A stretch of DNA of 64,000 nucleotides from Enterococcus asini ATCC 700915 (GTDB taxonomy: Bacteria > Bacillota > Bacilli > Lactobacillales > Enterococcaceae), in NCBI RefSeq assembly GCF_000407365.1, contig NZ_ASVU01000001.1, forward strand, positions 1,335,501 through 1,399,500, given 5' to 3'. Shown here piece by piece: positions 1 to 64,000 of the stretch. A program made the position numbers and the translations under genes. The notes under the pieces were generated by a model, which was given only the letters and a program-made list of their open reading frames with translations, did no database searches and was not told the DNA's origin. Within the stretch, counting starts at the first letter, position 1, and each line of letters opens with the position of its first letter.

Positions 1-478
1 CCACTTGAACATGGAACTCCCGTAACAACGCCAACGTTTCTTGGCTGAGGGCATTACCGGTGACGTGCTTGGTTTTGATAAATAAGTCAGCTTCGGGAAA
101 GACGCTTTGCAAGGCCAGCGTGTTGGCCAATACACAGAGGTTCAATTCCGCGCCTACCAGTTCGATGGTTTTTTGGCCTTCTACTTCTGGTAAAGCCTGG
201 ATTTCCAAAAGTTGTTGGGGTGAAAGCGCAAAGTAGTGCTTCTTTAAAATCATTTCCGTAGCAAGGGGTACCAATTCCGAGATAATTTGCAGTTTAGGGT
301 GTTCTTCTTCAGTTTGATATTCCACAGGGATGTCCCGGGTGTAAATCACCAGTTCACCTGTTTGCCGTGCGTGATTCAAGCGTTCTTTAATAGGTGGGAT
401 CAGTTTCGTCGCGGTGGGCACGTAATTCTCGTCGTTTTCATCGAGAATGCGGTTTTGCATATCGACAATGACTAACAT
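1..478 (-). CDS. Isochorismatase-family cysteine hydrolase, partial
   Basis: The reading frame runs leftward from ATG at 478 and is still open at base 1, so the C-terminus is missing. It begins MLVIVDMQNRIL, the usual N-terminus with the first catalytic Asp of isochorismatase/nicotinamidase-like hydrolases. A conserved Lys (LKKHYFAL) and a GAELNLCVLANT stretch carrying the nucleophilic Cys follow at the expected spacing. Such enzymes hydrolyse amides (nicotinamide and others) or isochorismate; the substrate cannot be told here. An AGGAGG site lies 8 bases before the ATG. The gene follows the CorA gene by 11 bases on the same strand, so the two are probably cotranscribed. Confidence 0.85.
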   Translation of the reverse strand, partial: MLVIVDMQNRILDENDENYVPTATKLIPPIKERLNHARQTGELVIYTRDIPVEYQTEEEHPKLQIISELVPLATEMILKKHYFALSPQQLLEIQALPEVEGQKTIELVGAELNLCVLANTLALQSVFPEADLFIKTKHVTGNALSQETLALLREFHVQV

Positions 479-489
479 GGCCGTCCTCC

Positions 490-1437
490 TTATTTGGTTT
501 TTGAGAAATCTTTGCGTTTTAAATGCAGTCCGGTGAGGAGGGTTAAAATAACACCTAAAATGATAATGAAGAAAAAGCCGAGCTTAGTGCCTTTGCCCGG
601 GAGTCCCCCGGTATTCATCCCCCAAATACCAGAAATCAAGGCGGGCACGGAAATCACCAGCGCCGCGGAGTCCAAGTATTTCATCAAGTGGTTCAAATTA
701 TTGCTCATCATGTCGTTAAACAGACCGCCGATGGTTTCCAGTAAATCCCGATAAATCAGCACTCGTTCTTCCGCGTGGGCCTGTCGTAGGCGGATATTGT
801 ATAACAAATTGGGTTCGTCCAGTTGGTCGGGAAAATCGGTTTCTTCCCAGAGGTAGTTCAAGGTTTCTTTTTGCCCTTGCAGGGTATTGTCCAGATAAAC
901 CATGGTGCGCTGGGTGTCTGCTAGGCGAAACAACTCTTCGTTTTTCGTCGTGGTGCGGGCGGCTTGATCCAAAGCGTCAATCTCTTTTTTAATGTATTTT
1001 AATTCTTTCAAATAATGCGTATAGGTCATTTTAATGATGTAGCCGCAGAGGCGTTCTTTGCTTGTGATTTTTTGAGCATTTTGTTTGAGAAAGTCGTCGA
1101 TAAAGTGGGAGTTGTCTCCTACAAAGGTAATGGTAAGCTCTTGAGCGAAGACGAAAATCAGTGGTTCCAGACGTTTTTCAATGGGCAGTTCTTGATCGGT
1201 ATTTAAGTTCATCAAAGAAAGGATGGTCAATGCCCCAAGCTTGCCATTGGGCATTTTTTCGTAGTGGGTGATTTCCTCGGCGTCATCGCCACCGATAAAC
1301 AGATCATGGGGCAGTTGATATTTTTTCACGATTTGGGTGAGTTCAGTCGTGCTCGCTTCTTGAATGACTAGCCAGTTACAAAGTTCTTCATTAGCAGAAA
1401 TAATGCCATCTTTTGTTATACTAAATCGCAAAATCAT
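490..1437 (-). CDS. CorA-family divalent cation transporter
   Basis: The protein of about 315 residues has a large soluble N-terminal domain, a long helical section, and two C-terminal membrane helices. The first helix carries the family signature GMN (ISGIWGMNTGG), and the tail is basic. Pentameric CorA proteins conduct Mg2+, Co2+ or Ni2+ across the membrane. I chose the ATG at 1437 because the AAAGGAGA site then sits 7 bases away. An ATG two codons earlier, at 1443, is only one base from that site. The isochorismatase-like gene follows directly. Which ion it carries is not evident from sequence. Confidence 0.9.
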   Translation of the reverse strand: MILRFSITKDGIISANEELCNWLVIQEASTTELTQIVKKYQLPHDLFIGGDDAEEITHYEKMPNGKLGALTILSLMNLNTDQELPIEKRLEPLIFVFAQELTITFVGDNSHFIDDFLKQNAQKITSKERLCGYIIKMTYTHYLKELKYIKKEIDALDQAARTTTKNEELFRLADTQRTMVYLDNTLQGQKETLNYLWEETDFPDQLDEPNLLYNIRLRQAHAEERVLIYRDLLETIGGLFNDMMSNNLNHLMKYLDSAALVISVPALISGIWGMNTGGLPGKGTKLGFFFIIILGVILTLLTGLHLKRKDFSKTK

Positions 1438-1561
1438 CTTCATTCTCCTTTAATCTTTTTCAGAATAATTAATGACTAGGCAAGGGACCACATTTGACTG
1501 ACGAAATCGCTTACTATCTGTAAGGATGACTGTTATAGCACTCACTTTTACGATAGAACAT

Positions 1562-1598
1562 TTGCATAAAAACGTCAATTTTCAAGGCTTTTATGCAA
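1562..1598. repeat. 10-bp perfect inverted repeat upstream of the dehydrogenase
   Basis: TTGCATAAAA at 1562-1571 is repeated as its exact reverse complement TTTTATGCAA at 1589-1598, with 17 bases between. No T-run follows, so it does not look like a terminator. It lies in the intergenic region between corA and the short-chain dehydrogenase and could be an operator or an mRNA leader hairpin. Confidence 0.5.
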
Positions 1599-1680
1599 GA
1601 ATAATCCACTTTCCTTTTAAAAAAATGATGTTTATATTAGTATAAAATTGGAACATCAACATTATGTTAGGAGTGAGGAA

Positions 1681-2577
1681 ATGACTGACCCGATTTTGAA
1701 AGATCCCCGTGAGTTATTTTACGAGGACGAGTTTCCCAAGCAGGATCAAGACACCCCGGCCTTACAGAAGAAGATGAAACCTGTACCGGATTGTGGCGAG
1801 GACAGCTACGAAGGTCACGAACGTCTACTGAATCGGCGGGTGCTGATTACCGGAGGGGACTCGGGGATTGGACGAGCGGCGGCGATTGCCTTTGCCAGAG
1901 AAGGAGCGGATGTCGCCATCCAGTTTTATCCTGGGGAAGAACCAGATGCCAAACAAGTGGCAAAGTAGTATGTAGAAGATGCTGGACGCAAAGCCGTGTT
2001 GTTACCCTATGACTTGCGAGAAACTGACGCACCGGAAAAAATGGTAGCGCAGGCCGCAAAAGAACTGGGTGGCTTGGATACTTTGGTGTTAAATGCCGCT
2101 CAGCAGATTACCCAGCCTACCATTGAAGGGCTGACCATGGAGCAAGTCCGGGACACTTTTGAGGTGAATATTATTTCCATGTTCGCCACGGTGCAAGCGG
2201 CCCTGCCTCATTTACCGGCGGGAGCAAGTATTATCACCACCACCTCGGTACAAGCCTTCAACCCGAGTGGCCATTTGTTGGACTACGCGGTGACGAAAGC
2301 CGCCATCGCCAACTTCACGGTAGGGCTAGCCAAGCAGTTGAGCAAAAAGGGCATCCGAGTCAACGGTGTGGCACCGGGACCGATTTGGACGGCCTTACAG
2401 CTAGACGAAGGGCAACCAAAAGAAAAATTACCAGTCTTTGGTCAAGATTCTTTGATGGAACGAGCAGGACAACCGGTGGAATTAGCCCCTGTATACGTCT
2501 TCTTGGCATCCAATGAAGCGAGCTATGTCACTGCCCAGATTTATGGGGTGACTGGCGGCGAAGCGATTAACTTGTAA
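1681..2577 (+). pseudogene. Short-chain dehydrogenase/reductase interrupted by in-frame TAG
   Basis: Read through, this is a normal SDR of about 298 residues of the YhdF/YghA type, with the usual N-terminal extension. It has a nucleotide-binding [10 protein letters not shown] motif, a NAAQQ motif, a catalytic Ser (TTTSVQAF) and an active-site YAVTK. Codon 96 (1966-1968) is TAG; the frame resumes at once with YVEDAGRKAVLLPYDL and stays intact to TAA at 2577. A single base change (for example CAG, GAG or AAG to TAG) would explain it. The start at 1681 is supported by TAGGAG 8 bases upstream; an ATG at 1648 lacks a site. The stop separates the NAD-binding start from the catalytic residues, so a functional product would need suppression. 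A sequencing error is the main alternative. Confidence 0.85.
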
Positions 2578-2601
2578 AAACAAAAAAAGGAGTTGTGACG
2601 C

Positions 2602-2706
2602 ATGAAAAAAAGTAAAGTGAAGTTGCTTTTGTCTTTAGCCATCGTCATTCTACCGGTCATATTGCAAGTGAAAAAAATTAGTGAGGATTATCGCAAACAA
2701 GCATAG
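2602..2706 (+). CDS. 34-residue single-helix membrane peptide, unknown function
   Basis: A short frame begins at an ATG preceded by AAAAAAGGAGTTGTGACGC. It encodes a Lys-rich start, a hydrophobic stretch of about 15 residues (LLLSLAIVILPVIL), and a charged tail ending KISEDYRKQA. The strong ribosome binding site, and its position 24 bases after the dehydrogenase and 27 before the next gene, argue that it is translated. I do not recognise a family. Confidence 0.6.
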   Translation: MKKSKVKLLLSLAIVILPVILQVKKISEDYRKQA

Positions 2707-2733
2707 TCAAAAATTTAAAAGGAGGAATTTATT

Positions 2734-2973
2734 ATGGGTCTTATTTGGTCATTAATTGTCGGTGCTATTATTGGTGCAGTTGCTGGTGCAATCACAGGAA
2801 AAGGAATGGGCTGGATTGCGAATATCATTGCTGGTTTGGTGGGTTCTGCTATCGGGCAATCCCTCTTCGGTTCTTGGGGACCATCCTTAGCAGGCATGGC
2901 GCTGATTCCATCGATTTTAGGTGCGGTGATTTTAGTCGCCGTGGTTTCGTTCTTCTTTAGTCGAGCCAAATAA
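2734..2973 (+). CDS. GlsB/YeaQ/YmgE-family stress membrane protein
   Basis: This 79-residue protein is almost entirely hydrophobic, with three membrane segments rich in Gly and Ala. The GLIWSLIVGAIIGAVAG start and the GKGMGWIANIIAGLVGS pattern are typical of the transglycosylase-associated (GlsB) family, which is linked to general and cell-envelope stress in Enterococcus. AAAGGAGG lies 9 bases before the ATG. It ends before a strong terminator at 3017 and is probably the last gene of a stress-type unit with the broken dehydrogenase and the 34-residue peptide. Confidence 0.85.
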   Translation: MGLIWSLIVGAIIGAVAGAITGKGMGWIANIIAGLVGSAIGQSLFGSWGPSLAGMALIPSILGAVILVAVVSFFFSRAK

Positions 2974-3016
2974 CTAGCGAGTGTGAGATTCTTCCCTACT
3001 AGAGTCTTTAGCTATA

Positions 3017-3046
3017 CCTCCAGTCTGTTGACTGGGGGATTTTTTT
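3017..3046 (+). terminator. Intrinsic terminator after the GlsB-like gene
   Basis: CCTCCAGTC pairs with GACTGGGGG across a TGTT loop and is followed by a run of seven T. Confidence 0.85.
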
Positions 3047-3206
3047 GTGCCAGAAAAATAGTCCCGTTCAAAATCTTCCAGAAGATTTCTACTGTTTTAT
3101 CTGTTATACTGTATCTGTTGCAATCGTTATTGGGGGCTGGCGCACAAAGCCCCATTGTTTATGAGGTTTGGTTGTTATGCCAGAGATTGAAAAAGGAGCG
3201 AAAAAA

Positions 3207-3899
3207 ATGCAAATTACTTATCATGGGCACGCGGCGGTAGCAATCACTACCAAAGCCGGCCACAAATTGTTGATTGATCCTTTTTTCACCGGCAATCCCT
3301 TAGCGGACATCTCCGCCAGTGAAGCCCAAGCAGACTATATCTTGATTACTCACGGCCACTCCGATCATATCGGGGACATGGTGGCCATTGCCAAAAGATG
3401 CGACGCCACGGTGATTGCCATGGTGGAAATCGCGGAATACGCGGCGAGCCAAGGGGTCAAAAAGACCCACGGCATGAATCTGGGAGGCAGTTTTACCTTT
3501 CCTTTCGGTCGGGTGAAAATGGTGCCCGCCCAACACAGTAGTTCCTTGACCATCGACGGGGTGGCTCGCTACATGGGGCTAGCCGCGGGACTGGTTTTGA
3601 CCATTGACGGTCAGTGCATCTACCACGCTGGGGATACCAATTATTTTTCCGACTTGCGCTTAATCGGCCGGGAGCATTTATTAGACGTGGCCTTTTTGCC
3701 AATCGGGGATAATTTCACCATGGGACCAGAGGAAGCTTTGCTGGCCGCGGCGGATTTAAACGCTCGGTTGGTAGTACCGATTCATTACAATACGTTTCCG
3801 GTGATCGAGCAAGATCCGGAAAGCTTTGCGCAAAAACTGCCGGCGAAAATGGGCAAAGTCCTACAACCGGGGGAATCCATTACACTAGAAAAGAGTTGA
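3207..3899 (+). CDS. UPF0173 metal-dependent hydrolase (metallo-beta-lactamase fold)
   Basis: The 230-residue protein starts MQITYHGHA. It carries the metal-binding HGHSDHIGD motif near residue 52, followed by QHSSS, HAGDTNYF and a C-terminal VPIHYNTFP. These match the YtkL/UPF0173 branch of metallo-beta-lactamase-fold hydrolases, cytosolic enzymes of unknown physiological substrate. The ATG at 3207 follows AAAGGAGCG; a longer frame from 3168 has no site. The DRTGG/CBS gene starts 4 bases after it, the same pairing as ytkL-ytoI in Bacillus, so the two are probably one transcript. Confidence 0.9.
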   Translation: MQITYHGHAAVAITTKAGHKLLIDPFFTGNPLADISASEAQADYILITHGHSDHIGDMVAIAKRCDATVIAMVEIAEYAASQGVKKTHGMNLGGSFTFPFGRVKMVPAQHSSSLTIDGVARYMGLAAGLVLTIDGQCIYHAGDTNYFSDLRLIGREHLLDVAFLPIGDNFTMGPEEALLAAADLNARLVVPIHYNTFPVIEQDPESFAQKLPAKMGKVLQPGESITLEKS

Positions 3900-3903
3900 A
3901 ACC

Positions 3904-5235
3904 ATGGCCACGAAACACGATTTGATTTTAAATTACATTGAAAGTCTGGCAATCGGAGAGCGGATTTCCGTGCGAGGCATCGCCAAAGAGTTGAATGTCT
4001 CGGAAGGTACCGCTTATCGGGCCATTAAAGACGCGGAAAACGTGGGACTGGTTTCCACCATTCAGCGGGTGGGGACGATCCGCATTGAACGAAAATTAAA
4101 AAAACACATTGAGCGTTTGACTTTCCGGGAAGTCGTCCAAATCATCGAAGGAGAAGTCCTGGGTGGGGAGGCGGGCTTGAATAAGGTCTTGCACAAGTTT
4201 GTCATCGGCGCCATGAAAGAAGAAGCCATGGAGCGCTACATTACTCCGGACTCTTTGATGATTGTGGGGAACCGGGAAGAAGTTCATCAGATGGCCCTAG
4301 AAGACGGGGCGGCGGTGCTGATTACCGGGGGCTTTAAGACCACCCCGGAGATTTGTCGCTTGGCCGATGAGGTGGAGATGCCGATTTTAAGCACCACCTA
4401 TGATACCTTCACCGTGGCCACCATGATTAACCGGGCCTTGTCCGACCAATTGATCAAAAAAGACATTATGCTGGTGTCGGATATTTACGTACCCATTGAA
4501 AAAACCATGTACTTGAACACCCAAGACACGGTGAAAGACTACAAGAAAATCGCGGAGTTGACCAATCATTCCCGCTTTCCTGTGGTCAATCGCAGCATGC
4601 GCCTAGTAGGGATCGTTACCGCCAAGGATATCTTGGAAAAACCGGATAAACAAAGTATTGAGCGGGTAATGACCAAGGACCCGATTTTTGTGAAGCGGGA
4701 GATGAGTATCGCTTCCGTCAGTCACCAGATGATTTGGGACGGCTTAGAAGTCATGGCGGTGGTGAGCGATGATTTGACTTTGGTGGGCTTGGTTTCCCGT
4801 CAAGACGTTATGAAGGCTATGCAGTTGGTGCAGCGCCAGACCCAGATGTCCGATACCATTAGCGACCAAATCGCCGGGGAAATCCAGTTAATTGAAGAAG
4901 ACAGTGAAGGCCGCAAAAAAGATGTGCCGGAGTTTGTCTTTGCCGTGACTCCTCAGATGGTTAACGAAGTGGGGACGATTTCTTTTGGGGTCTTGAGCGA
5001 AATCGTGGCCAATGTCACCAAGCGCACCTTGTACCTCTCCCAACGGCGGAATACCTGGATCGAGCAAGTCAACTTGCACTATTTCCGCTTGATTCAACTG
5101 GAAAGCCAGTTGGTGATTAAACCCCGGATTTTGGAGTTGGGGCGGCGTTCGGCAAAGCTTGATATCGAGGTCTACATGGAAAACACTTTGGTAGCTAAAG
5201 CGCTAGTGGTCTGCCAATTATTGGAACGACCTTAG
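3904..5235 (+). CDS. DRTGG and CBS domain regulatory protein (YtoI-like)
   Basis: The 443-residue protein has four parts. A winged-helix segment lies at about 1-60 (RGIAKELNVSEGTAYRAIKDAE). A DRTGG-type ligand domain spans about 70-180, and a CBS pair about 195-310 with nucleotide-sensing motifs (RLVGIVTAKDIL, LVGLVSRQDVM). A C-terminal hotdog/thioesterase-like region spans about 330-440. The architecture matches YtoI of Bacillus, thought to act as a nucleotide-responsive regulator; its targets are unknown. The start is only 4 bases after the UPF0173 gene and has a weak site, which suggests translational coupling. Confidence 0.88.
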   Translation: MATKHDLILNYIESLAIGERISVRGIAKELNVSEGTAYRAIKDAENVGLVSTIQRVGTIRIERKLKKHIERLTFREVVQIIEGEVLGGEAGLNKVLHKFVIGAMKEEAMERYITPDSLMIVGNREEVHQMALEDGAAVLITGGFKTTPEICRLADEVEMPILSTTYDTFTVATMINRALSDQLIKKDIMLVSDIYVPIEKTMYLNTQDTVKDYKKIAELTNHSRFPVVNRSMRLVGIVTAKDILEKPDKQSIERVMTKDPIFVKREMSIASVSHQMIWDGLEVMAVVSDDLTLVGLVSRQDVMKAMQLVQRQTQMSDTISDQIAGEIQLIEEDSEGRKKDVPEFVFAVTPQMVNEVGTISFGVLSEIVANVTKRTLYLSQRRNTWIEQVNLHYFRLIQLESQLVIKPRILELGRRSAKLDIEVYMENTLVAKALVVCQLLERP

Positions 5236-5314
5236 GCTAAGGCCATAAGCTGGCTGAGGGACAGCGAAAGTTAAGTACCATTTATGCAAATTCTTTACAG
5301 AAACGAGGGGTAGT

Positions 5315-6283
5315 ATGCCCAGTATTAGACAAGAAATTTTAAGTGCCATTCAAAAATATGACCGGATTATCATCCACCGCCACATGCGTCCAGACCCGGA
5401 TGCTCTAGGTTCCCAAGTGGGCTTGGCGGAAGTGTTGCGGGCAAGTTTTCCCAAAAAAGAAATCTATCAAGTAGGGGGCCCGGTGGAAGGCTTGGACTAC
5501 TTGGCGGAGATGCAAGCAGTCACCGACGAGATGTACCAAGGTTCTTTGGTGATCGTCACGGATACCGCCAATTCCCCGCGCGTTTCCGACCAGCGCTACA
5601 ATCTAGGGGATTTGCTGATTAAAATCGACCATCATCCTAACGACGAGCCATACGGAGATTTGGTTTGGGTCAATACCCACGCTTCTAGCTGTAGTGAAAT
5701 GATTGCGGATTTGGCATTTTCCTTCCCGGATTTATTGAAAATGTCCAATGAGGCGGCCCGGCTGATTTATGCCGGTATCGTAGGAGACACCGGGCGCTTC
5801 TTGTACCCGGCGACCACTTCATACACCTTGGAAGTCGCTGGCAAATTGTTGACCTATGACTTTGATGCGGCTTTGTTAAACCGTCAGCTGCAACAGATTT
5901 CCCTTAAAGTTGCCCGCTTGTCTGGCTATGTGTACGAAAACATCTCCAGCGACAAAAACGGTGCGGCCCAAGTGATTTTGCCGAAAGAACGCTTAGACGA
6001 ATTCGGCGTGGTAGACTCGGAAACGGCGGCGATTGTGCCTTTGCCGGGAACCATTGACGAAATCTTGGCTTGGGCGATTTTCGTCCACCAACCAGAAGGC
6101 TATTACCGGGTGCGCCTACGCTCCAAAGGCCCGGTGATCAATACCATCGCCAAGCGCCACCATGGAGGCGGCCATCCTTTGGCCAGTGGCGCCAATGCCC
6201 GAGATTTGGCAGAAGTCCAAGAGATTTACCAAGAAATCCAAGAACTGTGCCGGGAGTACGTGGCTCAGGAAGGGGAAGAATAA
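5315..6283 (+). CDS. nrnA: DHH/DHHA1 phosphoesterase, NrnA-like
   Basis: The 322-residue protein has the DHH-family metal motifs in order: RHMRPDPDALGSQ near residue 23, DTAN near 90 and DHHPND near 108. The C-terminal DHHA1 domain carries GGGHPLASGA. NrnA degrades nanoRNA (oligoribonucleotides of 2-5 nt) and dephosphorylates 3',5'-adenosine phosphate; some homologues hydrolyse pApA derived from cyclic di-AMP. The ATG at 5315 follows GAGGGGTAGT. A strong terminator follows. It may share a transcript with the DRTGG/CBS gene 79 bases upstream, since I see no terminator between them. Confidence 0.9.
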   Translation: MPSIRQEILSAIQKYDRIIIHRHMRPDPDALGSQVGLAEVLRASFPKKEIYQVGGPVEGLDYLAEMQAVTDEMYQGSLVIVTDTANSPRVSDQRYNLGDLLIKIDHHPNDEPYGDLVWVNTHASSCSEMIADLAFSFPDLLKMSNEAARLIYAGIVGDTGRFLYPATTSYTLEVAGKLLTYDFDAALLNRQLQQISLKVARLSGYVYENISSDKNGAAQVILPKERLDEFGVVDSETAAIVPLPGTIDEILAWAIFVHQPEGYYRVRLRSKGPVINTIAKRHHGGGHPLASGANARDLAEVQEIYQEIQELCREYVAQEGEE

Positions 6284-6300
6284 AGAAATTGCTATGTGTG

Positions 6301-6338
6301 AAAACCGTCTGCCAGAATGCTGGGAGACGGTTTTTTTT
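6301..6338 (+). terminator. Intrinsic terminator after nrnA
   Basis: CCGTCT, an inner CCAG/CTGG stem, and AGACGG form a hairpin followed by eight T. Confidence 0.88.
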
Positions 6339-6371
6339 GTAGAAAGAAAGTAGAAAGAAAGTAGAAAGAAA
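6339..6371. repeat. Three perfect 11-bp tandem repeats
   Basis: GTAGAAAGAAA occurs three times head to tail at 6339, 6350 and 6361. The block sits between the nrnA terminator and the 40-bp operator-like array. It may be a replication-slippage product; no function is evident. Confidence 0.85.
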
Positions 6372-6381
6372 AGCGTGAGAG

Positions 6382-6519
6382 TTTCTAGCGTAAGGGATAA
6401 AACTGATGGAAACGTAATTAGTTTCCATTGTACTGGATAAAATTGCTTAAATAAGATTCTATTTCCATTATAGTGGACAAAGAAATTGGAAATCACTTAA
6501 ATTTCCAGTATACTGGAAA
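6382..6519 (+). promoter_or_regulatory. Array of four operator-like repeats phased at exactly 40 bp
   Basis: Related 16-bp boxes start at 6382, 6422, 6462 and 6502. They read TTTCTAGCGTAAGGGA, TTTCCATTGTACTGGA, TTTCCATTATAGTGGA and TTTCCAGTATACTGGA. The last extends to an 18-bp perfect palindrome, TTTCCAGTATACTGGAAA, which directly abuts the ribosome binding site of the ATPase gene. Similarity falls with distance from the gene, but the 40-bp period is exact, which would place every box on the same helix face. The likely reading is a multi-site operator for autoregulation by the ATPase or a partner; no promoter could be assigned with confidence. Confidence 0.7.
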
Positions 6520-6533
6520 TGGAGGTGAGGGCA

Positions 6534-7763
6534 ATGATTATTCGTAGCAACTATTTAAATGATGTGATTCCCTTTATTGATACGGAATTAATTAAGGTGA
6601 TGACAGGGGTCAGGCGATCCGGAAAATCCATGATGTTAACCATGATTCAGGAGTATTTGTTAGCAAAAGAAATTCGTCGTGATCAGTTCATTACCATGAA
6701 TTTTGAGGAATTGATTTTTGAACCCTATTTAGAATATCACGCGTTAAACGACTATCTAGAAGCACAAATCCAGCAAATCGAAGGGAAAGTCTATTTATTT
6801 TTGGATGAGATTCAAGAGGTTCAGCAATTTGAAAAAGTAATTAATTCACTGCGAGCGACTTTTCAAGAGCGAGTGGATATTTACATCACGGGATCTAATG
6901 CGAAACTGCTTTCTGGCGAATTGGCAACTTTGCTTGGTGGGCGTTATGTTCAGTTTGAAATTTACCCTTTCAAATTTTCGGAATATGTTCAAGGGCGAAG
7001 GAGTGTGGCAGATGAGCGCAGCAATCAGGAGCTGTTTCAAGCGTATTTACTGGAAGGCGGCATGCCTTTTTTGGTGGCTCAAAATATGCAATACCGAGAT
7101 CGGGTCAATTATTTGGCCGACGTGTATAATTCGATTATCTTGAAGGATATCATTGAACGGGAAAGTATCCGTGATCCAGAACTATTGCGGCGATTATTGA
7201 GCTATGTACTTGGAAATATTGGCCGGACTTTTTCTGCAAATTCGGTAGTGAAATATTTGAAGAATGAGGGAGTCAACGCTTCTGTCACTACTGTTTTGAA
7301 CTATTTGAGTTTTGCAGTAGACGCCTATGCGATTATTCCACTGCGCCGCTACGACATTCAAGGTAAGAGATTTTTGGGTTCCCAGGAAAAGTATTACGTG
7401 GTAGATCACGGTTTGCGTCAAGCGATTATCGGTCGAAATGAGGAAGATGTGGAGCTGATTTTGGAGAATATTGTGTTGTTAGAATTGATGGCACGGGGCT
7501 ATGAAGTTTCAGTAGGAAAAACGAATCAATATGAGGTGGATTTCATTGCTGAACGTAAGGGGGCTACAGGTATTAATCGAAAGTATGTGCAGGTGAGCTA
7601 TCTCTTAGCATCTGCGGAAACCCGAATGAGGGAATTTAGACCTTTGAAAGAAATCCAGGACAACTACGAGAAGCTTTTGCTAACGTTAGATTTGTTTACC
7701 AGCGATGCGGAAGGAATCCGTCATCGGAATTTGGTGGAATGGCTGCTAGACGAAAATTGGTGA
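6534..7763 (+). CDS. AAA_14/DUF4143 ATP-binding protein
   Basis: The 409-residue protein starts with an AAA+ domain carrying a Walker A (TGVRRSGKS, near residue 25) and a Walker B (YLFLDEIQEV, near 85). A sensor-like ITGSNAKLLSG follows. A winged-helix-like middle (SANSVVKYLKNEGVNASVTTVLNYL) and a C-terminal DUF4143 domain with restriction-endonuclease-like elements (ENIVLLELMARGYEV, VDFIAE, KYVQVSY) complete the family layout. These ATPases are common, often acquired, and of unknown role. The ATG at 6534 follows GGAGGTGAGGGCA; an ATG at 6519 overlaps the palindrome and lacks a site. It is monocistronic, and the operator-like array suggests tight control. Confidence 0.88.
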   Translation: MIIRSNYLNDVIPFIDTELIKVMTGVRRSGKSMMLTMIQEYLLAKEIRRDQFITMNFEELIFEPYLEYHALNDYLEAQIQQIEGKVYLFLDEIQEVQQFEKVINSLRATFQERVDIYITGSNAKLLSGELATLLGGRYVQFEIYPFKFSEYVQGRRSVADERSNQELFQAYLLEGGMPFLVAQNMQYRDRVNYLADVYNSIILKDIIERESIRDPELLRRLLSYVLGNIGRTFSANSVVKYLKNEGVNASVTTVLNYLSFAVDAYAIIPLRRYDIQGKRFLGSQEKYYVVDHGLRQAIIGRNEEDVELILENIVLLELMARGYEVSVGKTNQYEVDFIAERKGATGINRKYVQVSYLLASAETRMREFRPLKEIQDNYEKLLLTLDLFTSDAEGIRHRNLVEWLLDENW

Positions 7764-7928
7764 ATTTTACGAAAATGGTCCGGTCCAAGCAGTCGGTGGT
7801 CGTTTTTGTCCTCCCCACCACCGGCTAGTCCCGTGGCTAGTCTCGGTGTAGCGCTTGTGTAACCCCCACTTGCGCCCTTTTATGCTATACTGGGACAAAT
7901 TATCTGACAATTCACTGGGGGAAAGAAG

Positions 7929-8873
7929 ATGACGATTGTTCAGTTGCATTATTTGATTACCATTGCCAGCTGTGGTTCGTTAAGCGGAGCCGCCGAGACC
8001 TTGTACGTGTCTCAGCCAACGATTTCCACGGCGATCAAGGAATTGGAAAGTGAGCTTTCTTTGACCATTTTTCACCGGCATTCCAAAGGGGTGACGCTGA
8101 CTCCTGAGGGTGCGGATTTTTTGCGCAGCGCCAAGGAACTCTACTTGCAGTATGAGGACTTGATGTTGGCTTACAAGGACGAGGGTACCCGGAAGCAAAA
8201 GTTTGCGGTCTCCATGCAGCATTATTCCTTTGCGGTAAAGGCCTTTGTGGAGTTGGCTAAGTCCTTTGATATGTCCCGCTACGAGTTTGCCATTCGGGAG
8301 ACTCAGACCAGAGAAGTCATTAGCGATGTGCGGGATTTAAAGAGTGAGCTAGGGATTTTGTATTTGTCCGAGGCCAATCACAAGCCTATGAAAAAGCTGT
8401 TGCAAAGCGCCAATCTGCGCTTTTATCCATTGATTCAATGCCAGGCGTACGTCTATTTGTGGCGGGAGCATCCTTTAGCTCAGCAGCCGGCGATTTCCTT
8501 TGAGGAGTTGGCGGACTATCCTTGTTTGGCCTTCGAGCAAGGGGATGACAGTGCGTTTTATTTGGCGGAGGAGATTTTGTCCACCAACGAGTATCCCCAG
8601 ATTATTCGGGCCAATGATCGGGCCACCATGTTGAATTTGATGATTGGACTAAACGGCTACACCTTGTGTTCCGGGATTATTTCTCAGGAGTTAAATGGCT
8701 CCGAATATGTGGCGATTCCCTTTGCGGAAAGTCCTGACTGCCCCAACAGCACCATGGAAATCGGTTATATTATGCGGGAGAATATGCAACTGAGCCAAAT
8801 GGGTAAACGTTTTTTGACGGCATTGCGGTCGGAGTTGGGCCTTGAACCAGTAAAAGAGACAATCGGGGAATGA
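7929..8873 (+). CDS. LysR-family transcriptional regulator
   Basis: The 314-residue protein has an N-terminal LysR helix-turn-helix (LHYLITIASCGSLSGAAETLYVSQPTISTAIKELE). The rest is a periplasmic-binding-protein-like effector domain to about residue 300. It is monocistronic, ends at a strong terminator, and lies just upstream of metY on the same strand. In Lactobacillales LysR proteins often control sulfur amino acid genes, so metY is a plausible target, but that is inference from position. The start follows GGGGGAAAGAAG. Confidence 0.9.
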   Translation: MTIVQLHYLITIASCGSLSGAAETLYVSQPTISTAIKELESELSLTIFHRHSKGVTLTPEGADFLRSAKELYLQYEDLMLAYKDEGTRKQKFAVSMQHYSFAVKAFVELAKSFDMSRYEFAIRETQTREVISDVRDLKSELGILYLSEANHKPMKKLLQSANLRFYPLIQCQAYVYLWREHPLAQQPAISFEELADYPCLAFEQGDDSAFYLAEEILSTNEYPQIIRANDRATMLNLMIGLNGYTLCSGIISQELNGSEYVAIPFAESPDCPNSTMEIGYIMRENMQLSQMGKRFLTALRSELGLEPVKETIGE

Positions 8874-8913
8874 CCGCTTTTTCGCTGGTGTCTTTCTAAA
8901 ACTTTATGAGCAA

Positions 8914-8958
8914 CAGAGTCGGTCATAGTTTAAAACTATGGCTGGCTCTGTTTTTTTT
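8914..8958 (+). terminator. Intrinsic terminator after the LysR gene
   Basis: CAGAGTC through ATAGTT pairs with AACTAT through GGCTCTG, followed by eight T. Confidence 0.85.
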
Positions 8959-8961
8959 GTA

Positions 8962-9024
8962 TTGGGCAAAGAAGCTAGTGCTTGTTATGATACGGACAAT
9001 CACCAGACGGATGGAGACGTCTGG
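8962..9024 (+). promoter_or_regulatory. Promoter and short leader hairpin of metY
   Basis: TTGGGC (8962-8967) and TATGAT (8986-8991) are separated by 18 bases and form a plausible sigma-A promoter. The transcript would begin near the perfect hairpin CCAGACG (9003-9009) / CGTCTGG (9018-9024), which sits 7 bases before the ribosome binding site. I see no SAM riboswitch or T-box here. The hairpin may stabilise the mRNA or bind a protein. Confidence 0.5.
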
Positions 9025-9044
9025 CAAATCGAGGAGGAAGACAG

Positions 9045-10352
9045 ATGACCAAAGAAGATTTCAGTAATTGGGGCTTTGAAACCCGCCAACTTCACGTAGG
9101 ACAAGAAACACCGGATGCGGCCACCGGTGCCAGAGCAGTCCCGATTTATGCCTCTAGTTCCTTTGTATTTGATAACACCCAGCACGCTGCTGACCGCTTT
9201 GGCTTACGGGATGCGGGAAATATTTACGGCCGCTTGACCAATCCCACCCAGGAAGTCTTTGAAGCCCGGATTGCTTCTTTGGAAGGCGGGGTTTCCGCAC
9301 TAGCCTTGGCCTCTGGAGCCGCGGCGGTAAGCTATACCATCGAAGCCTTAGCGAAATCTGGGGAACACATTGTGGCGGCTAAGACGATTTACGGGGGCAC
9401 GTACAACCTCTTAGCCCACACCTTGCCGTTAAAAAATAACGTAACCATCACTTTTGCCGACCCGGAACCCGCTGCTTTGGAAGCCGCCATTCAGGACAAC
9501 ACCAAAGCGATTTTCATCGAAAGTTTGGGCAATCCCCACTCCAATGTGGCGGATATTGAGGCAATTGCCGCAGTGGCTCACAAATATCAGATTCCCCTAG
9601 TTGTGGACTCCACCTTTGCGACGCCGTATTTATTGCGACCTTTGGAATACGGAGCGGACATCGTGGTTCACTCGGCGACGAAATTCATCGGCGGTCACGG
9701 CACGGCTATCGGGGGCGTGATTGTGGACGGGGGCCATTTCGACTGGAATGCTAGTGGCAAGTACCCTTGGTTAACCGAGCCAAATCCCAGCTACCATGGA
9801 GTTTCCTTCACCCAAGCGGCCGGGGCGGCGGCTTTTGTTACTTACATTCGCGCTGTACTTTTGCGAGATACCGGCGCTACATTGTCCCCATTTCATGCCT
9901 TTTTATTCCTGCAAGGTTTGGAAACTTTGTCTTTACGGGTGGAGCGCCATGTGGCAAACGCTTTGCAAGTGGTGGACTTTTTGGCCAAGCATCCCCAAGT
10001 GGAAGCCGTGCATCACCCATCACTGGCCACAGAGACCAGTCACGGGCTTTATCAGAAATACTTCCCACAAGGCGGCGGCTCGATTTTCACCTTTGAAATC
10101 AAAGGCGACCAAGCAGACGCCCAAGAATTCATCGACAATTTGGAAATCTTTTCCCTTTTGGCCAATGTGGCAGACGTGAAATCTTTGGTGATTCACCCGG
10201 CCACCACCACCCATAGCCAGTCCACGCCGGAAGAACTAGCCGAACAAGGCATCAAGCCTAATACCATTCGCCTGTCCGTGGGCTTGGAGCGGGTAGAAGA
10301 CTTGTTGGTGGCTTTGGAACGAGCTTTTGCAAAAGTGGGGAGTGGGGTGTAG
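9045..10352 (+). CDS. metY: O-acetylhomoserine/O-acetylserine sulfhydrylase
   Basis: The 435-residue protein belongs to the Cys/Met-metabolism PLP enzymes. It has the N-terminal FETRQLHVGQ, NIYGRLTNPTQEVFE, and the PLP lysine in VVHSATKFIGGHG at about residue 213. The C-terminal NTIRLSVGLERVEDL is also typical. Length and sequence fit MetY, which makes homocysteine from O-acetylhomoserine and sulfide, rather than the shorter cystathionine gamma-synthases. A GAGGAGG site precedes the ATG. It has its own promoter and terminator; the neighbouring LysR gene may control it. Confidence 0.88.
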   Translation: MTKEDFSNWGFETRQLHVGQETPDAATGARAVPIYASSSFVFDNTQHAADRFGLRDAGNIYGRLTNPTQEVFEARIASLEGGVSALALASGAAAVSYTIEALAKSGEHIVAAKTIYGGTYNLLAHTLPLKNNVTITFADPEPAALEAAIQDNTKAIFIESLGNPHSNVADIEAIAAVAHKYQIPLVVDSTFATPYLLRPLEYGADIVVHSATKFIGGHGTAIGGVIVDGGHFDWNASGKYPWLTEPNPSYHGVSFTQAAGAAAFVTYIRAVLLRDTGATLSPFHAFLFLQGLETLSLRVERHVANALQVVDFLAKHPQVEAVHHPSLATETSHGLYQKYFPQGGGSIFTFEIKGDQADAQEFIDNLEIFSLLANVADVKSLVIHPATTTHSQSTPEELAEQGIKPNTIRLSVGLERVEDLLVALERAFAKVGSGV

Positions 10353-10440
10353 GGCACTAGCAATGGTTCGTTAGGCAAAAGCGCCTATCCAATCAAAAAT
10401 GCTTTTCTGTAAATTAGACGTCATTAAATAAGTTTCAAGA

Positions 10441-10486
10441 AACCAGTAACTTCTGCCCCCAAAGCCAGGAAGAAGCTGGTTTTTTT
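10441..10486 (+). terminator. Intrinsic terminator after metY
   Basis: AACCAGTAACTTCT pairs imperfectly with AGGAAGAAGCTGGTT, followed by a T-run. From here to 10770 the AT-rich intergenic DNA shows no gene or clear element. Confidence 0.75.
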
Positions 10487-10778
10487 GTGGGGATTTATGA
10501 GGAAGTTGGAGGAACATTTTGAAAAAAGGGGAGACTTTCAGTTCTCTGAAAAAATAGAAGTGACCATCCGACTGATTTCTGAACTTTCTATCTTTGTAAA
10601 TAAAGTTAACGCATGATAACTCCTAAACGGCTGATCAAATGATGTTATGGTAACTTCATTTTACACGTGGTTGTCATGCAGTTATTTCTGTTGATTCAAT
10701 AGTCGTTTTTTAATGTTATAAAGGATCGATTCTTCTGAAAAATGGCGTTAAAGGTTGTTATAAGAGGGAAATTGTTAG

Positions 10779-10804
10779 GGGAAACGCTTGATTCTTGGTA
10801 TAAT
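10779..10804 (+). promoter_or_regulatory. cre-like box and -10 element before the surface protein gene
   Basis: GGGAAACGCTTGAT (10779-10792) resembles a catabolite-responsive element, and a TATAAT -10 follows at 10799-10804. Its last 13 bases are identical to a box before the PTS gene at 30081. The final two positions depart from the cre consensus, so CcpA binding is a guess. Confidence 0.4.
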
Positions 10805-10840
10805 TAAAATAAAAAGAGAAAAATTAGGGTTTGATTAAAA

Positions 10841-13800
10841 ATGGGCGGTTTTATGAAAAAAATAGTTCTTGGTGGACTTGTAGGGTTGGTGGGTATCGGG
10901 GGAAATATACTTTTCTCACTAGGAGAAAAGCAGGTGGTGGCCGCAGAGAACAATGAAGTAACGGATGAAATCTATGATAATTTTGATTTAGACTTAAATC
11001 CCCCGGAAGCATTTACTGATGAAGATGTTGCAGAAAATGCTCCGCTATCGGGTTATCAGACTTCCTCGCTGTCAGAATTATACGTCAGTTGGATGAATAT
11101 GGATGAGCAACATTTTGAAGGGCGTAGTCGTTTTTTAGAAACACAGCCTGCATCCTTGGAAAAGACAGCAAGCCTGAAACTCGTCAATGAATCACAGTGG
11201 CCCAATGCAAAGGGGCTTGGAGATTGGACTCACGTAGATTTTATGAATGAAAATTTTGAGTATCAATTTAATAATGGAATTAGTTTTAAGGGGGAGAAAG
11301 ATGCGCCACCACTGGTTTTGCAAAATTTTATTGGAGCGGGAAAGTACAACGATATTGAAAACAATCCCCAATACAACGACACCACAGAATATAGTAAGAT
11401 GATGTTTCAGGTTTTTAGACGGAATAAATACACTTCCAATTACAGTTTAGCTAGATATGACGGTGGCGGTGTCAGCCGCCATAAAATTCATTTGGCAGAT
11501 AGTAAAACAACAGCCAAAAAAAATGATATGGAAAATGTGGATAGTGATCGGGTCAGTGGCTTAAATGCCATGACTGCTGGAGATTTTAATGGAGATGGGG
11601 TTGAAGAGGTAGCTGTGTACTTGCCTTCTACCTGTGGCGAAACCGGTCATTATCAAGGACCCACGATTCTTTTTGTGGGTTACAAAAAAGATCGTGGGTT
11701 TGTGGAGTTAACGGAAAAAGATGGCTTGCCACCGATTAAATTGGCCAGCCTCGGAGGGAATAAAGCTCAGAATCTATTTGGCTCCGAAGCAACGGCACTC
11801 GCTTGGAATCAGCTTCCTTTGGTACAATTGACGACTTCTAGTCTGGCAAAAAATCCTCAAGATGGCAAAGATTTTACGACCAATGCGGATGACCTAGTAA
11901 TCAGTCTGTCTGCTTCTCCGGATAGGAATGTAGATGTAGATGTGGAAGGTTCTTGGCTTTCGATTCACAGTATTTACAAGCAAGGTGAAAAGCAAAAGAA
12001 AATGGCAGAAGTCTATGCGACTCAGTTTCACGGTATGCAGTTTACGTCGGCTGAAGAAGGCGACTTAAATGGGGATACTGTAAAAGAACTGCTCGTTGGT
12101 GGAACCAATAAAGATGGCAATAAGAACTTGATTCAATTGATTTCCTATGAAAAAAATTCAGTGGCAAGTAAAGGGAAAGAGTGGGGCTATCAGTCGATCT
12201 TTAATAACTCTGTAGGGGGTGCAAAAGAAATCGCAACCCATACTGTGGGAGACGTCGGGAAAACGAAGAAAATACTGAATCTAAAACAACCGATTCCTTT
12301 AGCTGTAGGTAACTATCATCAGAATACCTTACGTGAATCTGCCTTTATTGGTGGCAGAATTGTAGATATTAATCCAGGAACCTTGGGTGTAGATGAACAA
12401 AAATCCCAAGCAGTTATTTTTAAAGAAGCTAGTTTTATGTCTGATCCAGCAACAGGCCAATTGCAACTAGTTGCCAATCAAAAAGATAGTCAGAATTTAA
12501 CGAATCCTTATATCCGTTCGGCTTATTTTATGCGGATTTCGGCCAAAGAACCTCGGGAACAATTGGTAACCGTTATTGGCAGGAGAGCTAGCAGTATTAG
12601 TGATTCTTTGGGTATTACATTTTCTTGGGAAAAAGATGGGAAAATGCATACCAACTATGAAAATGAATCACTGATTAAAGCTGGTGATCGTAACGGCAAC
12701 GGGACTTTTTTGACCGCTGTCCCAATCGATATAGATGAAGATCAGCTTCAATATAGCTACGAGGGCAAAGAATGCAGTTGGAGTAAGCCGCAAATTGCCG
12801 CAATTGTTCAAGCCAATCCTTATTGGAAAGAACTTTCCCGTCATGCCGATGCTAGTCCCATGGGAACCACGGATTTTGTGATGACCAGTGGCTCTGGTAA
12901 GGGAACGAAGGGAAGCTGGAATGCTGGGGTGAAAGCAGATGCTTCGACGACTGTGGGAATCAAAACTAATTTTATTATTGCGGAAGCAGACTTTTCCATG
13001 AGTATTAATGCGGAGCTCTTGGCTCAATATATAGGGGAAAGCTCCAAAATGCAGACCAAAATTGAATCCCGTAGGTTTAGTTTTCCCGCTGAAGATAGCG
13101 TGGTGATGTTGAGTCAACCCGTTGTGACTTATCGTTATAAATTTATTGTGCCTGATGAGCTGAAAACAAAAGACAGTGATCCTACTGAGGAAGAATTGGT
13201 CATCCCCGTTCAGCATCCAGCAACTTATAGCGGACTATCTTTAAAGAGTTATCATGGAGCCCAAAAGAAGGCCAATGAATTATTAGAGGAAAAGGAACAC
13301 TATCCAGAAATCGATATGAATCAAGTGTTAGGAGTATCTAACTACGAGACAGGGGACCCAACCACTTATCAAAGAATTGGGGGTGAGTCAGCAATCCCTG
13401 TTCAAACAAAAGATAAGAAAAAAACTGCTTTCCATGATGCGAACCAAGAGATTCTTGTGAACAATAATGGAAAGAGCGATCAATATTCACTAAAAATCTC
13501 TAATGAACAAGCCGATTCTCACGGTTTTAATATTCAGCTTGCTCTAGGTGCAAAATTTCATTTTGAATCTCAAGAGGGAATATTTGTGAAGTTCGTCCAA
13601 AAAGTTGATCTTGGCGTTGCCCTCCAAGGTGGCTATAGTCAGTTATGGACGGATATGAGCTTTGATGAAACGGAATTTGATTTTAACTATCCTAGTCTAT
13701 ATAGTCCTGATGAAGCTATCTTCCAAGAAACCACAGTAGGAAAGTCCAAGATTGAAGACTATTTCTTCACTGTTAAACCAGCTGTTTGGCGTACTTCAGT

Positions 13801-15748
13801 AGTGAATAATGGCTTAAGTGAAGCGGAAAAACAAGACCAACTAGATGCCGGCGGAGAAGCCTTAGATGATCATCCCATTGTCTTAGGACACTTGGTGAAA
13901 ACCAATGCTGATAGTGATGTGGACAGCTTTGCGCCCAAACCACCAACAAAATTTCATGTGAAACATGTAGCGACTACAGCAGTTCAATTGGCTTGGACGA
14001 AAGAAGTCGGCCAGCGTCAGGGAACAGAATATGAGCTTTTCCAACAAGTTGGTGACCAGTATAAATTGATTGGGAAGACAAGTGATGACCATTATTCAGT
14101 GGCTGATTTAAAACCAGGCCAAGAATACCGCTTCAAAATTCGTTCAGTATCCTATGATGCTAATAACAATAAAAAATGTAGCCCGTTGCAACCAATTGCT
14201 ACAGAAGCCAACCAATTGGATGGAGCCTTAGTAGTTAAAATATTGACAGATAACAGTGTGATGGAATTAAATGAATTTGAGAATGTTCTAGCATCCGTTG
14301 GGGAAAAATTGGAATTAGTCGGTAGTTTGAAGGATACTAGCGTCACAGATGTTGACTTTGACTGGAATTATTACCAAGAAGCTTCTGATAGTTACAATGG
14401 GAGTTGGGTGGCCATTGAAGAAAAAGCAGCGCCAGATTTAGAGGCGTTACTTCCTTATCAAACAAAAGGAAATTTAACCTTTGAAAAGCTTCGCCAGCTT
14501 GATTCTGGGCGCTATCGCTTAAAGGCTGTGGCAAAGGACAATAGCGATTTTGCTTTCACTAGTCTGAAACTTAATGTGACCGAGGAGGGCCTCCGTAAAG
14601 CTTTGGTAGATCCCAATCAGCCTGTTGTTTCCTTGGAAAATCAAGAGGAAGAACCAGGCCAAGTGATAGCGATTGAAGATGAAAATGAAGGTTATTATCT
14701 GAATAATCGCCAAGAGGTAACTGTAAAAGGACAGCTAAGTAAAGAAGGAACTCATGGAGAGATGGCCTTTTACCTCTATGATGAAGTAGGCCGTGAAGTC
14801 TTACAGACCGAACGGATTCCGGTAATCAATCAGAGTGCCACTTATAAAATTGCTGATTTTCCAGAAGGAGGCGTTAATGTAGTGGCCGTTTACTTTGATG
14901 AAACTACTCCAGATGGCACCGCATCTATTGCCCGACCAGTTTATGATCAAGAGATAACGGAACTATTGTCATTTGAACCAGTTAAAAGTGAAGTAAAAGA
15001 AGTGCAAAATCAAGAAGTGCAGACTTACGCCGTGAATTATCGCTTAAATGGAGGTACCAATCATCCGGATAATCCTACGAGCCAAGATCCCAAAGTAGGT
15101 TTAGATCTACAAGAGCCTATGCGATTAGGTTATAAATTCTTAGGTTGGTATTACCAAGATGAAAATGCTGAATTCACTAAGGACGCTACGGATCGATTAG
15201 TAGGTTATGAAAAAGATCTCGTCTTGGAAGCCAAGTGGGAAATCAAGAACTTTAATATTTTTTATCAGTCAGGATTATGGAAGAATCCGGAAAGCAACCC
15301 GCGCACCTTTACTATTGAACAATTAAAAGTAGCTGCCTTAAAGATTCAACGACCAATCTTTAAAAATCAATTAATCGGGGAATGGTTTGCGGATTTCCAA
15401 ACCACTGAGCGCTTTAAAAACTTAAGTACTGCTCAATTAGGCAATGTGTTCTTGCATACAGAAGAGGTTGCGCTAGATGAGCCCGTTAATCCTGCCGAAC
15501 CAAAACCAGAGCCAGAACCGGAGGCCGTAACGCCAGATGAAAAGGAAAGCAGTGAGCCAGCGGTAAATCCTAACTCGCCAGAAAAAGATAAAGAGTCAGA
15601 GGAGAAAAATCAAGTTGCTGGAACACAAACATCTCGTAAAAATTTACCTAAAACAAATACAGTTGTTGAGAATATGTTGTTGTTAGGAATTGGTTTCATC
15701 TTGTTAGCAGTAGTCTTGTTCTGGAAAAGCAGAAAACAAAAGCAATAA
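10841..15748 (+). CDS. Large secreted, wall-anchored protein with FG-GAP, FN3 and InlB B-repeat modules
   Basis: The 1635-residue protein starts with a signal peptide ending near VVAAENN. Calcium-binding FG-GAP/EF-like loops appear at about 248 (DFNGDGVEEVAV) and 408 (DLNGDTVKELLVGG), with a weaker one at 616 (DRNGNGT). A long beta-rich region without a recognised family follows, then an FN3 domain (about 1030-1125) and an InlB B-type repeat (about 1396-1470, ending LEAKWE). A Pro/Glu-rich spacer, the sortase-type motif LPKTN (1602-1606), a membrane helix and a basic tail end it. The role is probably adhesion or matrix/polymer binding at the surface. The ATG at 10853 (MKKIVLGG) is an equally good start; neither has a strong site. 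It is monocistronic, with a terminator after it. Confidence 0.85.
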   Translation: MGGFMKKIVLGGLVGLVGIGGNILFSLGEKQVVAAENNEVTDEIYDNFDLDLNPPEAFTDEDVAENAPLSGYQTSSLSELYVSWMNMDEQHFEGRSRFLETQPASLEKTASLKLVNESQWPNAKGLGDWTHVDFMNENFEYQFNNGISFKGEKDAPPLVLQNFIGAGKYNDIENNPQYNDTTEYSKMMFQVFRRNKYTSNYSLARYDGGGVSRHKIHLADSKTTAKKNDMENVDSDRVSGLNAMTAGDFNGDGVEEVAVYLPSTCGETGHYQGPTILFVGYKKDRGFVELTEKDGLPPIKLASLGGNKAQNLFGSEATALAWNQLPLVQLTTSSLAKNPQDGKDFTTNADDLVISLSASPDRNVDVDVEGSWLSIHSIYKQGEKQKKMAEVYATQFHGMQFTSAEEGDLNGDTVKELLVGGTNKDGNKNLIQLISYEKNSVASKGKEWGYQSIFNNSVGGAKEIATHTVGDVGKTKKILNLKQPIPLAVGNYHQNTLRESAFIGGRIVDINPGTLGVDEQKSQAVIFKEASFMSDPATGQLQLVANQKDSQNLTNPYIRSAYFMRISAKEPREQLVTVIGRRASSISDSLGITFSWEKDGKMHTNYENESLIKAGDRNGNGTFLTAVPIDIDEDQLQYSYEGKECSWSKPQIAAIVQANPYWKELSRHADASPMGTTDFVMTSGSGKGTKGSWNAGVKADASTTVGIKTNFIIAEADFSMSINAELLAQYIGESSKMQTKIESRRFSFPAEDSVVMLSQPVVTYRYKFIVPDELKTKDSDPTEEELVIPVQHPATYSGLSLKSYHGAQKKANELLEEKEHYPEIDMNQVLGVSNYETGDPTTYQRIGGESAIPVQTKDKKKTAFHDANQEILVNNNGKSDQYSLKISNEQADSHGFNIQLALGAKFHFESQEGIFVKFVQKVDLGVALQGGYSQLWTDMSFDETEFDFNYPSLYSPDEAIFQETTVGKSKIEDYFFTVKPAVWRTSVVNNGLSEAEKQDQLDAGGEALDDHPIVLGHLVKTNADSDVDSFAPKPPTKFHVKHVATTAVQLAWTKEVGQRQGTEYELFQQVGDQYKLIGKTSDDHYSVADLKPGQEYRFKIRSVSYDANNNKKCSPLQPIATEANQLDGALVVKILTDNSVMELNEFENVLASVGEKLELVGSLKDTSVTDVDFDWNYYQEASDSYNGSWVAIEEKAAPDLEALLPYQTKGNLTFEKLRQLDSGRYRLKAVAKDNSDFAFTSLKLNVTEEGLRKALVDPNQPVVSLENQEEEPGQVIAIEDENEGYYLNNRQEVTVKGQLSKEGTHGEMAFYLYDEVGREVLQTERIPVINQSATYKIADFPEGGVNVVAVYFDETTPDGTASIARPVYDQEITELLSFEPVKSEVKEVQNQEVQTYAVNYRLNGGTNHPDNPTSQDPKVGLDLQEPMRLGYKFLGWYYQDENAEFTKDATDRLVGYEKDLVLEAKWEIKNFNIFYQSGLWKNPESNPRTFTIEQLKVAALKIQRPIFKNQLIGEWFADFQTTERFKNLSTAQLGNVFLHTEEVALDEPVNPAEPKPEPEPEAVTPDEKESSEPAVNPNSPEKDKESEEKNQVAGTQTSRKNLPKTNTVVENMLLLGIGFILLAVVLFWKSRKQKQ

Positions 15749-15826
15749 GTAACAAGAATTTTTACTGTGGTAAAAAGATTAATTGTAGTTAGACGTTAGA
15801 AAATTTATATCAGTAGGTAGGCTGTT

Positions 15827-15863
15827 AGGTTGCTTGGCATTTTTTGTGCTGAGCAACCTTTTT
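15827..15863 (+). terminator. Intrinsic terminator after the surface protein gene
   Basis: AGGTTGC and GCAACCT close a hairpin followed by a short T-run. The DNA between here and the T-box promoter at 16028 holds no gene. It contains nested inverted repeats (GGGGGGA/TCCCCCC and ACACCT/AGGTGT between 15894 and 15976) of unknown meaning. Confidence 0.75.
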
Positions 15864-16027
15864 GTATCTTATGATGAAAGCAATACTATTTAAGGGGGGA
15901 AACACCTCAGTTAGTTACTTCACTTGTTCAAAAGGTGTCTACTTTTTAAAATCGTTCACACAGAGCATGTCCCCCCCTATAGCCAAATCCTATAACCACT
16001 CATAAAAAAACACTATTGGCGGATTCA

Positions 16028-16057
16028 TTGCCTCCCAAGGGGTCCCCATGCTATAGT
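16028..16057 (+). promoter_or_regulatory. Promoter of the T-box/metNIQ transcript
   Basis: TTGCCT (16028-16033) and TATAGT (16052-16057) are separated by 18 bases. The predicted start near 16064 is about 65 bases before the T-box core. Confidence 0.55.
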
Positions 16058-16129
16058 GACTTTACTGAAAAGCACCAATGAAAAACAGAATATTTTCACT
16101 GTGACGTGGAAAGTATGAAAAACAAACTT

Positions 16130-16367
16130 TCAACAGAGAGCTTCGATTGCTGAGAAGAAGCAAAGGGAATTTTTCAGAAAATGGCCACCGAGTGATTTGC
16201 TCCGAGCGTTTTTGCGTAAGGCGGCAACGGGTGCACCCGATAGCGTGCTAGAGTATGGTAGTACTTGAAGAGGAGTTGCGTGTGAATGCAGCTCAAACTG
16301 AGGTGGTAACACGCAAAAAAGCGTCCTCAAGCAGATGAATTTTCGTCTGCTTGAGGATGCTTTTTTT
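16130..16367 (+). ncRNA. T-box leader, probably methionine-specific
   Basis: The leader has an AGAGAG Stem I start (16135-16140) and an internal AGGGAA. A candidate AUG specifier lies at 16181-16183 in the expected 3' side of Stem I. The T-box sequence AGGTGGTAACACG at 16301-16313 matches the family consensus AGGGUGGNACCGCG apart from a few bases. It is followed by a strong terminator hairpin (16321-16360) with seven T. T-box RNAs bind uncharged tRNA and then form an antiterminator. The Met specificity is inferred from the AUG and the downstream methionine transporter. Confidence 0.88.
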
Positions 16368-16404
16368 ATTGAAGCACAAGCATCTGCAAAAAGGAGGGAA
16401 CGAC

Positions 16405-17472
16405 ATGATTGAATTACAAGAGGTGTCCGTAGTATTTCCACAAAAAGGTGGGGCGCTGACAGCGGTCCAAAAGGTCAATCTACAGGTGGAAAAAGGCGAT
16501 ATCTTTGGCATCGTAGGCTATTCTGGCGCCGGTAAGAGTACCTTGGTGCGAGTGATGAATTTATTGCAGCGGCCTAGTTCCGGCAAGGTTTGGGTGGCGG
16601 GCACCGAGCTGACCGCCCTTTCGGAAAAAAAACTGCGAGAAAAGCGCAAGGGCATCGGGATGATTTTCCAGCATTTTAATCTGATGGATAGTCGCACGGT
16701 TTTTGACAATGTGGACTTTTCCTTAAAATATACGGGCAAAAGTAAGGCAGCACGACAGCAAAAGGTGACGGAGCTTTTGGATTTGGTGGGGTTAGCCGAC
16801 AAGGAGCTAGCTTATCCTAGTCAGCTTTCCGGGGGACAAAAGCAGCGGGTAGCCATCGCTCGGGCGCTGGCCAATGATCCGGCGATTCTTCTGTGCGACG
16901 AGGCCACTAGCGCTTTGGACCCGAAGACGACCTTGCAAATCTTGGCTTTACTCAAACGGCTGAATCAAGAGCTAGGCTTGACGATTGTTTTGATTACTCA
17001 TGAGATGCAAATCGTCAAAGAAATTTGCAACAAAGTAGCGGTGATGGAAAAAGGGCGGATTCTCGAAGTTGGCAACAGCGTCCAGATTTTCAGCCAACCT
17101 AAAGAAGCTTTGACTCAAGACTTTATCCGCACGGCGACGCACTTGGATCAAGCTTTAGAGACGATTTTTAGTCAGCCGACACTAGCAAAGCTGGCGAGTA
17201 ATCAATGGCTAGTGGAGCTTTCCTACGTGGGAGAGCAGACCAATGAGCCTTTGATTGCCCAGCTGTATAGCCGCTACCAAGTGACGACGAATATCCTTTA
17301 CGGCAACGTGGAGTTTCTGCAAAATACGCCGATTGGTAGCCTAATTGTGATTCTTTCAGGGGAGCTTCATCAGCGGCAACAGGCCTTGCGTCATTTGCAG
17401 CAACAAGGGGTTAGCGTACAAGTCTTGCAAGAAGCTGGGGTAGCGCCCCTCGCCACGGAAGCTTCTGCCTAA
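16405..17472 (+). CDS. metN: Methionine ABC transporter ATP-binding protein
   Basis: The 355-residue protein has Walker A (GYSGAGKST, near residue 41), the signature LSGGQKQRVAIARAL, and Walker B (ILLCDEATSALD). A C-terminal NIL domain (about 270-345) typical of MetN senses methionine. It energises import of D/L-methionine with MetI and MetQ. The ATG at 16405 follows AAAGGAGGGAACGAC. It is the first gene of a T-box-controlled unit with metI 41 bases downstream. Confidence 0.94.
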   Translation: MIELQEVSVVFPQKGGALTAVQKVNLQVEKGDIFGIVGYSGAGKSTLVRVMNLLQRPSSGKVWVAGTELTALSEKKLREKRKGIGMIFQHFNLMDSRTVFDNVDFSLKYTGKSKAARQQKVTELLDLVGLADKELAYPSQLSGGQKQRVAIARALANDPAILLCDEATSALDPKTTLQILALLKRLNQELGLTIVLITHEMQIVKEICNKVAVMEKGRILEVGNSVQIFSQPKEALTQDFIRTATHLDQALETIFSQPTLAKLASNQWLVELSYVGEQTNEPLIAQLYSRYQVTTNILYGNVEFLQNTPIGSLIVILSGELHQRQQALRHLQQQGVSVQVLQEAGVAPLATEASA

Positions 17473-17513
17473 GATTTCTCAATCGCTACTACACAATCAA
17501 AGGAGGTTATTTT

Positions 17514-18194
17514 ATGCAAGCGTGGTTTTATGAGACATTTCCCAATGTGGTGGCGATTCCCAACGAGATTTGGGCCGCCACCAAACAGACGATTTACATG
17601 TCTTTTTGGACGGCGCTAGTTGCCGGAATTCTGGGGATTTTCCTAGGAGTGCTGTTAGTGGTGACTCGCCCGGGAGGCATTTTGGCGCAGGGCTTTGTTT
17701 ATCAAATTTTGGACAAAGCGATTAACGTGATTCGCTCGGTGCCTTTCATTATTTTACTGGCGCTTTTGGCGGTGACGACCCGCTTTTTAGTGGGCACGAC
17801 CATCGGAGAAAAGGCCGCTTTGGTGCCCTTAATCGTCGGCGTGATTCCTTTTTTTGCCCGCCAGATTGAAAATGCCTTGTTGGAAATCGACCCGGGGGTA
17901 ATCGAAGCCGCCCAAGCCATGGGAACTAGTCCTTTAGGCATCATTTTCCGGGTGTACTTAAAAGAAGGCCTGCCTGGAATCGTTCGGGCTGGGGCCTTGA
18001 CCATTATTAATGTGATCGGCTTGACCGCCATGGCAGGAGCGGTGGGCGCCGGGGGCTTAGGCAATTTGGCCATTTCCCGCGGGTACAATCGGTTCCAGAC
18101 CGACGTGACGTTGGTCGCCACCTTATTGATTCTCGTCTTAGTATTTATCAGCCAATTTGTCAGCAATTTGATTATCAAAAAAATTAGCCATTAG
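17514..18194 (+). CDS. metI: Methionine ABC transporter permease
   Basis: The 226-residue membrane protein has five to six predicted helices. It carries the MetI-type EAA loop (EAAQAMGTSPLGIIFRVYLKEGLPGI), which contacts the ATPase. The start has an AAAGGAGG site. It lies between metN and metQ and forms the translocation channel. Confidence 0.93.
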   Translation: MQAWFYETFPNVVAIPNEIWAATKQTIYMSFWTALVAGILGIFLGVLLVVTRPGGILAQGFVYQILDKAINVIRSVPFIILLALLAVTTRFLVGTTIGEKAALVPLIVGVIPFFARQIENALLEIDPGVIEAAQAMGTSPLGIIFRVYLKEGLPGIVRAGALTIINVIGLTAMAGAVGAGGLGNLAISRGYNRFQTDVTLVATLLILVLVFISQFVSNLIIKKISH

Positions 18195-18205
18195 GAGGAA
18201 CTCAC

Positions 18206-19042
18206 ATGAAAAAATTAGGGAAATTATTGGTCGCCGCAGCGTTTTTATTACTCGTAACGGGTTGCAGCAATTCTGCGGCTCAGTCGGCTAAAGACGAGAC
18301 TGTCACGGTGAAATTAGGCGTGGTGGGAGACGATACGGATGTTTGGGACGATGTGCAAAAACGTCTAGCCAAAGAAGACATCAAGTTAGAGTACGTGAAA
18401 TTCACCGATTACAATCAGCCCAATGATGCGTTGGCCCAAGGGGAAATCGACTTGAATGCCTTCCAGCACCAGTTTTTCTTAGATAACTACAACAAAGAAC
18501 ACGGCACAGACCTTGTGTCCATTGGCAATACGGTGAACGCGCCTCTAGGGATTTATTCGGATCAATTGACCAGTGTAGCAGACTTGAAAAACGGAGCTAC
18601 GGTGGCGATTCCCAATGATGTGACCAATGGCGGTCGGGCGCTCTTACTCTTGCAGACTGCGGGGCTGATTGAAGTGGACCCAGATAAAGGTCAGACACCT
18701 ACGACTTCTGATATTACCGCCAATAAATTGGGCTTAAAGATTGAAGAATTGGACGCTTCCCAAACCGCCCGGGCTTTAGCGGATGTGGATGCTGCCGTGA
18801 TTAACAGTGGCGTAGCGGTGGATGCTGGCTTTACCCCGACGAAAGACGCGATTTATCTGGAACCGGTGGACGACAAAGCCCGGCCTTATGTGAATATCAT
18901 CGTTTCCCGGAAAGAAGACGCAAACAATAAAACCTATCAGAAGATTGTCGATGCCTACCAGACGAAAGAAACCGAAAAAGTCATTGCAGAAACCTCGAAA
19001 GGCTCGAGTATCCCCGCATGGGAAGATTTCGGCCGCAAGTAA
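18206..19042 (+). CDS. metQ: Methionine-binding lipoprotein (MetQ/NlpA family)
   Basis: The 278-residue protein has a lipoprotein signal with lipobox VTGC (Cys near residue 21) and the NlpA-family fold. Hallmarks include VKLGVVGDD, DLNAFQHQFFLDNY, VAIPNDVTNGGRALLLLQ and a C-terminal GSSIPAWEDF. It captures methionine outside the membrane for MetNI. The gene starts 11 bases after metI, behind TAGGAGG. Confidence 0.94.
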   Translation: MKKLGKLLVAAAFLLLVTGCSNSAAQSAKDETVTVKLGVVGDDTDVWDDVQKRLAKEDIKLEYVKFTDYNQPNDALAQGEIDLNAFQHQFFLDNYNKEHGTDLVSIGNTVNAPLGIYSDQLTSVADLKNGATVAIPNDVTNGGRALLLLQTAGLIEVDPDKGQTPTTSDITANKLGLKIEELDASQTARALADVDAAVINSGVAVDAGFTPTKDAIYLEPVDDKARPYVNIIVSRKEDANNKTYQKIVDAYQTKETEKVIAETSKGSSIPAWEDFGRK

Positions 19043-19104
19043 ACCTACTTGTGCCAGACCGACAAACACAGCTAGAAAAACCCAACAAAAAAGGAGGAAC
19101 CACC

Positions 19105-20349
19105 ATGACCACGACTACGACAAACCCACTTACGACGAAAACTACCAATACGCCAGCTCAAACCGCGATTATTAAGGAATTTATCGCCAAACGCTTACCG
19201 GAATACCAAGCCTTGGCGTTAGACATCCACGAGCATCCGGAAGTCAGCAATTATGAATTTTATTCTTCCGGGGCCTTAGTCGCCCAACTGGAAAAAGAAG
19301 GCTTTACCGTAGCGCAAGACGTTGCAGGCCACCGCACCGGCTTTGATGCCCGCTACCAGGGGAAAAAGCCCGGCCCTACTTTGGCCTTTTTAGCCGAATT
19401 TGACGCCCTTCCCGGCATCGGTCATGCGTGCGGCCACAATCTGTTTGGCACGTATTCCGTCTTGGCAGCCAGTGCGTTGAAGGAATTGATCGACGAAGTG
19501 GGCGGGGAGCTGCGGGTTTACGGCACTCCCGGGGAAGAAGGCGGAGAAAACGGCTCGGCTAAGGGGAGTTTTGTGAAGCATGGGTACTTTACCGACGTGG
19601 ACGCGGCCTTGTGCATCCATCCCGGCTATCGCTACCAGAAAACCTCGGCTTCTTTGGCCAACGATCCCGTGGATATCAAGTTTTACGGGGTGGCATCTCA
19701 TGCTGCCGGGGCTCCGGAAGCCGGTATCAGCGCCTTGGAGGCATTATTGCAAGTCTTTAATGGGATCAACGGCCTGCGTCTAAGCTTGCCCAAAGACGTG
19801 AACATCCACGGCATCATTACCGATGGCGGGCAAGCCGCCAATGTGATTCCCGAGTTCGCTTCGGCCCGTTTCTATTTGCGGGCGGCCAACCGGAAAACCT
19901 TGGATCAAGTCTATGAAAAAGTGGAAAATATCGTGAAAGGCGCGGCATTGGCCACCGGTGCCACCTATGAATTCGGCCTCTTCCAAAACGCCGTGGACGA
20001 TGTGATCGTGACGCCCTTATTCGATGAAGTATTCTTCCGCCACGCTGAGGAAGCCGGTGTGCCAGAAACAGAGATTCAAGAACGGGATAGTGGGAGTAAA
20101 GGTTCTTCTGATGTGGGCAATGTCAGCCAAGTGATTCCTACGATTCAGCCCACGGTTTCCATTGCCGACGAGTATATCGCCGGTCATTCCGAAGAGTTTA
20201 AAGCCGCCGCCCGCAGCACCAAAGGCCTAGCCTCCATCGGGATCGCCGCAGAGCTTTTGGCCACCACGGCTTTGGATTTACTGCAAGATCCAGAACTTTT
20301 GGCAGCAATCAAAGAAGAACACCAAAAGCAAGTGGCAAAAGGCAATTAA
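19105..20349 (+). CDS. M20-family amidohydrolase (aminobenzoyl-glutamate hydrolase-like)
   Basis: The 414-residue M20 metallopeptidase has DIHEHPEVSNYE, FDALPGIGHACGHNLFGT with metal ligands, GTPGEEGGENGSAKG and a late HSEEF. It matches the M20D-type amidohydrolases that cleave N-acyl or glutamyl amides. The ATG at 19105 follows AAAGGAGG; the frame extends upstream into metQ but without a site. Lying 62 bases after metQ with no terminator between, it probably belongs to the methionine-responsive unit and may release an amino acid from an imported N-acyl or dipeptide-like compound. Substrate unknown. Confidence 0.85.
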   Translation: MTTTTTNPLTTKTTNTPAQTAIIKEFIAKRLPEYQALALDIHEHPEVSNYEFYSSGALVAQLEKEGFTVAQDVAGHRTGFDARYQGKKPGPTLAFLAEFDALPGIGHACGHNLFGTYSVLAASALKELIDEVGGELRVYGTPGEEGGENGSAKGSFVKHGYFTDVDAALCIHPGYRYQKTSASLANDPVDIKFYGVASHAAGAPEAGISALEALLQVFNGINGLRLSLPKDVNIHGIITDGGQAANVIPEFASARFYLRAANRKTLDQVYEKVENIVKGAALATGATYEFGLFQNAVDDVIVTPLFDEVFFRHAEEAGVPETEIQERDSGSKGSSDVGNVSQVIPTIQPTVSIADEYIAGHSEEFKAAARSTKGLASIGIAAELLATTALDLLQDPELLAAIKEEHQKQVAKGN

Positions 20350-20465
20350 CCGCTACGACTGACAGTGAGTCGGATTCCTTTGAGCAAATAAGTGTACTAA
20401 CTAAAAGTAAGTAGATATACTAAGGCTAGTTACTTCACTTAGCGAAAAGAAAAGAGGAACCTGAA

Positions 20466-21329
20466 ATGAATCCGACAACGACTGCTTTTAAAATCGACGC
20501 TGGGACGAAAATCGGCCACGTAGCCCTGAAAGTCGCCAACTTAGCGAAAATGACTACCTTTTACCAAGAAGTGATTGGCCTGAGCCTCCTAGCCAGTAAT
20601 GAACAGGAAAGCGTGCTAGGAGTGGGCCAAACTACGCTTTTGCGTCTGCGTAAAATCACCGAGCCACTGCCTTTAACAAGAAGAACCGGCCTGTATCACG
20701 TGGCATTTTTGCTGCCAACTCGCCGGGATTTGGGCAATGCGTTGTTTCATTATTTGCAAGTCGAAGCGCCATTAGCCGGAGCCAGCGACCATGGCTACAG
20801 CGAGGCGCTGTACTTGACCGATCCCGAGGGCAATGGCATCGAAGTCTATCATGACAAAGAGCACAGCCAGTGGGATATCCGAGCCGATGGGGAAATCGTC
20901 GGGGTCACGGAACCCATGGATGCAGAAGGGGTATTAGGGGCGGCAGATCGTAACTGGACCGGTTTTGTCCCAGAAACCACCGTGGGCCACGTGCATTTGA
21001 AAGTGGCAGACCTTATCGCTAGCGACACCTTTTACACGGAAATCATGGGCTTGACCTTGACCAGAAATTTCGGTAGCCAAGCGAAATTTTTCGCAGCCGG
21101 TGATTATCACCATCATCTAGGAGCTAACAACTGGCTCGGCGCAAATGTTCCGCCTATGGAAGAGCATGATTTGGGTTTGGATTACTATACCTATCAAGTG
21201 CCAAATGCGGCTGAGCTCACTCGCTTGGCAGAACACTTTAAAGAAAATGGCGTGGACTTTAAAAAAGAATCCAACCGCCTGACTGTGCTTGATCCCAATG
21301 GCATTGTCGTGGTGGTGGAAGGGGAATAA
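20466..21329 (+). CDS. VOC-family protein, catechol-2,3-dioxygenase-like
   Basis: The 287-residue protein has two glyoxalase/extradiol dioxygenase modules. Each starts IGHVALKVANL or VGHVHLKVADL and ends with an acidic ligand (NGIEVYHD, NGIVVVVEGE). The layout matches CatE/YfiE of Firmicutes, Fe-dependent ring-cleavage or thiol-related enzymes. The true substrate is unclear. It follows the M20 gene by 116 bases and ends at a terminator; the ribosome site is AAGAGGAAC. Confidence 0.85.
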   Translation: MNPTTTAFKIDAGTKIGHVALKVANLAKMTTFYQEVIGLSLLASNEQESVLGVGQTTLLRLRKITEPLPLTRRTGLYHVAFLLPTRRDLGNALFHYLQVEAPLAGASDHGYSEALYLTDPEGNGIEVYHDKEHSQWDIRADGEIVGVTEPMDAEGVLGAADRNWTGFVPETTVGHVHLKVADLIASDTFYTEIMGLTLTRNFGSQAKFFAAGDYHHHLGANNWLGANVPPMEEHDLGLDYYTYQVPNAAELTRLAEHFKENGVDFKKESNRLTVLDPNGIVVVVEGE

Positions 21330-21345
21330 AGCACTGCTATTACAG

Positions 21346-21392
21346 ACTTCTCGTTATCAAAACGCGTATGTTTTGATGACGGGAAGTTTTTT
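21346..21392 (+). terminator. Intrinsic terminator after the VOC gene
   Basis: ACTTCTCGTTATCAAAAC pairs with GTTTTGATGACGGGAAGT around GCGTAT, followed by T. Confidence 0.88.
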
Positions 21393-21418
21393 ACATTGTG
21401 TAGCGTATATGCTACAAT
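21390..21418 (+). promoter_or_regulatory. Promoter with operator-like inverted repeat of the toxin-antitoxin unit
   Basis: TTTACA (21390-21395) and TACAAT (21413-21418) are 17 bases apart. The inverted repeat TGTAGC-GTATAT-GCTACA (21399-21416) covers the spacer and the -10, as expected for an operator bound by the helix-turn-helix antitoxin. Confidence 0.65.
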
Positions 21419-21432
21419 CAAGGGGGTAGCCG

Positions 21433-21768
21433 ATGAACAAGCCGGAATTTGACTGGGGCGTGGAGTTTCAAAGCTATTTGGATTCATTAAACGAAAAAGA
21501 CTTAGCAAAATTTTTAGCCGTCATTCAGCGTATAGAAGTGTCTGGGATACAAGATTCAATTCGTAAAGAACGAGTCAAACGTCTCGAAAAAGACCTGTAT
21601 GAAATTCGTGCTCAAACCAATGAACACTGGCTTCGAGGCTGCTATTTTCAATTGCGCGGAAACCAGTATTACATCACCCATGGCTTTAGCAAGAAGAGCA
21701 ATCAAACCCCCGAAAAAAGAAATTCAACGAGCAAAAATGATTCGCAGGCGAATCACAGAATAGCTTGA
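21433..21768 (+). CDS. HigB/RelE-like toxin with frameshifted C-terminus
   Basis: The 111-residue product belongs to the phage-derived Gp49/HigB toxins, which cleave mRNA on the ribosome (RHEWLRGCY-type core, ITHGFSKKSNQTP). After QTP the sequence becomes EKRNSTSKND, unlike the family. Skipping one C of the C5 run at 21707-21711 restores the canonical end PKKEIQRAKMIRRRITE, with a stop at 21763. So the toxin has a one-base insertion near its C-terminus, or the read is wrong, or +1 frameshifting occurs at CCC-G. It is first in an operon with the antitoxin 19 bases downstream. Confidence 0.8.
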   Translation: MNKPEFDWGVEFQSYLDSLNEKDLAKFLAVIQRIEVSGIQDSIRKERVKRLEKDLYEIRAQTNEHWLRGCYFQLRGNQYYITHGFSKKSNQTPEKRNSTSKNDSQANHRIA

Positions 21769-21787
21769 AGGAAAAGGAGGCATTCGA

Positions 21788-22087
21788 ATGAGTAAAGTAA
21801 GTGAATTGATTAAGGACAAAAGTCAAACGAGCGAAACGTTTCGCGTATCCTATGAAGAAGAAACTATGAAGTTGAATATGGCAGACCTAGTATACGATTT
21901 GCGACAACAGACAGGTTTGAATCAAACCGCTTTTGCCAAAAAAGTCGAAAAAAGTCGCTCAACTATCGCTCGAATTGAGAGTGGTAACATGGAGCCTTCT
22001 ATTCATTTATTAGTCGACATTGCCGGAAAGCTAGGCAAAAAAATGGAAATCAAATTTGTGGAAGAAAGCCAAAAAGCAGGCCACTGA
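21788..22087 (+). CDS. XRE-family antitoxin (HigA-like)
   Basis: The 99-residue protein has a C-terminal helix-turn-helix (LRQQTGLNQTAFAKKVEKSRSTIARIESG), a pattern common in HigA antitoxins. It ends with a MEIKFVE strand and has an AAAGGAGG site. It would neutralise the upstream toxin and repress the shared promoter through the inverted repeat at 21399. Confidence 0.88.
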   Translation: MSKVSELIKDKSQTSETFRVSYEEETMKLNMADLVYDLRQQTGLNQTAFAKKVEKSRSTIARIESGNMEPSIHLLVDIAGKLGKKMEIKFVEESQKAGH

Positions 22088-22269
22088 TTCCCAAATTGCC
22101 ATACATATCAGCAAAACGAGACTGTGATTTAAGTAATTTTCACATGATAAAAAACGAATGTTTACGATTGATTGATTAAGAAAGTTTGGATGATAGAAAA
22201 TCATGACACTTCTTGTGTCATAGTCCGAAGAGAGAACATTACCATACGTATAAAGAGAAAAAGCAAATT

Positions 22270-22308
22270 ACGCTGACTTAGCTTGATGAAATCAAGTTTA
22301 GTCAGCGT
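22270..22308 (+). terminator. Hairpin terminator after the antitoxin
   Basis: ACGCTGACT and AGTCAGCGT, with an inner GCTTGAT/ATCAAGT stem, form a long hairpin followed by a loose T-run. The DNA from 22088 to here holds no gene that I can support. Confidence 0.65.
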
Positions 22309-22326
22309 TTGAGATTTTTAGCAATG

Positions 22327-22374
22327 AAAAGAAGGCTATCTTCCAATGATTTTAATGGAAGATAGCCTTCTTTT
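22327..22374. terminator. Bidirectional terminator between toxin-antitoxin and dapH
   Basis: A 19-bp perfect stem (AAAAGAAGGCTATCTTCCA and its complement) around ATGATTTTAA has A- and T-runs at its ends, so it can stop transcription from both sides. Confidence 0.88.
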
Positions 22375-22463
22375 GCTTGCGTCTCACGTTTGGTATGATT
22401 CGGTTCGTAGGACGGTGACTTAACTATTGTCACGCCCCTTTTTCTATCTACCAAGAGGGACAA

Positions 22464-23177
22464 CTACCCCCGTAAATCATCCAATATCTCGGTTTTTCCT
22501 GCGGTTTTTTCGTCTTTCATCTTAATGAGTTTGGCTGGAGAGCCAGCTACTACGGCTTTTGCTGGGACATCGGCGGTGACCACGGATCCGGCGGCCACCA
22601 CGGCGCCTTGGCCGACCCGGACGCCTTCTAAGACTACGGCATTGGCACCGATTAATACGTCGTCTTCAATGATTACAGGACTAGCAGAAGGGGGCTCCAA
22701 GACACCGGCCAAGACCGCCCCGGCCCCGATATGGGCGCGCTTGCCCACGGTGGCCCGGGCACCTAAGACAGCATTCATGTCGATCATGCTGTTTTCCCCG
22801 ATAAAGGCGCCGATATTAATCACCGCCCCCATCATGATCACGGCATTTTTTTCAATGGTGACTTGCTCGCGAATAATCGCCCCCGGCTCGATGCGGGCAT
22901 CCACTTTGGTCAAATCCAAAAGGGGAATAGCGGAATTGCGCCGGTCATTTTCCAAGTAGGAGTTGTGAATCAAATCTTGGTGTGCTGCCAGAAAGTCCGT
23001 CAGCGCCGCTTCATCCCCAATCGCCAACCAAAACGAGCCTTGGCCAAAAAGTTGAAGATTGTCAGGGGTTTGATTGGCAATGCTCTGTAAATCCCCGGTG
23101 AGATAGGCTTTGACCGGAGTTGCTTTTTTCGCGTCTTTAATGTAACGAGCTAGTGCATAAGGATCGGTAAACTCCAT
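22464..23177 (-). CDS. dapH: 2,3,4,5-tetrahydropyridine-2,6-dicarboxylate N-acetyltransferase
   Basis: The 237-residue protein has a DapH N-terminal domain ([25 protein letters not shown]). A left-handed beta-helix of hexapeptide repeats follows ([42 protein letters not shown]). It acetylates tetrahydrodipicolinate in the acetyl branch of lysine/diaminopimelate synthesis. It follows dapB by 12 bases, with AAGGA before the ATG, and is last in the dapA-dapB-dapH unit. Confidence 0.95.
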
Positions 23178-23189
23178 AAAATCAGTCCT

Positions 23190-23981
23190 TTAGTTAGTTT
23201 CTTTTGCGTCTAGTAAGTCCGCCATGGCATATAGGCCCGGTGGTTGTTTTGCCAAAAAGAGAGCGGCTTTCAAGGCACCGTTAGCAAAGATATCCCGGCT
23301 TAGGGCAGTATGGGTCAGTTCGATGATTTCGTCTGGTCCGGCATAAAGCACCGTATGTTCCCCGGGAATCGTGCCCCCCCGCACCGCGTGGATGCCCATT
23401 TCGTCTAAGGGATTGCTTAACTCCAACCCGTGGCGTCCGTAGACATAGGTTTTCGGCTTAGTTAAGCTGTCATTGATCCCGTCCGCCAGCAGTAGAGCTG
23501 TGCCGCTGGGGGCGTCTTTTTTCTGATTGTGGTGTTTTTCGATGATTTCGATATTGAAGTCGGGCTCCAAGGCCGGGCTAATGGCTTGCAGGGCTTTTAG
23601 TAAAACATTGATCCCCAAGGACATATTGGCGGAAACGAAGACGGGAATCACTTGAGCCGCTACGGCTAGCATTCCCTTAGTGTCTTCGTCCAGGCCGGTG
23701 GTAGCCACCACCACGGGCAGATTTTTTTCCACACAGACGTTTAATAACTCCGGTACCACGGAATGGTGGGAAAAGTCGATAACGACATCTGCTGTGTCGG
23801 CAAACTCAGTCGCCAATTCGGTTGCCGATTGATACAGGGGAAAGTCTATCTGTCCGGGTAGGGCTTTTTCCGGATGGGCGTCAATCCCTGCGACAATCAC
23901 CAGGCCGGGATCGTTTTGAATGGCTCTTTGTAAGACTTGGCCCATGCGCCCTAAGACGCCACTAATAATGATTTTTTTCAT
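23190..23981 (-). CDS. dapB: 4-hydroxy-tetrahydrodipicolinate reductase
   Basis: The 263-residue protein has the nucleotide-binding GVLGRMGQVL, VVIDFSHHSV, and the catalytic region EKHHNQKKDAPSGTA with its conserved His and Lys. It reduces the DapA product to tetrahydrodipicolinate. The ATG lies one base after the dapA stop, behind GAGGAGG, so the two are translationally linked. Confidence 0.96.
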   Translation of the reverse strand: MKKIIISGVLGRMGQVLQRAIQNDPGLVIVAGIDAHPEKALPGQIDFPLYQSATELATEFADTADVVIDFSHHSVVPELLNVCVEKNLPVVVATTGLDEDTKGMLAVAAQVIPVFVSANMSLGINVLLKALQAISPALEPDFNIEIIEKHHNQKKDAPSGTALLLADGINDSLTKPKTYVYGRHGLELSNPLDEMGIHAVRGGTIPGEHTVLYAGPDEIIELTHTALSRDIFANGALKAALFLAKQPPGLYAMADLLDAKETN

Positions 23982-23982
23982 A

Positions 23983-24876
23983 TTAGACCTCCTCTGCTAA
24001 AAGCCCATAGTCTTTCATGGCTTTTTTCAAGTTGGCTAGGGTACTAGCTTCCGGTACGCCCAGAGGCAGGCGATAGTTCATGGAGCATTTGCCTAAGAGG
24101 CTGACGCCGGCTTTAACCGGTACCGGATTGACCTCGGCAAAAATCGCATTGATTAAAGGCAGTTGGGCCAGCTGGGTCTTTTGAGCCGCTTGCCAGTTGC
24201 CCTTTAAGTAATCGTGGACCATAGTCGAGGTTTCTTTTGGCAAGAGGTTGGCAATAGTAGAAATCACCCCAGAGCCTCCCACAGATAATAAAGGCAAGAC
24301 TTGGTCGTCATTACCGGAGTACAAGGCGAAGTTATCGTCCACCAAGGTGGCAATCGCCACGATTTGGGAGATGTCTCCGCTGGCTTCTTTGATTCCTTGA
24401 ACGTTGGGAATTTCTTTCAAGCGTGCTACCATTTCCGGCGTTAAATTTAGCCCCGTGCGCCCGGCGATGGAGTACAAGATTACCGGCAAACTCGTTTGGC
24501 TACAAATCGCTTCGTAATGAGCCACCAGACTGGATTTAGTGGCTTTGTTGTAGTAAGGTGTCACCACTAATAACGCATCGGCACCGGCTTTTTCCGCTTC
24601 TTTGGCCAAGTGAATCCCGTGGGCGGTGTCATTGGAACCTGTGCCCCCGATAACGGGAATCCGGCCAGCTACTTGCTTGACCACGGTTTCGATTACCTTA
24701 ATGTGCTCTTCGTCTTTCAGCGTGGAGGCTTCCCCCGTGGTGCCACAGGCGATAATCGCATCTACGCCTTCTTGGACCTGCCATTCCGTCAGCTTTTGTA
24801 GCTCGGTGTAATTCACGCTACCGTCGTCATTCATAGGAGTAACCAACGCTACTCCGGCTCCTTCAAAAATCGCCAT
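23983..24876 (-). CDS. dapA: 4-hydroxy-tetrahydrodipicolinate synthase
   Basis: The 297-residue aldolase-family protein has the GTTGEAST motif, the LYSIAGRTG loop, and the Schiff-base lysine in VQGIKEASGD near residue 163. It condenses pyruvate with aspartate semialdehyde, the first step of the lysine branch. The ATG at 24876 is preferred over an in-frame TTG at 24885 because it has a normally spaced AAAGG site. It is divergent from dapL across 187 bases. I find no lysine riboswitch in that gap, so control probably acts on transcription initiation. Confidence 0.95.
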   Translation of the reverse strand: MAIFEGAGVALVTPMNDDGSVNYTELQKLTEWQVQEGVDAIIACGTTGEASTLKDEEHIKVIETVVKQVAGRIPVIGGTGSNDTAHGIHLAKEAEKAGADALLVVTPYYNKATKSSLVAHYEAICSQTSLPVILYSIAGRTGLNLTPEMVARLKEIPNVQGIKEASGDISQIVAIATLVDDNFALYSGNDDQVLPLLSVGGSGVISTIANLLPKETSTMVHDYLKGNWQAAQKTQLAQLPLINAIFAEVNPVPVKAGVSLLGKCSMNYRLPLGVPEASTLANLKKAMKDYGLLAEEV

Positions 24877-24942
24877 GTTCCTCAACCTTTCTTCCCTGAG
24901 ATTTCCTTGACTCTTTTGTCAAAATAAAAAATTTGAAAATTA

Positions 24943-24968
24943 TTCTGAAAATAGTTTTATATTCAGAA
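24943..24968. promoter_or_regulatory. Inverted repeat in the dapA/dapL divergent intergenic region
   Basis: TTCTGAA (24943-24949) and TTCAGAA (24962-24968) are exact reverse complements with 12 bases between, and the similarity extends outward into AAT/ATT. A TATAAT facing dapL lies at 24996-25001. The placement fits a repressor site controlling both operons. Confidence 0.5.
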
Positions 24969-25063
24969 AATTCCTGTATTATTAGGATTATATACTATAA
25001 TGAATGAAAATATTACTAAATCTCTTAAAAAAACGCATTTTTTCTTGAGAAGGGGATGGTTCT

Positions 25064-26239
25064 TTGCAGATTACCAAGGAAGTGGCGGCACTCTTGCCTC
25101 AGGTGAAGCGCTGGCGCCGGGATTTGCACCAAATACCGGAGTTGGGCTTGGCGGAATATGAAACTTGTCGCTATTTGAAAAAAGAACTGAAAACCATGGG
25201 AGTGCCAGATACAGCCATTCATCAACCTTTGGAAACGGCTTTAGTGGTGGTTTTGGAGGGAGCGACGGCTGGTAAGTGCGTGGCTTTTCGCACGGATATC
25301 GATGCTTTGCCGGTAATGGAAGCCACCGGGGTTGACTTTGCCTCTCGTTATCCCGGACGCATGCATGCTTGCGGCCATGATGGACACGCGGCGACCATGC
25401 TGGGCTTTACGCAGTATTTGTTAGCACACAAGAAAGCGCTAGTGGGCCGGGTGGTCTTGATTTTTCAGCCGGCAGAAGAAGGTCCCGGGGGTGCGCAACT
25501 GCTCTTAGACACGGGGATTTTACAGGAGCTAGGCGTGGAACAAATCGTCGGCCTCCACGTCTTTCCGGAATTTCCTGAAGGGGTGATTGCCGCGAGAAGT
25601 GGGGGCATGATGGCCCGCAATGGGGAAGTCACCATTACCGTTACCGGGCGATCGGCCCATGGAGCCCAGCCCCAGCAAGGCCAAGATGCTATTTTAGCCA
25701 TGAGTGCCGTGATTCAAGCTTTGCACAGCATCATTTCCCGGAATTTGTCCCCTTTAGACAGTGCGGTTCTGACTTTTGGCAAAATCAGCGGCGGGGAGGC
25801 CATGAATATCATTCCCGGCAAAGTCACTTTAGAAGGAACCATGCGGGCCTTTGACGATGACGTCTATGAGACCATGGTGACCCGCATCGAAACCGTTGTA
25901 AACCAAGTGGCGGCAGGTTACGACTGTCACGGAGAGGTCGAATTTCGTCACATGTATCGGGTGGTGGACAATGACCCGCAAATGGTGGCGGCACTAGAAA
26001 CGGTTGCTCAAGACAGCTACGTCACTACGCCCCCTTATTTACTGGCGGAGGATTTTTCCATGTATCAGCAAGTCTTCCCGGGATTGTTCTTCTTTGTGGG
26101 GACCCGGGATGAAGAGCGGGGGTACATTCACCCTTTACACAGTAACAAAATGCAGTTTGACGAAAAGAATCTTCTAGGGGGCATCCAGTGCTACCTAGGG
26201 TTGTTGGCGGAGTTCAATCAAAAAGGAGCGAAACTATGA
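25064..26239 (+). CDS. dapL: N-acetyldiaminopimelate deacetylase
   Basis: The 391-residue M20 enzyme has LHQIPELGLAEYET, FRTDIDALPV, MHACGHDGHAATML and a QPAEEGPGGA metal/catalytic motif. Its substrate is inferred from the cluster: it removes acetate from N-acetyl-LL-diaminopimelate (YkuR-type). Translation begins at TTG (25064), 8 bases after AAGGGG; the nearby ATG is out of frame. Its stop overlaps the lysA start as ATGA. The aminotransferase step (PatA) is not in this window. Confidence 0.92.
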   Translation: MQITKEVAALLPQVKRWRRDLHQIPELGLAEYETCRYLKKELKTMGVPDTAIHQPLETALVVVLEGATAGKCVAFRTDIDALPVMEATGVDFASRYPGRMHACGHDGHAATMLGFTQYLLAHKKALVGRVVLIFQPAEEGPGGAQLLLDTGILQELGVEQIVGLHVFPEFPEGVIAARSGGMMARNGEVTITVTGRSAHGAQPQQGQDAILAMSAVIQALHSIISRNLSPLDSAVLTFGKISGGEAMNIIPGKVTLEGTMRAFDDDVYETMVTRIETVVNQVAAGYDCHGEVEFRHMYRVVDNDPQMVAALETVAQDSYVTTPPYLLAEDFSMYQQVFPGLFFFVGTRDEERGYIHPLHSNKMQFDEKNLLGGIQCYLGLLAEFNQKGAKL

Positions 26240-27537
26240 GTGTAAAAACCATTGAAAACAATCATCTGTACTGGGACGGCTGCGACACGGTGGCCTTAGC
26301 CCAAAAATACGGCACCCCCTTGTACGTCTTATCGGAAAATGCCATTTTACAGCGCACGCAAGAGTTGCACCGAGACTTTCTCGCCAAATACGACAACGTG
26401 CGGGTGGCTTTTGCCTCGAAAGCTTTTAACACCGTGGCCATGTGCCAATTAATCGCCAGAGAAGGGCTGAGTTTGGATGTGGTATCTGGCGGGGAATTGT
26501 ATACGGCGATGAAAGCCGGCTTTCCCGGAGAACATATCGAGTTTAATGGTAACAACAAATCCCAAGCCGAACTGGAAATGGCGGTAGCATACGGCGTGGG
26601 TCGGATTATCGTGGATGGGCTGACTGAAGTGGAGCGCTTGGCAGAAATTTGCCGTCGTTTACAGAAAACCGCTAAAATCTTGTTTCGGATTACCCCAGAG
26701 ATTACCGTGGACACCCACGATTTCATCTCCACCGGCCAAAAAGATTCCAAATTCGGCATTCCTTTAAATCCGGAAATCCTTTTCCCGCAAATCGAAGCGG
26801 CGATTGCTTTGCCGGAAATCGAATTTTACGGTCTGCATTTTCATATTGGTAGCCAACTTTCGGACAATAGCACCCATTTAGCCGCGGCCAAAGTCGCGTT
26901 GTCCTTGGTGAATGAGATTAAAGAACGCTACGACTTTACAATTAAAGAGTTAAATTACGGCGGGGGCTTCGGTGTGGAATACGTGGAGGGGGATGTGCGC
27001 CAGCCCTATGGTTATTTCTTGGAGCCTTTAATGGCGCTGACAGAAGCCTACTGCGGGGAGCACGGACTGCTGCGGCCAAATATTGTCATTGAGCCCGGGC
27101 GTTCTTTAGTTGCCGAAGCCGGTATCAGTCTGCATACCATTGGTGAAATCAAAACCTTACCCGGCTTGCGCACCTATGCGGCCATCGACGGGGGCATGAC
27201 CGACAATATCCGTCCCGGTCTTTATCAGGCGGACTATACCGGCCTTGTTGCCAACAAAGCAGCGGCAAAACGAACGGAGAGCGTGACGATTTCCGGTAAA
27301 GCTTGTGAGAGCACGGATATCCTCATGAAAGACCTACCCGTGCCACCATTGAGTGCCGGGGACATTTTCGTCACTTTTACCACGGGGGCTTACGGGTATT
27401 CTATGGCTTCGAATTACAACAAGCTGCCGATTCCCGCCGTGGTCTTGGTGAAAGACGGTCAAGATCAGCTAATCGTGGCTCGCCAAAGTTATGAACAAAT
27501 GATTCAAAATGAACGTTTCCTAGAGGAGTGGCGCTAA
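26236..27537 (+). CDS. lysA: Diaminopimelate decarboxylase
   Basis: The 433-residue PLP enzyme has the cofactor lysine in VAFASKAFN (near residue 54), FHIGSQLSD, NYGGGFGVEY, EPGRSLVAEAG, and the substrate-binding CESTD and YGYSMASNYN. It converts meso-diaminopimelate to lysine. The ATG at 26236 overlaps the dapL stop and follows AAAGGAGC. The TAA stop overlaps the dapF start. Confidence 0.96.
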   Translation: MSVKTIENNHLYWDGCDTVALAQKYGTPLYVLSENAILQRTQELHRDFLAKYDNVRVAFASKAFNTVAMCQLIAREGLSLDVVSGGELYTAMKAGFPGEHIEFNGNNKSQAELEMAVAYGVGRIIVDGLTEVERLAEICRRLQKTAKILFRITPEITVDTHDFISTGQKDSKFGIPLNPEILFPQIEAAIALPEIEFYGLHFHIGSQLSDNSTHLAAAKVALSLVNEIKERYDFTIKELNYGGGFGVEYVEGDVRQPYGYFLEPLMALTEAYCGEHGLLRPNIVIEPGRSLVAEAGISLHTIGEIKTLPGLRTYAAIDGGMTDNIRPGLYQADYTGLVANKAAAKRTESVTISGKACESTDILMKDLPVPPLSAGDIFVTFTTGAYGYSMASNYNKLPIPAVVLVKDGQDQLIVARQSYEQMIQNERFLEEWR

Positions 27538-28550
27538 TGGAAATCCCTTTTTACAAAATGCAAGGCTGCGGCAACGATTTTATCATCTTTGACAACCGCC
27601 GCTATGGTTTTACTATGGCGCAATTAAGTACTTTGGCTAAGCAGATTTGTCGGCAGCGGGTGAGCCTTGGGGGGGATGCCCTGATGGTGGTGGATGAGGC
27701 AAGAGCTACTGGGGATTTTCGCATGATTTTCTTCAATGCAGACGGCAGCGAGGCGGAAATGTGTGGCAATGGCGCCCGCTGTTTGGCCCGCTATGCCTAT
27801 GAAGAAGGCATCGCCGGACCTGTTATGACAATCGAAACCTTGGCGGGCCTTGTCCCTGCTTGGCGAGAAGACCAGCGCACGTATCGGGTCCGCTTAAATG
27901 AACCGACGAAATACACAGCGAATTTGGATTTTTCTAAAGAAGAGCTGGTAGAGGAGCTGTTAGAAGACGCTCTGGAAGAGAAGACCGCGAAAAGTGGGTC
28001 CGCAACGGTAGATCAAGCCATAGAAACGATTGGGCAATCATTGAGTCAGCGAGCTCAGGGCATTTCATTTCTTGACTATGTGGAGTTGGGGGATCCCGGA
28101 TTGCCTCATTTGGTGGTGGGCTATCCGCAATTAGCCGAGACAGCCTTAGCCGATTTGAAACCTTTAGCGCAAGCACTGCGGAACTGGTCAGCCTTACCGA
28201 AAGGGGCCAATGTGAACTTTGTGGCAGTAGCATCGGTTCCTGACTCTGAAATCGTGACTGCCGACCTTGCTAGCGAGGCTTCACCGGACTTAGTAAAACC
28301 AGCGGGACGGGCAATCGTCCGGACCTATGAACGAGGAGTGGAGGACTTCACCTTGGCCTGTGGGACCGGGGCGGGTTCTGTGGCGTATAGTTTGGTCCAA
28401 CGGGAATTAGTTCAAACTGGAGCGCCAGTCGTCCTTGACGTACTCGGCGGCCAGCTCGCTGTGGCAGTACGGGGCAAACAACTAGATTTAATAGGTCCGA
28501 CCAATGTGGTAGCAAAAGGCCTGTTGGTGGATGAGGATGTACAATTTTAA
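27537..28550 (+). CDS. dapF: Diaminopimelate epimerase with extra acidic segment
   Basis: The 337-residue protein has both catalytic cysteine motifs, EMCGNGARCLARY (near residue 75) and TLACGTGAGSVAYSL (near 280), plus the N-terminal KMQGCGNDF. It interconverts LL- and meso-diaminopimelate. It is longer than the common 270-280 residues because of a Glu-rich insert at about 135-165 and a second near 240-255; Lactobacillales homologues often have such inserts. The ATG at 27537 shares bases with the lysA stop (TAATG), behind AGAGGAG. Confidence 0.94.
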   Translation: MEIPFYKMQGCGNDFIIFDNRRYGFTMAQLSTLAKQICRQRVSLGGDALMVVDEARATGDFRMIFFNADGSEAEMCGNGARCLARYAYEEGIAGPVMTIETLAGLVPAWREDQRTYRVRLNEPTKYTANLDFSKEELVEELLEDALEEKTAKSGSATVDQAIETIGQSLSQRAQGISFLDYVELGDPGLPHLVVGYPQLAETALADLKPLAQALRNWSALPKGANVNFVAVASVPDSEIVTADLASEASPDLVKPAGRAIVRTYERGVEDFTLACGTGAGSVAYSLVQRELVQTGAPVVLDVLGGQLAVAVRGKQLDLIGPTNVVAKGLLVDEDVQF

Positions 28551-28553
28551 AAT

Positions 28554-28602
28554 AAAAAGCCTGGAAAACAACGTGAAATGGCGTTGTTTTCCAGGCTTTT
28601 TT
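28554..28602 (+). terminator. Strong terminator after dapF
   Basis: AAAAAGCCTGGAAAACAACG and its complement form a 20-bp stem around TGAAATGG and end in six T. The A-run on the left would also serve the opposite strand. Confidence 0.9.
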
Positions 28603-28609
28603 GGATGGA

Positions 28610-28960
28610 TTAGTCCAAATACATCTCTCTAAACTCTTCTAACTGCGCCTCTGTAAGCCCAAGCACTTGTTTTGCGTAGGTTTCCATGTCGCCGTAATGA
28701 CTGGTTAAAGCGTCAAAGGCGCTGTCCAGATAGGCAACTTTGGTTTGTTGCAAGGAGGCTAGGTAGTCCAAAACAAAGGCATTGTCCGTATATTGGCGAT
28801 AGATTGCCATCCGTTGTTCGTTACGGGGACGGTTGTAGACGTCTGTCAAGAGATAGTCTCGGTAGATGGTCTCTTTTGGTACCCCTAAGAGACCGAGGAT
28901 TAAAGCCGCGGCCCACCCCGTGCGATCCTTTCCACCTTGACAGTGAAAAAGGGTCGGGAC
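28610..28960 (-). pseudogene. Tyrosine phosphatase remnant, 5' end lost
   Basis: On the minus strand an open frame from 28960 reads VPTLFHCQGGKDRTGWAAAL, the catalytic HCxxGKDRTG loop of a tyrosine protein phosphatase. It continues to EFREMYLD at 28610. A TAA lies directly upstream at 28961-28963, and no N-terminal half is present on either side. The intact homologue at 62534-63322 has the same loop about 150 residues into the protein, so roughly the first half of this copy is missing. The break lies next to the AT-rich sugar island. A short downstream ATG (28849) could give a 79-residue product without the active site. Confidence 0.85.
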
Positions 28961-29021
28961 TTATTGGAATTAGTTACGGACTTTAAATAGAAAAGCTATA
29001 ATAACATAGATTGGAATGTGA

Positions 29022-29978
29022 TTAATTATATTTGTTCATATTACGATATTTTTTTGGAGTAGTGTGGAACTGTTTTTCAAACATCGTATAGAAGGTGTTT
29101 TGATTAGAAAATCCGACTTCTTCACAAATCTCAGAAATTGGCAAATTGGTACTTTCTAACAATATGATGGCTTTTTTTAGGCGTATTTCACAGATTAATT
29201 GGGAAAAATTTTTCCCAGTTATTTTTTTGATTAAGCTACTCAGGTAATTGGGGGAGTAGTTCAATATTTGGGACATGGATTTTACAGTGACATTCTGGTG
29301 GTTTTCTTCAATAAATGAGAGAATATCGAAATACAATTTCGTATCTTTTGTTTTGGAAGATTCTTTGTTAGAAACGAGGGCTTTCTCATAATACTTTAAT
29401 AGCTTTTCGAAAATAATGGTAATGTAGTGATTATAAATTGATTCATCTGTCTTTTCGTGTTCAATTAGCTCAATTACTAGTAGTTTAAGAATGCAGATAA
29501 GTTCGAACTCATCTTGAATAGGGAAAAAAAGGTAGCGATTGTATTTTTGACTTTCAAAGAGTGATTTTAACAGGAAGTCACTAATGGGGTTATCGGGATT
29601 AAAATCCTTGAAAAAGATCTTTGTAAAATATTTTTTTGAAAAGCGAAAAGCAAGAAGAATATCATTTTTTCCGGGTGGCGCGATTGAATGACGAACCTGT
29701 GTGTCAAGAATAATTAAATCGTTTTTCTTTAAAAGTATTTCTGTATTGTTAATGACTTGTTTGATCTCTCCAGAGTAAACATAGTTCATTTCGATGTATT
29801 CGTGATTGTGTTCAGTGACTGATAGAAAACGACTGGTCTTTTTAAAATCGAAAATTTTTAAGTTACTCTTTCTGGGGGTATAAGCAATTTCCTCGTTAGA
29901 CATCTTTTTCTTTGTTAAGTATTCTCGTTCGTGATCTGTATAAGAATGCAAAAAATCATCCAACTCTTTAAAATCCAT
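29022..29978 (-). CDS. AraC-family transcriptional regulator
   Basis: The 318-residue protein has an N-terminal cupin-like sugar-sensing domain (EHNHEYIEMNYVYSGEIKQVIN). A C-terminal pair of helix-turn-helix motifs follows (VKSMSQILNYSPNYLSSLIKKITGKNFSQL and ISEICEEVGFSNQNTFYTMFEKQFHTTPKKYR). The ATG at 29978 follows AAAGGAG. It is divergent from the PTS/glycosidase operon and very likely activates it in response to the sugar. The gene is clearly more AT-rich than the dap genes beside it. Confidence 0.9.
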   Translation of the reverse strand: MDFKELDDFLHSYTDHEREYLTKKKMSNEEIAYTPRKSNLKIFDFKKTSRFLSVTEHNHEYIEMNYVYSGEIKQVINNTEILLKKNDLIILDTQVRHSIAPPGKNDILLAFRFSKKYFTKIFFKDFNPDNPISDFLLKSLFESQKYNRYLFFPIQDEFELICILKLLVIELIEHEKTDESIYNHYITIIFEKLLKYYEKALVSNKESSKTKDTKLYFDILSFIEENHQNVTVKSMSQILNYSPNYLSSLIKKITGKNFSQLICEIRLKKAIILLESTNLPISEICEEVGFSNQNTFYTMFEKQFHTTPKKYRNMNKYN

Positions 29979-30080
29979 TGTATTAGCTCCTTTGAGTAAA
30001 TCATAGAAATCGATAGTAATCATAATAAAAAATACCATTTTCTATTTTTTACATCAAGTATAGGATATATATAACAACGT

Positions 30081-30094
30081 TGGAAACGCTTGAT
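30081..30094 (+). promoter_or_regulatory. cre-like box upstream of the PTS operon
   Basis: TGGAAACGCTTGAT matches the catabolite-responsive consensus TGNAANCGNTNNCA except in its last two positions. It lies between an AT-rich promoter region (TATATATAA near 30066) and the ribosome site, where CcpA binding would block transcription. Confidence 0.5.
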
Positions 30095-30109
30095 GAAGGA
30101 GAGAAAATT

Positions 30110-31387
30110 ATGGAAAAGTATATCAATAAAGTGCAGATGTTTGCCAGCAAGTTTGGCAATATTAGCTATGTAAAAGCTATTACTGATGGGGTTTCAGCAG
30201 TAATACCGGCAATCATTATTGGTTCAATCTACACCTTACTGGGAAATATACAAATCAAACCTTATTTAGATTTTATTGATTCTACTGGGATCAAGGATTA
30301 CTTATCTTTACCAAACAATACGACTATGGGAATCGTTAGTATTTTATTAACGTTTACAGTCGCCTATAGTTTCGCTCATTCGGCGAATCAAGACGGAGTT
30401 TCAGCAGGTATTATTTCAATCTGTAGCTTTGTTCTTTTGATACCGTTTGAAGTATTAGAAAGTGGTAGCAAAGGAATACCAATCATTTGGCTAGGAGCAC
30501 AGGGGATGTTTATGGCAATGATTGTTGGGGTTGTGGTTGGAAAGATTTTTGTTGTATTGAAAGAAAAGAATATCGAAATAAAAATGCCAGAAAATGTTCC
30601 ACCTGCAACAGTTCGGGCATTCAGCGCTATTATCCCGGGCTTTATCATTATTACAGTATTCTTATTGATTGCAGCGGTATTGAAAAATACTTCTTTCGTA
30701 ACGTTCCCACAGATGGTTTCAACGTTAATCCAAACACCACTTTCCGGGATTGGGAATTCTGTTTGGGCAGTGGCACTTATTTGGATGTTAAGTAACTTTG
30801 TGTGGTTCTTTGGGATTCATGGGATTGTCGTGGTTTCTGTTGTCAATCCAATTTTGATTTCAATCGATCTAGATAATTTGGAACAGACAAGCGCAGGTCT
30901 TGAAGCAACTCGAATTATAGGTAAGAATTTTACGAATGTATACGGTGGTGCAACAGGCGCAGGAGTTATTATGGGACTAATCATTTTAATGACATTCTTT
31001 GCGAAGAGCAAGCAATACCGAACTTTAGGGAAATTATCAATTATTCCAGATATTTTTAGTATTGCAGAACCAGCTATCTTTGGTACCCCAATTGTTTTAA
31101 ATCTAGTGCTGATCATTCCATTTATTTTGATTCCGACGATTTCTATTTTTGCTGCCTTTTTCTTAACCAAAGTTGGTATTTTACCAATTCTCAATGGTGT
31201 TCAGTTACCTTGGAGTATTCCAGTTGTCTTACAAGGATTTTTGTTAGGCGGTTGGCGTGTTGCTCTTTATCAAGTAGTTTTACTAGTCTTCTCTGTTATC
31301 GCATACTATCCATTTTTCAAAGTCCTAGACAAAAAAGCCTATGCACTTGAACAAGGACAAACCAACGGAACAACAGAAGCAAATTAA
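30110..31387 (+). CDS. PTS sugar transporter EIIC subunit, cellobiose/lactose family
   Basis: The 425-residue membrane protein has about ten helices and the family features AITDGVSAVIPAIIIGSIYTLLGNI, FFGIHGIVV and AEPAIFGTP. EIIC forms the channel and phosphorylation site access for beta-glucoside-type disaccharides. The ATG at 30110 follows GAAGGAGAG; an in-frame TTG at 30080 overlaps the cre-like box. No EIIA or EIIB gene is in the island, so it must borrow them from elsewhere. It is first in an operon with the two glycosidases. Confidence 0.9.
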   Translation: MEKYINKVQMFASKFGNISYVKAITDGVSAVIPAIIIGSIYTLLGNIQIKPYLDFIDSTGIKDYLSLPNNTTMGIVSILLTFTVAYSFAHSANQDGVSAGIISICSFVLLIPFEVLESGSKGIPIIWLGAQGMFMAMIVGVVVGKIFVVLKEKNIEIKMPENVPPATVRAFSAIIPGFIIITVFLLIAAVLKNTSFVTFPQMVSTLIQTPLSGIGNSVWAVALIWMLSNFVWFFGIHGIVVVSVVNPILISIDLDNLEQTSAGLEATRIIGKNFTNVYGGATGAGVIMGLIILMTFFAKSKQYRTLGKLSIIPDIFSIAEPAIFGTPIVLNLVLIIPFILIPTISIFAAFFLTKVGILPILNGVQLPWSIPVVLQGFLLGGWRVALYQVVLLVFSVIAYYPFFKVLDKKAYALEQGQTNGTTEAN

Positions 31388-31449
31388 TAAATCTGTAGAA
31401 CAATTGTCGATTGATAGTGAAATCGTGGTTCGTAGTTAGGAGTAAATTT

Positions 31450-33987
31450 ATGCAATACACAATGGGAGATGTTTTGAATAATAGATATGAAAATCATGTA
31501 CTCCCTTTTTTCTGGCAAAAGGGAGTTGAAACCAAAGAAGTTATCGTGAATTATATTCAACAAATGTACGATTCTGATATTAAGGAATTTTGTGTGGAGG
31601 CCCGACCGTTTGAAGGCTTTTGCGAAGAGCCATGGTGGGAAAGACTCAAACTGATTATTTCAGAAGCCAAAAAAAGAGGGATGAAATTTTGGATATTAGA
31701 TGATTTTCATTTTCCTACTGGTTATGCAAATGGAAGGGTGAAAAATTACCCAGGATTGAACAAGAAAGTGTTGACCTATCATATGGTAAACACTGTAGGT
31801 CCTTGTAAACATTTTTCCGTAGACATAAAAAAACCATATCCAACAGATAAAACGGCTGTATTTCTTGGAGTTGTTGCGGTCTCCCAACAAACTACACTTC
31901 AATTATCTGGGGAATTAATAGGTGATTATTTCTATTTTGAATTGCCAGAAGGGCGTTGGGACCTCTATGTACTATCGATTAGTGAACAAACAGACGTAGC
32001 TTCTGATTACATTAACATGGTGGATAAAAAATCCTGTGAAATCCTAATTCATGAAGTTTATGAAAAGCATTATGAACAGTTTTCCGAAGAATTCGGTCAA
32101 ACAATCCTGGGATTCTTTTCCGATGAGCCTGGGTTTCAAAATGAGAAGGGTGTCAAAAGTGATAGCCTGATTGGAAAGGAGATGCCACTTCCATGGAGCT
32201 TAGAAGTTGAAGAAAATTTAATTGAACAGTTTGGCGAACAGTATCTATGTTTCTTGCCTCATCTATGGCGAGAAATAAATTCAGATACCGCTCGAGTTCG
32301 GAAATTATACATGGATATCGTGACAAATTTATATAAAGAGAACTTTAGTATGGCATTAGGAAATTGGTGTCGATCCCGTGATGTGAAGTATATCGGTCAC
32401 ATTATCGAAGATCGGGAATCCCATGCAAGACTTGGCGTTGGAGCAGGACATTTTTATCGCTCCATGATTGGTCAGGATATGGCCGGGTCTGATATTATCT
32501 CAAATCAGTTGATTCCAGGTCTAGACGAAGGGATGCATTCATGGGCGCGAGGAGTATGGGATGGAGAATTTTTTCACTATGCACTTGGGAAAATGACGTC
32601 TTCCTTAGCGTACTTGGATCCAAAAAAACATGGAAATTCGATGACGGAAGTATTTGGCGCATATGGCTGGCACGAGGGATTGAAATTGATGAAATGGATT
32701 TTGGATCATTTCCTAGTCAGAGGGGTTAATCATTTTGTTCCGCATGCTTTTTCACCAGCAAGTTTCCCAGATGAAGATTGCCCACCACATTTTTATGCTC
32801 ATGGTTATAATCCACAATTTCGCTATTTTAAGAAATTGATGACTTATACAAATAAAATGGGAACTCTTTTTTCTAATGGTCGACCTAAAAGCTCAGTCGC
32901 GTTGATTTACCATGCAGAAAGTGAGTGGACGGGTAAGTATATGTCCGTACAAAAACCAGCAAAAATTTTAACCCAACAACAAGTAGAATTTGATATTCTT
33001 CCAAATGATATTTTCAAAAAAAGCAATGATTATCAGATTGAATTGAAAAATGAATTGAAATTTCAAAATAGTGAATATTCACAATTGGTCATTCCCTATT
33101 GTGAATATATGGATGATGATTTATATGAATTTATCTGTCGTACTGATAGCACAAAGGTCATATTTCTTGAGGATTTTCCCAAAGGAACATATGAGCAACG
33201 AGTAAACTTTAGTCATGATAGTTTGTCAAAACATGCTGAAGTTCTTACTTTGGAAGAATATAGAGATTTCATAGAGGCTGCTGATTTGTCACCGATTAAG
33301 ATTTCTAGTAAAGAGCCATATCTCAGAAGTTATCAATATCAAAAAAATAAAGAAAATTATTTCATGCTTTTTAATGAGCATCCTTATGAAGAAATAGATG
33401 TTAATATCGAATTCCTAGGTATCAAACGACCTTATCGAGTAGATTTATTAAATAATCAAGTAACTGAACTACAAGATGGATATCTTTGTCTGGTGGCTTA
33501 TGAATCATGTTTAATAGTTGATGGAAGTGCTGATAATATTCAACTTACTCCTTCAAAACATGAGAATGCTAAAAAAATGGAGCTTTCACAAAATCCCTAT
33601 ATTTCCTTTTCTTCGGCGAAAGAGTATCCAATTTTCCATGGAAAACAGCAACTCCATAAGTTAGTTGATATTTCCAGAAAGCTTGCACCTACTTTTTCTG
33701 GAACAATTCGATACGAATTTTCCTTTGAAATGGAAGAGTCTAGTGAGGAAGCGGAGATTTTCTTGGATGAGGTCTTTGAAGTTGCAGAAATTACCTTAAA
33801 CGGAGTCAATCTAGGATCACGCATTTGTCCGCCATATCGGTTTTCTGAGTGTAACTTGGTGAAAGGTACTAATAGTTTGGTCATTGATGTAACAAATACA
33901 GTGGATAAAGAAATTTATGAGAAACATTCCGGAGCACAGGTTAGACAACCAGTGGGAATTTTATCTCCAGTTATTATATATTATTGA
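31450..33987 (+). CDS. GH106-like glycoside hydrolase, cytoplasmic
   Basis: The 845-residue protein lacks a signal peptide. Residues 15-90 match the GH106-type barrel start: PFFWQKGVETKEVIVNYI, EARPFEGF, and ISEAKKRGMKFWILDDFHFPTG. An acidic FFSDEPGF near residue 222 may be catalytic. The last 100 residues form a jelly-roll sugar-binding domain like those in GH2 enzymes (EITLNGVNLG, NSLVIDVTNTV). GH106 includes alpha-L-rhamnosidases, so rhamnoside or related hydrolysis is plausible, but I would not fix the substrate. The ATG at 31450 follows TTAGGAGTAAATTT. It lies 62 bases after EIIC, with lacG-like 18 bases downstream. Confidence 0.75.
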   Translation: MQYTMGDVLNNRYENHVLPFFWQKGVETKEVIVNYIQQMYDSDIKEFCVEARPFEGFCEEPWWERLKLIISEAKKRGMKFWILDDFHFPTGYANGRVKNYPGLNKKVLTYHMVNTVGPCKHFSVDIKKPYPTDKTAVFLGVVAVSQQTTLQLSGELIGDYFYFELPEGRWDLYVLSISEQTDVASDYINMVDKKSCEILIHEVYEKHYEQFSEEFGQTILGFFSDEPGFQNEKGVKSDSLIGKEMPLPWSLEVEENLIEQFGEQYLCFLPHLWREINSDTARVRKLYMDIVTNLYKENFSMALGNWCRSRDVKYIGHIIEDRESHARLGVGAGHFYRSMIGQDMAGSDIISNQLIPGLDEGMHSWARGVWDGEFFHYALGKMTSSLAYLDPKKHGNSMTEVFGAYGWHEGLKLMKWILDHFLVRGVNHFVPHAFSPASFPDEDCPPHFYAHGYNPQFRYFKKLMTYTNKMGTLFSNGRPKSSVALIYHAESEWTGKYMSVQKPAKILTQQQVEFDILPNDIFKKSNDYQIELKNELKFQNSEYSQLVIPYCEYMDDDLYEFICRTDSTKVIFLEDFPKGTYEQRVNFSHDSLSKHAEVLTLEEYRDFIEAADLSPIKISSKEPYLRSYQYQKNKENYFMLFNEHPYEEIDVNIEFLGIKRPYRVDLLNNQVTELQDGYLCLVAYESCLIVDGSADNIQLTPSKHENAKKMELSQNPYISFSSAKEYPIFHGKQQLHKLVDISRKLAPTFSGTIRYEFSFEMEESSEEAEIFLDEVFEVAEITLNGVNLGSRICPPYRFSECNLVKGTNSLVIDVTNTVDKEIYEKHSGAQVRQPVGILSPVIIYY

Positions 33988-34005
33988 AAATGAGGATGAA
34001 GAAAA

Positions 34006-35409
34006 ATGGATTTTCCAAAACATTTTATATTTGGAGCGGCGACTGCGGCGTATCAGTGTGAAGGGGCTACCAAAGAGGGAAACAAAGGGCGCGTAATCTG
34101 GGATTCTTATTTAGAAAAAGAAAAGCACTATACAGCAGATCCAGCATGTGATTTTTATCATCAGTATGGACAAGACATAGAGAATTGCCGTGATTTTGGA
34201 CTCAATGGGCTACGAGTTTCGATTGCCTGGTCAAGAATTTTTCCAGAGGGATATGGAAAAGTTGAGCCAACGGGAGTTGCATTTTATCACCGTCTTTTCA
34301 AAAAAATGATAGATAACGGGATTGAACCATTCGTCACGCTTCATCATTTTGATAGTCCGGAAACGCTATTTAAGCAAGGCGATTGGTTAAATAAAGATAT
34401 GATTCAGCACTTTGTTGAGTATGCGCGTTTTTGTTTTACAGAGTTTACGGAAATTACAAAATGGATCACGATCAATGAACCATCTACTTTAGCAAAGCAG
34501 CAAAATATTACCGGGACATTTCCACCTAATACCAAATACAATTTCACTGCTTGTTTTCAACAACAGCATAATATGAATGTCGCCCATGCTAAGGTGGTAA
34601 AGCTATTTCATGATTTAAAAATATCTGGAGAAATAGGCATAGTTCATGCTATTCAAACTGTTTATCCTTACAGTGAAAATCCCAGTGATAAAATTGCTGC
34701 TAAGAAACAGGACGTACTGGAAAATGCTTTTTTATTAGAAGGGACGTTAGCTGGTGAGTATTCTGAGAAAACTCTGAGTATAATTAATGAAATTTTATCG
34801 GCAAATGGACAACAGAAGATAGAAATACTCGATTCGGAATTATCCATGCTGGAAGAAGCAATTCAAACAGTTGATTTTGTTGGAGTAAATTATTATTATA
34901 GTAAGTTTGTAGCAAATTATGATGGGAAGTCTCAATTTATTCACAATGGAACTGGAGATAAAGGTACATCACTGCGTCAATTGCAAGGAGTAGGTCAGGA
35001 ACTATTACCTAGTGGCATTCCAACAACAGAATGGGATTGGCCTATATATCCTAAAGGGTTAGCTGATACTTTACGCAGAATTAATCATGAATTTCCTAAT
35101 GTGAAAAAAATCTACATTACCGAAAATGGTTTAGGGCGCAAAGAACGACCCGATGAGAATAATGAAATAGTTGATGATGAACGTATTGAGTATCTTTCAG
35201 CACATCTTCAAGAAGTGGAAAGAGTCGTTAATGAAGGAGTCAATGTTCAAGGGTACTTTGTATGGTCATTACAGGATTTATTTTCGTGGACGAATGGTTA
35301 TAATAAGCGCTATGGGTTGTTTTACGTAAATTTTGAGACGCAACAAAGAATTCCCAAAAAAAGCGCCTATTGGTATAAAGAAGTGATTGAGAAAAATAAG
35401 CAAGCGTGA
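34006..35409 (+). CDS. 6-phospho-beta-galactosidase-like GH1 enzyme
   Basis: The 467-residue GH1 barrel has the N-terminal FIFGAATAAYQCEGA, the acid/base Glu in TINEPS (about 157) and the nucleophile in YITENGLG (about 372). Along its length it resembles LacG, including RVSIAWSRIFPEGYGKV, FVTLHHFDSPE, NYYYSKFVANYDG, ENGLG and YFVWSLQDLFSWTNGYNKRYGLFYV. LacG cleaves phosphorylated beta-galactosides brought in by a PTS, which fits the EIIC gene in the same operon. A 6-phospho-beta-glucosidase activity cannot be excluded. It is the last gene of the AT-rich island. Confidence 0.85.
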   Translation: MDFPKHFIFGAATAAYQCEGATKEGNKGRVIWDSYLEKEKHYTADPACDFYHQYGQDIENCRDFGLNGLRVSIAWSRIFPEGYGKVEPTGVAFYHRLFKKMIDNGIEPFVTLHHFDSPETLFKQGDWLNKDMIQHFVEYARFCFTEFTEITKWITINEPSTLAKQQNITGTFPPNTKYNFTACFQQQHNMNVAHAKVVKLFHDLKISGEIGIVHAIQTVYPYSENPSDKIAAKKQDVLENAFLLEGTLAGEYSEKTLSIINEILSANGQQKIEILDSELSMLEEAIQTVDFVGVNYYYSKFVANYDGKSQFIHNGTGDKGTSLRQLQGVGQELLPSGIPTTEWDWPIYPKGLADTLRRINHEFPNVKKIYITENGLGRKERPDENNEIVDDERIEYLSAHLQEVERVVNEGVNVQGYFVWSLQDLFSWTNGYNKRYGLFYVNFETQQRIPKKSAYWYKEVIEKNKQA

Positions 35410-35539
35410 TTTGGCCATTTATTGTCAGTTTTGTATGATTAAAAATAATTAGAGTGGATGTTTTTCTGTGATACAGTTATTGTGAGAACAAATTTCAGGG
35501 GAAATAGTTTCTTCTTTATATTAAAAAGGAAGTGGCCAC

Positions 35540-36211
35540 ATGTGTGAAACAGTGTTATTTGATTTTAATGGAACGCTTTTGCCGGACTCCCCGCAAAACG
35601 AAGCGGCTTGGCTAGAATTTGCCAAAACGGCAGCCGGGAAGGTGTTGACCCCGGCAGAATTTCAAAAGAATGTCCATGGGAAAAACAATCGGCTGGTGCT
35701 GGAGTATCTTTTCGACCGTCCATTGACTAAAGAAGAAGCCCTAGAGTTAGGGGAGCAAAAAGAGGACATCTACCGGGAAATGGTACGGCAAACTCCGGCG
35801 ACTCAGCAGTTGATGCCCGGTGCTCCGGAATTTTTGGATGAATTAAAATCACGCGGCATTCCTGTGAATATCGCCACGGCGGCAGGCTATGGCAACGTGC
35901 GCTTTTACTTTGACTTTTTCGGTTTGGAGCGCTGGTTTGATTTTGACACCATCGTCTATGATAACGGCAATATGAACAGCAAGCCCGCTCCAGATTATTA
36001 TCTCTTAGCGGCGGAGAAAATCGGCGTCGATCCTAAGACGGCAGTGATTTTTGAGGATTCCCATTCCGGTCTTGCAGCGGCGAAAAATGCCGGAGCAAAG
36101 AAGATTATCGCTTTGGAAACCGGGAATAATCGTGAGGAGCTAGCTAGTTTAGGAATCGCGGATGTGATTGTGCCGGATTATTTTGCCCCGGAAGTGCGGG
36201 GATTGTTTTAA
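35540..36211 (+). CDS. HAD-family hydrolase (phosphoglycolate/beta-phosphoglucomutase-like)
   Basis: The 223-residue protein has motif I as FDFNGTLLPDS, motif II in NIATAAG, and motif IV in EDSHSGLAAAKNAGAKK, with a helical cap. The second aspartate of motif I (normally DxD) is Asn, which would weaken acid/base catalysis unless a variant mechanism applies; DFNGT forms do occur in Lactobacillales HAD proteins. The ATG follows AAAAAGGAAGTGGCCAC. Base composition returns to the window's norm here, so it lies outside the sugar island. It ends at a terminator. Confidence 0.82.
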   Translation: MCETVLFDFNGTLLPDSPQNEAAWLEFAKTAAGKVLTPAEFQKNVHGKNNRLVLEYLFDRPLTKEEALELGEQKEDIYREMVRQTPATQQLMPGAPEFLDELKSRGIPVNIATAAGYGNVRFYFDFFGLERWFDFDTIVYDNGNMNSKPAPDYYLLAAEKIGVDPKTAVIFEDSHSGLAAAKNAGAKKIIALETGNNREELASLGIADVIVPDYFAPEVRGLF

Positions 36212-36246
36212 AAAAGGAGCGTGGCCCTGGTGGACACGCTCCTTTT
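36212..36246. terminator. Bidirectional terminator between HAD and flotillin genes
   Basis: AAAAGGAGCGTG and CACGCTCCTTTT close a hairpin with A- and T-runs, serving both convergent genes. Confidence 0.8.
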
Positions 36247-36260
36247 GCTGTTTATGGTGT

Positions 36261-37694
36261 TTACTTCGTTTCAGGTTGTTCCATTGGTTGGCTTGGAGAG
36301 GACAGCTCTTCCTCTTTCCCCGCTGTTTCTTTTTCCGTTACCGCGGCTACCAATTCCCGGTTGCCGCTTCTAGTGGACAAGGAGTCGTTGATCAAGGTGA
36401 CCAAGTCCAAGCCAGTGGTTTCTTTAATGGTGTCAAAGGTGCGGGCCAGACCGGCTTGTCCCATTTCGGGTAGGCCGTCTCCTGCGCCAAAGCTGACCAC
36501 TTTGTCAATATTGGAAAGTGGGGCATTGACTTCTTTGGCGATGGCTGGCAAGACTTTGATGAATTCCATCAAGATCCCGGCTTCGTTGAGTTTGGTCAAA
36601 GCAATTGCCATCTTTTCGCGACTTTCCGCTTCTGCCAAACCGACTTTGGTAATCTTCTCGGCGTCTGCGTTCCCTAGTTTTTCGATGCGTTCCGCTTCTG
36701 CCGCAGTGGCTAGGCGAACTTTTTCCGCTTCGGCTTCCGCTTGGGCAATTTGGCGGGATTTTTCCGCCAAGGCGTTTTGTTCCACGACATATTTGTCGGC
36801 TTCGGCTTGTTTCCGCAAGGTTGCGGTCAATTGTTTTTCGGTTAATTCCGCTTGTTTGGCTTGGATTTCGATGTTTTTGTCTTGTTCGATTAAGTTGACT
36901 TTCATCTTTTCCGCCACGGCTACTTGTTCCGCTTGGGCCTGTGCGACTTCTTGTTCTTGTTGGTAATGGGCTTGTTTCAAGGCCATATCTTTGTTGGCTT
37001 CGGCGATTTCCGTCTTCCGGCGAATTTCTTCGTGTTGGGCCAACTGTTCGTTTTCCGCTTGCTTAATCCGAGTTTCCCGCAGTGCATTGGATTCCGCAAC
37101 TTCGGCATTTTTCTTGACTTCGGCGATTTGCGGCCGCCCTAAAGCGTCTAGGTAACCGTTGGGATCGGAGACGTCTTTAATGGTGAAGGAGACGATTTCC
37201 AGACCCATTTTCTTCAAGTCCGTGGAGGCCACGTTTTGGACTTGTTCTGCGAAATCGTCTCGGTTTTTGTAAATGGCTTCTACGGTCATGGTGCCGAGGA
37301 TCGCCCGCAAGTGACCTTCCAAGACTTCCTTGGCTTCGTCTTCTAATTCTTCCGTGGACTTACCTAGGTATTGTTCTGCCGCGGTTTTGATGGCTTCGGT
37401 GGAATTGCCAATCTTGACCAAAACGGTGGCCGATGCTTTAATGGGCACCCCTTGTTCCGTGTAAACTTCCGGTGTGCCGATTTCCAATTTATGGGTCAAA
37501 AGGCTCAGGGTATGGGCTTTTTGAATGATCGGAATCACGAAGGTCCCACTGTTCTTTAAGATTTTGATGCCTTCTCCGCCTAAAAGGGACCCGGTGACGA
37601 TTAAGGCTTCGTCGGGCTTACCGATGCGGTAACGAACCATAAGAAAGACGAGTAGAAAGATAACGATGACGGCGACTAAAATAACTGTAAACAT
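36261..37694 (-). CDS. floT: Flotillin family protein
   Basis: The 477-residue protein has one N-terminal membrane helix (VILVAVIVIFLLVFLMV) and a PHB/SPFH domain (about 30-190). A long Ala/Glu/Gln-rich coiled coil (about 200-370) and a C-terminal tail follow. Flotillins organise functional membrane microdomains and help in cell-envelope stress. The start follows GGGAGTG. An NfeD-like gene lies 12 bases upstream on the same strand, the usual flotillin/NfeD pairing (yuaG-yuaF). Confidence 0.92.
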   Translation of the reverse strand: MFTVILVAVIVIFLLVFLMVRYRIGKPDEALIVTGSLLGGEGIKILKNSGTFVIPIIQKAHTLSLLTHKLEIGTPEVYTEQGVPIKASATVLVKIGNSTEAIKTAAEQYLGKSTEELEDEAKEVLEGHLRAILGTMTVEAIYKNRDDFAEQVQNVASTDLKKMGLEIVSFTIKDVSDPNGYLDALGRPQIAEVKKNAEVAESNALRETRIKQAENEQLAQHEEIRRKTEIAEANKDMALKQAHYQQEQEVAQAQAEQVAVAEKMKVNLIEQDKNIEIQAKQAELTEKQLTATLRKQAEADKYVVEQNALAEKSRQIAQAEAEAEKVRLATAAEAERIEKLGNADAEKITKVGLAEAESREKMAIALTKLNEAGILMEFIKVLPAIAKEVNAPLSNIDKVVSFGAGDGLPEMGQAGLARTFDTIKETTGLDLVTLINDSLSTRSGNRELVAAVTEKETAGKEEELSSPSQPMEQPETK

Positions 37695-37706
37695 GTTTTC
37701 ACTCCC

Positions 37707-38123
37707 TTAAATAAATTGTTGGTTACGAACAACTAATGCAATTCCTGCTTCATCGAATTCGATGATCAGGACCTTGGTACCAATGGGATAAAGGGTATCT
37801 GCGGCGATTTCTTTTTCATCAAAGAGACGCGCCGGGTGGACCGAGCGGGCGCTACCAGAATCGGTCTCCATGACCTCGCCAGTGGAATTTCCTTTGATCT
37901 TCACCGTCAGCTCGCCGGTGACCAGTTCCTTTTCCGGTATGACATTGCTGCGGTTGCGATCCGTGAAACGATTGTACAGCCACATAAAGGGGCTAAAGAG
38001 TAACGAAAACAGCAGGCTTAAAACGAGCAAACAAAGGACTCCTAATACCAACCAGACTACAAAGCGGCCGGCGCTGGGTAAGGCGTGCAATTGTTCTTGG
38101 AGCCAGTGAAAGAGTGCTTCCAT
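37707..38123 (-). CDS. NfeD-like membrane protein, flotillin partner (YuaF-like)
   Basis: The 138-residue protein has an N-terminal membrane helix (FVVWLVLGVLCLLVLSLLFSLLF) and a C-terminal OB-fold domain (ELVTGELTVKIKGNSTGEVME, GTKVLIIEFDEAGIALV). It matches the short NfeD proteins encoded beside flotillins. The ATG at 38123 follows GGAGGTGGTAGT; the longer frame lacks a site. Confidence 0.85.
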   Translation of the reverse strand: MEALFHWLQEQLHALPSAGRFVVWLVLGVLCLLVLSLLFSLLFSPFMWLYNRFTDRNRSNVIPEKELVTGELTVKIKGNSTGEVMETDSGSARSVHPARLFDEKEIAADTLYPIGTKVLIIEFDEAGIALVVRNQQFI

Positions 38124-38246
38124 ACTACCACCTCCATTTCTTGTGGGTATCTTCATGATAGGCTATTCTTGAGAGGCCTTCAAGGGAAATCGGAATATGC
38201 ATCAAGGACAAAACGACGGGAAAAAGAGGTCTAATATAGGAAGAAA

Positions 38247-38277
38247 GCAGCGTAAAAAATTTTGCATTTTACGCTGC
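38247..38277 (-). terminator. Terminator overlapping the ABC exporter stop codon
   Basis: GCAGCGTAAAA and TTTTACGCTGC form the stem. The last three codons of the exporter gene lie inside it. The downstream T-run on the minus strand is weak, but a run lies in the loop side. Confidence 0.6.
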
Positions 38278-40209
38278 GGTTTCTTTTTCTGCTTTTTCTT
38301 TTGGAGCATTTGTTACTGTCTGATCTTTAGGCATGTCGATCCCGTTTGTTTTCGGTAATTGGTCGAAAGGAGCGGCCGAAGCTTGGGCGTCATTTTCCAA
38401 GCGAAATTGTGTCCGGTAGAGTTTAGCGTACAGGCCGTTTTGTTGGAAGAGGGAGTCGTGATTTCCTTGTTCCACCAGTCGGCCTTTTTCCATAACGACA
38501 ATCTGATCCGCGTTGGCAATGGTGGCCAGGCGGTGGGCGATGACGATGGCGGTGCGGTCGGTCATTAAAGCATTCATGGCTTTTTGCACGTAATGTTCAG
38601 ACAAAGCGTCCAGTGCCGCCGTGGCTTCATCCAAAATCAAAATTTGCGGGTCTTTTAGCATGACCCGGGCGATGGCCAGACGTTGTTTTTCCCCACCGGA
38701 GAGCTTGACCCCACGATTGCCCACGGGAGTGTCGTATCCTTGAGGCAGGCCTTGGATAAAATCATGGATATATGCGGATTTACAGGCGGCTTCCAGTTCT
38801 GCCTGACTGGCGGAAGGTTTCCCGTAGAGCAGGTTGTCTTTAATCGTGCCGTTAACCAGAAAGGCTTCTTGGGTGACCATGCCGATAGACTGGCGCAACT
38901 GGGCTAAAGGCATACCGGCGATATCTTGGCCGTTAATGGTAATCCGGCCTTTCGTTGGCTGGTAAAGCCGGGGTAAAAGATTGGTCAAAGTGGATTTGCC
39001 GGCGCCAGAGGGTCCTACGATGGCGGTGGTTTGCCCTGCTGGAATCGTCAAATTAATGTCTTGTAAAGTTGCTTGTTGCTCGTAAAAAAAGGCCACTTGC
39101 TCAAAGCGAATCGCTCCACCGGCTAGTTTTTCTTTGGAGATAACGCTAGGCGATGTGATGGTGCTGTTTTTTGTTTCACTAACAGCATCTTGGTCTACTT
39201 CTGGTTCTAAGTCCAAATACTCAAAAATCCGGTCGAACAAAGCAAAGGAGCGCATAAAGTCCACTTGGATATTGGAAAGCTGGGTCACGGGGTTGTACAT
39301 GCGACCTAAAAGGGTAGCAAAGGTCAAGATGCCTCCCACGGTCATTTGCCCTTGCGTTAGCAAATATCCCCCCACTAAGTAAACGAGCATGGGGCCAATC
39401 GTAGTAAAGACGCTCATATTCATACGAAACCAGCGGCCGGCCAAAGTTTCTTTCAGTTGCAGGCGTGTGACCTCTTGATTGATGGTGGCAAACTCGTCCA
39501 TGGCTTGTTTTTCATTGGTAAAGAGTTTTAGCAAAAGACTGCCACCAGGGCTTAAAGTTTCTTGCACATGGGAATTCAAAGCGCTGAGCTGTTCTTGACT
39601 TTGGGAAGTGATTTGCCAGCGGAGTTTGCCGACTTTTTTCGTGGGCAAAAGAAACAGGGGCAAGGTAGCACAGCCAACCAAGGCCAACAGAGGATTCAGG
39701 CTGATTAAGGCTACCAGGCTGGTGCCCAAAACAAAAATACTCGTTAAAGCATTGACCACCGTGGTTTGGAAGACTTGCTGAATCCCGTCCACATCACTAG
39801 TCAAGCGGGTCAGGACTTCTCCTTCTTTTAAGTTGGCAAAAAAACGTTGGGGCATGTGAGTCAGTTTTTCATACAGTTGGTTTTTCATGTGCAAGGTGAT
39901 TTGTTTGGCAATCCAGGTGCTCAAATACCCTTGAGCCACCCCCAGTAAATTCAATAAAATCGTGGCACCAATAGATAATCCTACCAGTCCAGCCAACAGG
40001 GGCAAATTTTGGTATGGCAAGGCTTGGTCGATGATTTTTTGTAACAACAATGGCGGAACCAATCCTAAAGCGGCACTGGCGAGAATCAAAAAAATCACAG
40101 TAAAAAAACGAGTAGGGTAGGGAGCAAAATAACGGACAATTCGACGAACAAAAGCCAGGCTTAGTTTGGGCACGTGTTTCGGTGCCGGTTCAAAACGCAT
40201 ACGTGGCAT
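38269..40209 (-). CDS. ABC multidrug exporter, fused membrane and ATPase domains
   Basis: The 646-residue half-transporter has six membrane helices (about 30-320) and an ATPase domain with Walker A (GPSGAGKST), signature LSGGEKQRLAIARVM and Walker B (ILILDEATAALD). A Lys/Glu-rich tail ends it. It belongs to the MsbA/BmrA-like exporters and would act as a homodimer. The ATG at 40209 follows AAAGGGGGAATTTGT. It is divergent from a MarR gene, with paired operator-like sites between them, so it is probably de-repressed by a toxic ligand. Confidence 0.9.
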   Translation of the reverse strand: MPRMRFEPAPKHVPKLSLAFVRRIVRYFAPYPTRFFTVIFLILASAALGLVPPLLLQKIIDQALPYQNLPLLAGLVGLSIGATILLNLLGVAQGYLSTWIAKQITLHMKNQLYEKLTHMPQRFFANLKEGEVLTRLTSDVDGIQQVFQTTVVNALTSIFVLGTSLVALISLNPLLALVGCATLPLFLLPTKKVGKLRWQITSQSQEQLSALNSHVQETLSPGGSLLLKLFTNEKQAMDEFATINQEVTRLQLKETLAGRWFRMNMSVFTTIGPMLVYLVGGYLLTQGQMTVGGILTFATLLGRMYNPVTQLSNIQVDFMRSFALFDRIFEYLDLEPEVDQDAVSETKNSTITSPSVISKEKLAGGAIRFEQVAFFYEQQATLQDINLTIPAGQTTAIVGPSGAGKSTLTNLLPRLYQPTKGRITINGQDIAGMPLAQLRQSIGMVTQEAFLVNGTIKDNLLYGKPSASQAELEAACKSAYIHDFIQGLPQGYDTPVGNRGVKLSGGEKQRLAIARVMLKDPQILILDEATAALDALSEHYVQKAMNALMTDRTAIVIAHRLATIANADQIVVMEKGRLVEQGNHDSLFQQNGLYAKLYRTQFRLENDAQASAAPFDQLPKTNGIDMPKDQTVTNAPKEKAEKETAA

Positions 40210-40266
40210 ACAAATTCCCCCTTTTTTATTGAAAAGTACCAAGTAAGCTGATTTTTTAGTCAATTG

Positions 40267-40324
40267 TTAGGTACCTATCTATTATACGCCCGTTGTGGAA
40301 TTCTGTAAATAGAAAGGTACCTAA
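40267..40324. promoter_or_regulatory. Paired MarR-type operator sites between exporter and MarR gene
   Basis: TTAGGTACCTAT (40267-40278) and AGGTACCTAA (40315-40324) each contain the same palindromic core and are mirror images. The flanking arms TTGTTAGGTACC and GGTACCTAACTAA extend the symmetry. A minus-strand TATAAT lies beside the first site (40281-40286), so binding there would block the exporter promoter. Confidence 0.7.
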
Positions 40325-40446
40325 CTAATTGACCGAATTAAGAAAGTCTTATAAACTGAGACTAAGCAAAGCCTGCTTACCTTAACGGTTTTTCCAGGAA
40401 GTGGCACCCCCTGAAAAGCTTAGGCCAGGGGAAAAGGAGTGGTTTT

Positions 40447-40881
40447 ATGGAGGAACAAGCGCTGTTTGATGCGTTTCAACAAGCCCATCGGCAAATGAGA
40501 AGAAGTCTGGCTCAGATTAATGGGACGGTCTCCCAAGAATTGGCCCCAAGTCAGGCCCGATTATTACGGGTGTTGGGGCATCATGGGGGCAGTAGTCAAA
40601 AGGAACTGGCGGCGTTTATGCGAATTCGCCCAGCGTCATTAAGTGAAGTTTTGACGAAATTGGAGCAAAAAGCTTTGATAAAAAAAGAACAAGATCCCGC
40701 CGATCGCAGACGCAACCGCTACTTTTTGACTGACAGTGGCGAAACGCTATCTGAGAAGTTGCAAGAAGAACGACGCAATCAAGGAGGCGCCTTTTTTTCC
40801 TCCCTTTCTGGGACTGAACAAGAGCAGTTATTAGCCCTTTTGACGAAATTAGGCAAATCAGATGACCCCACTCAAAACTAA
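40447..40881 (+). CDS. MarR-family transcriptional regulator
   Basis: The 144-residue protein has the winged helix of the MarR family (SQKELAAFMRIRPASLSEVLTKLEQKALIKKEQDPADRRRNRYFLT), including the DxRxxR wing. It probably represses the divergent ABC exporter and itself through the paired sites at 40267-40324. AAAAGGAGTGG precedes the ATG. Confidence 0.9.
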   Translation: MEEQALFDAFQQAHRQMRRSLAQINGTVSQELAPSQARLLRVLGHHGGSSQKELAAFMRIRPASLSEVLTKLEQKALIKKEQDPADRRRNRYFLTDSGETLSEKLQEERRNQGGAFFSSLSGTEQEQLLALLTKLGKSDDPTQN

Positions 40882-40984
40882 GAGTATTTGAGCCACCGTG
40901 ACCGTGCTAGGGGGATTACGTTCAGCTATTGCGCATTTTGGGGCTTTCGTTATACTGGAGCTAGAACGAAACAGGAGGAATTCC

Positions 40985-41527
40985 GTGGAAAAATCATCAA
41001 CTTTAACTCAGGCGCAAAAAGAAAGTTTCATGCGTCTGGCCTTACTGGAGGCCCAAAAAGCCGGCGCTCAAGGGGAAGTGCCCATTGGCTGTGTCGTGGT
41101 GCTGGATGGGGAAGTCATCGGTCGCGGGCATAATTTACGGGAGCACAGCCAAGATGCCACTGCCCACGCGGAGCTGTTTGCCATTAAAGCCGCTTGTGCC
41201 AATCTGGAAAGCTGGCGTTTGGAACAATCCCAGTTATTTGTCACTTTGGAGCCATGCCCCATGTGCAGTGGTGCCATGCAGCTTGCTCGGGTGGAAGAAT
41301 GTTATTTTGGGGCCTATGATCCCAAAGGCGGTGCCGGGGGAACCTTGTTGAATTTATTGGAGGATCAGCGGTTTAATCACTGGGCCTATGTGGAAGGCGG
41401 GATTTTAGAGGCAGAATGCGGACAGTTGTTAACCGACTTTTTCCGCCAGTTGCGCGCCGAAAAAAAACGCCGGAAACAAGCCTTAAAAGCCCAGCAAGCC
41501 TTAGAGATTGAAGCTGGGGAAGAATAG
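40985..41527 (+). CDS. tadA: tRNA-specific adenosine deaminase
   Basis: The 180-residue zinc deaminase has HAELFAIKAA and PCPMCSGA, which carry the catalytic Glu and zinc ligands. It converts A34 to inosine in tRNA-Arg(ACG). The best start is GTG at 40985, directly after CAGGAGGAATTCC; upstream in-frame codons lack a site. A TATACT -10 lies near 40950. The gene is followed by the SRP RNA, a common neighbour in Lactobacillales. Confidence 0.94.
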   Translation: MEKSSTLTQAQKESFMRLALLEAQKAGAQGEVPIGCVVVLDGEVIGRGHNLREHSQDATAHAELFAIKAACANLESWRLEQSQLFVTLEPCPMCSGAMQLARVEECYFGAYDPKGGAGGTLLNLLEDQRFNHWAYVEGGILEAECGQLLTDFFRQLRAEKKRRKQALKAQQALEIEAGEE

Positions 41528-41654
41528 CTGATTATTTAAGCGTTTGTGAAGTAGCCGTTGTTTACCGAGGTAGTCAGTATTTTTTTGCCCCTTTTTAAAT
41601 AATTTACTAAAAGGGTGGCATCAATCAAAAAAGTGCGGTATACTTATTTTTGCC

Positions 41655-41750
41655 GAAAGGCTAGGACAATGGCTGGGCAGTGAAGTGGGTCAGATCTGGA
41701 AGGAAGCAGCCCTAAGCAGTTGCAGCCATGTGTCCGATACATAGTAGTGA
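41655..41750 (+). ncRNA. ffs: Small signal recognition particle RNA
   Basis: The apical domain has the universal GGTCAGATCTGGAAGGAAGCAGCC (asymmetric loop and GGAA-type tetraloop), closed by GGACAATGGCTG and CAGCCATGTGTCC. The 4.5S-like length indicates the small bacterial form that binds Ffh. The ends are approximate. It lies in the 390-base gap after tadA and has its own terminator. Confidence 0.93.
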
Positions 41751-41777
41751 AGGCAGGCCCTGGTGCCTGTCTTTTTT
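41751..41777 (+). terminator. Terminator of the SRP RNA
   Basis: GCAGGC pairs with GCCTGT and is followed by six T. Confidence 0.75.
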
Positions 41778-41839
41778 ATTTTTATCTTAAATGGGCGCAA
41801 AATGGACGAGACTGATAGCACAGCCTGGAAACTAAAAAA

Positions 41840-41898
41840 AGAAAACCCGCCATGGAGCGCTTCAGCTTAACTAGTGAAGCCCATCATGGCAGTTTTTT
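41840..41898 (-). terminator. Terminator after the minus-strand lipoprotein gene
   Basis: CTGCCATG, CTTCA, TGAAG and CATGGCGG form an interrupted hairpin on the minus strand, followed by a T-rich run. Confidence 0.7.
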
Positions 41899-41919
41899 TT
41901 GAAATACAAATTCAAGCAG

Positions 41920-42414
41920 TTACTTTGTGGCATTCATCAAAGTGATGGTCTCGTAGTCCGACGCATTGGGATCGGTGCGAGCAATCTCATCAAAGCCTTC
42001 CGTGAAGTAAGAAGCAATCGGACGATGGATGCTCTCGGTCTCGTCGGCGTAGTAGTCTTCATAGGCCGCTAAAATCTGGGGATGGAGCTCTTGGCAGTGG
42101 GCCAGTTGTTCTTGTTCGGAAAGCTCATGGACGCTATCATCCAGACGCACCATGATCCAATCGAAGCCGTCTTTGTCCATGATTTCAATCTTATCCACTT
42201 GATAGTTTGGATCGTCGGCTAGCTTTTGCGTCTCGCTAGCAAAGGTTGCTTTCGTAGTGGGTGCTGTGTCAGGTAAAGTGCTAGCGGTGGTGGAGTGACT
42301 GGTGGCGCTAGTGCTTTGACTGGTGACGGTGGTGTCATCTGAATCACCGGTTGAAGTGCAACCAGCAAGTCCGATTGCTAGTAGCAAGGGAAAAATCAGG
42401 TATTTGCCTTTCAT
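41920..42414 (-). CDS. Putative lipoprotein, unknown function
   Basis: The 164-residue protein has a lipoprotein signal with lipobox LAGC (Cys near residue 19). A Ser/Thr-rich linker (about 20-60) and an acidic globular part of roughly 100 residues follow. I do not recognise the domain. AAGGAGGCTC precedes the ATG. It stands alone, with a terminator after it. The 255 bases upstream to 42669 are AT-rich and hold no gene. Confidence 0.8.
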   Translation of the reverse strand: MKGKYLIFPLLLAIGLAGCTSTGDSDDTTVTSQSTSATSHSTTASTLPDTAPTTKATFASETQKLADDPNYQVDKIEIMDKDGFDWIMVRLDDSVHELSEQEQLAHCQELHPQILAAYEDYYADETESIHRPIASYFTEGFDEIARTDPNASDYETITLMNATK

Positions 42415-42669
42415 ATAAGAGCCTCCTTGGATATGATAAATTTTTGTTCAGACGTAATTAAATTCATTTTAATTATATTCTAATGTTAACTAGTAATCAC
42501 AGGATAGTCAAATAAAAATAAGAAGAAAAAGACAATTTCCGAGAGAATAAGGTCATTTACTTCTTATTTTGAATAAAAAAGCAACTAAAATATAGAAAAA
42601 TTTGCCTAAAAATAATAAAATGGTTAAAATATGGTAAAGAGATACGTTTTTGTGAGGGGAGGCACGGAG

Positions 42670-42921
42670 ATGAAAAAGAGTTGGAAGTTGTTGGTGGGGA
42701 TCTTGGTTTGTGCCCAAATTCTGCTACCATTTGGTCAAGTGGTCGCTTTTGGAGCAGAAATTAGCGAGCATCATCACCTAGGTCATGTACGACCTTTGGT
42801 TTCATCTGAAATTTTTACACTGTTAGGCAGCCAAAGTATTTGGCAAATCATTTTAGGTGCATTCCTAATCGTAATCGGTTTGGTTATGATGCGCGTGGCC
42901 CGGCTAAGTCGGAAAAAATAA
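42670..42921 (+). CDS. Small secreted or membrane protein, unknown function
   Basis: The 83-residue product has a signal peptide (KKSWKLLVGILVCAQILLPFGQVVAFGAE) and a short His-containing outside segment (SEHHHLGHVRP). A C-terminal helix with a basic tail (VARLSRKK) follows. It resembles a wall-anchored protein stripped to its ends, but there is no LPxTG motif. The ATG at 42670 follows GGGGAGGCACGGAG. A TTGCCT / TTAAAAT promoter lies upstream near 42602. Confidence 0.7.
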   Translation: MKKSWKLLVGILVCAQILLPFGQVVAFGAEISEHHHLGHVRPLVSSEIFTLLGSQSIWQIILGAFLIVIGLVMMRVARLSRKK

Positions 42922-42980
42922 GGGCTGGGTTTTATTAAGAAAGGCACCCCGTAAGCTACAAAATTTAGCCAATGAAAAAG

Positions 42981-43022
42981 CAAGACTTCTCCCAAACTAA
43001 TGCAGGAGAAGTCTTGTTTTTT
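42981..43022. terminator. Bidirectional terminator between two small genes
   Basis: CAAGACTTCTCC and GGAGAAGTCTTG enclose CAAACTAATGCA and are flanked by A- and T-runs. Confidence 0.88.
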
Positions 43023-43049
43023 CTTATTCATTTATTTGGGGGTCTGCCC

Positions 43050-43334
43050 TTAATCTCCACTATAATTTTCGTATTTTGGGCCTTCGATTTTCAGTTGAAC
43101 TTTTTCTTCTTCGGATAAATTGCGGTAGACATCACTTTCGGTTAAGAAGCGATTCCAGTCCCCGGTGATCATTTCGTTTAAAGAATCCACGGTGGGTTGG
43201 GTCCATACAGGAGTGACATGGCCGTCTTGATCGACGAATTGCCCGGCTTCATCCACGGTTTTTCCTTTTAATTCTGTAAAATCATGGTCTTTTCCGAAGT
43301 GTTCTTCCCATTCTTGTCGTAGTTTTTCAAACAT
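43050..43334 (-). CDS. Conserved small acidic protein, unknown function
   Basis: The 94-residue soluble protein is rich in Glu and Asp and has no signal or membrane segment (MFEKLRQEWEEHF start). I do not recognise a domain. The ATG at 43334 stands 10 bases after GGAG, whereas the GTG at 43343 is only one base from it. Monocistronic. Confidence 0.7.
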   Translation of the reverse strand: MFEKLRQEWEEHFGKDHDFTELKGKTVDEAGQFVDQDGHVTPVWTQPTVDSLNEMITGDWNRFLTESDVYRNLSEEEKVQLKIEGPKYENYSGD

Positions 43335-43476
43335 TTTTTTCACGCTCCTTTTCTTTCAGTTTATCATGGAAGTAATGTTTCGAAAAAAGATATGCCACGG
43401 TGAGCTTTCGCAAGGAAAAACACGGGAAAAAAGCGTGGCTTCTATGGTAGACTGGAGGCAAAGTGAGGCGAACATC

Positions 43477-44886
43477 ATGGAAAAATTAACCATCTTACAT
43501 ACGAATGATTTGCACTCCCATCTGGAAAACTGGCCGAAGATTCGCCGCTATTTGGATTCTCGCCGGCGGGCTTTGCAAGATATCAGTGGCGTTTTAACGG
43601 TGGACTTGGGGGATTTTGTGGATCGTTGGCATCCTTTAACCGAGGCGACTAATGGCAAGGCCAATATCCGCTTGATGAACGAGGCCCATTACGATGTGGC
43701 TACCATTGGCAATAATGAAGGTATCGGCAATTCCAAAGTCGAGTTGAATCACCTGTACGACGAGGCGGACTTTCAAGTGCTCTTAGCCAATTTGTATGAT
43801 CCCAAGACCTTACAGGCCCCTGACTGGTGTCAACCTTATACGATTCGTGAGACGAATGCCGGCACCAAAGTCGGGCTGATTGCCATGACCGCGCCTTTTC
43901 CTTTGACCTATGGACCGAATGGCTGGGATATCCGCCAGCCTATGGAACTTTTGCCGGCCATGGTCAGCCGTCTGCGTAAACAGGTGGATGTGCTAGTTTT
44001 AATGAGCCATTTGGGACTTTCCGCAGACTTGCGCATCGCCCAAGACTTGCCCCAACTGGATGTAATCATTGGTTCCCATACCCATCACTTACTGCCAGAA
44101 GGTCGTGTGGAAAATGGGGTGTTGCTGGCCGCGGCGGGAAAATTTGGTCAGCATATTGGGGAGGTCCAGCTTTTATTAGACGAAGAGCATCGTTTGGTGA
44201 AGCGGGAGGCGCATACGGTGGAGACGGCTAGCTTGCCGGCCTTTGCCGAAGACGAGGAAGAAATCAACGGGTACTTAGCAGAAGGGCATCGCTTATTGCA
44301 AGCCCAGCAAGTGGCCCAGTTGCCCTTTACTCTGGAGCGAAACTTGGCTTCGGAGCATTCCTTGATTCGAGAAACTTTGGTAGCTTTAAAAGAGCGGGGA
44401 CAAACGGAAGCGGCGGTCTTAAACACCGGTCTGTTTTTGACGGAATTACCGGCCGGTGTCGTGGATCAAGACCAGCTTCATGAGTGTTTGCCCCATCCTA
44501 TGCACCTGATTCGGGTGACTCTAAAAGGTCGCGATATGTACCGACTAGTCTTGGAAATGGAGAAAAACCGCTTCTTCTTGCGCCAATTTCCGGTTTATGG
44601 CATGGGCTTTCGGGGGAAGATTTTCGGGGAAATCGTCTACAGTGGCATCGAATACGACCCGATTAATCGCCGGGTGCTCTGGCAAGGCAAAGACTTGGAA
44701 CCGGAAAAAGACTACACCTTGACCACAGTGGATCACTTTATGTTTGTGCCTTTTTTCCCGACGATTGAAATCATGGGGGACAATGAATTTTTGTTCCCAG
44801 AATTTATCCGCTCGGTTTTGGGTCACTATTTAGCTGGTCACTATCCAAGGGTTTCAAAACAAGGTATAATGGAGAACAGGCGGTGA
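43477..44886 (+). CDS. Bifunctional metallophosphatase/5'-nucleotidase (YunD-like)
   Basis: The 469-residue protein has a metallophosphatase domain with HTNDLHSHLENW, DLGDFVDRW, GNNEG, and GSHTHHL. A 5'-nucleotidase C-terminal domain follows (about 300-460, including VNTGLFL-like and YGMGFRGKIFGEI). There is no signal peptide, so it is cytosolic like YunD. The ATG at 43477 follows GTGAGGCGAAC; the longer frame from 43366 has no site. It is the head of a run of four closely spaced genes (yutD-like, HAD, TIGR01906). Confidence 0.9.
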   Translation: MEKLTILHTNDLHSHLENWPKIRRYLDSRRRALQDISGVLTVDLGDFVDRWHPLTEATNGKANIRLMNEAHYDVATIGNNEGIGNSKVELNHLYDEADFQVLLANLYDPKTLQAPDWCQPYTIRETNAGTKVGLIAMTAPFPLTYGPNGWDIRQPMELLPAMVSRLRKQVDVLVLMSHLGLSADLRIAQDLPQLDVIIGSHTHHLLPEGRVENGVLLAAAGKFGQHIGEVQLLLDEEHRLVKREAHTVETASLPAFAEDEEEINGYLAEGHRLLQAQQVAQLPFTLERNLASEHSLIRETLVALKERGQTEAAVLNTGLFLTELPAGVVDQDQLHECLPHPMHLIRVTLKGRDMYRLVLEMEKNRFFLRQFPVYGMGFRGKIFGEIVYSGIEYDPINRRVLWQGKDLEPEKDYTLTTVDHFMFVPFFPTIEIMGDNEFLFPEFIRSVLGHYLAGHYPRVSKQGIMENRR

Positions 44887-44890
44887 AAAA

Positions 44891-45790
44891 ATGACCAAAA
44901 ATCAAAACCAAAATCATCAGGCAAAGGCACAGCCAGCCTCCAAAAAAGCGGGGTACAAGGGCAAGCCTAAAGCCATAAAAGCAGAGAAACACCCACAACA
45001 TAAAAATCAAAAAACAGAGCAAAAAATAGAACAAGAGCCTACCTTAGATCAAGAATTGACGGCGGCGATTGAAGAGGCCACGCAACCAGAAGCCGAGGCG
45101 AAACCCGTCAAAGGAGAAGTGGTTACTGTGGTGAACGAAACAGACTTTTTAATCGGTGAACGGGAATACAAGCTAGTGGCCAATCATCGAGAAGGCTTCG
45201 ATGCGGAAAAACTCGGGGAACGCTACAGTGAAGTCTTGGCGCGCTACGATTATGTAGTGGGAGACTGGGGCTATGAGCAGTTGCGCTTAAAGGGCTTTTT
45301 TGAAGCCGACGATCGTAAGGCACAACCGGACCAGCGCATTGATACGTTACAAGATTACTTGTACGAGTTTTGTAACTTTGGCTGTGCGTATTTCGTCATT
45401 AAGCGCGTCGGCGGCAAACGGGAAAAGAGTTCCAATCGCCGGCGCCACACGAAACGTCCTACAGAAGGCCGTACGACGCAAAATCCAGAGGCAACCCAGG
45501 CAAATGCTAGTGGCAATAAGCCTGGGGGATCCGGAAAATCTGGAGCCAAAGAAGGCAACCGCACTCGGGACAAACGACAACGAGGCCAAGGCAAGGCGAA
45601 TCCACAAAAAAATGGCCAAGCTCACATTAAAGAGCGCAAAGAAGACCTCTCCAAGCGCCACAAACCGGTGATTACCAAACGGGTAGACAAACCGGTGGAA
45701 ACAAAAAAAACAACAACCGAAACCTCACAAGAAAAAAGCACAGCAAAAGGAAGCAAACGCGGTTTCGTGATTAAACAACGGGAAGAGTAG
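44891..45790 (+). CDS. YutD-like protein with long basic tails
   Basis: The YutD/DUF1027 domain occupies about residues 75-180 (GEVVTVVNETDFLIGEREYKL, RYDYVVGDWGYEQLRLKGFF, LYEFCNFGCAYFVIKR). It is flanked by a Gln/Lys-rich N-terminal stretch and a C-terminal tail of about 115 residues full of Lys, Arg, Gln and Gly. The full length of 299 residues is longer than the usual protein, and the tails look disordered. Role unknown; the gene is conserved beside the NagD-like phosphatase. It starts 4 bases after the 5'-nucleotidase gene. Confidence 0.88.
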   Translation: MTKNQNQNHQAKAQPASKKAGYKGKPKAIKAEKHPQHKNQKTEQKIEQEPTLDQELTAAIEEATQPEAEAKPVKGEVVTVVNETDFLIGEREYKLVANHREGFDAEKLGERYSEVLARYDYVVGDWGYEQLRLKGFFEADDRKAQPDQRIDTLQDYLYEFCNFGCAYFVIKRVGGKREKSSNRRRHTKRPTEGRTTQNPEATQANASGNKPGGSGKSGAKEGNRTRDKRQRGQGKANPQKNGQAHIKERKEDLSKRHKPVITKRVDKPVETKKTTTETSQEKSTAKGSKRGFVIKQREE

Positions 45791-45795
45791 AATAC

Positions 45796-46563
45796 GTGAC
45801 TTATAAAGGATATTTAATTGACTTAGACGGCACCATTTACCGGGGCAGTGAACCAATTCCGGCGGGCAAACGCTTTGTGGAAGCATTGCAAGCTCGCCAG
45901 TTGCCCTTTTTATTTGTGACCAATAACACCACCAGAACACCGGAAACCGTGGCAGATCGTTTGAAAAATGAATTCGACATCCACGTGGGGCCGGAGACTG
46001 TGTACACCGCAACCTTAGCGACGATTGATTACATGCGAGCACATGGGGGCACGAGTTTTTATGCCATTGGGGAAACCGGGCTGATTGATCTGTTACTTGA
46101 AGCAGGCTTCGTCTGGGAAGAGACTACGCCGGATTACGTGGTGGTGGGCCTAGACAACCAAGTGACCTACGAGAAATTCGTCACCGCGACCTTGGCGATT
46201 CAAAAAGGCGCGACATTTATCGGCACCAATCCGGACAAAAATATCCCCACTGAGCGGGGCTTGTTGCCGGGAGCCGGGGCATTAGTGAGCTTTGTAGCCA
46301 CCGCGACCCAAGTGGAACCAATCTTTATCGGAAAACCAGAAGCGGTGATTATGGAAGCGGCCGTGGCAAAAATCGGATTGAAAAAAGACGAGGTCCTTAT
46401 GGTGGGAGACAATTACTTGACCGATATTCGCGCTGGGATTGACAATGGCTTAGACACACTCTTGGTTCTAACCGGCTTTACGCCAAAGGCAGAAGTCCCT
46501 GAATTGCCCGTGGCGCCAACCTTCGTCTTGGACTCGTTAGACGAGTGGCGGTTTGAGTCATGA
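45796..46563 (+). CDS. TIGR01457-type HAD phosphatase (NagD-like)
   Basis: The 255-residue protein has YLIDLDGTIYRGSEPI, FVTNNTTRTP, and MVGDNYLTDIRAG, giving all four HAD motifs. A C2 cap is also present. It likely dephosphorylates small metabolites such as sugar or nucleotide phosphates. The start is GTG at 45796, 5 bases after the yutD-like stop. The stop overlaps the next start (ATGA). Confidence 0.92.
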   Translation: MTYKGYLIDLDGTIYRGSEPIPAGKRFVEALQARQLPFLFVTNNTTRTPETVADRLKNEFDIHVGPETVYTATLATIDYMRAHGGTSFYAIGETGLIDLLLEAGFVWEETTPDYVVVGLDNQVTYEKFVTATLAIQKGATFIGTNPDKNIPTERGLLPGAGALVSFVATATQVEPIFIGKPEAVIMEAAVAKIGLKKDEVLMVGDNYLTDIRAGIDNGLDTLLVLTGFTPKAEVPELPVAPTFVLDSLDEWRFES

Positions 46564-47243
46564 GTCGCCGAGACAAAGGCGCTATCTCCCAAAAAGCGCG
46601 ACCGCTTAACAGCAAAAAGCAACGCGTACTGGCCATTTTCGGGCTAGTGAGTTTGTTTTTGTTCTTGCTGACTTTGGCGATTACGATTACGATAAATTTT
46701 CGGCCACTGTATCGCTTTAGCATTCAGCGCTTTGATCTCTTGACGATTTCTGGGCTGGATCAAGGGACCTTGTTGAAGAATTTCGATCAGCTGATGGACT
46801 TTTTAAACAAACCTTGGATTACGTCTATGAACCTACCGGACTTCCCCATGTCAGCTGCTGGATACGGTCATTTCGTAGACGTGAAATACTTGTTTTTGTT
46901 GAATTACGCTGTGCTTTTGGTAACGGTGATACCGGCTGTAGCTTACTTACTTTACTTGAAGCGTAATGGGCGCCTGTGGCAATTGGTGCGGCCCTTTCAG
47001 TGGGGCATGGGAGTACCAGTTATTCTCGGTTTTCTCATGGCAATTGGTTTCGACACCTTTTTTGTGAAGTTTCATGAGTTGTTTTTTTCAAACTACGACT
47101 GGCTTTTTGACCCGGCCACAGATCCTATTATCAATGTTTTACCAGAAGGCTTTTTCATGTATTGCTTTATCTTAGCTTTTGTTTTATTAGAACTCTTCTT
47201 CTTTTCGATGGTCCTTGTAGGGCGCCGGTCATTGAGAAAATAA
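46560..47243 (+). CDS. TIGR01906-family integral membrane protein
   Basis: The 227-residue protein has a basic start and about five hydrophobic segments (ALFGLVSLFLFLLTLAITITINF-like, YLFLLNYAVLLVTVIPAVAYLLYL and others). It is conserved beside yutD and the NagD-like gene in Lactobacillales; function unknown. Its ATG overlaps the previous stop, and a terminator follows. Confidence 0.88.
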   Translation: MSRRDKGAISQKARPLNSKKQRVLAIFGLVSLFLFLLTLAITITINFRPLYRFSIQRFDLLTISGLDQGTLLKNFDQLMDFLNKPWITSMNLPDFPMSAAGYGHFVDVKYLFLLNYAVLLVTVIPAVAYLLYLKRNGRLWQLVRPFQWGMGVPVILGFLMAIGFDTFFVKFHELFFSNYDWLFDPATDPIINVLPEGFFMYCFILAFVLLELFFFSMVLVGRRSLRK

Positions 47244-47250
47244 ACGGATC

Positions 47251-47290
47251 AACCGCAGTTTGCGCCTAGGCGTGAACTGCGGTTTTTTGT
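47251..47290 (+). terminator. Terminator after the TIGR01906 gene
   Basis: AACCGCAGTT and AACTGCGGTT with an inner GCGCC/GGCGT stem, followed by six T. Confidence 0.88.
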
Positions 47291-47395
47291 GGATTAGAAA
47301 ATATTTTAGTAAACGAATAAAAGGATAAAGGGCGATGTTATAGCTATTTTTCGGTGTATTGATAAAAAAGAACCGGTTTCTTTTAGAATTTTTGT

Positions 47396-47423
47396 TTGAC
47401 TTTTACTAAAATAGAAATAAAAT
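47396..47423 (+). promoter_or_regulatory. Promoter of the DUF2264 gene
   Basis: TTGACT (47396-47401) and TAAAAT (47418-47423) are 16 bases apart. The predicted start near 47430 leaves a leader of about 100 bases. Confidence 0.65.
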
Positions 47424-47429
47424 AAGCAC

Positions 47430-47528
47430 GTAAGGTTACTTTGGCGAGGGTGTGTAGCGCCAGAGATCCTGTAGAACAGGTCAGGCCTAGTAAACTAAAT
47501 GGGCCTCCGAGGATGAGATGAGGAGATT
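47430..47528 (+). promoter_or_regulatory. Structured mRNA leader with a possible RBS switch
   Basis: Three hairpins can be drawn. The first is TTTGGCG/CGCCAGA (47440-47464), the second CCTGT/ACAGG (47468-47480). The third is AGGCC-TAGT with ACTA-GGCCT (47483-47506). CCTC at 47504-47507 can instead pair with the GAGG ribosome site at 47519-47522, so the third hairpin and masking of the site exclude each other. It does not match the riboswitch classes I know. A regulatory role is inference. Confidence 0.45.
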
Positions 47529-47530
47529 TC

Positions 47531-48694
47531 ATGACAGATACACGTACGTATTGGGTCCAAACCTTGGATCAAATCGCCCGCCCGGTTTTAGAGGCGGCAG
47601 CCAGCAATCAACTGCCCCAAGTGATGAAGCGCTACACGGATAGTTTGGTCTCTCCACTGGAAGCATTCGCCCGGAGTTTTGCGGGGATTGCCCCTTGGTT
47701 GGAACTAGAGGAAGTGCCGGCAGCAGAGGCCGCTTTACAAGCCGAATACCGGGAGATGGCCCAACAAGCTTTGGCCTACTTAAGCGACCCGGCAAACGAC
47801 CAACGTTACTTTTTCACCAATGAACCCGGAGTCAGCGATCAAGCCTTGGTGGATGCGGCCTTTTTAGCCCATGGCTTACTGCGGGCAAAGACGCAAATTA
47901 CCGAAAAATTACCGCAAATCGTTAAAGATCAATTGATCCAAGCATTAAAGAGCAGCCGCAATATCGTGCATCATAACAACAACTGGATTCTGTTTTCTGC
48001 CATGGTAGAAGCGGGATTGGATGTTTTGGGTAGTGATTTTGATCCTATGCGCATTGATTATGGGATTCAACTGATCAATCGTTGGTACAAAGGCGATGGC
48101 ATCTACGGCGACGGGGAAGAATTTGCCAATGATTACTACAATAGCTTCGTGATCCAACCGTTTTTGGTGGACTTGATTAAGCGTTATCCGATTATCGTCA
48201 CCAATGCCAAGATTTACGACAAGGAATTGCCTGAATTAGTTATGAAGCGGGCGACTCGTTTTGCCCAATACCAAGAACTTTTGATCAATTGTGATGGAAC
48301 TTATCCAGTTTATGGCCGTTCCATGTGCTATCGCTTTGGTTGTTTCCAACATCTGGCGCAAGCTTGTTTGGAAGACTTCTTGCCAGCTGAGGTGACGCCG
48401 GCTCAAGTCCGCAGTGGGTTGACCGCAGTTATTCGCAAAGTCATGTCCGCAAAAAGCAATTTCGACGACCGCGGCTTTTTGACGGTAGGGGTCTTCGGGG
48501 CCCAACCGGATATGGGAGAACCGTATATCAACGTGGGGAGCTGTTATTTGGCTCTGCAAGTCATGCTGCCACTAGGGATTCCAGCCGACCAAGCCTTCTG
48601 GCAAGCGCCGGAGGAAGACTGGTCCGCTAAGAAAATCTGGAGCGGTCAATTGACTCACCGGGATCATGCATACCACGAATTTCCTGGGCTTTAA
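47531..48694 (+). CDS. DUF2264 domain protein
   Basis: The 387-residue protein fits DUF2264, an alpha/alpha-barrel family often found beside polysaccharide-degrading genes. Visible motifs are NNNWILFSAMVEAGLD, WYKGDGIYGDGEEFANDYYNSFVIQPFL and YPVYGRSMCYRFGCFQHLA. It has no signal peptide, so it would act on imported oligosaccharides. It is monocistronic, unlike the usual polysaccharide-cluster setting, and starts after ATGAGGAG. Confidence 0.88.
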   Translation: MTDTRTYWVQTLDQIARPVLEAAASNQLPQVMKRYTDSLVSPLEAFARSFAGIAPWLELEEVPAAEAALQAEYREMAQQALAYLSDPANDQRYFFTNEPGVSDQALVDAAFLAHGLLRAKTQITEKLPQIVKDQLIQALKSSRNIVHHNNNWILFSAMVEAGLDVLGSDFDPMRIDYGIQLINRWYKGDGIYGDGEEFANDYYNSFVIQPFLVDLIKRYPIIVTNAKIYDKELPELVMKRATRFAQYQELLINCDGTYPVYGRSMCYRFGCFQHLAQACLEDFLPAEVTPAQVRSGLTAVIRKVMSAKSNFDDRGFLTVGVFGAQPDMGEPYINVGSCYLALQVMLPLGIPADQAFWQAPEEDWSAKKIWSGQLTHRDHAYHEFPGL

Positions 48695-48698
48695 AAAG

Positions 48699-48734
48699 AA
48701 AAACCGGAATCGAAAACTCGATTCCGGTTTTTTT
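48699..48734. terminator. Bidirectional terminator between DUF2264 and pgpA genes
   Basis: AAACCGGAATCG and CGATTCCGGTTT enclose AAAACT and are flanked by A- and T-runs. Confidence 0.9.
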
Positions 48735-48744
48735 ATCAGCAATT

Positions 48745-49254
48745 TCACTGCAAAATAGTATGGGATTTGCCGGGGGTGGCATGGGCTAAACGACTTGCGG
48801 CTGCGGCGGCAATAGCGCCCACGATGTCATCCAAGAAGGTATGGACATCTTTGCCGTTGTGTTCGTTAAGTTTTTTCAAAATCCCCGGTTTCACTTTGTC
48901 GATGTACCCATAGTTGGTAAAACCGATGGAGCCGTAGACATTGACGATGGATAGGGCCAAAATCTCGTCGATACCATAGAGGCCTTCGTCTTCGGCTACG
49001 ATTTCTTGTAAAGGCGCGATCATTTCGCCTTTTTCCGCCAGAATGTCCAATTGAATCCCGGTGATAATCGTATTGTGAACTTCTCGCTTCGTCAAAACGG
49101 CGTCCACGCTTTCGATGCATTTTTCCAGAGTAATGTCTTCAATGTAGTCTTTTTGTAAGAAGAAGACCAATTCCCCCATATCTTTCATAGTAACGCCGCG
49201 GCTAAATAATAACTCCCGGGCTTTTTCTTCTAATGATTTTGTTTCGATAACCAT
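48745..49254 (-). CDS. pgpA: Phosphatidylglycerophosphatase A family protein
   Basis: The 169-residue protein carries PgpA-family elements (LFSRGVTMKDMGELVFFLQKDY, DEGLYGIDEILALSIVNVYGSIGFTNYGYIDK, FLDDIVGAIAAAAASRLAH). The Bacillus homologue YutG dephosphorylates phosphatidylglycerophosphate. The ATG at 49254 follows TTGGAGGAATCAAC. The gene is monocistronic between two terminators. Confidence 0.88.
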   Translation of the reverse strand: MVIETKSLEEKARELLFSRGVTMKDMGELVFFLQKDYIEDITLEKCIESVDAVLTKREVHNTIITGIQLDILAEKGEMIAPLQEIVAEDEGLYGIDEILALSIVNVYGSIGFTNYGYIDKVKPGILKKLNEHNGKDVHTFLDDIVGAIAAAAASRLAHATPGKSHTILQ

Positions 49255-49325
49255 GTTGATTCCTCCAAACTCTGTAAGTGCTTCACTTCCTCTATGATAA
49301 CACAAGGCAGAAAAGTTGGGGTCGA

Positions 49326-50297
49326 TTACGCAAAGAGGCTGGTGCTGTGAGCGGGTTGCCGGCGACTGGTTGGGTCAAGGAAGGCTACGGCATTGTTCAC
49401 CGCAGTGGCCGCTTCCCCAAAGCCCGTGGCAATCAAGTTCACCTTGCCGGGATAGCTAGCCGCGTCCCCACAGGCAAAGACCCCGGGAAAGCTCGTAGCC
49501 ATGTTGCTGGAAACGGTGATGCCTGCCGTGTCTTGTTCCAAAGGCCAATGGGACTTGCGGTCGGTGACAAAGCCGTAATTGACCAACAGCTCGTCAGTGG
49601 GCAGAATCACTTGCTCGCCGGTTTTCTTGTGTACCAAGGTCACTTGGCGCAAGCGAGTGTCCCCGTGAAGCTCGGCAATCACGTAAGGCGTATAGCGTTT
49701 GACTCCGGATTTCTCCAAGTTTTCCACTTGGTACTCGTGGGCGCGGAATTTATCCCGACGATGAACCAGACCGACTTCAGCGCCCAGGGCTTCTAAAGAT
49801 AAGGCCCAGTCCAAAGCGGAATCCCCACCACCGGCAATCAATACCCGTTGATTGCGGTACTGCTCCGGTGCCGTCACGAAGTAAGAAATTCCCCGGCCTT
49901 CAAAGGTGTCAGCCCCGGGAACGGTTAGCTTTCTTGGGGCAAAGGAACCTTGTCCCGTAGCCAAAATCAGCGTCTTCGTGTAATGAATTTCCTGATCGGT
50001 TTCAATGGCGAGCAGATCCCCTTCTTCCCGGTAATTTTCCACCCGCTGGCCTAACGCATAGGTCACGGGAAATTTCGTCAGTTGTTGTTCCAAATTTTTA
50101 ATCAGCGTACCGGCCGCGATTTCCGGCTGTCCGGGGATGTCGTAAATCACTTTTTCCGGGTACAAGGCCGCTAGCTGTCCGCCTACTTGATCTAGGCTGT
50201 CGATGACCTTGATTTTGCGCTTGCGCATGCCAGCGTAAAAGGCCGCAAAAAGTCCCACCGGTCCCGCGCCTAGAATCGTTACGTCGTATACTTCCAT
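49326..50297 (-). CDS. Ferredoxin/flavodoxin-NADP reductase, thioredoxin-reductase-like
   Basis: The 323-residue flavoprotein has the FAD GAGPVGLFAAFYAG motif, the NADPH GGGDSALDWAL motif, and the C-terminal FACGDAASYPGKVNLIATGFGEAA. It lacks the CxxC of thioredoxin reductase, so it fits the YumC/Fnr2 ferredoxin-NADP reductases. The ATG follows GAGGTGGAACC. It is divergent from the cyclophilin gene. Confidence 0.92.
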   Translation of the reverse strand: MEVYDVTILGAGPVGLFAAFYAGMRKRKIKVIDSLDQVGGQLAALYPEKVIYDIPGQPEIAAGTLIKNLEQQLTKFPVTYALGQRVENYREEGDLLAIETDQEIHYTKTLILATGQGSFAPRKLTVPGADTFEGRGISYFVTAPEQYRNQRVLIAGGGDSALDWALSLEALGAEVGLVHRRDKFRAHEYQVENLEKSGVKRYTPYVIAELHGDTRLRQVTLVHKKTGEQVILPTDELLVNYGFVTDRKSHWPLEQDTAGITVSSNMATSFPGVFACGDAASYPGKVNLIATGFGEAATAVNNAVAFLDPTSRRQPAHSTSLFA

Positions 50298-50436
50298 GGT
50301 TCCACCTCATCTATTTAAACTGTCACTTGATTTTCTAGTTACTAGCCGAAAGCCAGTTAGAGGCATTATAACAAAGAAGTGGCAAAAAACCAGTTTTCTG
50401 CTATCATGAGATTATTAAGAAAAAGGAGGGACTACC

Positions 50437-51024
50437 ATGTCTCAATTTCCACAGCTTACCTTGGATGCCCAAACTGGCCACCAAGCATTGATCAAAACCA
50501 ATCGGGGCAACATTTTGGTACAATTATTCCCAGAACTAGCACCGCGCACCGTCGAAAACTTTGAAACCTTAGCCAAATCCGGCTATTACGATGGCATCAT
50601 CTTCCACCGGGTCATTCCAGACTTCATGATTCAAGGGGGCGACCCAACCGGTACCGGTATGGGCGGCGACAGCTCTTTCGGCGGTACGTTTGAAGACGAA
50701 TTTTCAAAAGAATTGTTTAACCTTCGTGGGGCATTGTCCATGGCGAATGCCGGACCAAACACCAACGGCAGCCAGTTCTTCATCGTGAACAACCAAAACG
50801 TTCCTGGCAATATGTTGGGCCAATTAGAAGGCGCGGGCTACCCAAGCGAAATCATCGAAGCTTACAAGGGTGGGGGTACTCCTTGGTTGGACTTCCGTCA
50901 CACGGTTTTCGGCCACGTACTAGAAGGCATGGATGTGGTGGACGAGATCGCCAACGTGCAACGGGGACCACAAGATCGTCCCGTCCATGACGTAGTGATT
51001 GAAACCATTGAGATTAAGGATTAA
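50437..51024 (+). CDS. Cyclophilin-type peptidyl-prolyl isomerase
   Basis: The 195-residue cytosolic cyclophilin has [36 protein letters not shown] and [13 protein letters not shown], with the active-site Arg, Phe and Gln in place. It speeds proline isomerisation during folding. An AAAAAGGAGGGACTACC site precedes the ATG. Monocistronic. Confidence 0.94.
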
Positions 51025-51061
51025 TCCCAAAAAGCTGATTAGCACTTGCTCAGCGGGATGA

Positions 51062-51093
51062 AAAAGGCCTGAGGAATTTTCCTCAGGCCTTTT
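51062..51093. terminator. Bidirectional terminator between cyclophilin and YczE-like gene
   Basis: AAAAGGCCTGAGGAA and its complement are separated by two T. The last four codons of the minus-strand gene lie within the stem. Confidence 0.88.
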
Positions 51094-51735
51094 CACGTAT
51101 TCCTTTTTCCGTAAACAAGCGTTGATCTAGGTGCTGAATTAGGCGACCCACGGAGTAGACGGCGATAAAAGAAGCGATACCGAGTCCAGTTAAAGAGCCG
51201 GTGAAGACCAAGCCCAGCAGAGCCGCTACAGCCAATAGCACACCATCCACCACTAGCTTGGTTTGACCAAAGCTCTTTTGCCATTTTTTCGCCAACTGGA
51301 CAACGAAGCCGTCCGGGGCGTTTAGGATAATATCGCCTTTGACCATTAAAAGGGCCCCAGGGAGGTGGCACAAATAGCAGCCGCCACTAGAAACAAGCGT
51401 ACCGGCCAGGCTTCTGGTTGCCATGCGGCTAAGCCCAAAGTCAAGCTATAAAAATCCACTAAAGCACCGAAGACTAAGGAAAAGGGCAGCTGCAATAACG
51501 TCTTTAGCCGGAACTTTTTTTCTAAGAGGATTTGCAGGAAGATAAACAGGCAAAAGAGGCAAAAGCTTCCTTGGCCCAATGTCAGGTTGGTGAAGTGGCT
51601 GAGAACTACCGGCAAGGCCACAATGGCGCCACTTCCCAGACGACTTAAGGGAAATAGTGCAGTCCCCAAGGCTAGAATTAACAACCCGGTGCAGTAAATT
51701 GCCAAACGCTTTGGCAAAAAGCAATCACGAAGCAT
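51083..51735 (-). pseudogene. YczE/YitT-like membrane protein broken by a frameshift
   Basis: The N-terminal part (MLRDCFLPKRLAIYCTGLLIL to AAAICATSLG) ends in a premature TAA at 51346-51348. The remainder (ALLMVKGDIILNAPDGFVVQLAKKW to the end) continues in another frame. The two join perfectly if one G is added to the minus-strand GGGG run (CCCC, 51355-51358), giving ATSLGALLMVKGD. The restored protein of about 217 residues has five helices and looks like a YczE-type permease. Homopolymer loss, slippage or a sequencing error are all possible. Confidence 0.85.
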
Positions 51736-51788
51736 ACAAACATCCAAAAATGCGCTTTCTTTTATTGTATCATAGAGCGACTGCTGAC

Positions 51789-51823
51789 AAAAAACCAGCC
51801 ACGAAAAAAGTGGCTGGTTTTTT
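51789..51823. terminator. Bidirectional terminator between PatB/MalY and YczE-like genes
   Basis: AAAAAACCAGCCAC and GTGGCTGGTTTTTT close a hairpin around GAAAAAA. Confidence 0.85.
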
Positions 51824-51879
51824 GAGTAGAATGTGATTTGGCTAGAAGTAGCAAGTATTACTAGTAGATCGGCAGTTTC

Positions 51880-53046
51880 TTAGCCAAAGATTTTGCGAAT
51901 GCGTTCTAGGCCTTCTGCTAAGGTTTCTCTAGGACAAGCTAGGTTTAAGCGCATGAAGCCCCGACCCCCATTGCCGAAAATGGCGCCGTTGTTTAACACC
52001 ACGCCGGCTTCTTGCACCAACTTGTCTTCCAAGGCTTTCGGGGACAAGTCGTAAGCACGAAAGTCCAGCCACATTAAATAGGTACCTTCTGGAGCCATGA
52101 CTTTAACCTGAGGCAGGTGTTCTTTAAAGAAGGCTTCCGTGTAACGGCTGTTTTCTGCTAAGTAGGTTAAAAGATCTTGACGCCAAGGCTCGCCTTTTTC
52201 GTAGGCCGCTTGAGTCGCCACATAGCCAAAGGTGTTAATGGTATTTTGTTCCGTGGTGCTTTGGACCTTCTGGAAAGCTGCTCGAAGTTCTTTGTTTTTG
52301 ATGTACACCATGGAGAGCTTCACCGCCGCCAAGTTAAAAGTTTTAGTGGCAGCCGTTAAAATAATCGAGAAGTCGGCAAAGTCCGGCGCCAAAGTATGGA
52401 AAGAGTGGTGTTGATGAGGCGCAAATACCAAATCTTGGTGAATCTCATCGGAGACGACTAGCACTCCGTATTGTTGGCAAAGGAGGCCGCAAGCGATGAG
52501 CTCAGCTTTTGTCCAGACCCGACCGCCGGGATTGTGAGGATTGCAGAGAATCAGCATTTTCACTTGATTATTCTTGATTTTGGCCTCCATGTCCGTCAAG
52601 TCCATGACGAAATGCCCGTCTTCAATTCCTAAGGGACTAGTCACCAGATTGCGCTCATTGGCTTTGACCATATTGGCAAAGGGATGGTACACGGGATCGT
52701 GAATCAAAATACTGTCACCGGGCTGGGTGTATGCTTGAATCGCCACCCCGATGGAAGGCACCACCCCTGGAGAAAAGAGGATATCTTCTTTTTCTAAGGA
52801 ATAGTCGTAATGGGTCTTTTCCCAATCAAAAATTGCTTGGTAGAGGGCATCTGGCACGAGGGAGTAACCGAAAAGCCCTCGCTTTGTATAGTCGCTTAAG
52901 GCATCAATTACGGGGGCCGGCGCCATAAAGTCCATATCCGCCACCCATAATGGTACTAAATCATCCTTGCCGTAAGTTGTTTTGATACTGTCCCACTTGA
53001 CGCTATCCGTGTCAACTCGTGGGTAAATGTGGTCAAAATCCTGCAT
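51880..53046 (-). CDS. PatB/MalY-family cystathionine beta-lyase
   Basis: The 388-residue aminotransferase-fold enzyme has DFDHIYPRVDTDSVKWD at its start. It also carries NPHNPGGRVW and the PLP lysine in TAATKTFNLAAVK, all as in PatB/MalY C-S lyases. These split cystathionine or cysteine S-conjugates to homocysteine, pyruvate and ammonia. It therefore complements metY and the methionine and cystine transporters. The ATG follows GAAGGAGGAAATCTG. Its leader contains a CCCAAGG/CCCTGGG hairpin with a short T-run (53086-53104 region). Confidence 0.9.
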   Translation of the reverse strand: MQDFDHIYPRVDTDSVKWDSIKTTYGKDDLVPLWVADMDFMAPAPVIDALSDYTKRGLFGYSLVPDALYQAIFDWEKTHYDYSLEKEDILFSPGVVPSIGVAIQAYTQPGDSILIHDPVYHPFANMVKANERNLVTSPLGIEDGHFVMDLTDMEAKIKNNQVKMLILCNPHNPGGRVWTKAELIACGLLCQQYGVLVVSDEIHQDLVFAPHQHHSFHTLAPDFADFSIILTAATKTFNLAAVKLSMVYIKNKELRAAFQKVQSTTEQNTINTFGYVATQAAYEKGEPWRQDLLTYLAENSRYTEAFFKEHLPQVKVMAPEGTYLMWLDFRAYDLSPKALEDKLVQEAGVVLNNGAIFGNGGRGFMRLNLACPRETLAEGLERIRKIFG

Positions 53047-53262
53047 CAGATTTCCTCCTTCATAGTCGTTACTAGAAAACCCAGGGAATTTCTACCTTGG
53101 GCTTTGCGATAGCTTTAGTATAATCAAAAATGCCGTCGATTGACAGAGGGATGAATTTCAGGAGCCTAAGCCACAGAGCGTCGTGAAGCCCCGGTTGTGG
53201 ATACAAGGTGACTTCATCTACGAGTTACAGTATAATAGGACGAGTAGAAGAGAGGGAATGAT

Positions 53263-53643
53263 ATGACGTATCAAATCGGCCAAGTACTCGAGGGCACCAT
53301 TACCGGGATTCAACCCTATGGCGCATTCGTAGCCTTGGATGAACACACCCAAGGGCTGATCCATGTATCGGAAATCCAGTCCGGCTATACCAAAAATATC
53401 AACGATGTGGTTAAAATCGGCCAAAAGGTCACCGTGCAAATCATCGACATCGACGAGTATTCCCATAAGATTAGTTTATCCAAGCGCTCTTTAGAAACTG
53501 TCTATGAAAAGCATCGCAGTCCTCGAAAACGTTATTTCACCAATAAGAACAAACGCATCGGTTTTCGCAGTATTGCCGAGCGCTTACCCGGGTGGATCGA
53601 AGAAGCCTTGCAAAACTTACATAATGAAACCTTAAGGAAATAA
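53263..53643 (+). CDS. S1 RNA-binding domain protein (YugI/GSP13-like)
   Basis: The 126-residue protein has an S1 domain at about 1-75 (GTITGIQPYGAFVALDEHTQGLIHVSEI, YSHKISLSKRSL) and a basic C-terminal tail. The family (GSP13/YugI, CvfD) binds RNA or ribosomes and affects stress and virulence traits. A TGACTT / TATAAT promoter (16-base spacer, -10 at 53231-53236) lies upstream; the site is AGAGGGAATGAT. Confidence 0.9.
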   Translation: MTYQIGQVLEGTITGIQPYGAFVALDEHTQGLIHVSEIQSGYTKNINDVVKIGQKVTVQIIDIDEYSHKISLSKRSLETVYEKHRSPRKRYFTNKNKRIGFRSIAERLPGWIEEALQNLHNETLRK

Positions 53644-53705
53644 TTATGTACATTTTCTGAAATCATGCTAGAATGTGGGCATGAGAAAAAATAAGAGGTG
53701 GTACC

Positions 53706-54068
53706 TTGGAAAACAGAAAAGTCGCAGGAATCGTCATGCTTCATTTGGAAGACGGGGCCAAACGTTTTTTGTTGCACGCAACTGGGAGCACGTTGGAGTT
53801 AGCCTACGCGGACTACTCAGAAGGCAAGACGGGTCTGGCCAATATCTTGGAATTGTTGAAGACCACCGTTGAGCTTGACGTGAAAAAGATCGATCTAGTG
53901 GAGTTAACCAACGGCCAAATCAACCGAGAAAATGTCCCGATGTTTGTCTTTGAAGCCGAAGAAGCGGCCCAAAAGAGCGAGCTTCCCGCGGGCTATTATT
54001 GGGAAGAACCTCAAAAATTCCGGGAAATTATCCGCAACTATGATATTGAAGGAATGCCCTATTTTTAG
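53706..54068 (+). CDS. Small conserved cytosolic protein, unknown function
   Basis: The 120-residue protein has no signal or membrane segment. It shows an alternating beta/alpha pattern (MLHLEDGAKRFLLHA, LANILELLKTTVEL, FVFEAEE, PAGYYWEEPQKFREIIRNYD). The middle and end vaguely recall a Nudix-like fold, but no Nudix box is present. It begins at TTG (53706) behind AAGAGGTGGTACC; the first ATG is ten codons later and lacks a site. Confidence 0.75.
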   Translation: MENRKVAGIVMLHLEDGAKRFLLHATGSTLELAYADYSEGKTGLANILELLKTTVELDVKKIDLVELTNGQINRENVPMFVFEAEEAAQKSELPAGYYWEEPQKFREIIRNYDIEGMPYF

Positions 54069-54112
54069 GCGCTTTGTCACATGGCTTGGTGAAGCCAGAC
54101 AGCATTCCAGTA

Positions 54113-54149
54113 AAAAATCAGTTAAGCCTTGCGCTTAGCTGATTTTTTT
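54113..54149 (+). terminator. Terminator after the small unknown protein gene
   Basis: AAATCAGTTAAG and CTTAGCTGATTT form a stem around CCTTGCG, followed by a T-run. Confidence 0.85.
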
Positions 54150-54256
54150 AGAACCTTTTTTAGGCGGATAGGAGGGCGGCCGTGACAGCCAGTCGTCTTT
54201 TTCAGGGAAACCTATGTTATAATTTACCAAGAAAATCAATGAGGTGAGTCAAAGAA

Positions 54257-54907
54257 ATGAAAGAAAAGAAGCATTTGTTTTTTGATTTGGATGGGACGAT
54301 TGTGGATTCTTCCCCGGGGATTTATGCATCGATTGCGTATTCCTTGGAAAAAATGGGCAGAGAGCCCTTGAGCCCGGAGGTTTTACGGACGTTTATCGGA
54401 CCGCCATTGCTAGATTCTTATTTGAATTTGGGCATGACCGCAAAAGAGGCAAATGAAGGTGTGGCCTTTTACCGGGAACATTATCGCCAAGGAGCGTTAT
54501 TTCAAGCCACAGTTTATGAAGGGCTACCGGAATTATTAGCCCATTTGTCAGAGGAAAATCAGTTGTACATTGCGACTTCGAAGCCGGAAGTTTTTGCCAA
54601 AGAAATGTTGGAAAAGTTTGCTTTAGCGGATTATTTTCAAGGAATTTACGGGGCAGATTTAGCCGGGGAGCGAGATAGCAAGGCCAAAGTTTTAGCCTAC
54701 GCTTTAGAGGGTGCCGGCAATGTGGCCAAAAATCGGAGTTGGATGATTGGAGACCGGAAGCACGACATGACCGGGGCTTATGCCAACCAATTATCAGGTA
54801 TCGGTGTTTTGTGGGGATTTGGGGATCGCAAGGAGTTGGAAAGCGCCGGGGCGAGTCACTGTGTAGCAACACCGGGGGAATTATTGGCCTATTGTGAGCA
54901 AATCTAA
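54257..54907 (+). CDS. HAD hydrolase, phosphoglycolate phosphatase-like
   Basis: The 216-residue protein has FFDLDGTIVDSSPGI, ATSKPEVFAKEML and MIGDRKHDMTGAYANQL, the full HAD motif set with a helical cap. It resembles PGP/Gph-type phosphatases of Lactobacillales. A TATAAT lies near 54218. The start follows GAGGTGAGTCAAAGAA. Confidence 0.9.
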   Translation: MKEKKHLFFDLDGTIVDSSPGIYASIAYSLEKMGREPLSPEVLRTFIGPPLLDSYLNLGMTAKEANEGVAFYREHYRQGALFQATVYEGLPELLAHLSEENQLYIATSKPEVFAKEMLEKFALADYFQGIYGADLAGERDSKAKVLAYALEGAGNVAKNRSWMIGDRKHDMTGAYANQLSGIGVLWGFGDRKELESAGASHCVATPGELLAYCEQI

Positions 54908-54958
54908 AATAGGCGAGGTAGTTTTTCAAGCAGCGGCATTTATAAAAAAAGCACAAAG

Positions 54959-54993
54959 AAAAAACCTTTCAGAAATCTCTGAAAGGTTTTTTT
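54959..54993. terminator. Bidirectional terminator between HAD and tRNA-Thr genes
   Basis: AAAACCTTTCAGA and TCTGAAAGGTTTT enclose AATC, with A- and T-runs at the ends. Confidence 0.88.
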
Positions 54994-54995
54994 AA

Positions 54996-55068
54996 AGCCA
55001 CCTGTCGGATTCGAACCGACGACCCCCACCTTACCATGGTGGTGCTCTACCTGCTGAGCTAAGGCGGC
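54996..55068 (-). tRNA. tRNA-Thr (GGT)
   Basis: On the minus strand the cloverleaf is GCCGCCT/AGGTGGC acceptor, CTCAGCAGGTAGAG D-arm, CCACC-ATGGTAA-GGTGG anticodon arm (anticodon GGT), and GTCGG-TTCGAAT-CCGAC T-arm. CCA is not encoded. It stands alone. Confidence 0.96.
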
Positions 55069-55295
55069 ATTTTTAAAGCTTTTTGTTATCTAATTGATAA
55101 GCACAAATAGAATTATATGATATGGGGGAATTGAAGTCAACACTTTTTCATAAGAATTTGTGCTTTTTTCCCGGAAACGTCGGTTAGGAAAATGCCAATC
55201 AGATTATTATCCGAATCTTCCCAAAAAGAGGCAAAAAAGGGATTGTCAAACGCCAGCAATCTTGGTAAGATATTTCTATCAAGTGAATCACTTAT

Positions 55296-55369
55296 TCCGG
55301 CATAGCTCAGTTGGTAGTAGCGCATGACTGTTAATCATGATGTCGTAGGTTCGAGTCCTACTGCCGGAG
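55296..55369 (+). tRNA. tRNA-Asn (GTT)
   Basis: TCCGGCA/TGCCGGA acceptor, a D-arm starting GCTCAGTTGGTAGTAGC, CATGA-CTGTTAA-TCATG anticodon arm (anticodon GTT), and GTAGG-TTCGAGT-CCTAC T-arm. CCA is not encoded. A terminator follows at once. Confidence 0.96.
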
Positions 55370-55370
55370 T

Positions 55371-55402
55371 AGCCCTTCCCAAGCCTTGGGAAGGGCTTTT
55401 TT
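55371..55402 (+). terminator. Terminator of tRNA-Asn
   Basis: AGCCCTTCCCAAG and its near complement TTGGGAAGGGCT, followed by seven T. Confidence 0.88.
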
Positions 55403-55465
55403 TGTGTAGATATTTAGCTACCAATCACTGCCATTTTACGGGACGGGTTAGCGAAATAAAACTTA

Positions 55466-55501
55466 AAAACCCACCACCAGAACTCTTCTGGTGGTGGGTT
55501 T
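55466..55501 (-). terminator. Terminator of the ytr-like operon
   Basis: AAACCCACCACCAGA and TCTGGTGGTGGGTTT form a 15-bp stem. The minus strand then runs into T, directly after the last gene. Confidence 0.85.
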
Positions 55502-55503
55502 GA

Positions 55504-56886
55504 TTAATCAGGGAATTGACTTTGGATTTTTTCGTAAAGTGCCCGGGTTTGTGCTTCAGTTCGATTGCTGAAGTAGTAATCTCGGTTTTTGGTACTTACG
55601 TGTAAGTAAGGCGGCTGTTTGACATTGAGATACAAGGTAGCTTTTTTACCGGCCACTTTAAAATCCCCGGTTAGGTAGTTTTCACCGCCGTAGCCATTGG
55701 TCCGCACAGTTTTACCAGGCATTTCAGGTACTAAGGCCACGGCTTTGATGGCACTTAAAGGAATCTCACTTTTTCTAGCAAATGGGGCATCGAGAACCAG
55801 CGTGTCTTCCGTGATTTTTCCTATGAAGGCATCTTTGACAAAATCCATGCGGTACACGGGGATCAAAGTGCCGATCATCAAACCAAAAATCAGTACCAAA
55901 GAGGCAATACCGAAAACTTTACCGGCGGGGCGTCCGAGGTTTATCCCGATATTCATGCCTACACGATCCGGGACCATGATCCGGCTATCTTGGGGATTGA
56001 TGTACATACCAAAGCGCCAATACTCGTCTTCGCCTGTATAGCGATAGTCGGGCACTTGATTTAGCAGCTGATCTTGGCGTTTTCGAAGGCGTAATAACAG
56101 CCAGAGCGTCAGGATGAATCCGACCACGATCAAAAGCCCAAAGACCACGGAACTTAAAGTGGACACAATCCCTGTGGTGTTCATCATCACTTGGGGTAAC
56201 CACAGGAGGAATAACAAGAAATACGGCATCCCGACCATCATCATGGACCAGGTGTGCTTGGTCAGATCATTGAACTGTTGATTAATCGGGGCTTCTTTGG
56301 TCACAGGTCGCACGGGAAGATGCTTGATCACCAACCACATGGCCTATGAAAAGAGCCACAGACTGATTGCGGCTAGGCTTAAAGGTGCAAAACTGTCCGG
56401 ATCGTGGCGGGCTAACCACCAGAGATACCCTAAAGTCAGCACCAAAGAAGGAAGGAGCCAAATAAAGGAAACCAATTTGCGATTTTTGTTTTGCACAAGC
56501 TTGGTGTCCACCATAATCGGAGCCACGGGCAATTGCCAGCCGCGGGCGACTTTTAGCGCGTGCATTTTGCGAATGTAGCGAAGCTCTAAAGCGTAACTCA
56601 GGCCCAGTGTCAGCAGTAAAGACAGCCAAAAAAGAGTCATTAAAAAGGATTCTCGCTGAGGGAAAAGCAGACTTATGGAAAAAAGCGAGACCAAGCCGGC
56701 TAGTTGCCATAAACGCAAGCGATATTCTTTGGCTAAGGTGTGGACGGCAGGGTCAGTGAGCTTGTCTTTTGGCAAGGTATTTTCGATGATTACCTGCTTG
56801 TGGGGCTTGGCGGCGATCCCCAAGGTAAAGGCCATGGTTGCATTCACAAAGACCAAAGTAATGAATAAAATCAAATTCAGGGTCAT
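55504..56886 (-). pseudogene. DUF1648/DUF5808 membrane protein split by in-frame TAG
   Basis: The minus-strand frame starts at 56886 (MTLNLILFITLVFVNATMAFTL). It meets TAG at 56344-56346 after 180 codons, then continues without any shift through GCC ATG to 55504. Read through, it is about 460 residues with N-terminal helices, a DUF5808/SdpI-like middle and a C-terminal PH-like domain (PLSAIKAVALVPEMPGK). One base change restores it. As it stands, a downstream ATG at 56340 could give a separate 278-residue product, but without an obvious ribosome site. It is the last gene of the GntR-controlled unit. Confidence 0.82.
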
Positions 56887-56905
56887 GATTGTCCTTCCTT
56901 TCTCA

Positions 56906-57673
56906 TCATATCAGGCGTCGGCTAAAGCTAGCTTGCGCCCACCAAAGGGCAATAAAAAGTAAGAAAATAGCAATCAATACAGCGGGGAGGCTGTCTTTTA
57001 ATGAGCTAGTTCCGGCTAGCCAAGCGGCATTGTTACTGCCAAGGGTGAAGGGATTGTAGGCATCGATTCGTTTGAAAAGGCCTAACAGTAGCGTCCCGGC
57101 AAAAAAAATGGCAAAAAACAGTAAGCTTTGCAGGCCATTTTGCGCCAAGGCAGAGGTCACTAGTAAGCAAGCGCACAAGAGGAGGCCGTACAACCACAAG
57201 GGAACGACCCCTGCGGTCAAGTGCCGACTCAACTGATCGTCAAAAAAGTAGCGGGTATAACCGTAACAAATGCCAAAGGACAACCAGTAGCCTATAGTCC
57301 ACGTGAGCATGAGATAGCCGGCTTTACCTAGGACTAAAGATTTTCGTTTCAGACCTAAAGGAAGTAGTGGCAGAAGTGTTCCTCGTTCCACTTCTCCGGC
57401 TAGGGTATCCCCATACAAGAGGACCAAGGCTAAGAGCCCAAACTGGCTGACATTTTTGAAAAATTGCCCCCAGGCGTCCAATGAAGTAGGTGCCGCCAAG
57501 GAGATGGAGCTTCCTTCTGGCAAGGCAGCTTTCGTGATTTCTGGGGTGAGCTTGGCAAAGAGTGGGGACATCATGCCCGCAGCCACAAAGAGCAGTAACA
57601 GTAAGAGTACCCGTTTGCGGCGCCAAGCTTCCAAATGTTCTTTTTGTAATTGAGCCGTAAGTTGTTTCATCAT
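56906..57673 (-). CDS. ABC-2-type permease
   Basis: The 255-residue protein has six membrane helices in the ABC-2 pattern, with a GEVERGTLLPLLPLGLKRKSLVLGK loop that contacts the ATPase. It is paired with the upstream ATPase, whose stop it overlaps by 4 bases. The transport substrate is unknown; related systems export antimicrobial peptides or lipids. Confidence 0.88.
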   Translation of the reverse strand: MMKQLTAQLQKEHLEAWRRKRVLLLLLLFVAAGMMSPLFAKLTPEITKAALPEGSSISLAAPTSLDAWGQFFKNVSQFGLLALVLLYGDTLAGEVERGTLLPLLPLGLKRKSLVLGKAGYLMLTWTIGYWLSFGICYGYTRYFFDDQLSRHLTAGVVPLWLYGLLLCACLLVTSALAQNGLQSLLFFAIFFAGTLLLGLFKRIDAYNPFTLGSNNAAWLAGTSSLKDSLPAVLIAIFLLFIALWWAQASFSRRLI

Positions 57674-58581
57674 CCTTGCACCACCTTTAAGAAGACTTCT
57701 TCCAGACTAGGTTTGACCAATTCAAAGCGCTCTGGCATTAGCTTTGCTTCTGTGATGAGCTGTAACAGGTGTTGGCCGTCTTTTTGGTAATCAGCGACTG
57801 TCACGTGTAAGACCTGACGTTCTTCGGTGACGGCCCAGTTGTCCTTTTGCAAAAGCTCCATGAGACGCTGAGAGTCTTGGGCCTTAGGAAAATGAAGCTC
57901 GTACACATAGTGGCCGTGGGTATTTTTTAGCTCCGAAAGACTGCCGGCGAGGGCGATTTTTCCTTGATGCAAAATCGCCACATCATCACAAATGGCTTCC
58001 ACATCCGTGAGCAAATGGGTGGAAAATAAAATCGTAGTCTGGCCTTTCAAACTTTGGAAAATCTCCAGAAAGGCTTTGCGGCCCAAGGGATCCAAAGCAG
58101 AAGTCGGCTCGTCACATATTAAGAGTTCAGGTTCATTTAAGAGGGCTTGGGCGAGTCCCAGCCGCTGCTTCATACCCCGAGAGTAGTTGCCAATGCGCTT
58201 GTTGACTCCCGTCAGCCCCACTTGTGCCAAGACCGCTTCACTGCGAGTTTTGATTTGTTCTCGACTCAGGCCGGCGATTTTGCCGGCATAGTGCAAGTAT
58301 TCCCCAGCCCGCATATAAGGATAAAAACTGGGCACGTCTGGCAAGTAGCCGACTTTTTCTGGTAATACTTGACCAAATGTCACCGGATTTTGAAAAAGAC
58401 TCACGCTACCGGAATCCGCTGCTAATAATCCTAAGAGAATCTTCAAAGTAGTGGTTTTCCCAGCGCCGTTTTCTCCCACAAAGCCGTAAATGCTTCCCGC
58501 GGGTACGGCTAAGTCCACCCCTTGCAAGATTTTCTTGCCACCAAATTGTTTCGTTACGTTTGCAAGAGTCAAAGCGTTCAT
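57670..58581 (-). CDS. ABC transporter ATP-binding protein (BcrA/YtrB-like)
   Basis: The 303-residue ATPase has Walker A GENGAGKTTTLKILLG, signature NYSRGMKQRLGLAQAL, Walker B LLICDEPTSALDP, and a C-terminal extension as in BcrA-type bacitracin exporters. The ATG at 58581 overlaps the previous stop and follows AAGGAGAAG; the longer frame to 58656 runs into the small gene upstream and lacks a site. Confidence 0.92.
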   Translation of the reverse strand: MNALTLANVTKQFGGKKILQGVDLAVPAGSIYGFVGENGAGKTTTLKILLGLLAADSGSVSLFQNPVTFGQVLPEKVGYLPDVPSFYPYMRAGEYLHYAGKIAGLSREQIKTRSEAVLAQVGLTGVNKRIGNYSRGMKQRLGLAQALLNEPELLICDEPTSALDPLGRKAFLEIFQSLKGQTTILFSTHLLTDVEAICDDVAILHQGKIALAGSLSELKNTHGHYVYELHFPKAQDSQRLMELLQKDNWAVTEERQVLHVTVADYQKDGQHLLQLITEAKLMPERFELVKPSLEEVFLKVVQG

Positions 58582-58790
58582 TCTTCTTCTCCTTTTCCCA
58601 GGGCAAAGTACAGGATTGGCCCGATAAAGGAAAGAAGCGCTCCTACTAAAGTCCACAGTAATTTTGAACCCCGTTTGTAATGGGGATGGCGCCAGACATC
58701 GACTACCGTGTAGACAGCCAAACCTAGTTGTAAAATGATTAAAGGGAGTAAAACCGGTAAGTATTCTTGTAATTGGTTAATTTTCGTCAT
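58578..58790 (-). CDS. Small PLDc_N-type membrane protein
   Basis: The 70-residue protein has two hydrophobic helices (LPVLLPLIILQLGLAVYTVV, LWTLVGALLSFIGPILYFAL) with a WRHPHYKRGSK loop, the PLDc_N pattern. The family often accompanies BcrA-like ABC systems. The ATG at 58790 lies inside the end of the GntR gene, behind GGAGGAACAAACA. Confidence 0.85.
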   Translation of the reverse strand: MTKINQLQEYLPVLLPLIILQLGLAVYTVVDVWRHPHYKRGSKLLWTLVGALLSFIGPILYFALGKGEEE

Positions 58791-59172
58791 TGTTTGTTCC
58801 TCCTTCAAAGTCTTGCCAAATGTCGTGAATGTTTGCTAAAAGGGTTTCTTTGCTGGTGCCGTGGAGTTTGATTTCCGCTAAAAGCAGTGCCAAAGCTTGG
58901 CGGCTGGCCTGAGCTTCTTGTGCTTGAAAAGGCTCTGGCAAGCGTACCAAGGAACCTTTGCGGCGATCGGTAATCAGGTAACCCTCGTCTTTTAGCAGGT
59001 TATACGCCTTGGAGATGGTCATGGTATTGACCCCCAGCTCATCGGCTAACTGCCGCACCGTGGGCAAGGACTCTCCCGGCAAAAGCTCCTTTTTGGCGAT
59101 GCCCAGAATCACTTGATCACGGAGCTGCTGATAGATGGGTGTGACCGACAAAGTATCGATTTCCAGTATCAT
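58777..59172 (-). CDS. GntR-family regulator, YtrA type
   Basis: The 131-residue protein is a winged helix (IYQQLRDQVILGIAKKELLPGESLPTVRQLADELGVNTMTISKAYNLLKDEG) with the short C-terminus of the YtrA subfamily. In Bacillus YtrA represses an adjacent ABC system and is released by cell-wall antibiotics. It is first in a five-gene unit. A perfect 16-bp inverted repeat at 59188-59230 is the likely operator. Confidence 0.92.
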   Translation of the reverse strand: MILEIDTLSVTPIYQQLRDQVILGIAKKELLPGESLPTVRQLADELGVNTMTISKAYNLLKDEGYLITDRRKGSLVRLPEPFQAQEAQASRQALALLLAEIKLHGTSKETLLANIHDIWQDFEGGTNNDEN

Positions 59173-59187
59173 GAATTCCCGCCTCTC

Positions 59188-59230
59188 TTTGTCTTGTTTG
59201 TATGACTAAGTGTAATACAAACAAGACAAA
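59188..59230 (-). promoter_or_regulatory. Perfect 16-bp inverted repeat, likely GntR/YtrA operator
   Basis: TTTGTCTTGTTTGTAT (59188-59203) and its exact complement ATACAAACAAGACAAA (59215-59230) flank 11 bases. It is the only such element in the promoter region of the GntR operon and lies 16 bases upstream of the start codon. Dimeric repressor binding here would block transcription. Confidence 0.75.
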
Positions 59231-59292
59231 ACTACAAGAGAAATCCCTCCAAGGAGAAGTTGTGAAGAATTTTCGCATTATTTGCACATTTA

Positions 59293-59321
59293 TTGAATTT
59301 GACCAAAGGAAGGGGTAGAAT
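59293..59321 (+). promoter_or_regulatory. Promoter of pepC
   Basis: TTGAAT (59293-59298) and TAGAAT (59316-59321) are 17 bases apart. The leader from about 59328 to 59385 contains AGCGCCAGAG (59332-59341), also found in the DUF2264 leader, and a GAGG/CCTC hairpin. It resembles no riboswitch I know. Confidence 0.55.
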
Positions 59322-59385
59322 GGGTATCGTAAGCGCCAGAGGTGAGGAACACAGCCTCGGGCTAGCAGTCGAAAGGATGAAGAAC

Positions 59386-60714
59386 ATGCCAGAAATTACA
59401 CAAGAAATGACGGCAGAATTTGCCAAAACTTACGCAGCCAATGACAAACACCAAGTCGTAGCGCACAGCGTTATCAAAAACGGAATCACCGCTTCTGGGG
59501 AAAACATCGCCAGCCATGTGGAAAATGCACCAGTCTTTTCCATTGACCTTGCTACCGGTGCTGTTGCCAATCAAAAACAATCTGGTCGGTGCTGGATGTT
59601 TGCAGCGTTGAATACGTTCCGTCACAAAATGTTAAACAGCTTCAAACTAAAAGACTTCGAACTTTCCCAAAACTATACGTTCTTCTGGGACAAGTATGAA
59701 AAAGCCAATTACTTCTATGAAAATATCTTGGCTACCGCAGACCAAGATTTGACGAGCCGAGAAGTGGCCTTCTTATTGCAAATGCCACAACAAGACGGGG
59801 GCCAATGGGACATGATCGTCTCTATCTTCCAAAAATACGGCGTGGTGCCAAAGGCTGCAATGCCAGAAAGTACCAACTCTTCTAACTCCCGGGATTTGAA
59901 CAACTACTTGAACAAAAAACTTCGGAAAGATGCCGTTACCTTGCGTGAAATGGTCGCAGCGGGCAAATCCGATGCCGACATTCAAAGTGCGAAAAAAGCC
60001 ATGTTGGAAGAAATCTACAACTTCTTACGCATCTCTTTGGGAACACCGCCAGAAACTTTTGACTTTGAATATCGGGATGAAGATAAGAACTACCATATCG
60101 ACCAAAACTTGACACCACAAACTTTCTTTGAAAAATACGTAGGGGTCAACTTGGATGATTACGTGAGCATCATCAACGCACCAACCGCTGACAAACCTTA
60201 CGACAAATCCTACACCGTTTCCATGTTGGGGAACGTAGTAGGGGGCAAACAAGTCAAATACTTAAACGTGGACATGGACAGCTTTAAGAAATTGGCCATT
60301 GCGCAATTAGAAAGCGGCGAGTCTATCTGGTTCGGTTGTGATGTGGGTCAATCTTCTACCCGGGACTCCGGCATTATGGCCATGGATGCCTTTGATATTA
60401 ATGGCTTGTTTGACATTGATTTTACTATGACCAAAGCTGAACGCTTAGACTACGGCGAAAGCTTGATGACTCATGCCATGGTCTTGACCGGTGTGGATGT
60501 AGTCGACGGTCAGTCTACTAAATGGAAAGTGGAAAACAGTTGGGGCGATAAAGTCGGCGAAAAAGGTTTCTTCGTTATGAGCGACGCCTGGATGGACGAA
60601 TACACGTACCAAATCGTGATTAGAAAAGAATTCTTAAGCCCAGAACAACTAGCGGCTTTCGAAGCAGAACCAAAAGTCTTGGCGCCATGGGATCCAATGG
60701 GCGCTTTGGCGTAA
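59386..60714 (+). CDS. pepC: C1-family aminopeptidase C (bleomycin hydrolase-like)
   Basis: The 442-residue cysteine peptidase has the catalytic Cys in NQKQSGRCWMFAALN (about 69), His in LMTHAMVLTGV (about 362) and Asn in VENSWGDK (about 383). It has the usual length of PepC. It trims N-terminal residues from peptides in the cytosol and supplies amino acids. The ATG at 59386 lies 9 bases after AAAGG; the upstream in-frame extension covers the leader. A promoter lies at 59293-59321. Monocistronic. Confidence 0.94.
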   Translation: MPEITQEMTAEFAKTYAANDKHQVVAHSVIKNGITASGENIASHVENAPVFSIDLATGAVANQKQSGRCWMFAALNTFRHKMLNSFKLKDFELSQNYTFFWDKYEKANYFYENILATADQDLTSREVAFLLQMPQQDGGQWDMIVSIFQKYGVVPKAAMPESTNSSNSRDLNNYLNKKLRKDAVTLREMVAAGKSDADIQSAKKAMLEEIYNFLRISLGTPPETFDFEYRDEDKNYHIDQNLTPQTFFEKYVGVNLDDYVSIINAPTADKPYDKSYTVSMLGNVVGGKQVKYLNVDMDSFKKLAIAQLESGESIWFGCDVGQSSTRDSGIMAMDAFDINGLFDIDFTMTKAERLDYGESLMTHAMVLTGVDVVDGQSTKWKVENSWGDKVGEKGFFVMSDAWMDEYTYQIVIRKEFLSPEQLAAFEAEPKVLAPWDPMGALA

Positions 60715-60737
60715 GACAGACTCATAGAAAAAGTAGA

Positions 60738-60770
60738 ACACCCCGGCGTTTTAACGTCGGGGTGTTTTTT
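60738..60770 (+). terminator. Terminator after pepC
   Basis: AACACCCCGGCG and CGTCGGGGTGTT form a stem around TTTTAA, followed by six T. Confidence 0.88.
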
Positions 60771-60872
60771 GTCAAAACTCATGTAAAAAAGCAACCTTTC
60801 AGAAAACTTACACCCGTGAAAAGGCATATCCAAAGACATTTTTCTCATCTTTTGTTATACTTAACAACGTCA

Positions 60873-60939
60873 CGAGGGCTTGGTGACAGGAAAAGACGGC
60901 AGTTTGGTGAGCTGTGGCCTTTTTTAGAACCAGCCCTCG
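60873..60939 (+). promoter_or_regulatory. Structured leader of the cystine symporter gene
   Basis: CGAGGGCT (60873-60880) pairs with AGCCCTCG (60932-60939), extended by GGT/ACC. The enclosed sequence has a CAG/CTG hairpin before GGCCTTTTTT (a possible attenuator). A TTATACT -10 lies just upstream near 60855. It lacks T-box and SAM-box sequences. The remaining 60715-61021 DNA holds no gene. Confidence 0.45.
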
Positions 60940-61021
60940 AGTGAACTATTGAAGAATGGTCACTGGGAACCTTTACTTCCTTTGACGGACTTGTCATACT
61001 ATTTTGAAAGGATGTTATTCT

Positions 61022-62410
61022 ATGACAACTCTGCTCATCGTACTAATTCTCGCCGTGTTCGTGGCGGCGCTGTATGTCTTTTATCGCATGCAGCAAAAAC
61101 ACGTGAAATTCTCCACCCGCGTTTTCACCGCACTTTTTGCCGGAATCGTTTTTGGCGGTTTGTTGCAACTGATCTTTGGCACTAAGGACACGGTCGTTAC
61201 CACGTCCTTGGAATGGATGGGCATCGTCGGCAACGGCTATGTGGCCTTCTTACAGATGCTGGTTATGCCTTTGGTCTTTGTCTCCATCGTAGGGGCCTTT
61301 ACCCGCATGAAAGAATCCAGTAAGCTGGGGAAAATCAGTTTTTCTGTTTTGGCGATTCTTTTATCCACAACGGCTGTGGCGGCTTTAATCGGGATTGGCA
61401 GCACCATGCTTTTCGGTCTTGACGGTGCGTCTTTCACGGAAGGCGCGGCGGAAACAGCCCGAATCGCGGAACTAGCCGAGCGGCAAGCCCAAGTACAAGA
61501 CTTGTCGATTCCAGAACAAATCTTGTCCTTTATTCCTAAAAATGTCTTTGCCGACTTAGCCGGTACCCGTTCCACGAGTACCATTGCCGTGGTAATCTTT
61601 GCGGCGTTTGTGGGTGTGGCTTATCTGGGTGTGAAACGCAAAGCGCCGAAAGAAGCCCAAACCTTTGCGGATTTAATGGACAGTTTGTACAAAATCGTGA
61701 TGCGAATCGTGACCTTGGTCTTGCGCTTAACGCCTTATGGGGTCTTCGCTTTAATGACCAACGTCTTGGCTTCCAGTGATTTCGATGCGATTTTGAATCT
61801 GGCGAAGTTTGTGCTGGCTTCTTATGCGGCGCTAATCGTGGTAATGCTGGTACATCTCTTGCTGTTAGCCGGGGTCAAAGTCAGTCCAGTCACGTACTTG
61901 AAAAAGGCGTTACCGACATTGAGTTTTGCCTTTACTTCCCGGTCTTCTGCGGGCACCATACCACTAAATATCGAAACCCAAACCAAAGCCTTTGGGGTGG
62001 ACGACGCTACGGCGAACTTTGCTGCTAGTTTTGGCATCTCCATTGGGCAAAACGGATGTGCCGGTGTTTACCCAGCCATGCTTGCGACGATCGTAGCACC
62101 GACTGTGGGTGTGAATGTCTTCAGTTGGGAATTCATCTTGATGTTGGTTGCTGTCGTGACCATCAGTTCCTTTGGGGTAGCTGGTGTCGGTGGCGGGGCA
62201 ACCTTTGCTTCCTTAATCGTCTTAGGCTCTATGAACTTGCCAATCGCCATCGTCGGCTTGGTAATTTCCGTGGAACCGTTGATCGACATGGCTCGGACTG
62301 CCATTAATGTTTCCGATAGCATGGTAGCCGGTATCGTTACGAGTGCCCGCTTAAACGACTTGGATCGCGACGTGTTACACGATCCAGCGGCGGTCATTGA
62401 CGCTCAATAA
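61022..62410 (+). CDS. tcyP: L-cystine symporter, TcyP-like
   Basis: The 462-residue DAACS-family carrier has about eight to ten helices. Its TcyP-type hallmarks are FLQMLVMPLVFVSIVGAFTRM, PTLSFAFTSRSSAGTIPLNIETQ, FGISIGQNGCAGVYPAML, and SSFGVAGVGGGATFASLIVLG. It imports cystine with sodium or protons. The ATG at 61022 follows GAAAGGATGTTATTCT; the frame begins upstream at 61004 without a better site. It complements PatB/MalY and metY in sulfur amino acid supply. Confidence 0.9.
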   Translation: MTTLLIVLILAVFVAALYVFYRMQQKHVKFSTRVFTALFAGIVFGGLLQLIFGTKDTVVTTSLEWMGIVGNGYVAFLQMLVMPLVFVSIVGAFTRMKESSKLGKISFSVLAILLSTTAVAALIGIGSTMLFGLDGASFTEGAAETARIAELAERQAQVQDLSIPEQILSFIPKNVFADLAGTRSTSTIAVVIFAAFVGVAYLGVKRKAPKEAQTFADLMDSLYKIVMRIVTLVLRLTPYGVFALMTNVLASSDFDAILNLAKFVLASYAALIVVMLVHLLLLAGVKVSPVTYLKKALPTLSFAFTSRSSAGTIPLNIETQTKAFGVDDATANFAASFGISIGQNGCAGVYPAMLATIVAPTVGVNVFSWEFILMLVAVVTISSFGVAGVGGGATFASLIVLGSMNLPIAIVGLVISVEPLIDMARTAINVSDSMVAGIVTSARLNDLDRDVLHDPAAVIDAQ

Positions 62411-62437
62411 TTTGCTAAATCAAACTCACCAGTAATA

Positions 62438-62472
62438 AAGTCTAGAAGGAGTGATTCCTTTTAGGCTTTTTT
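62438..62472 (+). terminator. Terminator after tcyP
   Basis: AAGTCTAGAAGGA pairs with TCCTTTTAGGCTT (some G-U), followed by T. Confidence 0.75.
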
Positions 62473-62533
62473 GCTTTAGACGCAGGAAAGGCATTCTGCT
62501 ATACTCAATAGTACAAGGTAAGGAGGGGACAGG

Positions 62534-63322
62534 ATGGACAGAATATTGCACGTAAAAGGCGCGGCGAACGTCCGAGATTTAGGAGGCTATGTCAGCCAAA
62601 GCGGGGAAAAGAGCGCTAAGGTCCGCTATCAGAAGGTGATTCGTTCTGCGGGCATTCAAGATTTGACGCCGGCAGACCAGACCTTATTAGCAGAGTATGG
62701 CGTGACCAAAGTGGTGGATTTTCGTTCGGCAAAAGAGCGAAGCGCGGCACCGGATGCCGAGATTTTACAAGCGGAAAATATCTTTTTGCCGATTTTTCCT
62801 GAGCAAACTACCACTTCGGCGGCTCCCGGCACCCTCTTTGAACAGATTCAAGCGGGGCTCGATGCGGCTACGCAAATGCGCTCGGTTTACCGGCATTTCG
62901 TGGAAGAAGCGTACTCCAGACAAGCGTATCGGCGCTTTTTTGAGATTCTTTTGGCAAATGAAGCACCTGACTCCGGCGTTTTGTTTCACTGCACCGCAGG
63001 AAAAGACCGCACCGGCTTTGGGGCAGCCTTAGTCTTGGCGGGACTGGAAGTCGATCGTCAGACGATTTTAGACAATTATTTGGAAACCAATCCTAATCTG
63101 ACGCAAACCTTGCAGCAGATGTTGGATCAAGCTCAAAAAGAAGGGGCCCCGGACTATCTGTTGGCGGGAATCAAAGACTTAATGGCGGCGCGAGCAGATT
63201 ATTTAGGGGAAAGTTACGCTGCCATTCAAGAGCATTACGGGGATGTGGCCGGCTTCTTTCATGAAGGGCTAGGCTTGTCACACCAAGATTTGTTGGATTT
63301 TCGTCGGTTGTATCGGGAGTAA
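62534..63322 (+). CDS. Tyrosine-protein phosphatase
   Basis: The 262-residue protein has the catalytic loop FHCTAGKDRTGFGAAL at about residue 154 and the N-terminal GAANVRDLGGY with the KVVDFRSAKERSAAPD region. It fits the family of cytosolic tyrosine or phosphoinositide phosphatases (LipA/PTP-like). It is the intact relative of the truncated copy at 28610-28960. AAGGAGGGGACAGG precedes the ATG. A kinase-like gene follows 15 bases later. Confidence 0.9.
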   Translation: MDRILHVKGAANVRDLGGYVSQSGEKSAKVRYQKVIRSAGIQDLTPADQTLLAEYGVTKVVDFRSAKERSAAPDAEILQAENIFLPIFPEQTTTSAAPGTLFEQIQAGLDAATQMRSVYRHFVEEAYSRQAYRRFFEILLANEAPDSGVLFHCTAGKDRTGFGAALVLAGLEVDRQTILDNYLETNPNLTQTLQQMLDQAQKEGAPDYLLAGIKDLMAARADYLGESYAAIQEHYGDVAGFFHEGLGLSHQDLLDFRRLYRE

Positions 63323-63337
63323 AAAGGAGGAAGCAGC

Positions 63338-64000
63338 ATGGGAGTCAGGCAGGTTATGGCACAGCTAAACTTGGATGGGCAAGTGCTGCCCATTGCGGGA
63401 GGAGATGTCAATCAGAACTTCCGGATCAATACCTCAGAGAGCAGTTATTTCATAAAGTTACAACCCAATGGTCGGCCGGATTTTTTTTCTGCCGAAGTCG
63501 ATGGACTCGCGGCTCTAGCGCCTTTTGTGCGGGTGCCAAAAGTCTATGACTGGGGCCAAGCGGATCAAGATAGTTATTTACTAATGGAATGGCTGGAGCC
63601 GGAAGCCGGCAGTCAAGCAGAGTTGGCCCGAGCATTGGCTCAGGTTCACCGGCAGACAGCGGAGACTTTTGGCTGGCCGGAAGACAATTTCATGGGCATC
63701 TTGCCTCAAGTGAATGCCCAAACGGACGACTGGCCACTGTTTTTTATTACCTGTCGCTTGGATGTCCAGGTGGAGTTAGCCAAGTTACACAATGTTTGGC
63801 ATGACAAGCGTGAAGCCCACTACTTGCGCTTAAAGGAATTTATCCAAAAAGACTGGGCGCCTCGCACAGTGACTCCTAGTCTGCTTCATGGAGATTTTTG
63901 GTCGGGAAATGTGTTGTTTTCTAAGGGCAAAGTGGTCTTTTTGGATCCGGCAGTCAGCTTTGGGGATCGAGAGTTGGACATCGCCATGAGTCAGCTCTTC
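63338..64000 (+). CDS. Fructosamine kinase family protein, partial
   Basis: The frame is open from ATG at 63338 to the window end (221 codons). It has the family elements IAGGDVNQNFRI, FIKLQPNG, YLLMEWLE, the catalytic LLHGDFWSGNVL and the metal-binding FLDPAVSFGDRELDIAMSQLF. The proteins phosphorylate fructosamines or related sugar-amines and aid deglycation. AAAAAGGAGGAAGCAGC precedes the ATG, and it lies 15 bases after the phosphatase gene, so the two are probably one operon. The C-terminus lies outside the window. Confidence 0.9.
   Translation, partial: MGVRQVMAQLNLDGQVLPIAGGDVNQNFRINTSESSYFIKLQPNGRPDFFSAEVDGLAALAPFVRVPKVYDWGQADQDSYLLMEWLEPEAGSQAELARALAQVHRQTAETFGWPEDNFMGILPQVNAQTDDWPLFFITCRLDVQVELAKLHNVWHDKREAHYLRLKEFIQKDWAPRTVTPSLLHGDFWSGNVLFSKGKVVFLDPAVSFGDRELDIAMSQLF

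Follow-up and report, generated by a model that had tools for sequence, protein, structure and literature searches.

The AAA_14-DUF4143 ATPase gene in the window (the whole 64,000-nucleotide stretch of Enterococcus asini ATCC 700915 DNA that was analyzed) is preceded by four related 18-bp boxes, each beginning exactly 40 bp after the previous one. Comparison with homologous loci suggests, with a probability of about 0.8, that this array is an autoregulatory operator, that is, that the ATPase binds the array in its own promoter and probably represses its own gene. Statistical analyses supported the existence of the array, the conservation of its spacing in the family, its placement on the promoter at many loci, and the joint variation of the boxes with the recognition helix of the ATPase.

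The coordinates of the boxes and of the surrounding features are listed in Table 1, in which mismatches to the box consensus, TTTCCANTNTACTGGAAA, were scored over its 16 specified bases. At a shift of 40, box 1 and box 2 matched at 20 of 29 positions, while the nine other shifts between 36 and 45 gave at most 9 of 29; a match of 20 was reached by none of 2000 shuffles. The three-copy statistic of the array was 30, as compared with a shuffle maximum of 25 (0 of 2000). A search of the whole 2.57-Mb genome with the consensus, allowing up to three mismatches, gave 56 strand-matches versus 57 for a reversed-pattern control; six of the 56 were boxes 2-4 of the array, and three places outside the array reached two mismatches. 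The window array is real and local, and is not a dispersed repeat. These results bore out the first-pass annotation of this DNA, which had described four operator-like boxes at a strict 40-bp period ahead of an AAA_14 gene, the nearest of them a perfect 18-bp palindrome adjoining the ribosome site. Repeats at many unrelated loci of the genome, which would have counted against that description, were not seen, the motif being at background level.

The predicted promoter of the ATPase gene is sigma-70-like. A terminator-like hairpin, which was absent from the output of the consensus scan, separates the upstream DHH gene from this predicted promoter. An 11-bp near-tandem repeat of the GTAGAAAGAAA type lies at 6338-6367, between the hairpin and the array. 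An RNA-based explanation of the array was disfavored, because 6250-6560 gave no Rfam match and the predicted transcript start is downstream of most of the array. The ATPase gene probably starts at the ATG at 6534 and not at 6519, since the alignments of 15 of the 24 other homologues in the family set and of five of the eight in the GTDB set begin at residue 5 or 6 of the longer ORF, and since the Shine-Dalgarno-like site fits the start at 6534.

Table 1. Features of the ATPase locus, in window coordinates
Feature	Position	Strand	Basis or remark
Terminator-like hairpin and T run, 3' of the upstream DHH gene	6301..6341	+	inverted repeat 6301-6315/6320-6334, 93% complementary
Box 1 (degenerate), TTTCTAGCGTAAGGGATA	6382..6399	+	5/16 mismatches to consensus
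Box 2, TTTCCATTGTACTGGATA	6422..6439	+	1 mismatch
Box 3, TTTCCATTATAGTGGACA	6462..6479	+	2 mismatches
-35-like hexamer TTGGAA	6486..6491	+	promoter scan, consensus match only
Box 4, TTTCCAGTATACTGGAAA	6502..6519	+	perfect 18-bp palindrome over the -10; 0 mismatches, both strands
-10-like hexamer TATACT, within box 4, 17-bp spacer	6509..6514	+	promoter scan
Shine-Dalgarno-like site, GGAGGTGA	6521..6528	+	sequence
AAA_14-DUF4143 ATPase (PADLOC PDC-S01), 409 aa	6534..7763	+	Pfam and PADLOC profile matches
Putative winged HTH: helix 235-244, recognition helix 251-263, wing strands 267-274 and 279-289	7236..7400	+	AlphaFold2 model
Codon of T252, proposed specificity residue	7287..7289	+	top-ranked column in covariation tests
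LysR-family gene	7929-8873		starts 165 bp downstream of the ATPase gene

With the longer ORF as query, the ATPase matched Pfam AAA_14 (E 1.1e-30, 106.7 bits versus a gathering cut-off of 27) and DUF4143 (E 1.5e-17, 64.3 bits versus a gathering cut-off of 28.1), and PADLOC model PDLC04787 (PDC-S01) matched residues 1-407 (E 2.1e-149). We take these PDC-S01 (AAA_14/DUF4143) proteins to be the group COG1373. The NCBIfam scan gave no match, the PHROGs scan gave two weak partial matches, a single-protein scan of viral contigs gave no relative, and four matches from a phmmer search against solved structures (E 0.055-0.61) were rejected as apparently unrelated. An earlier statement that the ATPase family lacks any known role needs some qualification, as PADLOC lists the family as phage-defence candidate PDC-S01. 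In the passages available, PDC-S01 is described as one of the phage-defence candidates, with validation pending for most PDCs, and is ranked fourth by frequency among the defence types of prokaryotes (PMC12988326); in rumen genomes it is reported to be the individual locus met most often (PMC13356809). The window protein is a full-length match to PDC-S01, whereas the promoter array is a feature noted here and not in those passages, which contain no mention of an operator or of regulation of PDC-S01; the part of PMC4406477 consulted likewise contains no mention of an operator array. No account of how PDC-S01 works was found in the passages of the literature covered, preprints being outside it.

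A structural model of the ATPase was obtained with AlphaFold2 (mean pLDDT 88.5, pTM 0.87) from a nine-sequence alignment of the window protein and the GTDB-set loci. In our reading of this model, residues 235-289 would form a winged HTH behind an AAA+ core, an order of domains that may resemble that of STAND/SSO1545-like ATPases (Z 19.0, on a predicted model). The best VIA-align matches were SSO1545 (2fna; Z 19.0, rmsd 2.9, 266 aligned) and PABY2304 (2qen; Z 18.9, rmsd 3.1, 269 aligned), and they span residues 1-300, the part beyond about residue 304 being barely tested. The likeness to these two archaeal ATPases is in the fold, the identity being 18% and 15%, respectively. NLR and CED-4 proteins ranked after them, and the Foldseek list was headed by Cdc6/Orc1.

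The homologues came from GTDB genomes (8 loci), from the family (25 matches, including the window's own, in 21 of 105 genomes), from the phylum (in 46 of 398 genomes), and from two orders (in 10 of 25 and 78 of 189 genomes). Further loci were fetched from the phylum search (30) and from the 189-genome order (80), and 20 more of the latter were placed in the test set described below. After 10 loci that were truncated, had no start or had a short upstream region and 8 duplicates were dropped, 202 of 220 loci were kept, and 111 loci below 70% identity formed a non-redundant set; the sampling was mostly within one phylum.

With no motif assumed, the best 18-base self-match shift was 39 or 40 in 38.2 of the 111 non-redundant loci and 41 in 7.5 more, the average for any other shift being about 1. 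In controls drawn from the same loci, shifts of 39 or 40 were found in 2.8 of 111 coding and 2.9 of 89 far-upstream regions. Among loci below 50% identity they were found in 12.0 of 38, versus 0.3 of 38 coding and 1.5 of 32 far-upstream regions. The coding control has a self-match peak of its own at shift 24 (18.9 of 111).

A joint detector, which scores repeat and palindrome together and for which p<0.02 means that at most 1 of 100 shuffles reached the score, identified arrays at this level in 108 of the 202 homologues and 54 of the 111 non-redundant loci, whereas the controls gave 2 of 111 (coding) and 0 of 87 (far upstream); no array was detected at p<0.02 in the remaining 94 homologues. 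When it was applied to 40 regions upstream of other genes in the window, two passed at p<0.02 and three at p<=0.05; the two, at 9045 and 38269, amount to about twice the chance rate. By eye, no clear array was seen in archaeal L321 or in Acinetobacter plasmid L324 and L325 (9 of 14 fetched plasmid regions viewed), and these three were also not among the loci called by the detector.

The 54 arrays contained two boxes in 31 cases, three in 19, four in 3 and six in 1, and steps of 38, 39, 40, 41 and 42 bp occurred 8, 23, 39, 10 and 3 times, respectively, in box calling that allows 38-42 bp only and undercounts loci with other pitches. In a freer scan (0 of 100 shuffles) the best shifts were 51 bp in L007, 32 in L009, 47 in L052, 74 in L102, 75 in L103 and 64 in L105; the repeats of L007, L009, L102, L103 and L105, which are more distant homologues, may be variant arrays. 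Box sequences vary by clade, examples being TTTCCAGTATACTGGAAA, TTTGAAGTTAACTTCAAA, ATTCGAATTAATTCGAAT, TTTGCATTACAATGCAAA, TTTGGATTATATTCCAAA and TTTATAGTATACTATAAA. The pitch, mostly 39-41 bp, is conserved across the family, and the box sequence is not. Of the check on homologues that had been proposed earlier, the expectation of a conserved spacing of about 40 bp thus held, and the expectation that the 16-bp motif itself would be conserved failed, as the boxes differ; a score for this motif upstream of homologues would have read as a refutation, because it is the spacing that is conserved.

That the array is a functionless product of chance or of mutational tandem duplication is so improbable that it can almost be dismissed. 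The upstream region is short and AT-rich and holds another simple repeat (6338-6367), which would suit such an origin, but the spacing is kept across divergent boxes, none of the 2000 shuffles equaled the window array, and the boxes vary jointly with the recognition helix.

Promoter predictions in the homologous loci pointed to transcription. In 23 of the 57 non-redundant loci with a promoter call, the center of the -10 element lay at -2 to +1 bp relative to a box dyad, and in 15 of the 57 it was exactly +1 from the nearest dyad, as in the window. Sliding the dyads by 2-38 bp gave a mean of 3.9 loci and a maximum of 19 in place of the 23 observed. The best promoter call was off any box dyad in 34 of the 57 loci. 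Negative autoregulation would be expected, because binding would often compete with RNA polymerase at the -10 element. Activation by an ATPase bound to the array is quite improbable by comparison: the upstream boxes lie at activator-type positions, and IniR, whose ATPase domain resembles SSO1545, is described in the part of PMC5760070 consulted as binding and inducing a promoter, but a proximal box that covers the -10 element and adjoins the ribosome site suits repression.

The relationship between boxes and protein was analyzed with 113 of the 120 arrays detected at p<=0.05, seven having been dropped for low palindromicity. The boxes have a common TTT...AAA frame, and positions 4-5 inside it are hypervariable: these carried 0.02-0.03 bit, while half-site positions 1-3 and 8 were mostly T (0.51-0.95 bit). 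In a partial Mantel analysis of 380 protein columns, T252 was the best predictor of similarity at box positions 4-6 beyond overall identity (r = 0.207; next column, 0.148; maximum of 500 permutations, 0.047). According to the AlphaFold2 model, residue 252 is the second residue of the recognition helix in the ATPase's own putative winged HTH. It is the 22nd most variable of 390 columns, and the neighboring T253 and Y257 are almost invariant.

Residue 252 also ranked first of 372, 363 and 358 columns (z 16.1, 11.5 and 11.5) when boxes were permuted inside protein clusters at three cuts, with 300 permutations and with the 88 of 113 loci that remained after an 85% identity filter. The top eight columns in this stratified test included S250 at two of the three cuts and N256 at one. 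Some phylogenetic signal remains, because columns outside the HTH, namely V181, Y333 and S326 at all three cuts and E303 at two, were likewise among the top eight and exceeded all 300 permutations. Mutual information with residue 252, calculated for 83 of the 113 loci after an 80% identity filter and with phylogeny not controlled, was highest for box positions 4 (z 9.8) and 5 (z 6.7); z was 0.2, 1.7 and 1.2 for positions 1-3, and 3.3, 2.9, 1.4 and 4.1 for positions 6-9.

An apparent code relates residue 252 to box positions 4-5, with T corresponding to CC, K to GG, H to GA, R to GC or AC, E to CA, D to CG or AG, N to TC, A and I to AT, and P to AA. This code was fixed before new loci were fetched. 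The plan for the test set was a new order outside the training families, but those orders gave too few loci, and the actual set, in a departure from the noted plan, added loci of the training order, viral contigs and plasmids. A few new homologues came from the class of G119 and none from the order of G295 or the class of G134. Three of 82 rows were dropped, and 37 of the 79 others passed the identity filters (<80% to the training loci and to each other); 19 of the 37 had arrays (p<=0.05), 16 with a coded residue and three with a residue outside the code. The prediction was exact in 6 of 16 loci, as compared with 1.57 expected by permutation (P=0.0006), and at position 4 alone it was correct in 11 of 16 (5.0 expected, P=0.0009). 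Without the training-order loci, 4 of 12 were exact (1.00 expected, P=0.008), and below 65% identity to the training loci, 2 of 6 (0.49 expected, P=0.06). The code is partial and context-dependent, because all three test loci of the E class were missed.

Paralogues within one genome provided a comparison in which the host is held constant. Among pairs below 60% identity, box similarity was 0.291 for paralogues of the same genome (46 pairs), 0.281 for pairs from different genomes with different residues 252 (5589 pairs), and 0.415 for pairs from different genomes sharing residue 252 (461 pairs). In genome G051, one gene has a TTTCCA box and another a TTTGAA box, each common to protein relatives elsewhere. 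Box sequence thus appears to go with residue 252 of the ATPase and not with the host. Genome G682 has nine matches to the ATPase; eight of these were fetched, and the half-sites differ among the three that have arrays. This genome is a natural test bed for orthogonal operators.

Control of the ATPase gene by a separate host transcription factor that binds the array is very unlikely on these comparisons. In its favor, an operator that overlaps a -10 element usually has a dedicated repressor, RptR represses a defence island from operators on the -10 element (PMC12255303, in the passages available), and the LysR-family gene 165 bp downstream would be a candidate. On the other hand, paralogues in one genome differ in their boxes, the boxes track residue 252, and the motif does not exceed background in the rest of the genome. 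Moreover, no match to the LysR gene was found in the fetched flanks of homologue loci L027, L002, L003 and L004 (the flank of L004 has only 38 bases downstream), and L027, L002 and L003 have the same box type. The first-pass annotation had named the ATPase as one option for the regulator; the ATPase itself is now the most likely one, which makes that reading incomplete on this point.

In the proposed mechanism of autoregulation, each 18-bp palindrome would be bound by two ATPase protomers, with one winged-HTH recognition helix on each half-site. Box positions 4-6 would be read by residue 252, probably together with residues 250 and 256, with the TTT/AAA ends and the central TA as a frame shared by the boxes. 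Copies 39-41 bp apart could be occupied jointly by several dimers or by a single AAA+ oligomer, and an ATPase on the nearest box would block its own promoter until it is released, e.g. during infection or when engaged elsewhere. Direct binding, the dimeric or oligomeric state, the sign of regulation, release and the inducing signal are all steps that we infer.

The boxes had previously been thought to lie on one face of the helix. At 10.5 bp per turn, however, 40 bp corresponds to about 3.8 turns, so that successive boxes are rotated by about 70 degrees, and the same holds over the range of 39-41 bp (about 3.7-3.9 turns). This rotation may imply a wrapped or spiral assembly of the ATPase, in keeping with its AAA+ fold. 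An alternative that overlaps with autoregulation, and that we consider unlikely as the principal role, is that the array is mainly an iteron- or parS-like site for assembly or loading of the ATPase for its effector function, with regulation secondary. The rigid pitch, the presence of two to six boxes per array, and the resemblance of the AAA+ fold to Cdc6/Orc1 initiators and STAND proteins would agree with such a site, but a -10 element that carries a box, as found in 23 of the 57 loci, points to transcription, and in 31 of the 54 arrays no more than two boxes were detected.

An autoregulatory operator would resemble autoregulated toxin-antitoxin operons and AbiEi-type antitoxins, in which the promoter of the module is repressed by one of the module's own products. 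AbiEi-type antitoxins have a winged HTH. The ATPase differs in that the putative DNA-reading domain is fused to the ATPase and in that no partner gene was identified. The closest documented analogue found was RptR, which, according to the passages available, represses its native promoter through several operator repeats over the -10 element of a defence promoter (PMC12255303). RptR is a small dedicated repressor, and its 9-bp repeats contain a 6-bp palindrome, TAGCTA, that is conserved across genomes (PMC12255303), whereas here the presumed effector itself is proposed to bind, the boxes are 18 bp long at a 40-bp pitch, and their sequence is hypervariable. Relative to known autoregulatory arrays, the new elements would be a presumed effector ATPase as reader, a pitch that is fixed, and an address that is hypervariable and can be decoded in part. 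Regulation of an AAA_14/DUF4143 gene is hinted at in one published case, the Thermus gene TT_P0211, which, in the part of PMC4406477 consulted, rose 6.6-fold with plasmid DNA in a strain with Argonaute; in a strain without Argonaute no gene changed significantly by more than 4-fold (PMC4406477).

The C-terminal domain of the ATPase is PD-(D/E)XK-like. E334, D336 and Q353 are kept in 199, 196 and 198 of the 202 homologues, respectively, and the lysine column (residue S355) is A, S, T or C in 197 and K in none. An active PD-(D/E)XK nuclease needs the catalytic lysine of the (D/E/Q)xK motif. Cutting by this domain is doubtful, because the usual lysine position is never K in the 202 homologues; a relocated lysine is possible.

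A wider reading, which we put forward tentatively and with the odds clearly against it, is that PDC-S01-type ATPases are self-addressed modules in which the recognition residue and the array diversify together. The 39-41 bp pitch would nucleate an AAA+ spiral on the DNA, and the spiral would both silence the gene and hold the protein in reserve; diversion of the protein by a phage or plasmid would then lead at once to derepression; the lysine-less nuclease-like domain would handle or sense DNA rather than cut it. If true, many paralogues could share one cell without cross-regulation. Apart from this wider reading, the array gives a testable handle, as a predicted binding site for many PDC-S01 members: residue 252 should switch specificity, and a promoter reporter should reveal the inducer of PDC-S01.

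The ATPase gene lies between a DHH phosphoesterase gene upstream and the LysR-family gene downstream, neighboring ORFs being listed only from 80 aa. The DHH gene is present in nine of the ten congeneric genomes searched, the window genome included, and in the other eight of these no ATPase was found within 1.5 kb on either side of it. An ATPase copy with 78% identity occurs in another genus at a different site. We infer that the ATPase gene is accessory and moves together with its promoter array. In the plasmid search, 171 of the 222 records with a homologue were from Acinetobacter, and a Fic-family gene was present beside the homologue in Ilyobacter and Moraxella plasmid records.
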